From a virus: a DNA stretch of 31,823 nt. The stretch is from positions 1 to 31,823 of IMG/VR virus record IMGVR_UViG_3300042335_000578; one strand, given 5' to 3'. Position 1 is the stretch's first letter; every line of letters starts with the position of its first letter. The notes beneath the pieces are model-generated. The model saw nothing but the letters and a program-made list of their open reading frames with translations. It did not search any database and had not been told where the DNA came from. Position numbers and translations under genes: made by a program. Shown piece by piece: positions 1 to 31,823 of this stretch.

Positions 1-1666
1 CGGTGGGCGGCATGCCTTGCACCGGAGGAAGCGGTTCGTCGGCGTCTTGCAGTCCGTCCATAGGCGACCCGCCAAAGCCGCGGAATCCCAGACCGGCGGT
101 CATCACGTTGGGGTTGTTGGCCGTCGGGTTCATGGCGAAGTCGGCCCAAGTGGCGACATCCATGATGGACTTCCACCATGCGTCCCCTTCTTCCGGCTTG
201 TTCATAAACGAAGCCGCCGGATCAAGGTATGGCTCGACGATGCCCCTAAAACGATCTTGCGCCTGCTCAATGGTAAGGTCGGGGTTGTCTTTAACCATGT
301 CGCGGATCTCGTTGATCACTTGCTGGCGCTTGGTCTGCACGTTGAGCCACGCATTGACATCCTGCGGCTTGGTCACGGTGACGTCTCCGCGCTGCTCTTT
401 CTTCCATTTGCCCGCATCGCCAAACTGGCCCCACTCGGCCAAACTAGTGGTTTGGTTAATAAGGTTTCTGGTGATCTCGTCGGTGCGCGATTTTTGCCCT
501 TGGTTGGCTTTCGATACCATGCCGTCGAGCGTGTCCATGAAAGGCTTGCGCTGGCCCTCCGGCGCGGTCGTGACGATCTCGCTGATGAGGCGCTGGTATT
601 CGCGCTTGTGCGTGTCGGGATCAGCCATGCTGATGTCCTTTTCCGCGTTGTAGGAAAAGATTTTCTGCCAGAGGTCGCTGAACTTCGTGGCTTGGTCGGC
701 CTGCCCTTCCGGCGTGTCGGCATACTTGAAGCCGCGGTATTCTTTCATCTTGTTGATGAGTTCCCGCGGCGCATCGATGTCGGGACGAGTGTAAAACTTT
801 TCGATGTCTTCGTTCGTGATGGCGGCGCTCTCGGTTTCCAGACGGGTCAGCATCTCGTTGTTGAGGTCGTCGAGAAGCTGGGCGTGGGTTCCCTCGGCCA
901 TGCGGCGGAATTGCAGGACTTGTTCGGGGCGTAGCTTGTGGGGGTTCTTGCCCTCTTTCTGATACTTGGCCAGTTCCTTGCGCCATTGGGCGGGGTTCTG
1001 CTGGATGACGTTGGTCATGGTGTTGACGCGCTGTTCCTCTTCGATGCCAATAATTTCGGACTCCGCGTATTCTCCTGTCCACAAGCCAACTTCTGCCCCG
1101 CGCCTCCATCCGGCCATCGCGTCTTCCCAGCGACCTTCTACCTTGGCTCGCTCGATGTAATTCTTTTGCTCCTGCGTAGCGCGTCCGATCATGGCCTTGT
1201 TGGCATTGGTAAACACTTGCGCCTTGATTCCGTTCTCGGTGTTGGCCAGCCAGACGTCGCGCCGGTTGAGTCCGTCGCGGGTGGTCATTTTGAGGGACGA
1301 CACTTGGTCGCGCAGCTTGGGCGCGTAGTTGTTTTCCCAGATGCTGTTCCATTCGCTCTCCGGCTTGGTGGCAACCTCGGCGTCGAACTTGGCGACCATG
1401 TCGGTTTTGATGCTGTCCGCTTTGGCAAGGTTGGCCTCGTCGCTGGCGCGGGCCATTGACAGCGAAAAGTCGCCCAGCACATTGGCCGCTTGCTGACCAG
1501 CGTTGCCAAGGTTCTCGTAGGCGCGGCCCACCGCCATGTAGCTGGCGTCGTCGATCATGCCCATCAGTTCGACGTCGGGCGTGCGGATAGCCCCCACCGG
1601 CAGCGGCACGGCGGTTGATCCGGTCTGCGGGGCGTTGGGGATTTGGACGAGCGGGATGTTGGCCAT
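1..1666 (-). CDS. Large internal virion protein (gp15-like position), 3' end off the window
   Basis: The frame opens with ATG at 1666 (start MANIPLVQIPNAPQ) and stays open to base 1, so at least 555 residues are present and the C terminus is missing. The product is hydrophilic, rich in Q, E, K, R, W and N, and mostly helical in character, with no signal peptide and no enzymatic motif that I recognise. Its start shares a base with the stop of the gp14-like gene (TAATG), so the two are probably translationally coupled. In T7-like phages the gene after gp14 encodes the internal core protein gp15, which takes part in DNA ejection. That role is inferred from position and composition, not from a recognised domain. 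The long open frames on the other strand here are shadows of this gene. Confidence 0.8.
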   Translation of the reverse strand, partial: MANIPLVQIPNAPQTGSTAVPLPVGAIRTPDVELMGMIDDASYMAVGRAYENLGNAGQQAANVLGDFSLSMARASDEANLAKADSIKTDMVAKFDAEVATKPESEWNSIWENNYAPKLRDQVSSLKMTTRDGLNRRDVWLANTENGIKAQVFTNANKAMIGRATQEQKNYIERAKVEGRWEDAMAGWRRGAEVGLWTGEYAESEIIGIEEEQRVNTMTNVIQQNPAQWRKELAKYQKEGKNPHKLRPEQVLQFRRMAEGTHAQLLDDLNNEMLTRLETESAAITNEDIEKFYTRPDIDAPRELINKMKEYRGFKYADTPEGQADQATKFSDLWQKIFSYNAEKDISMADPDTHKREYQRLISEIVTTAPEGQRKPFMDTLDGMVSKANQGQKSRTDEITRNLINQTTSLAEWGQFGDAGKWKKEQRGDVTVTKPQDVNAWLNVQTKRQQVINEIRDMVKDNPDLTIEQAQDRFRGIVEPYLDPAASFMNKPEEGDAWWKSIMDVATWADFAMNPTANNPNVMTAGLGFRGFGGSPMDGLQDADEPLPPVQGMPPT

Positions 1667-2352
1667 TACGCTGCTGTGCCTCCTTTGGTTCCGCGGAAAT
1701 TGAAGTTGCTGCCAATGCTTGCGGCCTGCGAAACGCCGGAGATAAGCGACCCGTAGCTATTGACGCGCAGGGCGCTGGCGGTGTTTTGGCCTTCCAAGAG
1801 GATCGGCTGGGCGCGGAAGGACGCGCTGGCCGCGTTGTAGTCCGCGGCGGCTTTATCGACCAAAGAGTATCCGGCCTGCCACTTCTCGACCTCGGCCTTG
1901 CGGTAGTAGGCGCTGCGCTCCAAGTCGGCCTTGTAGAGTTCGTCGCCCACGGCAAGTTCCATGAGGCCCGCCGATTCAGCCATGACGGCCAAGGGCGAAC
2001 CGGCGCTGGTCACGCCCGCCTTGCCAAACTGCGCCCGCTGCTGGCCCAAGAGGCGCTCGTTTTCTGAACGCATACGCTTGGCGCGTTCGCGGGCCTCTTG
2101 CTCCACGCGCAGTCCCTCGTTCTGCATCGCGGTGGCGTTCTGTATTCCCGCTTGGTATTGCTGCTCGGCAGCGACCTTTTGCATCTGCGCCTGCATCTGC
2201 GCCTGCTGCAACTGCACTTGGTAGTTGTAGTTGGCAAGGCGCTCGGCAGAAGCGGCTTGTTGCTGCTGGCCGTAGTAGGACATGCCTGCGGAAGCAAGGG
2301 TTCCGGCAATGGCAATTCCGGCCATAACTGCGGTGGTGGTTCCTACGGCCAT
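1666..2352 (-). CDS. Internal virion protein B-like (T7 gp14-like)
   Basis: 228 residues. The N terminus has one hydrophobic glycine/alanine-rich segment (about residues 8-24), followed by a long Q/A/E-rich helical region (about 27-110) that looks like coiled coil, then a mixed C-terminal part. This architecture and length (T7 gp14 is 196 aa), and the position after tail tubular B and before a large virion protein, fit the T7 gp14-type core protein, which is ejected and thought to help form the channel in the outer membrane. Start ATG at 2352; the stop TAA overlaps the ATG of the next gene. The hydrophobic segment could be mistaken for a signal peptide, but there is no cleavage-type end to it. 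Function is inferred from family pattern and synteny. Confidence 0.75.
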   Translation of the reverse strand: MAVGTTTAVMAGIAIAGTLASAGMSYYGQQQQAASAERLANYNYQVQLQQAQMQAQMQKVAAEQQYQAGIQNATAMQNEGLRVEQEARERAKRMRSENERLLGQQRAQFGKAGVTSAGSPLAVMAESAGLMELAVGDELYKADLERSAYYRKAEVEKWQAGYSLVDKAAADYNAASASFRAQPILLEGQNTASALRVNSYGSLISGVSQAASIGSNFNFRGTKGGTAA

Positions 2353-2353
2353 G

Positions 2354-2779
2354 TTATTCGATGACTTTGACGAGGTGGGTGACGTCCTCGTCGGTTTTCT
2401 TAAAGCCGTTCTTTTCGTGGAACTTGACCAGCGAATCCTGCCTGCATGTGGTCATCATCACGACGTATCCGGTGGCCTTGGCCTCGCCGGTCAAAAAGGC
2501 ATCCAAGTGACGGAGGGCTTTGACAGCGCGTCCCGCGTTGGCTTCGGGATTGCTGACCATGTATTCCAGCCAGCAAACCGGAGCGGAGTTGTCCATGTAG
2601 AGCCACGCCGCGGCGGTGTCCTCGGTCTTCTCTCCCTCGGCCCAGCAGGCGACCACGCCCAGCTTGGGCAGGAAGAACGGCGGCACCGGATTCCATCCGT
2701 GGCCCTTCCACCATCCGGCGACCATGTCATAGTCCTTGGACGGATCGAACATGCGAAGTTGAAGAACGGGCTGGCTCAT
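2354..2779 (-). CDS. GNAT-like acetyltransferase domain protein of the tail cluster
   Basis: 141 residues from the ATG at 2779. The pattern suggests a small GNAT fold: N-terminal MFDPSKDYDMVAGWW, a central strand pair around AAWLYMDNSAPVCWLEYMVSNPEA, a helix with RAVKALRHLDAFL, and a C-terminal block ending KFHEKNGFKK that resembles the acyl-CoA-binding end of GNAT proteins. Similar small acetyltransferase-like proteins sit in tail clusters of other podoviruses; substrate unknown. A longer frame starts with TTG at 2791, but those extra codons come from the repeated dyad at 2781-2795. The dyad ends one base before the ATG and no Shine-Dalgarno is visible. The stop lies one base before the gp14-like start. 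Confidence 0.65.
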   Translation of the reverse strand: MSQPVLQLRMFDPSKDYDMVAGWWKGHGWNPVPPFFLPKLGVVACWAEGEKTEDTAAAWLYMDNSAPVCWLEYMVSNPEANAGRAVKALRHLDAFLTGEAKATGYVVMMTTCRQDSLVKFHEKNGFKKTDEDVTHLVKVIE

Positions 2780-2780
2780 G

Positions 2781-2795
2781 GGTTTAGTCAAAACA
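2781..2795 (+). promoter_or_regulatory. 15-bp dyad operator-like site, copy 1
   Basis: Reads GGTTTAGTCAAAACA on the plus strand, 14 of 15 matches to the consensus. It lies between the tail tubular B stop and the acetyltransferase start and is one base from that ATG. Confidence 0.65.
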
Positions 2796-2803
2796 AGCTA
2801 ATG

Positions 2804-5323
2804 TCAATCCCCGTATGCGTCGAGCTTTACGACAAGGGCGCGGACAGTAAACGGGTAAGGCAGGCGCTGACGGAGGTAGATGTCGCTGTCGTCGGAGTAG
2901 TCGCCCGCGACGACAACCTCCGCATCGCCGGAAAAGGGCGGCGGGCTGGCGTCCATCGGGTCGTCGAAGTCCCGCGGGTAGATCCAGAGCCACTCGGTGC
3001 CATTGGTGCTGGCCTCCCCTGCCAAGGACTTGAACAGGCTGACCTCCACGCGGTTGATGCGCTTCTTGCGTCCGCGGGTCGGGCCGTCGCGCAGATCGAA
3101 GTCGAACTTCATGGGCAGGATGGTCGAGGTGTAGGGCAGACCGGCCAGAACCTTGGTGTAGGTCTTGTCGAGGGTGATCTGACCGCTGGCGACCGTCTCG
3201 TCGGGCTGGACGGCCCCGTTGGCCAAGACGCTGACCGCTTTGCCCTCCAAGTGGGAAAGTCCGGTGATAGTGGCCGTCGCGGTGCCGGAATAGCGTTTGG
3301 CGCAGTCGAGATACCACCAATCGTCCTTGGTCTGGGCCTCAAACTTGGCGCGGTTGTCGGCCTTAAAGCGTTCGATGTAGCGTTTGGTCTGCCCGTTGAT
3401 CGTGCGCTTGACCACCAGCCAGACCTCGTCGTCCGCGCCGGAGAGTCCGTAGACGGTGGCAACTGACTCAAATTCCCCGTCGGTGGTGTGCCGGTGCCAT
3501 GCGACGACCTCTTGGTCGCGCTCGTAGGACATGCCCACCAGTTGGCCATCGCCCCGCACCGCCCAGAGGATGGCGTCGGGCTGCTGCTGAAAGGCCAGTT
3601 CGACCAGTTCGCCTTGGGTCACATGCTCGGAAAGGACGGTCAGATCCGGCGCAACCCACCCGTCGCGCTCAAAGTTATAGGTTAGCTCCCGCACCTTGCG
3701 CCCGCGGCGCTGGACGAAAAGCAGGACGTCGTTGAGCAGGATGGCCCGCATGGTCTTCGATCCAAAGCTGCTTTGCTTCTGGGCCTCGACGTTGGTCGAA
3801 CTGAACGCTTGCCCGCTGTCGGCCCCGCCGATTGTCCACTCGTCGCCGCTGGTTCCTAGCATGAGGCGCTTCTGGCTGAACATCCACGCGATGCGGTTGC
3901 CCTCGCCGGAGGCCACGGTGAATTGCAGCCCGTCATCCGCGCCAACTCCCAGTTGGAAGTTTTCAAAGTCATCGACCTTGCTGCACCAGACGGTGTTGGG
4001 CTGGTGGGCGGTGCCGCCGAAGCAAAGGCGCTGTTCGTGGATAGCGACGGCCCGCGGGTAGCCGCGCACCGCGGAGAACGCGGCCTCGCTCCACTGGGTG
4101 GTTCCGGTGATCACTGATCCCAGCCACTTGTTGACCGTGGCTCCGGCGCTGGTGCCGCTGGCCACGCTGTTGATCGTGACGGTGCCGCCGGAGTTAAAGT
4201 CGGTGGATTCAAGGAAGACGCGGGCGCTGGTGTTGGAGACGTAGTCGGTGACGCGCAGCTTGAGGCCGACGCGCTCGTCCTCGGTGCCGGTGGCGGTGAA
4301 GTTACGGGCGGTGGTCAGCGAGGTGAACTCCCGCACCACCTCCATCTTGGTCAAGTTCTGCACGGGCGCATCGCTGGCCGACGCGGCCCCGCTGTTGGCT
4401 ACGGTGAAGGTGTAGGTGTCGGCTCCGGTGACGGTGATGGTATAGGTTCCGGCAAATGGCGCGGCCACGGTGGAGGGAATGAAAACTTCGTCGCCCGTGG
4501 CGTAGCCGTGGGCGGTGCGGGTGGCTGTCGCGGTCGTCGTCGAGCGGGCCAAGGCGGTCAGATCCCGCCCTCCGTTAGAATCCATTTTCTCCTGCGGGAT
4601 GCGGAGCAGGCGGATTTTGCCAATCCACGTTCCCACCGTGGTGATTGTCCACGATCCTTGGATGTCGAGCGTACCTTGGCTGACCTTGTTGGCGTCAATG
4701 GCTTCATCCACCGCCCCGCTGTTGCGCGGCCACTGGATAGCCCACTGGCTACCCACATGGCCCGCTTGGAAAACAGACGCGCTGGCGGTCAACGTGGCGC
4801 TGCCGGAGGCCGCGGAGGAGGCGATGGTTGTCTCGGTGATGTTCTGGTCAAGGAGCGGCGGGTATTTCCACGCCACGGTGGCCAGCGTCCAGTTGGTGTC
4901 GCTGACGCGGGTCAGTTTGCGCGGCGCGTGGTTGGCGTGCGCCAGATACATGATGTCGTTGACTTGGACGTATTGGATTTCGCGCAGTTCGCTTTCTTGG
5001 TAGGGACTGGCAACTTCCAAGGGCGAGCCACCGGAAAGCACTTGCGAGTCGTTACCCCAGAACCGGATGTATTGGTGGCCAAACTCCAAGACAAAGCGGG
5101 TGGTCACGGAAAAGTTAAAGCCGATCAAACGGCACCGCTGGTTCGCGTTCTTGGCCTCGCCCAAGTATTCGGTGCCAGCGCGGCGGTAGACGCCCCCGTA
5201 GGGCAGGACGACCATGTTCTCCAGCGTGCGGCATCCGCTGCGGTATTTTTCGACGTCCGTGCGGGCGTCCATGTAAGGACTCAACTCGCCTGCATTGAGG
5301 GCGGTGACGAGGAGATTAGCCAT
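2804..5323 (-). CDS. Tail tubular protein B / tail nozzle (T7 gp12-like)
   Basis: 839 residues (T7 gp12 is 794). The N terminus has the family signature: NAGELSP, then RTDVEKYRSGCRTLENM, then LPYGGVYRRAGTEYLG (residues about 11-55). Known members form the hexameric distal nozzle of the short tail through which DNA leaves. The middle (about residues 240-400) is rich in T, G and A and probably beta-structured; the region around ERLCFGG, VWCSKVDDFENF and the later LVGMSYERDQEVVAWHRH are also typical of the family. Start ATG at 5323, three bases after the stop of tail tubular A, so the two are in one transcript. The C terminus ends RQRLPYPFTVRALVVKLDAYGD. Long plus-strand frames across this gene are codon-bias shadows. 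Confidence 0.92.
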   Translation of the reverse strand: MANLLVTALNAGELSPYMDARTDVEKYRSGCRTLENMVVLPYGGVYRRAGTEYLGEAKNANQRCRLIGFNFSVTTRFVLEFGHQYIRFWGNDSQVLSGGSPLEVASPYQESELREIQYVQVNDIMYLAHANHAPRKLTRVSDTNWTLATVAWKYPPLLDQNITETTIASSAASGSATLTASASVFQAGHVGSQWAIQWPRNSGAVDEAIDANKVSQGTLDIQGSWTITTVGTWIGKIRLLRIPQEKMDSNGGRDLTALARSTTTATATRTAHGYATGDEVFIPSTVAAPFAGTYTITVTGADTYTFTVANSGAASASDAPVQNLTKMEVVREFTSLTTARNFTATGTEDERVGLKLRVTDYVSNTSARVFLESTDFNSGGTVTINSVASGTSAGATVNKWLGSVITGTTQWSEAAFSAVRGYPRAVAIHEQRLCFGGTAHQPNTVWCSKVDDFENFQLGVGADDGLQFTVASGEGNRIAWMFSQKRLMLGTSGDEWTIGGADSGQAFSSTNVEAQKQSSFGSKTMRAILLNDVLLFVQRRGRKVRELTYNFERDGWVAPDLTVLSEHVTQGELVELAFQQQPDAILWAVRGDGQLVGMSYERDQEVVAWHRHTTDGEFESVATVYGLSGADDEVWLVVKRTINGQTKRYIERFKADNRAKFEAQTKDDWWYLDCAKRYSGTATATITGLSHLEGKAVSVLANGAVQPDETVASGQITLDKTYTKVLAGLPYTSTILPMKFDFDLRDGPTRGRKKRINRVEVSLFKSLAGEASTNGTEWLWIYPRDFDDPMDASPPPFSGDAEVVVAGDYSDDSDIYLRQRLPYPFTVRALVVKLDAYGD

Positions 5324-5326
5324 GAC

Positions 5327-5932
5327 CTATTGGCTGGACGGGAACTTGGTGTAGCGGGCGGCGACAAGGTCGCTGTTCGTCCACGGCATTTTGCGGCGCA
5401 GACGCTCCTCAAAGGCGTCGGCCATGCGGGCCTTGGGGCCGGTGATGGCTTCGTATTCTTGCAGCAGTTCCTGCGGCATGTTGCGGCTTCCGGTTAACGG
5501 GCCTGCCAGACGCGAGGCCAGCATGGTGGCGAGCGCATGGACAAACAGTGGGTGGTAGAACGATCCGTCCTCCACGCGGGCGACATACCGGATGTTGGCC
5601 TCCTCGGCGTTAGTCAGAAGCTGGTCGCCCTCGACGCTAAACTCCCCCAGCCTTTCGTTGGGTTCGTAGCCGTTGAGTTGGACGACGCGCAGGCAATCAA
5701 CCGGTAACTGGTAGGCGCTGGCCCATTCGCTCTGCGGGGCGTCGGCCAGCTTGTTGAGCGCGGAGCGGCGCATGGCGAAGTTCCAGCGATGCCCTTGCAG
5801 GACTTCGTCGCGGGTTTGGGCGAAGAAACGATTGCAAAACTGGGCCTGCTTGGAATCGTCGGTCAGCGCCATGATCGGGCTGATGCCAAGTTTGGCCAGA
5901 GCCAGATTACAAATTGATGTTTCGTCGGCCAT
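5327..5932 (-). CDS. Tail tubular protein A (T7 gp11-like gatekeeper)
   Basis: 201 residues, close to T7 gp11 (196). Typical family pattern: SICNLALAKLGI near the N terminus, then CNRFFAQTRDEVLQGHRWNFAMRR, an SEWASAYQLPVDCLRV block, and a helical C-terminal part ending MPWTNSDLVAARY. Members form the ring between portal and nozzle and mediate portal-tail attachment. It directly precedes tail tubular B, as in T7. The ATG at 5932 has only a weak Shine-Dalgarno and lies just downstream of the terminator-like hairpin at 5942-5976, so it may depend on read-through from the capsid operon or on a promoter I did not identify. Confidence 0.92.
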   Translation of the reverse strand: MADETSICNLALAKLGISPIMALTDDSKQAQFCNRFFAQTRDEVLQGHRWNFAMRRSALNKLADAPQSEWASAYQLPVDCLRVVQLNGYEPNERLGEFSVEGDQLLTNAEEANIRYVARVEDGSFYHPLFVHALATMLASRLAGPLTGSRNMPQELLQEYEAITGPKARMADAFEERLRRKMPWTNSDLVAARYTKFPSSQ

Positions 5933-5941
5933 GAAAGTTAG

Positions 5942-5976
5942 AAAAAGGGTGGCAGGCGTTTATTCGCGGCCTGCCA
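5942..5976 (-). terminator. Rho-independent terminator-like hairpin after the capsid genes
   Basis: On the minus strand an 8-bp perfect stem (TGGCAGGC paired with GCCTGCCA, bases 5950-5957 and 5969-5976) with an 11-base loop is followed by CCC and then five T. It lies between the putative decoration gene and tail tubular A. T7 also has a terminator after its capsid gene, which would raise capsid over tail expression. Confidence 0.6.
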
Positions 5977-5996
5977 GCGCGTTAATCAGTCGGGAC

Positions 5997-6464
5997 TTAC
6001 AGTTTGTAAGCGATGAGGAAGCTGATTTTCTTCCCTGCGGTCACCGCATTGGTGCGGGTGATCGCGGCGACCACACGCTGGGTGGCCTCGGTCACAGTGT
6101 AACGGGGCAACACGCTGGTCGCCACGGCGGGGGTAACCGCCGCGGAACCCGCGGTGCTGCTGTTGACACTGATGCTTGTCGCACTGTAGCGGTCGGCGTC
6201 AGAGGCATCCCCGATGGTGGGGATGGCGATAACGGAACCGCCCATGCTCGCCTCGTTGGAGACGCGCCAGAGTTCCGGCAACGGCGTTGCGCCCACGGGC
6301 AGAACGGCAACTTCGATGTTGTCGCCTGTGGCCGCTTCGGTGCCGGTGCAGGTGTAGGTCGCTTCCGCGTAGCGGACATCTCCGTGGGAGAGGTCGCCGC
6401 TGACGCGGTTGCGGACGTTGAGGGTTAGATCGCTCGGAGCGATGTCGGTGTAGAAGGTAGCCAT
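5997..6464 (-). CDS. Putative head decoration or minor structural protein
   Basis: 155 residues, beginning MATFYTDIAPSDLTLNVRNR. The sequence is rich in T, A, V and S with alternating hydrophobics, so it is probably mostly beta, with no signal peptide, membrane segment or enzyme motif. It follows the major capsid gene with a 25-base gap containing a good Shine-Dalgarno (AAGGAGAA) before the ATG at 6464, implying strong translation like the capsid gene. Small beta proteins directly after a capsid gene are often decoration proteins. The product of 15848-16318 has the same length and style (both contain LPELW- or LYSSAP-like strands and end in a beta segment), but I cannot show that they are homologous. 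Confidence 0.7.
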   Translation of the reverse strand: MATFYTDIAPSDLTLNVRNRVSGDLSHGDVRYAEATYTCTGTEAATGDNIEVAVLPVGATPLPELWRVSNEASMGGSVIAIPTIGDASDADRYSATSISVNSSTAGSAAVTPAVATSVLPRYTVTEATQRVVAAITRTNAVTAGKKISFLIAYKL

Positions 6465-6489
6465 GTTGGTTGTTCTCCTTGGTTAGTTG

Positions 6490-7401
6490 TTAGAGGACTT
6501 CGTCACACGGGACTTCGACGACTTTGGCTTCCTGCATGCGCGTTGCGCCCAAAGAGGCGACAGTGCGGATCTGCAAGGCGTGGCTCTTGTCGGCACGGAT
6601 ATCGACATGCACTTTGCGTCCCGCGTCGGCCAGCTTGATGCCGGACTTGACGTAGGCGAAGCAGGTGCGGACGCCGGTTCCACTCGCGTAGGGCAAGAGG
6701 CTGGAAGCAACACGGCGGAAGGTGAATCCCATGAACGTGTTGATCTCGCCATTGACCAAGGCGCGAACGGTGTTGAAGTCGCCGCTGGTCACCTCGGTCG
6801 TGCGAAGCAAATCTTGGATCTGCTTGGCGGAAACGACCATGATGCGCGGGTCACTGTCATCAACTTCAGCGTTGGTGAGCAGGAACGCCGCTTGACGCAG
6901 CTTGGCGATGGTGAGGCCACTGTTGGCCGTGCTGCCGGTTTCGACGAAATCGACGGCGATCTTCTGCCCAGCGGGCAAAGCGGTCGCGGTGACGCCAGTC
7001 TCTCCGGTGTAGGCGTTGCCAAGGGCGGCATCGATGATCACCTTGTCGGCGGTGCGGGCATAGGCGGCGGCGTGATTCGCAACCGTCTCGCTCTGGGGAA
7101 GGCTGACCTCGCCCAGATACTCGCTGTCCCACTCGTCGAACAACGTGGCGTGTTCAAACGGATAGGGGCGAAGCCAGCGTTTGGCCAAGGCCACATCGCT
7201 GATGTTGGTGTCGGCTGCGCGGCTGGTGATGCGTTGCATCTCCACTGCGCCCATTTGATTGTAGGATTTCTCCTTGCCGCGGACTGTCTCGACGGAAACG
7301 TATTCGCGCAGCTTGGAAAGTTTCTGCTGAAGCAGATGCTCCCAGTTGCTGGAGAACTCCGTCGTGAAGTATTGCGGGATTTGATTAACGGCAGTTGCCA
7401 T
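6490..7401 (-). CDS. Major capsid protein
   Basis: 303 residues. The N terminus MATAVNQIPQYFTTEFSSNWEHLLQQKLSKLR, followed by GKEKSYNQMG and RYPFEHATLFDEWD-like segments, matches the HK97-fold major capsid proteins of many podoviruses and siphoviruses (the Phage_capsid_2 style). The C-terminal half contains DPRIMVVSAKQIQDLL and FTFRRVASSLL, typical of the same family. It follows the scaffold module and precedes the tail genes. A strong Shine-Dalgarno (AAAGGAGTTAATT) precedes the ATG at 7401, and a perfect copy of the 15-bp dyad lies 13 bases further upstream, suggesting that this highly expressed gene starts its own regulated unit. Confidence 0.9.
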   Translation of the reverse strand: MATAVNQIPQYFTTEFSSNWEHLLQQKLSKLREYVSVETVRGKEKSYNQMGAVEMQRITSRAADTNISDVALAKRWLRPYPFEHATLFDEWDSEYLGEVSLPQSETVANHAAAYARTADKVIIDAALGNAYTGETGVTATALPAGQKIAVDFVETGSTANSGLTIAKLRQAAFLLTNAEVDDSDPRIMVVSAKQIQDLLRTTEVTSGDFNTVRALVNGEINTFMGFTFRRVASSLLPYASGTGVRTCFAYVKSGIKLADAGRKVHVDIRADKSHALQIRTVASLGATRMQEAKVVEVPCDEVL

Positions 7402-7414
7402 AATTAACTCCTTT

Positions 7415-7429
7415 GGTTTTGACTAAACC
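7415..7429 (-). promoter_or_regulatory. 15-bp dyad operator-like site, copy 2 (perfect)
   Basis: Reads GGTTTAGTCAAAACC on the minus strand, a full match, 13 bases upstream of the capsid ATG and adjoining its Shine-Dalgarno. Confidence 0.75.
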
Positions 7430-7578
7430 CACGTTATTGCGGGCCTTGTCGGGTTGATTGGTTGTGGTGTCCTCGGCGCTACCGATATTCCTCCACCGGA
7501 GGGTCGTCGGCCTTGGGCTGTGCGCGTTGGACAGGCTCCACAAGGAGTATACTGCCTAACTTGGTGCGAGAATTGCGC

Positions 7579-7596
7579 TGCGCCGGAAGTGGCGCA
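7579..7596. other. Short hairpin in the capsid leader
   Basis: TGCGCC and GGCGCA pair around a 6-base loop. Neither strand has a following T-run, so it is not a standard terminator. The right arm continues into GGCGCAAGGGTTTA, which recurs at 16347-16360. Confidence 0.4.
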
Positions 7597-7598
7597 AG

Positions 7599-7613
7599 GG
7601 TTTAGTCAAAAAA
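7599..7613 (+). promoter_or_regulatory. 15-bp dyad operator-like site, copy 3
   Basis: Reads GGTTTAGTCAAAAAA on the plus strand, 13 of 15. It is inside the capsid leader, far from any start codon, next to a small hairpin. Confidence 0.55.
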
Positions 7614-7654
7614 GTTTCGGGCTTTTATGTATAGCAAAACGCCGCTTGGTATAC

Positions 7655-7695
7655 ACAACGTGTCGATGCCTTCGACTTGGTTGAAACAACGTGTC
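7655..7695. repeat. Pair of 10-bp direct repeats ACAACGTGTC
   Basis: Identical copies at 7655-7664 and 7686-7695, 31 bp start to start, about three helical turns. They lie at the distal end of the capsid leader and could be activator or polymerase recognition sites. Confidence 0.45.
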
Positions 7696-7701
7696 AAAAT
7701 T

Positions 7702-7848
7702 TTAGCGCAGCGCCGCCCACAAAAATCCGCCGTTGGCGCACCCGTAGAAGAAAAAGATAACGGCCATCGCCGGATCGCCCTGCCTCCACCACCCTACCGC
7801 GGTGGCAAAGTAAAGCAGGGTGCAGGCGAGGAGCGGCCAGAAGGTCAT
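7702..7848 (-). CDS. Small two-helix membrane protein
   Basis: 48 residues beginning MTFWPLLACTLLYFATAVGWW. Two hydrophobic stretches (about residues 3-21 and 29-46) are separated by a short polar turn containing RQGDPA, so it is probably an inner-membrane hairpin. The start ATG at 7848 overlaps the stop of the HExxH gene as ATGA, which supports it as a real coupled gene. Size and topology are holin-like, but its position before the capsid gene, away from the endolysin, does not favour lysis. It could be a membrane partner of the HExxH protein. Function unknown. Confidence 0.6.
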   Translation of the reverse strand: MTFWPLLACTLLYFATAVGWWRQGDPAMAVIFFFYGCANGGFLWAALR

Positions 7849-8135
7849 CCGATCACGCCGTCGTTCTTGCGCTCCACCCAGTCCATGACCTCGGCAATAA
7901 CCAGACTGACTTCGGCAATAGCGTCTTCTTCGATGTCCCAAAAACGGGCATGAAGCAGTTCATGGATGACAAGTTCTTTGCCGCGGTGGGCAATAGCGTC
8001 GGGGTGGATGTAGACGCTTCTATCGTCTCGGACGCACAGTCCGTCCACAGGCTCGCGCTCCGGCGGTCGCTGGAGCTTGACCCTCCAACACTTGCCATCG
8101 AGGGCGACTCGCTTGGTGGGGATGCGGCGGCTCAT
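7845..8135 (-). CDS. Small HExxH (zinc metallopeptidase-like) protein
   Basis: 96 residues from ATG at 8135 (start MSRRIPTKRVALDG). Residues 58-62 read HELLH, the HExxH zinc-binding signature, preceded by the hydrophobic stretch LVI and followed about ten residues later by acidic residues (E69, E70, E75) that could give a third ligand. The upstream VYIHPDAIAHRGKE resembles the strand-helix entry of SprT- or ImmA-like minimal gluzincins. It is short for a full peptidase, so it may be a minimal protease or a metal-binding remnant. The ATG overlaps the stop of the winged-helix-like gene (ATGA), so the whole insert is one coupled string. Possible roles, all inference: prohead or scaffold processing (it lies between scaffold and capsid) or host-protein cleavage. 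Confidence 0.7.
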   Translation of the reverse strand: MSRRIPTKRVALDGKCWRVKLQRPPEREPVDGLCVRDDRSVYIHPDAIAHRGKELVIHELLHARFWDIEEDAIAEVSLVIAEVMDWVERKNDGVIG

Positions 8136-8383
8136 TTGAGTCGGTAGTGGGAAACGGAGCGGACGCGCTCGGAGAGGCGAATGGTAAAGCTGCGCTTTTC
8201 GCACAGCCCTTGCTCAACCATCCGGCGCACTTGCTCGCTGGTGATGCACTCGCTGCGTCCGCGGGCCTTGGCCAGTTGCTTGACGGTGAACCAGCCCTCC
8301 GGCACCTCCTCGACCGGCGTGGTGGGTTGTGCAAGGGCTTGGCACCATTGGGCCAGTTGTTTGTCAACTTTGGTTGTCTTCAT
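8132..8383 (-). CDS. Small winged-helix-like DNA-binding candidate
   Basis: 83 residues starting MKTTKVDKQLAQWCQ. The segment GWFTVKQLAKARGRSECITSEQVRRMVEQGL looks like a helix-turn-helix (residues about 34-64), followed by two short basic strands (RSFTIRLSERVRSVSHYRLK) that could be a wing. The ATG at 8383 overlaps the metallophosphoesterase stop and its own stop overlaps the next start, so it is firmly embedded in the operon. A small HTH protein in a structural cluster is unusual, and it is one of few DNA-binding candidates here that might recognise the dyad sites. No family identified. Confidence 0.65.
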   Translation of the reverse strand: MKTTKVDKQLAQWCQALAQPTTPVEEVPEGWFTVKQLAKARGRSECITSEQVRRMVEQGLCEKRSFTIRLSERVRSVSHYRLK

Positions 8384-9120
8384 AGTGGGAGTTCGTAATG
8401 CGGATCGAAGACCGCGATGTTCACGTTGCAATTAGTTCCGTTGAACGACCCGAAACACGCGGCGTGTCGCCAGCCCAGCGTTTGCCGCCGGATGGCCGAA
8501 TACCCGATGTCCAACTTGATCCCGCACCCGATGTTGTAGCCGATGGCCTTGTTGTGGATGCGGGCGCTCTCCATCGCCACGCGGTGGGTGTGGCCCATGA
8601 CCACCGAATGGCCCACCATTTCCGCGGTGTCCCGCGCCGCCGACACGTTGTACATCGCCCCGTGGGTGAAACCGGTGTCGCCCAGCATGAACATGCCGCT
8701 TTTGTGGACGCCCGCGTAGGGGATGATCTGGCACTTGAGCTTGCCCATCTCGTCCTCAATGCGGGACAGGACGCTGCTGGCCGCGTAGCTCAAAACCGCG
8801 TTGGGGCTGTGGGCCAGTTCGGTCAATCGACTTTCGTGGTTCCCGAATAGGTAGACGTCGGGCTTGAGTTCGCGCAGAAAGGCCAGTCCCTGCATTAAGT
8901 CGTCGGCCAGATCGGCCCCGTGGTCGGCAGAGTCGCTGTCTTTGCGAGCGCCGGAGCGCAAAGCGCGGGCATCGATGGCATCGCCCAGATGCAGGACGAA
9001 ATCCGGCTTCCACGCTTCGCGCAGTCGCAGGATGGCGTCGAGCGCCCGCGGATCAGCCTCTGACCCGTGGGTGCATGTGCAGGCCAGAAACTTCTGCCAG
9101 CCTTTGGACTTGTTGGCCAT
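8380..9120 (-). CDS. Calcineurin-like metallophosphoesterase with an altered first metal motif
   Basis: 246 residues. Motifs of the binuclear metallophosphoesterase fold are visible in order: CTH at 16-18 (normally DxH), GDAID at 46-50, GNHE at 93-96, FTHG around 153, and GHTHR at 176-180. All metal-binding positions are conserved except the first aspartate, which is cysteine here. Family members hydrolyse phosphodiesters or phosphomonoesters, including nucleic acids and nucleotides; the substrate cannot be told from sequence. The gene follows the scaffold gene with a 19-base gap and its stop overlaps the next start. Such enzymes occur in phages, sometimes as DNA-processing or anti-defence proteins, but placement between scaffold and capsid is unusual. 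Cysteine at this site could still bind metal or could lower activity. Confidence 0.88.
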   Translation of the reverse strand: MANKSKGWQKFLACTCTHGSEADPRALDAILRLREAWKPDFVLHLGDAIDARALRSGARKDSDSADHGADLADDLMQGLAFLRELKPDVYLFGNHESRLTELAHSPNAVLSYAASSVLSRIEDEMGKLKCQIIPYAGVHKSGMFMLGDTGFTHGAMYNVSAARDTAEMVGHSVVMGHTHRVAMESARIHNKAIGYNIGCGIKLDIGYSAIRRQTLGWRHAACFGSFNGTNCNVNIAVFDPHYELPL

Positions 9121-9139
9121 GAGCCGATTAATGAGCCGA

Positions 9140-10015
9140 TTACGCGCTGGTCAGCATCCGGCGCACTTGGTCAACGACCTCCGCGTCACCCTCTTGGTAG
9201 CGGGAATAGAGCGGGTTGGCCGCGTTGGTCATAATGTCCCTTGCGCGGGCGCGGGTGCTGCTTGCTCCGGTTTGGTCACCGGCTACCAGCTTGTCGTCGG
9301 ACAACTTCTCCGCGAGGTTGACGATGGCCTTAACCACTTGCGGATCGACAAAGCCTTGGGACGTCGGATCGACTCCGGCGGTCACCGCGGCTCGGCGGGC
9401 CAGTTCGATCTTCTCCGGCATCTTGTCGCCCCAGACCTTCTGGAGTTCGGCCCGTCCGGTTTCCAGTTGGGTTTCGATCATCTGGGCGGCGGCTTGGTTC
9501 ATTAGCGCGGCCCGCTCCATGTCGAACTTCATAAACTCCTGCATCGCGGCGGCAGGCACGTTGTGCTTGTAGGCGAGTTCCGCGGCCTTCTTGGCCACGT
9601 TGTCGTCCCATGTGACTCCTTCCGGCAGTTGTTCTGGCTTGAGGTTGTAGGCTTCGGGCGATTCGGGAACGCCGATCGCCTTGCGGTATTCGGCCACTTC
9701 TTCCGGCGTGGACTTTTCGGTGGGCGGAACGACGGCTTGGGCTTTACGGCCCAAAGCGCGTTGGGCTACGTCGTAGCTTTTGGCCAGCGCCTCGACATTC
9801 GGGCCTTTGTCTGTCCAGAACTTGGCCTCCAGCCATTCGGGCTTATCCCCTATGGCTGGCGCTGCGGCTGGCGCGTCGGTAACGCTGGCAGGCGCACTGG
9901 AAAGGAGTGTCCCTTCCGTTGTGGTGTTGAGGTTAGCAGCGGGTGCGGTGGACGCGGGAACAGCGGCGCTGTCCGCGGTGGTGCTGGTTTCGGAGGTGGT
10001 GGTTGCATCGATCAT
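9140..10015 (-). CDS. Scaffolding protein (T7 gp9-like)
   Basis: 291 residues. Residues 1-50 are a low-complexity T/S/A/P tract with no predicted structure. The rest is charged and helical (for example KPEWLEAKFWTDKGPNVEALAKSYDVAQRALGRK, then TPEEVAEYRKAIGVPESPEAYNLKP) with a basic, helical C terminus ending YSRYQEGDAEVVDQVRRMLTS. The WLEAKFW and GVPESPEAY blocks recur in podoviral scaffold proteins, which drive procapsid assembly and leave before DNA packaging. It lies downstream of portal and upstream of capsid, as expected. The start ATG at 10015 has an A/C-rich leader with no Shine-Dalgarno and has the 15-bp dyad 19 bases upstream. Confidence 0.88.
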   Translation of the reverse strand: MIDATTTSETSTTADSAAVPASTAPAANLNTTTEGTLLSSAPASVTDAPAAAPAIGDKPEWLEAKFWTDKGPNVEALAKSYDVAQRALGRKAQAVVPPTEKSTPEEVAEYRKAIGVPESPEAYNLKPEQLPEGVTWDDNVAKKAAELAYKHNVPAAAMQEFMKFDMERAALMNQAAAQMIETQLETGRAELQKVWGDKMPEKIELARRAAVTAGVDPTSQGFVDPQVVKAIVNLAEKLSDDKLVAGDQTGASSTRARARDIMTNAANPLYSRYQEGDAEVVDQVRRMLTSA

Positions 10016-10034
10016 GGTGGTGTTGGTTGGTTGG

Positions 10035-10049
10035 TGTTTTGACTAAACC
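10035..10049 (-). promoter_or_regulatory. 15-bp dyad operator-like site, copy 4
   Basis: Reads GGTTTAGTCAAAACA on the minus strand, 14 of 15, in the short gap between the Bbp19-like gene and the scaffold ATG. Confidence 0.7.
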
Positions 10050-10053
10050 GCGT

Positions 10054-10344
10054 TTAGCGGAGGACTTCGGTGGTTGGACGCTCGACGTCGGCATCACCGA
10101 CGACGGGCAGGGAAAGTTTGTGTTCGACGAAAAGAATCACCTCGCGCTGGCCGTCACGCACCGCGGCGGCGATGGGATCGAACGGACGTCCCAGCGTGCG
10201 CTCAAAGGCGGGCCGGTTCATGCGGAAGTAGGCGCGGAGGTTGTCCAAGACAACGCGCCCGTCTTCGTTGTCGAAGCATCGGTGGTAGGCGTTGTTGATG
10301 CGCTGAAGCGACTTGCTGCGCTCCAGTTCTTTGTCGGTGGTCAT
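10054..10344 (-). CDS. Small conserved protein between portal and scaffold (Bbp19-like)
   Basis: 96 residues. The central part, YHRCFDNEDGRVVLDNLRAYFRMNRPAF, followed by DPIAAAVRDGQREVILFVEHKL, matches the pattern of the small phage proteins typified by Bordetella phage BPP-1 Bbp19 (a 'GR.VL.DL' core and an 'A...G.R.V...I' helix). These genes usually lie beside portal and scaffold genes in temperate podoviruses, which agrees with this location; their function is not established. The ATG at 10344 overlaps the portal stop (ATGA). The C terminus is followed by the dyad in the gap before the scaffold gene. Confidence 0.75.
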   Translation of the reverse strand: MTTDKELERSKSLQRINNAYHRCFDNEDGRVVLDNLRAYFRMNRPAFERTLGRPFDPIAAAVRDGQREVILFVEHKLSLPVVGDADVERPTTEVLR

Positions 10345-12029
10345 GCGGTGGCTTGGTTCATCAGTCGTCCCAAAGCGGAATCCTGCTTGACGCTACCGGC
10401 CTTGCCTGCGGCCTCGGCCATCGTGAGCATCTCCTGCTGCTGCTGCATCTGGGCCTGTGCCTGTGCGCGGGCGGCGCGGGCCTCTTCGACCTCGTCCTCC
10501 TCGGCCAGCCAGTCGGCGGGCAGTCCGTCGTTGCGGGCGGTTTCGCGGGCGATGACGTCCCATTTGAAGTTGTCCAGCACTTCGGGGCGCACTTGGGCGA
10601 TGATCGCGTTGCGCTCCATTGTCCTTGCCAAGGAAAGGTTGTGCATGGCGCGGATGGCCAGCGCGACCTTGCTGACGTAGCTGACTTCTGGTTCCGGCAG
10701 CATGGGCTGGCCCATCGCGTCCATCTGGATCGCGTCCTGCGGCGGCGGCGGGAAATGGCCGTTGCGGATGAGGATACCGAAGACCCCGCGCAACATGGGC
10801 GAAAGCAGTTCGGTCGTCTTGCGGGTGAACGAGGGGGAAAACTGCACCAGCTTTTCACTGGCCCGCTCGGCCACTTCGGTCGCGGTCATGTTGGTGCGCT
10901 CCATCGAGGCGAACATGCGGAACATGTCCACATGCATGGCGGTGTTGATCGCGTTGGTCTTGCGGGCCTCGCGGTCGAGTCCGATGGAATAGTCTCCCGC
11001 GGTTGCCCACTCCTGCGGCAAAGCGTTGGGTTGCGTCGGGTCGTAATAAGTGACGCCCCCAGAGCGCAAATCGACTTCCCCTTCGTGCGTAGCTGGCATG
11101 AGGAGACGAGGGAACGCTTTGATCTCGGAGAGGGCGTCAAGTTGCTTGGCTAAAAAGTTGAGTTGGCGGGCTTCGGGTAGCGCCATCCACGCGGGCGAGA
11201 CTCCGTAAACGCCCTGCTGGCTTTTAACGTGGCGACCGGCGAAGAAAGGTTTCTCGTCGTAGCCGGAGTTGCGGCAGACATGCTTGTTGCTCTGGTCAAC
11301 GTAGACCGACGCCCAAGGCTTGTTCGGGCCGTCAGCCTTGTTGCGGTCGCGGTCGGCGTCCTCACGCTTGTAGAGGGCATGAACGAAGCGGTGCTTCACT
11401 GTGCCGCCCTTGCCGGTGCGCCGGATCTCGGCCAGCTTCTTCTGCATGGCAGGAGCGAGGTTGTCCTCGCCAAACTTGTCCGCGGCTTGCAGGACGGTCA
11501 GTTCCAGTTCGCGGAAGACGGTGTCGATCAGTCCCTCGTCGTTCTCGGCCAGTGAGTAGGTGCCGATGTCGAACTTGTGGAAAACAAGCGGGTGCGACAT
11601 TCCTGCCTCAACGAACATGCAGTAGGTGCCGAAGACGGAGTCGTCGTAGTAAAGTTCATGCACCTCCGTGTAGAGATTGCTGGTCGCCAACAGCAACTGG
11701 GTCATCTCGCTGCATTTGGCATACCACTGCTTGGCCTTGTCGCTCATCACGCCCTTGGGCGGCTCGTAGACAAACCACCGGCTGTCAGCAGGCGTGATGT
11801 AGGCAAGCTGCCCATTGGCCAGCGTGGCCGCGGCTTGGACGGCAGAGGTGTCGAAAAGGACATCGTAGCGCGAGCTATCCGGCACACTGCGCTTGGCGCT
11901 GATCTCGGCCTTGCGCGGCAGGAAATATTCCGCCAACTCCTGCCAGTGCGTATCCCATGAGGCACGCTCGGAACCCAAGTCTTGGTTGCGGGCCAGCACC
12001 CAGTCAGCGAGTTGGACGTTGTCTTTCAT
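10341..12029 (-). CDS. Portal protein / head-tail connector (T7 gp8-like)
   Basis: 562 residues from the ATG at 12029 (T7 gp8 is 536). The pattern is that of podoviral connectors: N-terminal SERASWDTHWQELAEYFLPRK, then RYDVLFDTSAVQAAATLANGQLAYITPADSRWF, a middle region with DPTQPNALPQEW, then the conserved helix MERTNMTATEVAERASEK. The C-terminal 60 residues are Q/A/E-rich and helical (crown or barrel type). The dodecameric portal nucleates the procapsid and is the gate for DNA packaging. A GTG two codons earlier (12035) is possible, but the ATG overlaps the stop of the upstream mini-gene as TAATG. It is followed by the Bbp19-like and scaffold genes. Confidence 0.93.
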   Translation of the reverse strand: MKDNVQLADWVLARNQDLGSERASWDTHWQELAEYFLPRKAEISAKRSVPDSSRYDVLFDTSAVQAAATLANGQLAYITPADSRWFVYEPPKGVMSDKAKQWYAKCSEMTQLLLATSNLYTEVHELYYDDSVFGTYCMFVEAGMSHPLVFHKFDIGTYSLAENDEGLIDTVFRELELTVLQAADKFGEDNLAPAMQKKLAEIRRTGKGGTVKHRFVHALYKREDADRDRNKADGPNKPWASVYVDQSNKHVCRNSGYDEKPFFAGRHVKSQQGVYGVSPAWMALPEARQLNFLAKQLDALSEIKAFPRLLMPATHEGEVDLRSGGVTYYDPTQPNALPQEWATAGDYSIGLDREARKTNAINTAMHVDMFRMFASMERTNMTATEVAERASEKLVQFSPSFTRKTTELLSPMLRGVFGILIRNGHFPPPPQDAIQMDAMGQPMLPEPEVSYVSKVALAIRAMHNLSLARTMERNAIIAQVRPEVLDNFKWDVIARETARNDGLPADWLAEEDEVEEARAARAQAQAQMQQQQEMLTMAEAAGKAGSVKQDSALGRLMNQATA

Positions 12030-12112
12030 TACCACATGTCGGGGTCGTTAGCCGCGGTAATGAGCAGGACAATGCCCACCGCAAAGACGGCCAGATGGAA
12101 GGTTAGCTCCAT
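12029..12112 (-). CDS. 27-aa hydrophobic peptide overlapping the portal start
   Basis: The frame from ATG at 12112 reads MELTFHLAVFAVGIVLLITA and then seven polar residues, giving a single hydrophobic helix of about 19 residues. Its TAA shares a base with the portal ATG, and its start lies just after the TAATG end of the proline-rich gene, so it fills the gap between the two exactly. That packing and the clean membrane-helix composition are the evidence that it is real. An alternative frame from ATG at 12116 gives a short polar peptide without such features. Function unknown; it may act only as a translational coupler for the portal gene. Confidence 0.45.
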   Translation of the reverse strand: MELTFHLAVFAVGIVLLITAANDPDMW

Positions 12113-12115
12113 CCA

Positions 12116-12409
12116 TTAGCCAAGGAGGCTGTTGGCTCCCGTGGCCGGATTGACGTAGCCGCCGGTTTCGCCCGCGAGGATCGACTTGCGGAACCCGCTG
12201 CGCTTGGCCGCGGCAGCGCGTTGCTGGTCGGCAGCGTCATTGGCTCCCATCGTCTGGGCTTCCGGTGGCGGGGGCGGCGGTGGCGGCGCGGGGGGAAGCG
12301 GAGGTGCTTCAAACTTGGGCATGGCCGGAGGCGCGGGAGGCGTCTTGGCCCCGCCGCCGAAGTGGCAACGGCACGTTAGGTCAATCTTGGACGAGTGATA
12401 GTTTCGCAT
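12116..12409 (-). CDS. Proline-rich small protein upstream of portal
   Basis: 97 residues. Residues about 20-52 are strongly proline-rich (including a run of eight P), and the C-terminal third is polar (QRAAAAKRSGFRKSILAGETGG, ending NSLLG). The tail pattern, an arginine/lysine-rich helix followed by GETGG...T..NSLLG, resembles small proteins found between terminase and portal in other podoviruses. No enzymatic motif. It overlaps the end of the preceding gene by 29 bases in another frame, and its stop overlaps a downstream ATG. Role unknown; it might be a minor head component or assembly factor. Confidence 0.65.
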   Translation of the reverse strand: MRNYHSSKIDLTCRCHFGGGAKTPPAPPAMPKFEAPPLPPAPPPPPPPPEAQTMGANDAADQQRAAAAKRSGFRKSILAGETGGYVNPATGANSLLG

Positions 12410-12770
12410 ATTTTTGAGTAAGTTTGTCGGTCGAAAAGAAAGTCAGCGGATGGCCACTCCTCTCCCATGCGATGAGCGGAAGATAAAAGGGGATGTGGCG
12501 CAATAGTTTTTTGACTAAACCCTGCAAGCCTTGGTCGTCGGCCAAGGCAAAGGCGTAGACATACCACGCGTCCCAGTCCTTGCGCTGGAAGCCACACCAG
12601 ACGTCGTTGATCATTTCCTGCGGGGCGGCGCTGCACACCGGACGCGCCATCATCACATAATCCGGCGTGCTAAAAAAACAGCCATGCGAGAGGTGCGCGA
12701 GCATGTCCTCTTCAAACGTACGCGGGCTGTCCGCGGTGTAGAGCATCTTGCATTTTTCAATGGGGGTCAT
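12381..12770 (-). CDS. Hypothetical protein after terminase large subunit
   Basis: 129 residues starting MTPIEKCKMLYTADSPRTFEEDMLAHLSHG. It contains several aromatic and cysteine residues (W at WCGF and WDAWYVYAFAL) and a C-terminal segment ending LTFFSTDKLTQKYAKLSLVQD. The pattern EEDMLAHLSHGCFFSTPDYVMMARPV with MINDVWCGFQRKDWDAWYVYAFA is one I associate with small phage proteins near terminases, possibly binding DNA ends, but I cannot name a family. Start ATG at 12770 overlaps the terminase stop as ATGA. A dyad copy (12507-12521) lies inside its coding region, where it encodes GLVKK. Confidence 0.7.
   Translation of the reverse strand: MTPIEKCKMLYTADSPRTFEEDMLAHLSHGCFFSTPDYVMMARPVCSAAPQEMINDVWCGFQRKDWDAWYVYAFALADDQGLQGLVKKLLRHIPFYLPLIAWERSGHPLTFFSTDKLTQKYAKLSLVQD
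12507..12521 (-). promoter_or_regulatory. 15-bp dyad operator-like site, copy 5 (inside a gene)
   Basis: Reads GGTTTAGTCAAAAAA on the minus strand, 13 of 15, within the coding region of 12381-12770. Confidence 0.5.
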
Positions 12771-14308
12771 CGGCGCACCAAGGTTCGACGACTCCAGTCA
12801 ATGTCACGGATGCCGGTCGTTACTACGGTCGGGCGCGGCTTGGCAAAGCCGGTCTTGAGCATCCCGCTCATGTCGGCCTCGGCAATCATCCGCAAGGCGT
12901 CGGCAGCGTGGCTGGCCCAGTTGTGGACTGGCTCGTTGACCACAATGCCGGTCGCGCTGCTGCGCTTATAGGCGTAGTTGGCCAAGGCATCCAACCCACG
13001 CTCGCAGGCAGGCAGGCGGAACGAAAACCGCGGGAACATTTGCAGGCAGGCGTTGATCCCGATCCAGATGTCATGCGTCCTTGGCAAGACGCGCACGTTG
13101 GCCAGACCGGCCTCGGTGTAGACTTGGGCGTCAGCCTTGCCGCTGGTGCGGGTCGCCGCGGCATCGTGAGGCAAGAAATGCGCCCCGTAGCTGTAGCCTT
13201 TGGCCAGCATGTGGCCGACGCGCTGGACAGGCGTCATGTCCAGATCCATGTCGCAGTCGATCACGCGGATCTCGTTGCCGCCGATCACTTGGAAATACCA
13301 GACGACGGTGTTGACCGGCGACCCCAAGTCCCACGCGGTGTGAACGAGTGTGCTGTTGTCCGTCTTGAAGGCACTGATCGCACCGGAGGCGCGGAGCTTG
13401 TCCAGTTCGCCCGCGTAGATCGCGCCCTCAACCGGACTTTTGAAGCACTCGTCCAAGGTAGTGGGAAACTCGCGAAAGATGAAGAGGCCAAGGTCGCGGG
13501 ACTGGCGGTCATACCAGAGGCGCTGCTGGGGTGTGAACGTGTGGCCGGTCGTCTGCTCCATGTTGTCCAAGTATTGACTGATCGCTGGACTGATCGTGGC
13601 CACATCGCCCTCGACCACATAGGTCGGGTCTTTCCACCACGGGAAGAAAACCACGCGCCAGTCCTTGTCCGTCTTGGCCGCTTCCGGTGTCTCCAGCGCC
13701 CCTTTGACGATCTCCCACAGGTGGCCCCCTCGCCCGCCTTTCCAAGTGGTTTCAATAATAATCCGGCCATGCTCGGCGCTGGGGATCGCGCCGGTCAGAA
13801 TCTCCTCGGAGCGCCGCGGGTCGTCCGCTTGGATGACGCCCCACTCGCTCAAATGTAACCAGTTGTTGGTGCCGCCGCGGGCGCGTAGGCCCGCAAAGAA
13901 CGACGAGGCCGCGTTACCCGCCACACTCACCTCAAGGATGCTGCCGCTGTCCCTCACCCGCTCAATGTGCTGCAAGGTGCCTGCGGGGAGATTATCCACC
14001 GCGACCTTGGCAATGGTCGCCAATTTGCGCTCGGCATCCGCGGCGGTCTGATCGACAAGGCTGCACTGCGTTCCCGCGTTCCACAGCATTTGGTCGGTCA
14101 ACAGGACGTCGAGCGCGGTGGACATGCCCAGACGCCGCGCCTTTAAGATGATCAATCGCTTGACGCCCTCCTTGAACAGCATGTCGTAGACCCGCTGCTG
14201 CTCGGCCCGCGGGGCGAACTTGATGATCCGCCCGTCGTCAGCCCGTTTGATGTGATAGAGATTGCGTAGCCGCCAGAGCGGGTTCGCGAGGTCGGGTGCT
14301 ATAGCCAC
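12767..14308 (-). CDS. Terminase large subunit
   Basis: 513 residues with the ATPase-nuclease layout. The Walker A variant KARRLGMST lies at 56-64, an adenine-binding-like region precedes it (RAEQQRVYDML), and a Walker B-like LHLSEWG at 151-157 supplies the acidic pair position. The C-terminal RNase H-like nuclease has AWDLGSP (D327), the acidic strand IDCDMDLD (350-357), LPHDAA (380-384) and a final WASHAADALR. It packages DNA into the procapsid through the portal and cuts the concatemer. The start codon is GTG at 14308, overlapping the upstream small gene by 10 bases. The small subunit is 2 kb upstream, separated by two structural genes. Confidence 0.93.
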   Translation of the reverse strand: MAIAPDLANPLWRLRNLYHIKRADDGRIIKFAPRAEQQRVYDMLFKEGVKRLIILKARRLGMSTALDVLLTDQMLWNAGTQCSLVDQTAADAERKLATIAKVAVDNLPAGTLQHIERVRDSGSILEVSVAGNAASSFFAGLRARGGTNNWLHLSEWGVIQADDPRRSEEILTGAIPSAEHGRIIIETTWKGGRGGHLWEIVKGALETPEAAKTDKDWRVVFFPWWKDPTYVVEGDVATISPAISQYLDNMEQTTGHTFTPQQRLWYDRQSRDLGLFIFREFPTTLDECFKSPVEGAIYAGELDKLRASGAISAFKTDNSTLVHTAWDLGSPVNTVVWYFQVIGGNEIRVIDCDMDLDMTPVQRVGHMLAKGYSYGAHFLPHDAAATRTSGKADAQVYTEAGLANVRVLPRTHDIWIGINACLQMFPRFSFRLPACERGLDALANYAYKRSSATGIVVNEPVHNWASHAADALRMIAEADMSGMLKTGFAKPRPTVVTTGIRDIDWSRRTLVRR

Positions 14309-14547
14309 ACGCGGCGTTGCTGGCTCGGAGTGACACTGTAGTCCGCCGCCGGATCGGGCCGGTCGTCGGTCACGCGGAGGTTGAGGTGCCAGCCGTCGAG
14401 GACGGTCTCTTCGTTGGTGAGGGTACCCACCGCATCCAGAGCATAGCCTTCGCCACTGGTCTGCCAGCCGGTTTCGCTGTCGTAGTAATCGGCCAGTGCG
14501 GTTTGGGCCGTTTGCTCGTCGGGGAATTTGTAGAGGTAGTCGGTCAT
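14299..14547 (-). CDS. Small hypothetical protein between spike gene and terminase
   Basis: 82 residues, acidic, beginning MTDYLYKFPDEQTAQTALADYYD. The motif YKFPDE..A...L near the N terminus, followed by W.......YALDAVGTL and a W.LNLR strand, is a pattern seen in small proteins next to phage spike or tail genes. It has no membrane segment and no catalytic motif. Start ATG at 14547 is five bases after the spike gene stop, and its end overlaps the terminase GTG. It might be an assembly partner of the preceding spike protein, by position only. Confidence 0.65.
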   Translation of the reverse strand: MTDYLYKFPDEQTAQTALADYYDSETGWQTSGEGYALDAVGTLTNEETVLDGWHLNLRVTDDRPDPAADYSVTPSQQRRVWL

Positions 14548-14551
14548 GGCT

Positions 14552-15844
14552 TTAGGTTGTTAGCTGTTCCAGCAGCGTGTTGCTCAAGCGGCGGGGCCAG
14601 TAGGCGAATTTGCGGAGCCACAAACCTTGGCGCGTGCTGGCGGTGGGCGGTTGTCCGCTTAATGAAAGCCGGACGATCCCGCTTGGCACACTTCCGGTGG
14701 GGTCTGGCCCTGCAACCGTTCCGTTTCGTGCGCTGATCGCGTCGTTGGCGGAAAACGCCGCGCCGATCTTGTAAATTGTGTCCGCTACAAGGGTATCCGC
14801 GATACTGCTACTCAAACTCGTCGAACCTTCCACGGTAGTAAAGTTTTGCACGCTTCCCCCGCTTGTCAGCCCAAGCACAATCCGGTTGCTGTTTGTTTCG
14901 TCGTCGAACTGAACGTAACGCGCCGAAGGTAACGCCCCGCGCACTTCAAATTCAGCGACCATTGTGCTTTCGGTTGGACTGTAAAAGCTGCTGACAGGGC
15001 TGACGGTGGCAACGTCCGCTGCGCGTGTCGCGGCGGCGGTGGTCGTCGGGATGTAGGACGTTGGGAATGCGCCTTGCTCTAATTGCGGGGCGGCTATGCG
15101 GAGGGTGATGTCAACAGTTGAGCCGTTTGCGACAGTGGCAGCAAATGCCGTCGAAACGCGGGCGGTTGTCGCATCAGTCAGCGTTCGGGTCGCGGTAATT
15201 TGATTGAGATTAGATGACGCTGTATAAGATGTTGATGTGCCAAGCAAAAAAGTTCCCCCAGACGTTCTTTCTTGAATGCTCAAAATTGGGTTTGTCGTGC
15301 CAACAAGACTTCCCGCAACAACAGCGATCCGCATATTCCCCGTCCATGTTTGCCCGCTGGATGCAACGATTTGCGCCAAAGCGTCAGGCACAAGCTGAAT
15401 TGATCCAATCGACCCGCCCGACCGCGTGCCGTTCCATCGAAGATCCACATAATTCATTCCGTTAATGGTTCCGGTGGCGACAACTTCACGGGCAATGCCG
15501 TCTGGCGTGCTCATTATCCAATTCGTCGGAACGACCCCACCACTCCCAATCACCCCAACCGTTGCACCATCCGCCTGCGAGTTGCGGATGCTGTTGGTTC
15601 TGGACTCCTCGATGAGAAGCCCGCGTGACGCTCCGGTCGCGGGGTCGTGGTCGAAGCGTGGCGTGTCGTTGGCGGCGGTTTGCAGGGCGCCGTTGGCGTC
15701 GAAGAAGGTGGCGTTGCTGGCTCTTGTGAAGGTGATCGCGGGGCCGGTGCCGTGGTCGAGCGTCTTAACGCCTGCGAAGTCCCTTTGGAACGTGGGAGGC
15801 ACTCCCTGCCGCCCGTAGCGCAGGATGAGATCAATAGCCGACAT
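14552..15844 (-). CDS. Head-spike / lectin-like structural protein
   Basis: 430 residues. The N-terminal block FTRASNATFFDANGAL, PRFDHDPATG and GLLIEESRTN (residues about 40-85) is a hallmark of phage appendage proteins with a downstream concanavalin-like or carbohydrate-binding jelly roll, often annotated as head spike or tail fibre proteins. The centre and C terminus are beta-rich; IAAPQLEQGAFPTSYIPTT (about 255-275) is the usual linker to a second beta-sandwich domain, and the protein ends WLRKFAYWPRRLSNTLLEQLTT. Such proteins bind host glycans. It sits between the terminase genes with a putative partner upstream (15848-16318), so head attachment seems likely, but tail location cannot be excluded. 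Confidence 0.82.
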   Translation of the reverse strand: MSAIDLILRYGRQGVPPTFQRDFAGVKTLDHGTGPAITFTRASNATFFDANGALQTAANDTPRFDHDPATGASRGLLIEESRTNSIRNSQADGATVGVIGSGGVVPTNWIMSTPDGIAREVVATGTINGMNYVDLRWNGTRSGGSIGSIQLVPDALAQIVASSGQTWTGNMRIAVVAGSLVGTTNPILSIQERTSGGTFLLGTSTSYTASSNLNQITATRTLTDATTARVSTAFAATVANGSTVDITLRIAAPQLEQGAFPTSYIPTTTAAATRAADVATVSPVSSFYSPTESTMVAEFEVRGALPSARYVQFDDETNSNRIVLGLTSGGSVQNFTTVEGSTSLSSSIADTLVADTIYKIGAAFSANDAISARNGTVAGPDPTGSVPSGIVRLSLSGQPPTASTRQGLWLRKFAYWPRRLSNTLLEQLTT

Positions 15845-15847
15845 GGC

Positions 15848-16318
15848 TTACGCCTCGACGGAGCGAAGTTCCAATGTCCGCACCGTGCTGGCCGCGGGCG
15901 TGAACGCGCCCGTTGTCTCGGCAATGGCAAAGATGCTGGAGGATGTCGCGGTGATCGTCTTGCGGAGGAAATCCTCCTCGGTGAACATCGTGTCGCCCAA
16001 GTCAATCGGCCCGCCCAGCGTGATGAAGCCAAGATACTTGTCGCGGTCGCCGGAAGGCAGATTGAAGGCTGCATTGTCCGCGATGGCTGTCGGGGCGCTG
16101 GAATACAGGTGCAAGCGTGTCTGGCCTTGTGCGCTTGTTCCGGCGCTGATCATCATGGCCGCGTAGAGCAGGACAATGGTGCCGCCGCCTTCGGGCGCGA
16201 TGTTGGTAAACTGAATGACGCTGGCCGGATCAGTGCCAAGAACGTCGTTGGCCGCGTAGGCGGTCGTGTTGTCCGGTCGCGTGTTGGAGACTTTGGAAAT
16301 GTAACGAGGAGTGATCAT
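15848..16318 (-). CDS. Putative structural partner of the spike protein
   Basis: 156 residues from ATG at 16318 (start MITPRYISKVSNTRPDNTTAYAANDVLG). The N-terminal TRPDNTTAYAANDVLG block followed by beta-rich sequence is familiar from small phage proteins encoded next to lectin-like spike genes; they probably form a base or decoration layer. No enzymatic motif or membrane segment. Nine more codons are possible upstream, but they run through a dyad copy at 16324-16338, six bases before the ATG. No Shine-Dalgarno is visible. Its stop is three bases before the spike ATG. Function inferred from context only. Confidence 0.7.
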   Translation of the reverse strand: MITPRYISKVSNTRPDNTTAYAANDVLGTDPASVIQFTNIAPEGGGTIVLLYAAMMISAGTSAQGQTRLHLYSSAPTAIADNAAFNLPSGDRDKYLGFITLGGPIDLGDTMFTEEDFLRKTITATSSSIFAIAETTGAFTPAASTVRTLELRSVEA

Positions 16319-16323
16319 TGGCG

Positions 16324-16338
16324 TGTTTTGACTATACC
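16324..16338 (-). promoter_or_regulatory. 15-bp dyad operator-like site, copy 6
   Basis: Reads GGTATAGTCAAAACA on the minus strand, 13 of 15, in the gap between the terminase small subunit and the next ATG (16318). Confidence 0.65.
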
Positions 16339-16346
16339 GGCTCAAT

Positions 16347-16367
16347 GGCGCAAGGGTTTATTGCGCC
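16347..16367. other. Perfect 7-bp hairpin at the end of the terminase small subunit gene
   Basis: GGCGCAA and TTGCGCC pair around a 7-base loop that includes the stop codon. There is no T-run on the minus strand, so intrinsic termination is unlikely; it could protect an mRNA end or pause transcription. Confidence 0.45.
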
Positions 16368-16762
16368 TTGTCCGGCGCGTTGACGATCTCGCCCAAGAGC
16401 GCCTTGACGGGATCGGTGACGTCGTGCTTGACCTCGGTCTTGTCGGGTTCGGCCAAGCCAAGGAGTTTGACCAGTTCGCGGACGGCTCCGGTCGCGGCGC
16501 TGCAATCCTCGCGGGCGTAGGCTTTGTCGTGGATCTTCTCCAGCTTGTCCGCGGCGCGGGCAATCATCGTTTCCTTCTGCTTCATGCGCGTCTCGCGGGC
16601 GATGGGATTGGCTCGGTCGATGTAGTTGGCCGCGGTGCGCTTGCAGACCTTGAACTCGCTGCAAATAGAGGAAACAAGATCAGTGAAGCGGCGACCTTCC
16701 AAAATCCAATCGGTCACCACGCTCACGCGGTGTTCCATTTCGCTGTCGGAAGTGATTGGCAT
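16358..16762 (-). CDS. Terminase small subunit-like protein
   Basis: 134 residues. N-terminal part: EMEHRVSVVTDWILEGRRFTDLVSSICSEFKVCKRTAANYIDRANPIA reads as a helix-turn-helix (about residues 9-55) that would bind the packaging site. A central charged helix (RMKQKETMIARAADKLEKIHDKAYAREDCSAATGAVRELVKLLGLAEPDK) provides oligomerisation, and the short C-terminal tail would contact the large subunit. This domain order and length are typical of small terminases. A weak purine-rich sequence (AGAGTAAAAAAGA) precedes the ATG at 16762. Two structural genes separate it from the large subunit. Confidence 0.85.
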   Translation of the reverse strand: MPITSDSEMEHRVSVVTDWILEGRRFTDLVSSICSEFKVCKRTAANYIDRANPIARETRMKQKETMIARAADKLEKIHDKAYAREDCSAATGAVRELVKLLGLAEPDKTEVKHDVTDPVKALLGEIVNAPDKAQ

Positions 16763-16783
16763 GGGTCTTTTTTACTCTGTTGG

Positions 16784-16900
16784 TCAAACTAAAACATTGA
16801 CCGCGTTTTGACTAACCCGCTCTATCTTATTCGTCTCGCTTACGCTCGCCTCAACTATGGTTTGGTCGCTGGTTTGGATGGCGTAGTCGATTCTTACCAT
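16784..16900 (-). CDS. 38-aa hypothetical protein upstream of terminase
   Basis: The frame from ATG at 16900 reads MVRIDYAIQTSDQTIVEASV and continues to a TGA at 16784, only 21 bases before the small-terminase ATG. Its start overlaps the last seven bases of the upstream nuclease-like gene, the same tight packing seen across this operon. The composition is ordinary for a soluble beta strand plus short helix. The third quarter contains dyad copy 7 (encoding VSQN), so the open frame may be incidental to a regulatory leader. No function can be assigned. Confidence 0.45.
   Translation of the reverse strand: MVRIDYAIQTSDQTIVEASVSETNKIERVSQNAVNVLV
16804..16818 (-). promoter_or_regulatory. 15-bp dyad operator-like site, copy 7
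   Basis: Reads GGGTTAGTCAAAACG on the minus strand, 13 of 15, 41 bases upstream of the small-terminase ATG. Confidence 0.55.
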
Positions 16901-17400
16901 GTGTATTCTGTCGGTGTCTGTTCAGCAATCAGCGGAAACCATCGCACATCGAACACATAGCTCGCCTTTGCGTTTCCAGCCGTGTCGTTAACTCTTTCTT
17001 GGTATTCGTGACGTTTGGCCTTTTTGTTTTTTACCAACTCGCGCAGTAAAAACAGCGGCGCGTAATGCGTGGCTTTGTAGTTAGGAAACTGAACGTCAAT
17101 CACCACGATGATGTGCGGGTAAAGTTTGCCGTAACGAACCAAATCCTTTTCATTGATTGTCACGGCAAACTCTGAATCTATCCCGTATTTTCCCGCCGTG
17201 CGAAACGGCGTGAATTGCGTTTTGAGATCACACGGCATCATGGCAAACAAATCGTGCGTGTATTTGTTTTCATGCTTTGCCGGATTCATGGCAAACGACA
17301 CACCAGTGCCAAACGAGTTCAGCAAAAACTGCTTCTCGGTTTGCTCTCCAAGCTGGCAATAAGCCTGCTTGTTCTGGTTGCTGTCGATGCCGTGCAACAT
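16894..17400 (-). CDS. Putative PD-(D/E)XK-type nuclease or related phage protein
   Basis: 168 residues. Residues about 18-60 carry GEQTEKQF, then THDLFAMMPCDLKTQ: an early glutamate, D50 and D58-L-K60 are spaced like the E...D...(D/E)xK core of this nuclease fold. Later blocks are SEFAVTINEKDLVRY, YPHIIVVIDV and AGNAKASYVFDVRWF. Phage homologs of similar pattern occur near recombination genes. Start ATG at 17400 overlaps the SSB-like stop as ATGA, which places it in the replication and recombination operon, last before the packaging genes. The nuclease call is a motif-level inference; it might instead be a structural or DNA-end protein. Confidence 0.75.
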   Translation of the reverse strand: MLHGIDSNQNKQAYCQLGEQTEKQFLLNSFGTGVSFAMNPAKHENKYTHDLFAMMPCDLKTQFTPFRTAGKYGIDSEFAVTINEKDLVRYGKLYPHIIVVIDVQFPNYKATHYAPLFLLRELVKNKKAKRHEYQERVNDTAGNAKASYVFDVRWFPLIAEQTPTEYTW

Positions 17401-17672
17401 CAGAACGGAATGTCGTCGTCAGTCGCCGCTTCGTCCGTCACCCGCGGTGCCGCCGGTTTCGGTGCGTTGTAGTTGCTGCCCTTTTCCTTTGGTTGCCACG
17501 GCGGGCCAAACTTCAGCGAGAGGAAGTCCTTCCCGCTTTTGCTGGTCTGCTCCCAAATACTAATCTCGTAATCGCGGCCTTCAATTTTGACAGGGCCGCT
17601 CCACTTGGGCGCTTTGGGGTTGTCTGATTGCCGCTCAAAGGCGGCTCCTCGGTTGTCGTCGTTGTATTGCAT
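17400..17672 (-). CDS. SSB-like single-stranded DNA-binding protein with DDDIPF tail
   Basis: 90 residues from ATG at 17672. The core DNRGAAFERQ, KWSGPVKIEGRDYEISIWEQTSKSGKDFLSLKFG is a familiar small phage beta-barrel family, followed by a disordered linker and the acidic end DEAATDDDIPF. DDDIPF is the classical C-terminal tip of bacterial SSB, which recruits replication and repair partners. The body is much shorter than a canonical SSB (about 170 aa), so this is probably a minimal single-stranded DNA-binding protein. It would coat DNA produced by the exonuclease and cooperate with the RecT-like protein. The gene overlaps the upstream gene by 160 bases in a different frame and ends in ATGA with the next. 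Confidence 0.75.
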   Translation of the reverse strand: MQYNDDNRGAAFERQSDNPKAPKWSGPVKIEGRDYEISIWEQTSKSGKDFLSLKFGPPWQPKEKGSNYNAPKPAAPRVTDEAATDDDIPF

Positions 17673-17875
17673 GGTGTTGGTGTTGTGTTGATGTCGAGCG
17701 TCCCGTTGGGGAGCGCCCAGATTTGTTCGGATCGCAGATGGACAAACGCGCCGTCGCGTTCCATGACGACCGTCCAGATGTCGTTGGCCAGATTGCTCTC
17801 GCGGGACACGATGATCGCCCATCCGTAGCCAATAGGCGTCGAGACGGGGAACGGGCGTTGCAGTTCCAGCATCAT
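17513..17875 (-). CDS. Small beta-rich hypothetical protein, 3' part overlapping the SSB-like gene
   Basis: 120 residues from ATG at 17875. The first 60 or so residues (MMLELQRPFPVSTPIGYGWAI onward, with SNLANDIWTVVMERDGAFVHLRSEQIWALPNGTLD) fit a small SH3-like phage protein pattern, P...TP.GYG.A......W.V......G.....S..I. The last 50 residues are T/P/K/R-rich and lie in another frame of the SSB-like gene. Either the real protein has a disordered basic tail encoded by overlap, or a sequence error hides an earlier stop. The start overlaps the stop of the 38-aa gene upstream as ATGATG. Function unknown. Confidence 0.6.
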   Translation of the reverse strand: MMLELQRPFPVSTPIGYGWAIIVSRESNLANDIWTVVMERDGAFVHLRSEQIWALPNGTLDINTTPTPCNTTTTTEEPPLSGNQTTPKRPSGAALSKLKAAITRLVFGSRPAKAGRTSSR

Positions 17876-17988
17876 CGGAAAAAGTTCCGGCGGGCTTCGA
17901 TTAGCGTCATATCGAAGCGGCCCCCACACACATGTCGGGCGATTGCCACATGCACGTTGACACAGCCTGTTCCGCCGAAAAGTTTCAT
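17872..17988 (-). CDS. 38-aa hypothetical protein
   Basis: The frame from ATG at 17988 reads MKLFGGTGCVNVHVAIARHV and then 18 more residues, ending FFR. Cysteine and histidine residues at C9, H13, H19 and C21 could bind a metal ion, although the spacing fits no named motif. Both ends overlap the neighbours by ATGA, which is the main evidence for a real gene. A dyad copy lies 11 bases before its ATG. No function can be assigned. Confidence 0.5.
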   Translation of the reverse strand: MKLFGGTGCVNVHVAIARHVCGGRFDMTLIEARRNFFR

Positions 17989-18197
17989 GGGCGCTTCTTT
18001 GTTTTGACTAAACCGATACGCCGAAAATGTTGCGGGTTGCGATGAATCCACGCGATGACCTCGCCGGTATTGTGGACGTCCGCGGCCCAGACGGCGTTGT
18101 CGGAAACGAGCGGGCAGTGTTCGGCAAGGATATTCATCACTGCTGTCTCATCGTCCTGCATGCTATAGGCGATGAAGTCCTCCAGACTGTTGGGCAT
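17985..18197 (-). CDS. Hypothetical 70-aa protein
   Basis: Starts MPNSLEDFIAYSMQDDETAVMNILAEHC and ends RRIGLVKTKKRP, with an acidic N-terminal half and a basic C terminus. The segment VWAADVHNTGEVIAWIHRNPQHFRR looks helical. The stop overlaps the next ATG as ATGA. The last codons run through dyad copy 8, where it encodes GLVKT. I do not recognise the family. It lies in the early operon among replication genes. Confidence 0.6.
   Translation of the reverse strand: MPNSLEDFIAYSMQDDETAVMNILAEHCPLVSDNAVWAADVHNTGEVIAWIHRNPQHFRRIGLVKTKKRP
18000..18014 (-). promoter_or_regulatory. 15-bp dyad operator-like site, copy 8
   Basis: Reads GGTTTAGTCAAAACA on the minus strand, 14 of 15. It lies in the end of 17985-18197 and 11 bases before the next ATG. 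Confidence 0.65.
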
Positions 18198-18228
18198 CCT
18201 GCGATTTTAGGGGTGTGGTCAAATGGAT

Positions 18229-18492
18229 TCATGGCTCAAAACGGTTGGCCTGCCACGTTGTGCCTTGCTTGAAATAAGTCGTTTGCGGGCCGCTGGGATT
18301 CATCACGCAAATCATTGTTGCCTCCGGCATGACAAGATTTGCCAAATCGACCGCTCCCAGCATGTCCGGCCCGCCGTTGGTTGAAACTCGGATGACAAGA
18401 ATTTCCTCGCCAAGCGGGTAAATGCTTTCCCAATAGCATTGCATGACATTGCTCCAAGCGCATTGCGAGTAAGGGTCGGAATTTCTTTTCAC
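18229..18492 (-). CDS. Hypothetical 87-aa protein with GTG start
   Basis: The start is chosen at GTG 18492 because it overlaps the stop of the replication gene as GTGA, matching the coupling used elsewhere here. The sequence reads (M)KRNSDPYSQCAWSNVMQCYWESI, then EEILVIRVSTNGG, and ends QTTYFKQGTTWQANRFEP. It has alternating strands and a small cysteine pair, with no membrane segment or known motif. About 30 bases separate its stop from the next gene. Confidence 0.6.
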   Translation of the reverse strand: MKRNSDPYSQCAWSNVMQCYWESIYPLGEEILVIRVSTNGGPDMLGAVDLANLVMPEATMICVMNPSGPQTTYFKQGTTWQANRFEP

Positions 18493-19376
18493 GCTGCCAC
18501 CACCCCTTCCAGTTCGCGGATCTTCTCGCGGATGCGGGCAACCTCGGCCTTGGCCTCTTCCTTCCACTCGGTTTCCCAAGGGCAGTCGGCTTTTTGTCTC
18601 CGGTTCCGCGGATCACCCTTCATTCGCTCCAGCTTCGCTTTTAAGGCGTCGATGCCCTGTTTGGCGTCCCAGACCCCCTTGGGTTTAGTCAAAGCCGTGG
18701 CGGGCCGTTTACGCGCAATCTGGGCGGCTCTGGCTTTAAGGTTGGAACGCCAGTTGTGAATCGGGCGTCCATTCCAGTCCGTCCACTCGCCGGTCGGGGC
18801 GATGGCGCGGCTTTCGTTGTCATGCCAGACCTCTTCGGCAATGGCCTCTTCGACCATCATCATGCTGGCCGCAATCTTGAACTCCTCCAGCGTCGGCGTA
18901 GTGGCCACCGAAACCATATGGTTACCAAATGGTTTGCTTATGGTTTCCTCGTTATCCTTCTTCTCTGTAGACGGCGATGAAGAAACCATATGGTTAGCAT
19001 ATGCGCCAAGCCCTACCCTACCATTATCAGTATTAGTATTGTCTTTAGACGGACGGCCACCCTTTCGACCGGCTTCCCAAAGGTGCAGTAGCTGGCGGTT
19101 ATGCTCGTCGAAGCCATGAATAGCCCACTTGCCTTCCGGCTCCTCGTCGAGCCACGGCGAATCCTTGTCGGTCATCGCGGCCCAAAGCGCGTCGGCATCG
19201 CCATCGTGGCGCATGATCGCGGCCAACTTGCGCGGGTTGAGCGTCAGACCGCGCCACTGGCGCTTGTTCTGCGCGTCTCCCCAAAGCCGGAGCAGTCCCA
19301 AGACCGCGGTCGGCCCGCACGCTTCCAGCAGGCGCTCGGTCTTCCAGTGGGTGATGAAGTTGGCGTCGAGTTTCAT
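18489..19376 (-). CDS. Phage replication-organiser-like protein
   Basis: 295 residues from ATG at 19376 (start MKLDANFITHWKTERLLEACG). Residues 1-110 form a winged-helix-like pattern (LGLLRLWGDAQNKRQWRGLTLNPRKLAAIMRHDGDADALWAAM, W, then KWAIHGFDEHN) like the N-terminal domain of DnaD or replisome-organiser proteins that load helicase or recognise a phage origin. A low-complexity basic linker (KGGRPSK to about 170) precedes an E/A-rich segment (TLEEFKIAASMMM). The C-terminal part is helical and charged (KLERMKGDPRNRR to IREKIRELEG), a possible coiled coil. It would start DNA replication with host enzymes, since no phage polymerase or helicase is seen. The start overlaps the RusA-like stop. Dyad copy 9 lies inside (encoding LTKP). 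Confidence 0.68.
   Translation of the reverse strand: MKLDANFITHWKTERLLEACGPTAVLGLLRLWGDAQNKRQWRGLTLNPRKLAAIMRHDGDADALWAAMTDKDSPWLDEEPEGKWAIHGFDEHNRQLLHLWEAGRKGGRPSKDNTNTDNGRVGLGAYANHMVSSSPSTEKKDNEETISKPFGNHMVSVATTPTLEEFKIAASMMMVEEAIAEEVWHDNESRAIAPTGEWTDWNGRPIHNWRSNLKARAAQIARKRPATALTKPKGVWDAKQGIDALKAKLERMKGDPRNRRQKADCPWETEWKEEAKAEVARIREKIRELEGVVAA
18682..18696 (+). promoter_or_regulatory. 15-bp dyad operator-like site, copy 9 (inside a gene)
   Basis: Reads GGTTTAGTCAAAGCC on the plus strand, 14 of 15, within the coding region of the replication gene. Confidence 0.5.
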
Positions 19377-19768
19377 AGACGCTCCTTCATCGTGATTTCC
19401 AAATACGGATCTCCCACGCGGCACTTCTCCGCGACCAGTTGATCCACCAGCGCGTCGTCCGCAATCCAGCCAGCAGGCACCAGCGCGTCCAAGACGCCCT
19501 TGCACAAGTTGTCGAGGTCGGGACGCACCGCGTGGATGCGCTCGTTTGGCCGCGCCTTGGTCACGCGGAAGGCGAACTTGATCTTGATCAGCACCGGAAA
19601 CTCCACTGGTTGCCGCGGCTTAAATTGCCGAAGCTGCAAGACCAGCGCGTCCTGCGCGTCCTTGACCTTCTTCTTCGTGAAAAACATGGGGCGACCGGCG
19701 CGAACCATCACGCCCTTCTGCTGGGCGGTGACGGTTGGTGGGTCGCCGTTAATAATTGCGGTGATCAT
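19373..19768 (-). CDS. RusA-family Holliday junction resolvase
   Basis: 131 residues from ATG at 19768 (RusA proteins are about 120). The signature RPDLDNLCKGVLDAL at 82-96, with D84, D86, K90 and D94, followed by GWIADDALV (D104, D105), carries the metal-binding acidic residues and lysine of RusA-type endonucleases. The N terminus (MITAIINGDPPTVTAQQKG) and the basic strand IKIKFAFRVTKARPNERI are typical. It cleaves four-way junctions made by recombination and may also debranch replication intermediates before packaging. Start and stop overlap the neighbours by ATGA, in the same operon as exonuclease, RecT and replication genes. Confidence 0.93.
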   Translation of the reverse strand: MITAIINGDPPTVTAQQKGVMVRAGRPMFFTKKKVKDAQDALVLQLRQFKPRQPVEFPVLIKIKFAFRVTKARPNERIHAVRPDLDNLCKGVLDALVPAGWIADDALVDQLVAEKCRVGDPYLEITMKERL

Positions 19769-20076
19769 ATGATGGGCTTTTTTCTGCGCGGTGGGCGCGG
19801 TTTGGGCGTGGTAATCCGGCGCATTACGAAGCCGCTTGGCAGACCGATTTCGATAAGAGCGGCTTGAAGGTCGCTGTCGGGAACCTCCGCGCCGTGCTTG
19901 AGCATGTCGTCGAGCGCATCGCTGCGGTCGGGAACCATGCGGAGGGACAGCGTCTCCCACCACACGATCCGCGCCGCGGCGTGCCTCACGGGCAGCGCCA
20001 GCGTCAAAAGACGCTGACGCCACTCCGCGGGCGTGATGCCTCGGCTCCATCTCGGAACGTAGGCTTTGTCGCTCAT
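19765..20076 (-). CDS. Hypothetical 103-aa basic protein
   Basis: Starts MSDKAYVPRWSRGITPAEWRQRLLTLALPVRHAAARIVWWE and ends PKPRPPRRKKPII. The centre is helical (RSDALDDMLKHG, DLQAALIEIGLP) and the C terminus is strongly basic with prolines, suggesting nucleic-acid contact. The block WSRGITPAEWRQR..LP..HAAARIVWW resembles small phage proteins found next to RusA genes, without known function. Both ends overlap neighbours by ATGA. Confidence 0.68.
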   Translation of the reverse strand: MSDKAYVPRWSRGITPAEWRQRLLTLALPVRHAAARIVWWETLSLRMVPDRSDALDDMLKHGAEVPDSDLQAALIEIGLPSGFVMRRITTPKPRPPRRKKPII

Positions 20077-20312
20077 GGTTTTACTTCCTTGACCTTTAGG
20101 TCGCGCTTGATGGTGACCTTGGTGACAAACGAAGTGACCACTTCGCAGATTTCGTAAGTCCACCCAAGGTCGCTGTTATAGTCGGAAGCATGCTCCTTTT
20201 CGTTCTGCTCCTTGATGAACTTCTCCGCTTCCGCCTTGGTGCGAAACCTTCCGTCGATTTCGCCCTCATGGCGGTCGCCCTCGTCCGTATAGACAACGAG
20301 AAACTTGCTCAT
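20073..20312 (-). CDS. Hypothetical 79-aa protein
   Basis: Starts MSKFLVVYTDEGDRHEGEIDGRF and has an alpha/beta pattern: strand (FLVVYT), a charged turn, a helix (TKAEAEKFIKEQNEKEHAS) and further strands (TYEICEVVTSFVTKVTIKRDL), ending in lysine-rich sequence. No recognised family. Overlaps the exonuclease stop at its start and the next gene at its end, each by ATGA, so it is part of the recombination operon. Confidence 0.68.
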   Translation of the reverse strand: MSKFLVVYTDEGDRHEGEIDGRFRTKAEAEKFIKEQNEKEHASDYNSDLGWTYEICEVVTSFVTKVTIKRDLKVKEVKP

Positions 20313-21115
20313 AGTGCCGCCTCCGCTTGCTTTGCCGCCCACGCCGGAAGACCCAGCGTAGTGATATCGGTCGTAAACGACGGCCAGTGATCCTCGGCCA
20401 TGCAGTGCTTCACCGCGGCGAGATCGCGTTGGTATTGCTTGCGGCCCCACTCAATGGCCTGCTGGTCGAGCGCGTAGACGGCGACCGCGTAGGGCGGCGT
20501 CTTCTCCACGCACACGAACAGGAACTCTGTCTTGTCGATCCCCAGCAGTTGGCAGAGGTCGAGGTAGTAAGCGGCCTGCACATCGTAGCGATAACTGACG
20601 ACGCTTTTGGCCATCATGTCCGCGTCGGCGCTTTGACAGCTTTTGATGTCCACGATGACGTTGCCGCCCTCCGGCAGCGCATCGATCCGCGCCTTGCGAA
20701 GGACGCCGTCTTCGCCACTTGCGAATAGCGAACACTCCGTCTTCGCGTTGGCCAAGACGCGCTTGACCGCGGGGTGCGCGTGAACCGAATCGCGCATACC
20801 CTTGATCGTCACATACTCATCTTGTGTGATGATCGTTTTGGTCTGCGCGGCCTTCCACTCCTTACCCTCTTTGGTCGAGAGATTCAGACCCTCCGGCTTG
20901 ACCGATACGTCCAACGCATCCGGTTCCAGTATAGCGCGGTGGATCATCTGCCCCAAGCGCATGGCGGGCGTTGTCTCTGTTTTGAACAGCCCGTCGATGT
21001 ATGCCTTGAAGTGCGCGGGCGTCCGCGGAGGAGCAACGTAGTCCAGAGCAGACTTCGATATGCCCTCGGCAGCGCGGTATTGCGCCTCCGGCAGCGAGAG
21101 GATGCCGCTGTTCAT
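20309..21115 (-). CDS. RecE/YqaJ-type PD-(D/E)XK exonuclease
   Basis: 268 residues. The nuclease core is visible: GQMIHRAILEP at 55-64 (H59), ARID at 142-145, VDIKS at 155-159 (D156, K158), and DVQAAYYLD at 178-186 with the conserved Q and Y. This is the layout of phage exonuclease VIII-like proteins, usually paired with a RecT-like annealing protein, and the pair is present here with one 51-aa gene between. It degrades one strand from double-strand ends to give single-stranded DNA for annealing recombination. The N terminus (LPEAQYRAAEGISKSALDYVAPPRTPAHFKAYIDG) is typical of the family. Start and stop overlap neighbours by ATGA. Confidence 0.9.
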   Translation of the reverse strand: MNSGILSLPEAQYRAAEGISKSALDYVAPPRTPAHFKAYIDGLFKTETTPAMRLGQMIHRAILEPDALDVSVKPEGLNLSTKEGKEWKAAQTKTIITQDEYVTIKGMRDSVHAHPAVKRVLANAKTECSLFASGEDGVLRKARIDALPEGGNVIVDIKSCQSADADMMAKSVVSYRYDVQAAYYLDLCQLLGIDKTEFLFVCVEKTPPYAVAVYALDQQAIEWGRKQYQRDLAAVKHCMAEDHWPSFTTDITTLGLPAWAAKQAEAAL

Positions 21116-21267
21116 ATGCTCACCTCCCGCGCCACCGCGTCGAGTTCTGCGCTCTCGGTGCGGCGCTGTTTCAGTTCCTCAAGGAACTCGCGGACGGAGC
21201 TATCGTGCGGCATCCGGTCAACGAGCGTGTTGAGCCATTCGATTGTCCAAACGAGGTCGGCGTTCAT
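21112..21267 (-). CDS. 51-aa hypothetical protein between RecT and exonuclease
   Basis: The frame from ATG at 21267 reads MNADLVWTIEWLNTLVDRMP, then an acidic/basic helix with EFLEELKQRRTESAELDAVAR. It is predicted helical throughout, possibly a small coiled coil. Its ATG overlaps the RecT-like stop and its TGA overlaps the exonuclease ATG, both as ATGA, which is strong evidence that it is translated. Its place between the two partners suggests an adaptor or simply a coupling gene; no function known. Confidence 0.65.
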   Translation of the reverse strand: MNADLVWTIEWLNTLVDRMPHDSSVREFLEELKQRRTESAELDAVAREVSI

Positions 21268-21971
21268 TTCCGCACCTCCGCGAACAGTTCGCCGGTTGAC
21301 TTGTCGTTAAGCGCGGCGCGTTGGGACGGCTCCGCGGCGCTGTCGAAGAACTCCGCGGCGGTTGTCACCTCCGGCAGCACTACGCCCTCGGCCACCTTGC
21401 GGGTGGTCACATTGCGGGGCGAGTAGTCACGCACCTCTTCGGTCACGCCAAACCCGCGCAGCGCGTCTGGAAACGAATCGCGCAAGGCCCAGCTACGCGC
21501 CCGCATTTGCAGCATCCGCTGGGGATACTGCTGCCACGGGCCATCGCGGCCAGTCAGCTTCGCACGCTTGGCGTCCTCCATCGAGAACGTGCGAACGCAT
21601 GGCGTGCGGCCACGGCGCTTGATCGTGCATGTCGCCTTGTCGGTTCCTGCCACCTCGTCGATGTCCTCAAATTCGGGATGACGCATGGCCAAGGCCAAGG
21701 CGGCATCGCCAAAAATGCAGGGCTTGCCGTTGACGACGGCAATCGACTGCAAAGCCTGCATGGGCGCGAGGCCAACTTCCATTCCGGCTTGAATTGCGAC
21801 CATCACCTTCTCCGGTGTGTCGAAACTTTTGGGAGCCAGCGTGGAGTTTACGACCGCTTTGCAAAAGCGGCCCATTTCATCGAAGCTGCGAAGTTGCACT
21901 CCGTGTTGGTCGAGTTGAATCTCGACGGGTTGGGTCTTTGGCAGAGCCAGTTGACCATTTTCTGATGTCAT
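21264..21971 (-). CDS. RecT-family single-stranded DNA annealing protein
   Basis: 235 residues from ATG at 21971 (start MTSENGQLALPKTQPVEIQL). The middle carries the RecT pattern: VMVAIQAGMEVGLAPMQALQSIAVVNGKPCIFGDAALALAMRHP, then a TCTIKRRGR strand, then DAKRAKLTGRDGPWQQYPQRMLQMRARSWALRDSFPDALRG and an EE..D end. These proteins anneal complementary single strands in partnership with the exonuclease. An upstream ATG (21989) is also possible, but the chosen start has AAGGGA nine bases before it. The C-terminal 60 residues are less conserved and probably bind the partner. Confidence 0.9.
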   Translation of the reverse strand: MTSENGQLALPKTQPVEIQLDQHGVQLRSFDEMGRFCKAVVNSTLAPKSFDTPEKVMVAIQAGMEVGLAPMQALQSIAVVNGKPCIFGDAALALAMRHPEFEDIDEVAGTDKATCTIKRRGRTPCVRTFSMEDAKRAKLTGRDGPWQQYPQRMLQMRARSWALRDSFPDALRGFGVTEEVRDYSPRNVTTRKVAEGVVLPEVTTAAEFFDSAAEPSQRAALNDKSTGELFAEVRK

Positions 21972-22051
21972 TGTATTAGTTCCCTTCATTGTGTTCTGAC
22001 CCGTCGGCGCGGCATGCTGCGTCGGCGGGTTTTGTTTTGTGGGTTGCATGC

Positions 22052-22213
22052 CTAAATTCGCGTGCTGCGGTTTTCGATTTTCCGTAGGAGCCAGCGGTTC
22101 CAGCGGTGGTCGTCTGTGGCGGTCGCGTGACCGGCGACCCAGCCCAGCCCGTAGACGAGGACAAGGGTCATCGCCCATAGGGCGGTGAAGAATCCGACGA
22201 GTGCGTAGTCCAT
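22052..22213 (-). CDS. Small single-pass membrane protein
   Basis: 53 residues, starting MDYALVGFFTALWAMTLVLVYGLGWVAGH, one hydrophobic helix (about residues 3-27), then a charged cytoplasmic-type tail (DDHRWNRWLLRKIENRSTRI). Its ATG shares a base with the upstream TAA (TAATG). A short membrane protein among early genes could be involved in superinfection exclusion or membrane anchoring of replication, but nothing in the sequence decides this. Confidence 0.6.
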   Translation of the reverse strand: MDYALVGFFTALWAMTLVLVYGLGWVAGHATATDDHRWNRWLLRKIENRSTRI

Positions 22214-22401
22214 TAGATGCACGCCTCCCGTTGATCGGTTTTGCGGATGGCCGCGATGCACTCGCGGATCGTTTTGCGCCACGTTGCGTCGTGACGCCAT
22301 TTCCAGATGTCGCAAATGTATGTCTTCAGCGACACGCGCATGGCGACGAGTTCCATCAGCGTGAAACTCGGTTTCAGTGTGTAGGTGGGTTCAGTGTTCA
22401 T
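22213..22401 (-). CDS. Hypothetical 62-aa protein
   Basis: Starts MNTEPTYTLKPSFTLMELVAMRVSLKTYIC and ends RKTDQREACI. Mostly helical, tryptophan- and arginine-containing in the second half (DIWKWRHDATWRKTIRECIAAI). Overlaps the upstream gene by ATGA and the downstream gene by TAATG. No family recognised. Confidence 0.6.
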   Translation of the reverse strand: MNTEPTYTLKPSFTLMELVAMRVSLKTYICDIWKWRHDATWRKTIRECIAAIRKTDQREACI

Positions 22402-22625
22402 TGTGTGTTCTTCTTGTCCCTTCGGTGTTGAATGCGTTGGCACATGGCCGACGCGAAAGTGACCCAGTTCGGGTTGACGTCTTGGCCCTCGTCGCAAAGC
22501 CACTTGTGAATGGCGCGGAATCCCCAGCCCTTGCCGCGCAACACTTCGACGGCATCGACAAGTTCGTGGCTGTAGTTGCGTTGGTCGCCGCGGGGAGCGG
22601 CGTGGGCTTTATCGATGAGATTCAT
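22398..22625 (-). CDS. Small HTH-like protein
   Basis: 75 residues. The segment NYSHELVDAVEVLRGKGWGFRAIHKWLCDEGQDVN (about residues 17-51) reads as a helix-turn-helix of resolvase or terminase type, where a kinked pair of helices is followed by a basic tail (QRIQHRRDKKNTQ). It starts at ATG 22625, sixteen bases after the GGTGTATTACACC palindrome, suggesting control by the ribbon-helix-helix protein encoded just upstream. It might be a regulator itself. No named family. Confidence 0.6.
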   Translation of the reverse strand: MNLIDKAHAAPRGDQRNYSHELVDAVEVLRGKGWGFRAIHKWLCDEGQDVNPNWVTFASAMCQRIQHRRDKKNTQ

Positions 22626-22797
22626 GCTTGGGCTTGGTTAGGTGTATTACACCTTCGGACGCAAAAAAGTCGGCCACAATCTTGCTGACTTGCTTTGCGA
22701 AACTCCGGTGTTCGGTGCGGGCGCGGTCTTCGATGACCGCGGCGAGATCACGCGGCATCGATATGCTCTTGCGGGTGGTGGTGGGTTTGGTGGGCAT
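22609..22797 (-). CDS. Ribbon-helix-helix (Arc/CopG-like) regulator
   Basis: 62 residues. TTTRKSISMPRDLAAVIEDRARTEHRSFAKQVSKIVADFFASEG has the fold pattern of a DNA-contacting beta strand (RKSISM) followed by two amphipathic helices joined by a turn containing RSFAKQ. Such proteins bind operators as dimers, often in tandem, and commonly regulate their own operon. The palindrome GGTGTATTACACC lies inside the last codons, right before the next gene, and two more copies lie 260-290 bases upstream. It overlaps the next gene by 17 bases. Confidence 0.72.
   Translation of the reverse strand: MPTKPTTTRKSISMPRDLAAVIEDRARTEHRSFAKQVSKIVADFFASEGVIHLTKPKHESHR
22641..22653. promoter_or_regulatory. 13-bp perfect palindrome GGTGTATTACACC
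   Basis: Perfect inverted repeat with central T, at the end of one ribbon-helix-helix gene and 16 bases before the next ATG. It shares GGTG-ATTACACC with two copies at 23061 and 23075. Confidence 0.6.
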
Positions 22798-22837
22798 GGG
22801 CTAAAATGTAAGCGGGGGGTGGAACCCGCGTTGGTGG

Positions 22838-23026
22838 TTAGTCGCGGTAGGAACCGTCTTGCTTTTCGCGCAGCAGCTTGACCGCCTCGCGGCGAGCCTC
22901 GGCGCGGCTTGGGAATGGAACCCAATCGTAAAGGCGTCCTTGGTATTTGTGCGATGCGTCATAAAAACCAAGGGAGTCTTTGCTGATCCGAATGTCGGAA
23001 GTCTTGAAGTAGTTTTGTTTTTTCAT
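22838..23026 (-). CDS. Hypothetical 62-aa protein
   Basis: Starts MKKQNYFKTSDIRISKDSLGFYD and ends KLLREKQDGSYRD. A beta-rich N-terminal half (DIRISK, YQGRLYDWVPF) is followed by a charged helix (SRAEARREAVKLLREKQ), a fold pattern seen in small phage accessory proteins. The ATG has no Shine-Dalgarno. Two tandem GGTG-type palindromes lie 35-61 bases upstream, so it is probably regulated by a ribbon-helix-helix protein. About 40 bases separate it from the next gene. Confidence 0.6.
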   Translation of the reverse strand: MKKQNYFKTSDIRISKDSLGFYDASHKYQGRLYDWVPFPSRAEARREAVKLLREKQDGSYRD

Positions 23027-23060
23027 TGTGTGTGTGGAGCCTCGATTTGCATCGAAGTTG

Positions 23061-23087
23061 GGTGCATTACACCATGTGCATTACACC
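23061..23087. promoter_or_regulatory. Two tandem 13-bp operator-like copies, GGTGCATTACACC and TGTGCATTACACC
   Basis: At 23061-23073 and 23075-23087, 14-bp spacing, about 1.3 helical turns. They are between the second ribbon-helix-helix gene and the 62-aa gene. Tandem, closely spaced sites are typical of ribbon-helix-helix repressors. Confidence 0.6.
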
Positions 23088-23113
23088 TCGCCAAGAAAAA
23101 AATGATGGCCCCG

Positions 23114-23356
23114 CTAAATTTTTTTCCGGCTGAATTTGAAGGTTTGGTTTTCGCGCAGGAACTTCTTCGCTTCGGGATAGCGGGTAGCGAGGATTTCCAA
23201 GGTCGCCCTTGTAAAGTCGCCGCCGTATTGCGCGTCGGCCACGCCTTGGATGCGCTCGACCAAGTCACTGGGAAACGACAAGGACTTCACCACCCGATCT
23301 TTCGACCGGCGGTTGCCGCTTGTGCTGGTTTTCTTTTTCATGGAAGCAAGTGTCAT
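23114..23356 (-). CDS. Ribbon-helix-helix-like small regulator
   Basis: 80 residues from ATG at 23356, which has AAGG four bases before it. After a basic N terminus (MKKKTSTSGNRRSKD) the segment RVVKSLSFPSDLVERIQGVADAQYGGDFTRATLEILATRYPEA reads as beta strand, helix, turn with GGDFTRA, helix: the ribbon-helix-helix order. The C terminus is basic (FSRKKI). Half-sites TACACC and CATTCACC lie just before its start, related to the palindromes at 23061 and 22641, so it probably belongs to the same regulatory circuit. It overlaps the 3' end of the upstream frame. Confidence 0.65.
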   Translation of the reverse strand: MTLASMKKKTSTSGNRRSKDRVVKSLSFPSDLVERIQGVADAQYGGDFTRATLEILATRYPEAKKFLRENQTFKFSRKKI

Positions 23357-23486
23357 TCACCTTCATACACCTGTCAAGTGCATCGGCCAACAATTCGGAT
23401 GGGGTAAAACCCTCCCTTTCTGCGATTTGCAAAACGAGTTCAATAGCTTGGTGTTCCATATCACCCGCGAGACTACTGACGGGCAT
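23265..23486 (-). CDS. Hypothetical small protein overlapping the regulator gene
   Basis: 73 residues from ATG at 23486 (alternative ATG 23459; TTG at 23504). The N-terminal half, EHQAIELVLQIAEREGFTPSELLADALDRCMKV, is helical with an HTH-like turn (GFTPSELLA). The last 30 residues overlap the ribbon-helix-helix gene by 92 bases and look like a shadow of it. Either the two share bases or only the first half is meaningful. I keep it because the N-terminal helix pair is protein-like; confidence is low. Confidence 0.42.
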   Translation of the reverse strand: MPVSSLAGDMEHQAIELVLQIAEREGFTPSELLADALDRCMKVNDTCFHEKENQHKRQPPVERSGGEVLVVSQ

Positions 23487-23524
23487 AGGACATCCGCTGT
23501 CCAACCCGTCTCATCTTTTTAATA

Positions 23525-23707
23525 TCAGACGGATTTCCGGCGGGCCTTGACCTTCTTTTTGACCCGCCGCTGGTAGGCTGGGTTCTCGGCGTAGTAGCGG
23601 GCCTTGCGCTTGCTCTCGGCTTTGCGGAACTTGGGGTCTGACGCATACCGCTCGGCGTAGCGTTGCCGCATTGCGGCAAGCTGCTCATCGCGGTCGGCGT
23701 AAGGCAT
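23525..23707 (-). CDS. Highly basic 60-aa protein, first gene of the early operon
   Basis: Starts MPYADRDEQLAAMRQRYAERYASDPKFR and ends VKKKVKARRKSV. The pattern of repeated tyrosine and arginine in MPY.DR..Q....RRY...Y...P and RKARYYAENPAYQRRV resembles the N-terminal region of phage HNH-type proteins and free-standing short homologs. No catalytic HNH residues are present. It probably binds nucleic acid. Dyad copy 10 is two bases before the ATG, downstream of a plausible promoter (23746-23775), so this gene would be the first expressed in the leftward early transcript. Confidence 0.65.
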   Translation of the reverse strand: MPYADRDEQLAAMRQRYAERYASDPKFRKAESKRKARYYAENPAYQRRVKKKVKARRKSV

Positions 23708-23709
23708 AC

Positions 23710-23724
23710 GGTTTAGTCAAACGC
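23710..23724 (+). promoter_or_regulatory. 15-bp dyad operator-like site, copy 10
   Basis: Reads GGTTTAGTCAAACGC on the plus strand, 13 of 15, two bases from the first early ATG and about 20 bases downstream of the predicted -10 element. Confidence 0.65.
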
Positions 23725-23759
23725 GGATCTAAAGCGTATGCAATATCTAAAACGCGTGC
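23724..23759. repeat. Two imperfect 18-bp tandem repeats with ATCTAAA core
   Basis: CGGATCTAAAGCGTATGC (23724-23741) and AATATCTAAAACGCGTGC (23742-23759) match at 12 of 18 positions. Their place beside the att core suggests integrase arm-type or excisionase sites, but they also overlap the predicted early promoter. Confidence 0.4.
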
Positions 23760-23775
23760 TAACTGGGTGTGTCAA
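23746..23775 (-). promoter_or_regulatory. Predicted leftward early promoter
   Basis: A consensus -35 TTGACA (minus strand, 23775-23770), an 18-bp spacer and a TTTAGA -10 (23751-23746). The -10 is imperfect, so strength is uncertain. It would drive the early operon beginning at 23707. Confidence 0.45.
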
Positions 23776-23809
23776 CTTTCAGTCTTTCCTGCCGTTTTAC
23801 AGAGAGAGA

Positions 23810-23864
23810 GGCGAGGGTCGGAATCGAACCGACGCTTCGTGTAACTCCTTCTGTTACAGAGAAA
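23810..23864 (-). other. attP core: 3' part of a tRNA gene (tRNA-Tyr-like)
   Basis: On the minus strand the sequence contains an anticodon arm-like TTTCT-CTGTAAC-AGAAG (loop with GTA at the anticodon position), a variable region, a perfect T-arm GTCGG-TTCGATT-CCGAC and the acceptor 3' strand CCTCGCC. There is no D-arm or 5' acceptor half, so it is not a full tRNA. Partial tRNA copies next to an integrase gene restore the host tRNA after insertion. The GTA anticodon suggests Tyr, but the next base is T where Tyr tRNAs normally have A. Confidence 0.7.
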
Positions 23865-23877
23865 AAGGACTATTTTC

Positions 23878-23906
23878 TTGATGCATTGTAGGCATTTTAG
23901 TGTAGA
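23878..23906 (+). promoter_or_regulatory. Weak predicted integrase promoter
   Basis: TTGATG, a 17-bp spacer and TGTAGA, 26 bases before the integrase ATG. Both elements are poor matches, so this is tentative. Confidence 0.3.
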
Positions 23907-23932
23907 ACTGGCTGGGTCAACTCTCACCTCTT

Positions 23933-25087
23933 ATGTCTTCACTCATCATCCTTCCCAACAGTCCCTATTGGATGGCCCGCATGCGGGTCTGGATTTTCTC
24001 ACAAGACCACCCAGACGGCGGCTTTTGGCGTCAGACTTGCCGTAGCACAAAGATGCCGCACAAGACAACCCCGCGCAAAACGGCCCAGCGGTATGCCGAC
24101 GAATTGGAGCGGATCGGGCGCGAACTGCGCGACCAGATACCAGACGAGGTGTGGATGAAGGCGAGCGTGGCGGCTCTTATGCGGGCCGCGGGCGTCAAGG
24201 GGTCAACGCGCCGCACCACATGGGAAAAGGCCGCACAGGGCTATATAGGCGCAAAGACGGCCAAGCCTCGCAGCATGGAGAGCTACATAAAGCATTGTCA
24301 GCATTTTGCGGATTTCCTTGGCCAGCGAGCGCGGCATGACCTTCAGTCGGTCGAGCCGGACGACATCAGCGCCTTCTACCACGATCTGCTCAAGCGCGGC
24401 CTCTCCCGCACCAGCGCCCAGCAGATCACCAAAACCGTCCGCGCCGTCTTCCACCGCGCCCTGCACCTCCGGCAGATCGACGCCAATCCGGCGGCGCTGT
24501 TTCGCATGAGCGAGGACGGGCCGCAATCTGGCCGTAAGCCTTTCAGCACCGACGACATCAATTCCATCCTTGCCGCCGCTGATGCAGAATGGCGCACTGC
24601 CTGCCTCTTCGGCCTTTACTACGGCATGCGTATCGGTGACGCCATCCGGCGCGACTACTCCGAAATCGAAGGCGGCGTCCTTCGCTTTGTGCCGGAAAAA
24701 AAATCACGCAAGGCCAAGGTTGTCTCCGTTCCAATTGTAGGCGAACTTTCCGCCCTCCGCGGCAAAGGTAAAGTCACCCCCACCCTCGCCAAGCTGTCGG
24801 TGTCTGTGGCCTCGCGCCACTTTTCTGACCTACTCGACCGCGCTGGTATCACACGGACGAAGACCAAGAAGAAAGGCCAAGGTCGAGGGGTGACTGACAA
24901 GACGTTTCATAGCTGGAGACATACCATCAACACTCTCATGGTGGACGCAGGGGTGGATCAGCGCGTCCGACAACTCGTCTGCGACCACGATTCGACAAAG
25001 GTCAGCAACAACTACACTCATGCTTCGATACAAACTATGGCCGAAGCTATTAAGCGTTCTGTGCCGTTGTTAGAACGTAAGGAATAA
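23933..25087 (+). CDS. int: Tyrosine-family integrase
   Basis: 384 residues and the only plus-strand gene. The catalytic residues are present: R233 in YYGMRIGDA, a lysine in the beta hairpin near 259-263, H326 and R329 in FHSWRHT, H352 in CDHDS, and Y361 in SNNYTH. The core-binding SAM-like domain spans about residues 95-190, and the N terminus has the SPYWMARMR...RQTCRSTK pattern of an arm-binding domain. It would recombine the phage att core, 69 bases upstream, with a host tRNA gene. The 3' end overlaps the converging endolysin gene by 38 bases, so antisense transcription could limit one or the other. A later ATG at M41 (24053) is possible but would remove the conserved N-terminal motif. 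Confidence 0.95.
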   Translation: MSSLIILPNSPYWMARMRVWIFSQDHPDGGFWRQTCRSTKMPHKTTPRKTAQRYADELERIGRELRDQIPDEVWMKASVAALMRAAGVKGSTRRTTWEKAAQGYIGAKTAKPRSMESYIKHCQHFADFLGQRARHDLQSVEPDDISAFYHDLLKRGLSRTSAQQITKTVRAVFHRALHLRQIDANPAALFRMSEDGPQSGRKPFSTDDINSILAAADAEWRTACLFGLYYGMRIGDAIRRDYSEIEGGVLRFVPEKKSRKAKVVSVPIVGELSALRGKGKVTPTLAKLSVSVASRHFSDLLDRAGITRTKTKKKGQGRGVTDKTFHSWRHTINTLMVDAGVDQRVRQLVCDHDSTKVSNNYTHASIQTMAEAIKRSVPLLERKE

Positions 25088-25625
25088 CCTTCTGCCCGTA
25101 GCGATCCATCTCCCCGTAAACAAGGCCGATAAAGCTGGGCCACTGCTCGCGTGGGATTGTCTGGCATCCAAGACTTGAAGTCACAGATTGTGATACCGAA
25201 TTGATGCTGCCCCCGCGGTGAATGTTAATGGCCACACCTTGCGAGCGTCCAAGCTGCCCGTCCCGCGTCACCGGCAGCGATTCGCTGGGGTTAGCTGGGC
25301 GCAGCGCCGGATACGGGTTGCCGCGGGAAATGCCGTGTTTGCCCTTCCGGTATTTGTGGACGCCTTCGACGAGTGACGCGATCCCCTTCCGCCAGAACGA
25401 CGGGTCGGTGTTGCCGTTGTAAGCAGCGAACGCGGTAGGCGAGATCACTGCAATGCAGTCATCCCATATCCCGCGGTCGTTCTTCTTTGGGTCTCCAAGT
25501 GTGCGGAGGTAGTAGCCGCGGATGCCAACGATAGCGACGGCGTCTTTCACGCCGTGCTTGCGTGCAATCTCCTCGACGTCCTGCGCGGTGATCCGCGGGC
25601 GCGTCTTGGGCGATTTAGCGGGCAT
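25050..25625 (-). CDS. Endolysin candidate with YkuD-like His/Cys motif
   Basis: 191 residues from ATG at 25625. NDRGIWDDCIAV and NGNTDPSFWRKGIASLVEGVHKYRKGKHG lead into VTRDGQ, VAINIHRGGS and SSLGCQTIP. H136, fourteen residues, S151-L-G-C154 fits the H-x(14-17)-[S/T]-x-G-C catalytic pattern of L,D-transpeptidase (YkuD) type enzymes, here probably used on peptidoglycan. There is no signal peptide, so export would need a holin. The two genes upstream encode a small membrane protein and a lipoprotein, forming a lysis cassette. Its 3' end converges with the integrase. No amidase or lysozyme motif was found. Confidence 0.8.
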   Translation of the reverse strand: MPAKSPKTRPRITAQDVEEIARKHGVKDAVAIVGIRGYYLRTLGDPKKNDRGIWDDCIAVISPTAFAAYNGNTDPSFWRKGIASLVEGVHKYRKGKHGISRGNPYPALRPANPSESLPVTRDGQLGRSQGVAINIHRGGSINSVSQSVTSSLGCQTIPREQWPSFIGLVYGEMDRYGQKVIPYVLTTAQNA

Positions 25626-25779
25626 CCTGTGCCGCAATTAGACCCCACCCCGCCATTACGCTGGCGACGAGCAGTCCGATGTCCGGCAGTGATCCGGTGG
25701 CGAGCAGTTCTTTGCCCGCGGTGGCAACCGCCGCGAGAATGGTGAGGACTCCAAGAGCCGTAGTTTTGATGTTATTCAT
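25615..25779 (-). CDS. Holin-like two-helix membrane protein
   Basis: 54 residues (start MNNIKTTALGVLTILAAVATAG). Two hydrophobic segments (about residues 7-21 and 33-50) are separated by a short polar turn (KELLATGSLPD), and the protein ends with a short charged tail (AAQDAR). The pattern is common in small holin-like proteins encoded just before endolysins. It overlaps the lipoprotein stop by ATGA and the endolysin start by 11 bases. Its likely role is to let the endolysin through the inner membrane. Confidence 0.7.
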   Translation of the reverse strand: MNNIKTTALGVLTILAAVATAGKELLATGSLPDIGLLVASVMAGWGLIAAQDAR

Positions 25780-25913
25780 TTGCTTGATGTCGGTTTGGCC
25801 AACGGCATCGAAACCGTCAGCGATTTGTTAGTGAAGTCGTAGCCAAAGCGGACTTCGGAAAGGTTCGCGCAGCCTGTCAGCGCAAAGGCGGCGATGATTA
25901 GAAAGAGGCGCAT
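25776..25913 (-). CDS. Small lipoprotein of the lysis cassette (outer spanin candidate)
   Basis: 45 residues: MRLFLIIAAFALTGC is a lipoprotein signal with lipobox LTGC, followed by about 30 residues (ANLSEVRFGYDFTNKSLTVSM, then KPTSSK). A very short mature lipoprotein next to holin and endolysin suggests an Rz1-like outer-membrane component, though the usual proline-rich body is lacking and no Rz partner is seen. It could also be a lysis-inhibition or exclusion lipoprotein. Dyad copy 11 directly abuts the ATG, so the cassette may be controlled there. Confidence 0.65.
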   Translation of the reverse strand: MRLFLIIAAFALTGCANLSEVRFGYDFTNKSLTVSMPLAKPTSSK

Positions 25914-25927
25914 GTTTTGACTACACC
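25913..25927 (-). promoter_or_regulatory. 15-bp dyad operator-like site, copy 11
   Basis: Reads GGTGTAGTCAAAACA on the minus strand, 13 of 15, running into the ATG of the lysis-cassette lipoprotein. Confidence 0.65.
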
Positions 25928-25944
25928 CGCACGCCGGATGGGGG

Positions 25945-26478
25945 TCAAGGGTTTGCGGCCAATACGGCCAACGCCTCTGCCGATGCTTCCTCAAACGAAT
26001 AAGGCGCGGCAGGATAGTCGCTGCGCTTCTCATCGGGCGCGGTCACGCCCGCGACAATCATGCCATCGAGCCATCCCTGCACAGCGGCGAGCTTGGGCGA
26101 GGTCTTTTGCGCGGCGTCGAGTTGCAGTTTGAGATAAAGCAGGGTTGTCGGGCGGTTGCCGTCAAACTTTTGCTGATCGACCCATTCGGTCGCCGTGTAA
26201 GTGGGCACATACGGCACAGGCGGCGGCGGAATCACATAACCCTCATCCACAGGCAGCGCCGCTTCGACCATCTGCTTGACCGTAGCCTCGTCCAAGGCGT
26301 CCAGTTCGGGGCCGTCAGTCGCCCACAGGGTCAATCGTGTCGGCCAGCCCACCTCGACCACCTCCACCTCGCCCGTCTCGCTGTCGCGCTGCATCTGGTA
26401 GCTGAAGCCGTGCCATGTGCGGCCGTCTATGCTGCGGGGTTCGTCCAAGAGGACGTTGTAGATTTCTTCGGAGTTCAT
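25945..26478 (-). CDS. Hypothetical tail fibre-associated protein
   Basis: 177 residues. The N-terminal part (MNSEEIYNVLLDEPRSIDGRTWHGFSYQMQRD) is acidic, the middle is PPPPVPYVPTYTATEWVDQQKFDGNR (proline-rich linker), and the C-terminal part is helical (LYLKLQLDAAQKTSPKLAAVQGWLDG), ending SAEALAVLAANP. Proteins placed right after a tail fibre gene often act as fibre assembly chaperones; this one follows the 942-aa fibre with a four-base gap. The conserved C-terminal ...YSFEEASAEAL supports a compact helical domain. Function is inferred from context. Confidence 0.6.
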   Translation of the reverse strand: MNSEEIYNVLLDEPRSIDGRTWHGFSYQMQRDSETGEVEVVEVGWPTRLTLWATDGPELDALDEATVKQMVEAALPVDEGYVIPPPPVPYVPTYTATEWVDQQKFDGNRPTTLLYLKLQLDAAQKTSPKLAAVQGWLDGMIVAGVTAPDEKRSDYPAAPYSFEEASAEALAVLAANP

Positions 26479-26482
26479 AGCT

Positions 26483-29311
26483 TTAGGCGACTCGGTAAAA
26501 TGCGGTGGCCCGCCATTCCACAGTCTCGGAGGCCGCGCCCGTCACTTCCAGTTGCAGGGCTTCGTTGGTATCGTCGGCGGTCAGCGCAAACGTCCATGAC
26601 GGCGAGCCGTCACTTTGATCTGTGCCGAGGGTCTGCACGCTGCCGATGAGCGAGGTGTTGTTGCTGCCGTCACGGCGGATACCGAGAAAGCGGCGGGCAA
26701 CGAGCCATTTGTCCTGCGTTCCAGAGCGGCGGGCGACGAGCAGGATGTCTACGGCAAGAGCGGTGGAGGCGGCAATGGTGAAGCGGTTGGTTGCCGTGGC
26801 GTCTAAGTTAAGAATTAGCGGGGTGGCGTTGGTCGTTTGTCCGCCCCAATATGCCGCACGGAAAGAGTTGGTTGCAAATGAACCGCGCAGGGAGTTTGTC
26901 ACGCTGTAGCCGACAGAGGTTGCTTGCGTTCCAGTTGCGGAGGTTAGGTATCCAATCGCTATTCCGCCACTACTTGAAGAAGCGTCTGCGGATCGGCCAA
27001 TGGCGACACCGAGATTTCCGCTTGCCGCTGAAGCCCCTCCAGCAAAGGCATCGTTACCAGCAACTGCGCTCGTTCCGATTGCCGCAGCAGAATTTCCAGA
27101 CGAAGAATTGTGACCAACTGCCGTTGCTGACGACGAAGTGCTTCTCGCGCCATACCCCACACACACAGAGCTTGCATCCTTGGCAACGTGCGCGGCGTTG
27201 TCGCGGCCAGACTGTATGTTCACCGAGTTTGTTCCGAGGGCGGTGGTTGTCGGAGCCAGCCCGACATAGAAAGCCCCACTTGGCCGCGAGAGCGGGTTGG
27301 CGTATTCCAAACGCGCAGCCGTGTCGTTCCACTTGATGAACGGGTCAGCCGAGTCGATGGTGTTGCCGTCCACGCCCGCCAAGTCGGAGCCGCTGACGGC
27401 AAGGACTTGTGAGGCGCTGGAGGCTATGGCCGAAACGCCGCCGCTTACCGTCTGCCAGCTACCATCTCCCCTCAAAAAGTTCGACGCACTCGGCGTCCCA
27501 CTGCCCATTCTCGCCACAGCCAGCGTCCCGCTGGAAATGTTGCTGGCGTTGGTGGTGTCGGTGGTGGCCGAGGCCGCCAAGCCCGAAGTAATATCGCTGG
27601 CCGCATGAGTATGGGAGGCCGCCGCCGCGCCTGCATCTGCGGGTGTGCCGTAGGCCAGCTTGTTGCTGGTGTTGTTCCAGTAGACGATGCGATCCGCCCC
27701 AGCGTCATCCGCCGAGATGGCCCCGCTCGCCACGGAAAGAATGTCTGCCGCCGATGCTTCGATGGAGACGGTATCGCCGCCCGTAGCCGCCGCCCACTTC
27801 ACGCCCAGCGTCTCCGCCGAGTCCACCGTCAGAACGTGTCCGTTCGTGCCGCCCACCGCCAGCCGTGCCGCTGTATCCGCCGCGCTGCCCACAATGAGGT
27901 CGCCTTTGGCGTCGAGGAGGGTTGCAGGGATGCCCGCGCTGACTGTGGAAGACAACTCCCCCGCCGACAGCGAAAGGCCCGAGCCGATTTGGATCTCCTC
28001 GATGGCACCTGTGCTGCTGCTTGTCCTTCCCAAAATTCTTGCGGTGGCTTGGGTGATGCCGCTGGTGGTGATGGAGCCAGAGGCGGCTGCGCCGAGGTTT
28101 GTGCGGGTGGTTGCCTTGTGCGTTGAGGCGCTTGCCCCCGTGATGTCTATTGGCCCCGCCACAGCAAGCTCCGCGCCAACATCCACTGGCAGCGAGGACT
28201 GAATGTAATTTCGGCTCGCTCCTACGCCAATGCCGATATAAGAGTTATCTTTGTTAAAATAAAACGAGTTCGCTTGGTCGCCCGTGTTATTATAGACCGC
28301 AAGCCCAACATCGCCGCTTCCATTGCCTTCAATTCGCAAAACTTCGCCGTTGCTTGGTGAATTAAGCTCTAATCCAGCAAACTGCACGGAATCCGTTGTG
28401 CCAAGGTCTTGATTGATATTGGCAAACGGATCGCTTCCGCCAGCAATCGCAGCAACCCCGCCAGACAGTGTAAGCTCATCGCCGTTATCGGGAACTTGTG
28501 CGCCATCGCCGCTGTCTAATGTGGCTTGGTTTGACGGATTGGCGGCGTTCCAAGCGGCCAACACAGTATCCACATCGTCCACGCCATCAAAGGTTAAGGC
28601 GATGCTGTTGCCTGCCGTCCCTGCGGTGTTTGCGGTTATCGTTACTTCTTCGGAAAAGGTTTCGTTGTCCCCGATGCCTGTGTAACTGGCGGCAATGGCG
28701 GGTGTGCCTGCGAGGTGACTTGCGGCGTGGGCGGTTGGGGCGCGGGAGTCTGAAAGGCGCGCATCGTCGCCAGCGCAAAAACTCCCTGCCGCCGTGCCGA
28801 AAGAACCCGCCTCGACTACGCCGTTTGTGCCTGTTTTGAGCGGGAGGTTGGCGGTGGTGCCGATGGCTCCTGCGTTCGTGAGGTTGCCGTGGGTGTGGGC
28901 GGCTGGGGCGGTTGTGGTCAGCGCGATGGTGCCGGAGGCGTCCGGCACGGTCAGCGTGCGGGTGGTGCCGGTGGTGATGCCGGAGAGGTCAAACTTGAGT
29001 TCCTTGGTCGGGTCAGCCGTGTTGTAGAGTTCCCAGTTGCCGTCTGCATTCACCTCTGGAAACGCGCCAAGATAAGTCCAGTCTGCGGCCACGCCGTTGT
29101 TGGCCACTCGCACATAGAGTCCCGCGGGCTTTCGGCTGATCAACCACACTCCACTTCCGGCCTTGGCCAGATAGACCGCGTCCAGCGCCGGAGTTCCCAG
29201 CGTGACCGGAAGCAGCGAGGAGTCCGCGACAACGCCGTCGATATAGCTCGTCCCGCCGCCGGAGCCAGTCTGGTCGAGCGCGTCAGTGAACGGGTTGTAT
29301 TTCCAAGGCAT
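26483..29311 (-). CDS. Long tail fibre with YadA-like collagen-free repeats
   Basis: 942 residues. A glycine/threonine/alanine-rich shaft follows a short N terminus (MPWKYNPFTDALDQTG). Around residues 137-180 HTHGNLTNAGAIGTT is a common phage fibre motif. The middle has repeated LAVGGTNGHVLTVDS, TLAVARMGSGTPSASNFLRGDGSW and similar blocks. Residues about 715-806 have 14-residue repeats of the VGHNSSSGNSAAAIG type, like the beta-roll heads of trimeric autotransporter adhesins, here probably as part of a trimeric shaft or receptor-binding region. The C terminus has WTFALTADDTNEALQLEVTGA, a beta domain. It would bind the host surface. Confidence 0.88.
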   Translation of the reverse strand: MPWKYNPFTDALDQTGSGGGTSYIDGVVADSSLLPVTLGTPALDAVYLAKAGSGVWLISRKPAGLYVRVANNGVAADWTYLGAFPEVNADGNWELYNTADPTKELKFDLSGITTGTTRTLTVPDASGTIALTTTAPAAHTHGNLTNAGAIGTTANLPLKTGTNGVVEAGSFGTAAGSFCAGDDARLSDSRAPTAHAASHLAGTPAIAASYTGIGDNETFSEEVTITANTAGTAGNSIALTFDGVDDVDTVLAAWNAANPSNQATLDSGDGAQVPDNGDELTLSGGVAAIAGGSDPFANINQDLGTTDSVQFAGLELNSPSNGEVLRIEGNGSGDVGLAVYNNTGDQANSFYFNKDNSYIGIGVGASRNYIQSSLPVDVGAELAVAGPIDITGASASTHKATTRTNLGAAASGSITTSGITQATARILGRTSSSTGAIEEIQIGSGLSLSAGELSSTVSAGIPATLLDAKGDLIVGSAADTAARLAVGGTNGHVLTVDSAETLGVKWAAATGGDTVSIEASAADILSVASGAISADDAGADRIVYWNNTSNKLAYGTPADAGAAAASHTHAASDITSGLAASATTDTTNASNISSGTLAVARMGSGTPSASNFLRGDGSWQTVSGGVSAIASSASQVLAVSGSDLAGVDGNTIDSADPFIKWNDTAARLEYANPLSRPSGAFYVGLAPTTTALGTNSVNIQSGRDNAAHVAKDASSVCVGYGARSTSSSATAVGHNSSSGNSAAAIGTSAVAGNDAFAGGASAASGNLGVAIGRSADASSSSGGIAIGYLTSATGTQATSVGYSVTNSLRGSFATNSFRAAYWGGQTTNATPLILNLDATATNRFTIAASTALAVDILLVARRSGTQDKWLVARRFLGIRRDGSNNTSLIGSVQTLGTDQSDGSPSWTFALTADDTNEALQLEVTGAASETVEWRATAFYRVA

Positions 29312-29312
29312 C

Positions 29313-29567
29313 TTACGGGTAGGTCAGCGTCTGGGTGAGCGGGTTGCCGTCGCCGTCGTAGGTGAAGGTTTCGGTCATCACGATGGTTCCGCTTGCTCCA
29401 CCCTGCCTGTAGACCACTTGCGTTGCATTGCCGCTTGTCCAAGTGAAGGCGCGGTAGTCGTAAGCGGGCTTGTTCTCTGCGAGCAGAGCAGGCTTGCCAT
29501 CCGGCCCCTGTGCAACGAGGACGACGTTGCTGGCAATCTTGTTCCAATCTTGAATTTTGACGCTCAT
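29313..29567 (-). CDS. Small protein upstream of the tail fibre
   Basis: 84 residues, MSVKIQDWNKIASNVVLVAQGPDG and ending NPLTQTLTYP. Alternating polar and aromatic residues (YDYRAFTWTSGNATQVVYRQGG) suggest a beta-rich small domain. The stop is one base from the fibre start, and the gene opens just after the holin-like gene. Such small proteins are common before fibre genes and may be fibre-base or assembly components, but no family can be named with certainty. Confidence 0.65.
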   Translation of the reverse strand: MSVKIQDWNKIASNVVLVAQGPDGKPALLAENKPAYDYRAFTWTSGNATQVVYRQGGASGTIVMTETFTYDGDGNPLTQTLTYP

Positions 29568-29568
29568 A

Positions 29569-29775
29569 CTATTTACGCGAAGGCATGTTGCGGACGATGG
29601 AGATCAGCGAAGCGATGCCGCAAAGGCATCCCAGCGCCACGCCGGTAAGGCGAAGAAAGGCTTCAACGTGGGCCATGTAGCTGATGGCCACGCCGGAGAA
29701 CGAGGCGACCATTCCGGTGACGCCCTTAAGAAACGGCGCGAAGGTTGCGTAATGCTGTTCGTGGCTTGGGATCAT
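29569..29775 (-). CDS. Holin-like membrane protein in the fibre cluster
   Basis: 68 residues, MIPSHEQHYATFAPFLKGVTGMVASFSGVAI followed by a second hydrophobic segment (about residues 40-60, FLRLTGVALGCLCGIASLISIV) and a basic tail (RNMPSRK). This N-polar, two-helix, basic-tail layout is that of small phage holins. There is no endolysin next to it, whereas another holin-like gene sits beside the endolysin at 25615, so its role in lysis is unsure. The gene is one base from the next stop and four from the previous one. Confidence 0.65.
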   Translation of the reverse strand: MIPSHEQHYATFAPFLKGVTGMVASFSGVAISYMAHVEAFLRLTGVALGCLCGIASLISIVRNMPSRK

Positions 29776-29779
29776 GGCG

Positions 29780-30073
29780 TTAATTTTCCCAAGGCAGCGG
29801 ATCGACGGGCTGCGGTTCTGTCGCGGTGGTTTGTTCTGCAACCATTGCTTCGTAGACAGCGACTTGTTTGTCGCCCAACGAGTTTTTGACAAACGCAACA
29901 ACATCTTCTTCGGTCAATTCATCGAGCGGGACAAAACTTTCTACATCGGCCTCCAGCAGCTTGGTGTCGCTTGTAATTGCGCTTGTGCCGTCGGTGACCT
30001 CAAACGACGCAATAACAACGGTTCCCTCTTGCGGGACGTCGAGCGTTTTGATTCCGGTGATCGACCAGTTCAT
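29780..30073 (-). CDS. Small hypothetical protein of the tail cluster
   Basis: 97 residues from ATG at 30073. The start MNWSITGIKTLDVPQEGTVVIASFEVTDG is a short beta pattern and the acidic middle (LDELTEEDVVAFVKNSLGDKQVAVYEAM) is helical. The pattern WSITGIKTLDV....VV.A.F.VTDG followed by EEDVVAFVKNSLGD is common in small proteins adjacent to phage fibre genes; their role is unknown. It overlaps the upstream gene as ATGA and has a four-base gap to the holin-like gene. Confidence 0.7.
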   Translation of the reverse strand: MNWSITGIKTLDVPQEGTVVIASFEVTDGTSAITSDTKLLEADVESFVPLDELTEEDVVAFVKNSLGDKQVAVYEAMVAEQTTATEPQPVDPLPWEN

Positions 30074-30264
30074 GCTAACCCCCTGCTTGCTGCATCGCGT
30101 GCGGCAGTCCAAACAGCGGAGTCTGGCGCTCCTTCAAGCTGTTTTTTGATCTCGCTGTTGATATGGGCAATGACGGGAGCAACCGCTCCATACGGGCCAT
30201 TAAGTAGAGCCGCGTTGATAATGTTCAAATGTTCTTCGTTGAGTGTGATGGTGTATGCGCTCAT
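30070..30264 (-). CDS. Small hypothetical protein after the tailspike
   Basis: 64 residues, MSAYTITLNEEHLNIINAALLNGPYGAVAPVIAHINSEIKKQLE. A short beta start is followed by two helices. The motif YTI.LNEE...IINAAL...PYG.VAP....IN is one seen in small phage proteins downstream of spike genes. It starts three bases after the tailspike stop and overlaps the next gene. Function unknown. Confidence 0.65.
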   Translation of the reverse strand: MSAYTITLNEEHLNIINAALLNGPYGAVAPVIAHINSEIKKQLEGAPDSAVWTAARDAASRGLA

Positions 30265-30267
30265 AAG

Positions 30268-31823
30268 TTAACTGACGACGGCCAGCTTACGGGTGTTGCC
30301 TGCCGTGTCTTTGATGGTGATAAATCCGGTGACGGTTTCGGTTGTGGTTGCAGCATGTGTGCCAAATCGAAGAGATCCGGTTCCTTTGGGCTGGAGGACA
30401 AGATCCAAATTTGAATCAGTTCCAACGGGGGCGAATACCGGAGATGTGCCAGCCTGCGTTGAAGTTGCGGACAAGTAATTCACTGCGTTTGCGTTGGAAA
30501 AGGACTGAAAAGATGTTCCGTTGTCGTTGGCTAAAAACACACTGCTCGTTCCCGCGGAGCGAATAACCGCGTTCCTGTTTGCCGACGACGGTGAGACAAC
30601 GCTGATAACGGCTGCGACCGCTGAAGTTGCTGCGGAAAACCTCCAATACCCTTCGGGCGATGTCACTTTTGGGATTTCGCAAAGTATTTCTGATGCAGCC
30701 TGTGTGAAGCGGATGCCCTGTGTGGCGAAGTAAATGTTTGTTCCGACAGAACCCGTGTCGGTCAACGTGATCTGGCTTAACGGCGCTGTAGTTGAGGACG
30801 CGCCCCACCAACCAATCGCGTGGCCAGCGCCCAGCGCAATGGCTTGACCGATGTTGGTTGTTCCGGCAATGCCAGTTCCGTCCGCGCCAAGGATTGCTTT
30901 CTGGTCAAACAAAATGCCGATCCGGTAACGGCCCTGCGTTGCAGTGCGGGTGTCTGCGTTGTTAATGAAGCCGATGCCAACCGAAGCGTCACCACCGTCT
31001 GTGATGTCGGGACGAGAGTTAGAGAACCAACCACCGATCAGTGCGTGGGCGTTGGCAACCGAGTTTGGATGCAGCAACGGCGTGGTAATGGCTGTGCTTC
31101 CAGAAACGCTTCCAACGCGGGAAATAACATCCACCTCAAACCCGTGGCAAAATCCGGCATTGCCCTTACGACGGGCCTCGACATACAGCCCGTAGGCGCT
31201 CGACAAGTTGCCAGAAGTAGGAACCTTGTCGGCAACAACAATTCCTGCCACGCCCATCGTTCCCTGTGAGTTTGTCAACGGGTTGTCGCTTGTCCTGCTG
31301 GCACCCACAATGGCCAAATACCCAGTGTCGCTGATTGAAACCATCTGCGCGATAGACGAGGTCGCGCCAACCTCTGTCTCGACCCAGTCTTGGCTAAAGG
31401 CAGACGAGCCATTTGACCACATGGCCCCATCGTTCGCGTCTGTCTTTGCGCCAACAAACAACTTGTTCTGGATGCGGCGGGCAAATTGCCAGTTGGTAGT
31501 GGCCAGCGAGTATCCATTGAACGTGCCGGTGCCGATAAACGAGCAAGGATACTCCCAGTCAAACGAAACGAAACGGCCATTGACACTGACCGCGCCGTTG
31601 ATGACGTAAATTCCTGCGGGAATTCGCACCGCGACTTTTTGTCCAGATGCGACAGAATTGATCGCCGTCTGTATTGCTGCGGAGTCGTCGGTTGTGCCGT
31701 CGCCTTTGGCACCAAAGTCTTTGACGTTTACGGTTTCGGCAAAGCGGTCTTGGACGCTGCGGGCGGTGGTTGAGCCGGTGGCGATGACGGGGCCGATAGA
31801 CAAAGACGGCAGTGCCTGCCACG
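30268..31823 (-). CDS. Tailspike with pectate-lyase-like beta-helix (5' end off the window)
   Basis: At least 518 residues; the frame is open to the right edge, and the TTG at 31803 is only an internal codon, so the N-terminal virion-binding part lies outside. Shortly after the edge, ETVNVKDFGAKGDGTTDDSAAIQTAINS is the classical entry to a right-handed beta-helix of the Pectate_lyase_3 type used by depolymerase tailspikes. The middle has many aromatic and small residues in beta-rich turns, and the C-terminal LDLVLQPKGTGSLRFGTHAATTTETVTGFITIKDTAGNTRKLAVV is a typical small trimerisation or chaperone-like end. It may degrade or bind a host polysaccharide. Confidence 0.85.
   Translation of the reverse strand, partial: WQALPSLSIGPVIATGSTTARSVQDRFAETVNVKDFGAKGDGTTDDSAAIQTAINSVASGQKVAVRIPAGIYVINGAVSVNGRFVSFDWEYPCSFIGTGTFNGYSLATTNWQFARRIQNKLFVGAKTDANDGAMWSNGSSAFSQDWVETEVGATSSIAQMVSISDTGYLAIVGASRTSDNPLTNSQGTMGVAGIVVADKVPTSGNLSSAYGLYVEARRKGNAGFCHGFEVDVISRVGSVSGSTAITTPLLHPNSVANAHALIGGWFSNSRPDITDGGDASVGIGFINNADTRTATQGRYRIGILFDQKAILGADGTGIAGTTNIGQAIALGAGHAIGWWGASSTTAPLSQITLTDTGSVGTNIYFATQGIRFTQAASEILCEIPKVTSPEGYWRFSAATSAVAAVISVVSPSSANRNAVIRSAGTSSVFLANDNGTSFQSFSNANAVNYLSATSTQAGTSPVFAPVGTDSNLDLVLQPKGTGSLRFGTHAATTTETVTGFITIKDTAGNTRKLAVVS

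Follow-up and report, generated by a model that had tools for sequence, protein, structure and literature searches.

A four-gene cassette with overlapping genes, apparently transferable and accessory, between the scaffold and capsid genes of a temperate phage

Why does a phage carry a cassette of four genes between its scaffold and capsid genes? The window, by which we mean the whole stretch of DNA analysed here, is an IMG/VR record of 31,823 bp that is possibly a fragment. At 7702–9120 it encodes a metallophosphoesterase (MPE), a small winged-helix-like protein (WH), a protein with an HExxH motif (HEx) and a peptide with two hydrophobic segments (TM), in that order on the minus strand, with scaffold and capsid genes as flanks (Table 1). 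The preliminary description of the locus had considered two roles for the set, head maturation and a transferable accessory system such as counter-defence or superinfection exclusion. We hold with middling confidence that the genes are best explained as an accessory cassette of temperate phages, transferable and coupled at translation, which likely serves counter-defence or exclusion and not capsid processing. The parts of this explanation differ in strength: a transferable accessory cassette is well supported, while counter-defence would be our best guess, by analogy with a distant mycobacteriophage MPE group that includes reported counter-defence members.

Gene order, overlaps and phage backbone

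Table 1. Coordinates of the cassette, its flanks, the capsid leader and the integrase end in the window
Feature	Position	Strand	Remarks
Major capsid protein	6490..7401	-	Downstream of cassette; PF19821 E 1.1e-76
Structured RNA leader of capsid gene	7408..7580	-	Directly 3' of cassette; covariance model R1 178 bits
Inverted repeat arm 1	7417..7430		Perfect 14 nt, flanks leader; partner 7598-7611
Inverted repeat arm 2	7598..7611		Partner of 7417-7430
TM	7702..7848	-	48-aa peptide, two hydrophobic segments
HEx	7845..8135	-	96 aa, predicted minimal zincin
WH	8132..8383	-	83 aa, small winged-helix-like protein
MPE	8380..9120	-	246 aa, calcineurin-like metallophosphoesterase
Scaffold-like protein	9140..10015	-	Upstream of cassette; phrog_3742 E 6.9e-34
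Tyrosine integrase	23933..25087	+	Convergent with 25050-25625; phrog_1 E 1.7e-30
Last lysis-end gene (putative)	25050..25625	-	After Rz1-like and holin-like genes, abuts integrase; sequence reading

All four ATGA-coupled reading frames of the preliminary description are present, and exact 4-nt overlaps were found at the three junctions: 8380–8383 (MPE/WH), 8132–8135 (WH/HEx) and 7845–7848 (HEx/TM). A 4-nt overlap is possible at these junctions in 45, 43 and 40, respectively, of 46 distinct haplotypes of the window's own backbone (backbone A); for a second, siphovirus backbone the counts are 19, 17 and 16 of 20. This is more than chance.

The T7-like setting that had been suggested for the locus is not evident. 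The head genes of the window (portal PF12236, Bbp19-like PF25181 and capsid PF19821) are of the BPP-1/HTVC010P type; the capsid and the Bbp19-like gene point to BPP-1/HTVC010P-like podoviruses, and an integrase is present. ExoVIII, RecT and the tyrosine integrase are encoded elsewhere in the window. From its position, we infer a lysis role for the gene at 25050–25625. The gene at 25945–26478, at the tail/lysis end, has relatives of up to 75% in unrelated siphovirus loci, which fits a shared gene pool and suggests a shared host pool.

Distribution, placement and allele exchange

To avoid bias, loci of backbone A were gathered from IMG/VR through the scaffold protein. In all 47 scaffold-anchored loci with both scaffold and capsid in view, the cassette lies between the two; its first gene is MPE in 33 loci and, in the other 14, MPE2, a different MPE-like protein. 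The cassette is also in the head operon of two divergent relatives, L088 and L112 (portal 58–59%). All four genes recur, with their order unchanged, in 24 loci without backbone-A genes (22 with MPE, two with MPE2), and so they occur together in a second, unrelated backbone, a point that the preliminary description had proposed to check. One of these loci, G002, was read whole, while the other 23 were placed with it on the basis of their flanks, as far as these were read, and because they lack backbone-A genes. G002 (39,284 bp) is a temperate siphovirus with a lambda-type portal and terminase, a tape-measure protein, a tyrosine integrase and an amidase endolysin. Its cassette lies between the integrase (plus strand) and the endolysin (minus strand), on the strand opposite to the late genes. 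Because unrelated phages carry the same gene order at a different genome position, we regard the cassette as a transferable accessory unit.

The relative G001 (locus L177; 39,272 bp; portal 61% to that of the window) and the window are reciprocal. G001 is complete, judging from its 123-bp terminal repeat. In its head operon, the scaffold gene is followed by a terminator-like hairpin, the leader and the capsid gene, and the insert is absent. MPE2-WH-HEx lie directly past the endolysin, ahead of a convergent integrase; TM was not found in G001. In the window, the lysis-end gene (25625–25050) overlaps the end of the convergent integrase gene (25087) and there is no cassette between them. Thus, each phage is empty where the other is filled, and a coupled accessory cassette is able to occupy either the classic endolysin–integrase slot or the head operon. 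Either placement may be the older one, L088 and L112 being also of the head-operon kind. Since natural empty sites exist at both positions, both placements are directly testable. The start of G001 (L222:1–30) holds a tRNA 3'-end-like sequence, GGTTCGATTCC, a possible attachment core near the integrase.

These placements bear on head maturation, in which HEx would cut the scaffold or capsid protein at assembly, assisted by the other three proteins. The position between scaffold and capsid is fixed in 47/47 close relatives, the HExxH motif is conserved, and the scaffold-like protein has a weak match to a protease family (phrog_458, E 6.4e-8), all of which would suit such a role. However, the G002 cassette is away from the head genes: it neighbours the endolysin and integrase and runs on the opposite strand. 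The G002 head region has, by our own sequence reading, a separate ClpP-like gene. Moreover, these head genes are free of the insert in G001; HTVC010P, MW202510 and Vibrio 1.182.O have the same capsid family without the cassette; and variation is far greater in the cassette genes than in scaffold and capsid. Because the cassette is found elsewhere between endolysin and integrase, in one backbone opposite to the late-gene strand, and because a relative has an empty scaffold–capsid site, we consider this first of the proposed roles very improbable. In the close relatives, where the cassette is fixed beside the capsid gene, it could have a head-related role.

The cassette genes are hypervariable and assort fairly independently. 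Among the 46 distinct backbone-A haplotypes, the median pairwise identity is 0.69 for MPE, 0.44 for WH, 0.66 for HEx and 0.51 for TM, while it is 0.88 for scaffold and 0.85 for capsid. Allele clusters (single linkage, 75–85% identity) cross backbones for MPE (L039 and L051 with siphoviruses), MPE2 (L095 with L121) and HEx (L028 and L140 with L044), and one TM type is also common to both backbones. The association of MPE with WH alleles in backbone A was reached in 0 of 2000 shuffles, and that of WH with HEx alleles in backbone B lay above all 2000 shuffles, in both cases with shared ancestry not controlled. No association was found between MPE and HEx alleles in backbone A, which weakens the case for a tight four-part machine; in all, several allele pairs were unassociated. 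The 4-nt overlaps persist in both backbones despite the allele swapping.

Partial sets also occur. MPE and WH lie beside a DnaB-like helicase gene without HEx or TM in backbone D, where MPE is among replication genes; MPE2 and WH homologues are found, the one after the other, in the annotated phage MW202647 (L165:5282–6366, MW202647.1); and HEx is found without MPE and WH in L104–L109 (48–61% identity, contigs of about 34–74 kb). Such partial sets, together with the unassociated allele pairs, would be expected if the four genes had no joint function and were individually useful accessory genes sharing one insertion hotspot. Against this, gene order and 4-nt coupling are kept in two backbones, and the MPE–WH and WH–HEx associations exceed those of the shuffles, albeit with no control for shared ancestry. 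We therefore regard the lack of a joint function as rather unlikely.

The transferable accessory system of the preliminary description was borne out by the second backbone, the second position, the shared alleles and the empty scaffold–capsid site in a relative. Morons are lysogenic-conversion accessory cassettes of temperate phages. The present cassette is like them in being non-structural and variable and in moving between backbones, with the endolysin–integrase slot used in two of them; as in a moron, it occurs in unrelated backbones and its site is empty in relatives. Unlike morons, it is part of the head operon in the window's clade, where a structured capsid leader follows it, and it consists of four coupled genes with interchangeable alleles.

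A tblastn search of INPHARED with HEx and MPE gave no matches, an NCBIfam search gave no useful match, and PADLOC, whose families cover defence systems, gave no match to any member of the cassette. The host search of genome contigs returned one MPE, of 28%, in an Opitutaceae MAG, and the 373 genomes of that MAG's order yielded one distant HEx-like ORF.

Predicted proteins and candidate functions

The metallophosphoesterase call is upheld by matches to PF00149 (E 6.7e-8; 33.6 bits, above the cut-off of 21.5) and phrog_221 (E 1.6e-19), and the fold of the MPE model (pLDDT 72) matches SbcD/Mre11, SapH and YfcE. Motifs II–V are intact in an alignment with D29 gp54 and P8625 gp29 (GD46-47/D50, GNHE93-96, HG153-154 and GHTH176-179). 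Motif I lacks the Asp-x-His form, with Cys in place of Asp (C16-T-H18; codons 9075–9067). This Cys is common to the window's MPE clade and the siphovirus alleles, whereas backbone-D relatives retain Asp. Membership of the family thus stands by sequence and fold, and the predicted catalysis is in doubt. A search of PDB sequences with the MPE profile gave mainly alpha-synuclein artefacts and was discarded.

Distant relatives, reached via backbone D, include D29 gp54 among mycobacteriophage MPEs, and the Verrucomicrobia phage protein P8625 gp29, whose gene adjoins that of a dNMP kinase and lies near RecT. In mycobacteriophage A10ZJ24, the MPE Gp48 is reported as a counter-defence phosphodiesterase whose phosphodiesterase activity is abolished by D10G, and D29 Gp66, of the cluster A group, is reported as a cyclic phosphodiesterase (PMC12287305). 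In our reading of the sequence, D10 of Gp48 would be the motif-I Asp; given the effect of D10G, the loss of this Asp to Cys means that the window MPE may be altered or inactive. The window protein is, like the cluster A MPEs (A10ZJ24 Gp48 and Bxb1 gp47), a calcineurin-like MPE, and D29 gp54 aligns over its motifs. Unlike them, it has Cys for the motif-I Asp, is coupled to WH, HEx and TM and has a late-operon position, and the relationship, traced through backbone-D relatives, is at ~26–27% identity.

MPE2 carries the motifs SDLH, NGD, GTECH and HRH. No support for it was found in Pfam or PDB, the PDB profile search giving only unrelated lectins and others, so the label 'MPE-like' is one taken from its motifs. 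HHalign of MPE with MPE2 gave a probability of 23%, and each of the two precedes WH in several phage contexts. The MW202647.1 record leaves its MPE2 gene unannotated.

The integrase of Bxb1 is of the serine type, and the integrases found here are of the tyrosine type. This counts against control of lysogeny or excision by the cassette, with MPE as a recombination directionality factor like Bxb1 gp47 and WH as an excisionase-like protein. Furthermore, the window cassette belongs to the head operon, far away from the integrase; HEx and TM would be left without a role; and a search with WH matched no excisionase family. On the other hand, Bxb1 gp47 is a cluster A MPE that is reported to act as a directionality factor and to have no phosphoesterase activity (cited in PMC12287305). 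The motif-I Asp is gone from the window MPE as well, the integrase is the cassette's neighbour in both G001 and the siphovirus G002, and WH is small and winged-helix-like. Taken together, we consider excision control unlikely.

Improbable, too, is nucleic-acid housekeeping, for instance by a nuclease of the SbcD/Mre11 kind acting in replication or packaging. The fold match of the MPE model to SbcD/Mre11, the place of the backbone-D MPE among replication genes and the neighbours of P8625 gp29 would fit, but ExoVIII and RecT are already encoded at other places in the window, and housekeeping explains neither HEx and TM nor the lysis-end placement.

WH homologues, which follow MPE or MPE2, share the pattern VPxGW ... 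PHYxxK. Comparison with winged-helix families gave sub-threshold matches only, while the WH profile matched PDB 2lvs among solved structures with E 0.0016, its other weak matches being mostly to winged-helix regulators. The winged-helix-like call of the preliminary description thus stands as a weak profile resemblance to such regulators, and not as a family assignment.

HEx has the motif HELLH at residues 58–62 (codons 7964–7950). The HExxH motif and Glu70 (codon 7928–7926) are invariant across 23 diverse homologues, so the loss of the site in homologues, which the preliminary description had named as a refutation, did not appear. Glu70 would be a candidate third zinc ligand of a gluzincin. 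The AlphaFold2 model (pLDDT 93.9) has a small sheet, an HExxH helix at 53–64 and a long helix that starts from Glu70, 8 residues past the second His, and by this model HEx is confidently predicted to be a small zincin. Its best structural matches in PDB were selecase/minigluzincins and PprI/IrrE, all non-significant (best E 0.06); in BFVD they were small phage metallopeptidases (E 1e-4). Like minigluzincins (selecase, jannalysin) and small phage SprT/IrrE-like peptidases, HEx has a fold of ~100 aa with an HExxH helix and then a helix with a conserved Glu. It differs from these groups in the non-significance of its PDB matches, in having the Glu so soon after the second His, and in that no Pfam family was matched above cut-off.

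ImmA/ImmR systems are peptidase–repressor pairs. The overlap of WH, a small HTH-type gene, with the small HExxH gene HEx is similar. However, the window HEx had no Peptidase_M78 match at all, and one homologue reached 15.2 bits against ImmA/Peptidase_M78, where the cut-off is 22. In backbone A, WH alleles track MPE and not HEx, while they track HEx in backbone B. In view of the Peptidase_M78 score and the backbone-A associations, we set aside the idea that HEx and WH work in the manner of ImmA/ImmR.

For TM, hydropathy revealed two hydrophobic stretches with RQGDP between them (Kyte-Doolittle maxima ~1.6), in agreement with the two-helix membrane peptide described earlier. TM homologues were found in backbones A and B and once in backbone C. 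In L107, a TM homologue lies ~1 kb downstream of HEx.

Returning to the accessory cassette, its position, variability and transfer lead us to favour counter-defence or exclusion with modest confidence. It would normally reside in the accessory slot flanked by endolysin and integrase; within the clade of the window, it would sit in the head operon and be carried on the late transcript ahead of the capsid leader RNA. MPE or MPE2 would be the effector, cutting a phosphodiester in nucleic acid or in a nucleotide signal, and WH its DNA-binding or regulatory partner. HEx, as a small zinc peptidase, and TM, as a small membrane peptide, may widen or localise the effect, so that MPE/WH would form the core and HEx/TM the add-ons. 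The likely benefit would be counter-defence or the exclusion of competing phages. It is possible, though doubtful, that the MPE–WH and HEx–TM pairs act jointly as a multi-gene weapon against the defences of host or rival phage, and that unrelated phages sharing a host group exchange its alleles like cartridges; we suggest just as tentatively that a four-part phage weapon of this kind would be undescribed. If counter-defence is indeed the function, then specificity could be mapped in a compact system of four genes whose alleles have been swapped in nature.

A structured leader of the capsid gene

The capsid leader is conserved and ~170 nt long, lies within the gap of ~300 bp between TM and capsid, and ends at the capsid ribosome-binding site. 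Across 20 sequences, pairing is retained at 98% over its 35 pairs, and 23 double-change cells were counted where shuffles gave 6.9 (0/500); the folding z of the window leader is -3.48. A search of Rfam with the leader gave no match. A DNA-pattern scan placed it in 61 IMG/VR loci, with capsid the next gene wherever the downstream sequence suffices; in relatives, it lies at L177:690-859, L088:4344-4510 and L112:8195-8360. The leader model was not found in the other backbones or in the leaders of HTVC010P, MW202510 and Vibrio, and it occurs only before backbone-A capsids.

The 3' arm of the 14-nt inverted repeat also lies within a covarying local hairpin, and the two pairings are therefore mutually exclusive. 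In most members, the 3' strand of the leader can pair either locally or with the 5' arm of the repeat. These alternative pairings hint at a possible switch, and the leader, a structured RNA unlisted in Rfam, may control capsid synthesis. L177 alone among the leader-scan loci has the scaffold gene directly upstream of the leader. Between the two, at ~655-690, L177 has an intrinsic-terminator-like hairpin with a T-run, so the capsid gene there may have its own promoter.
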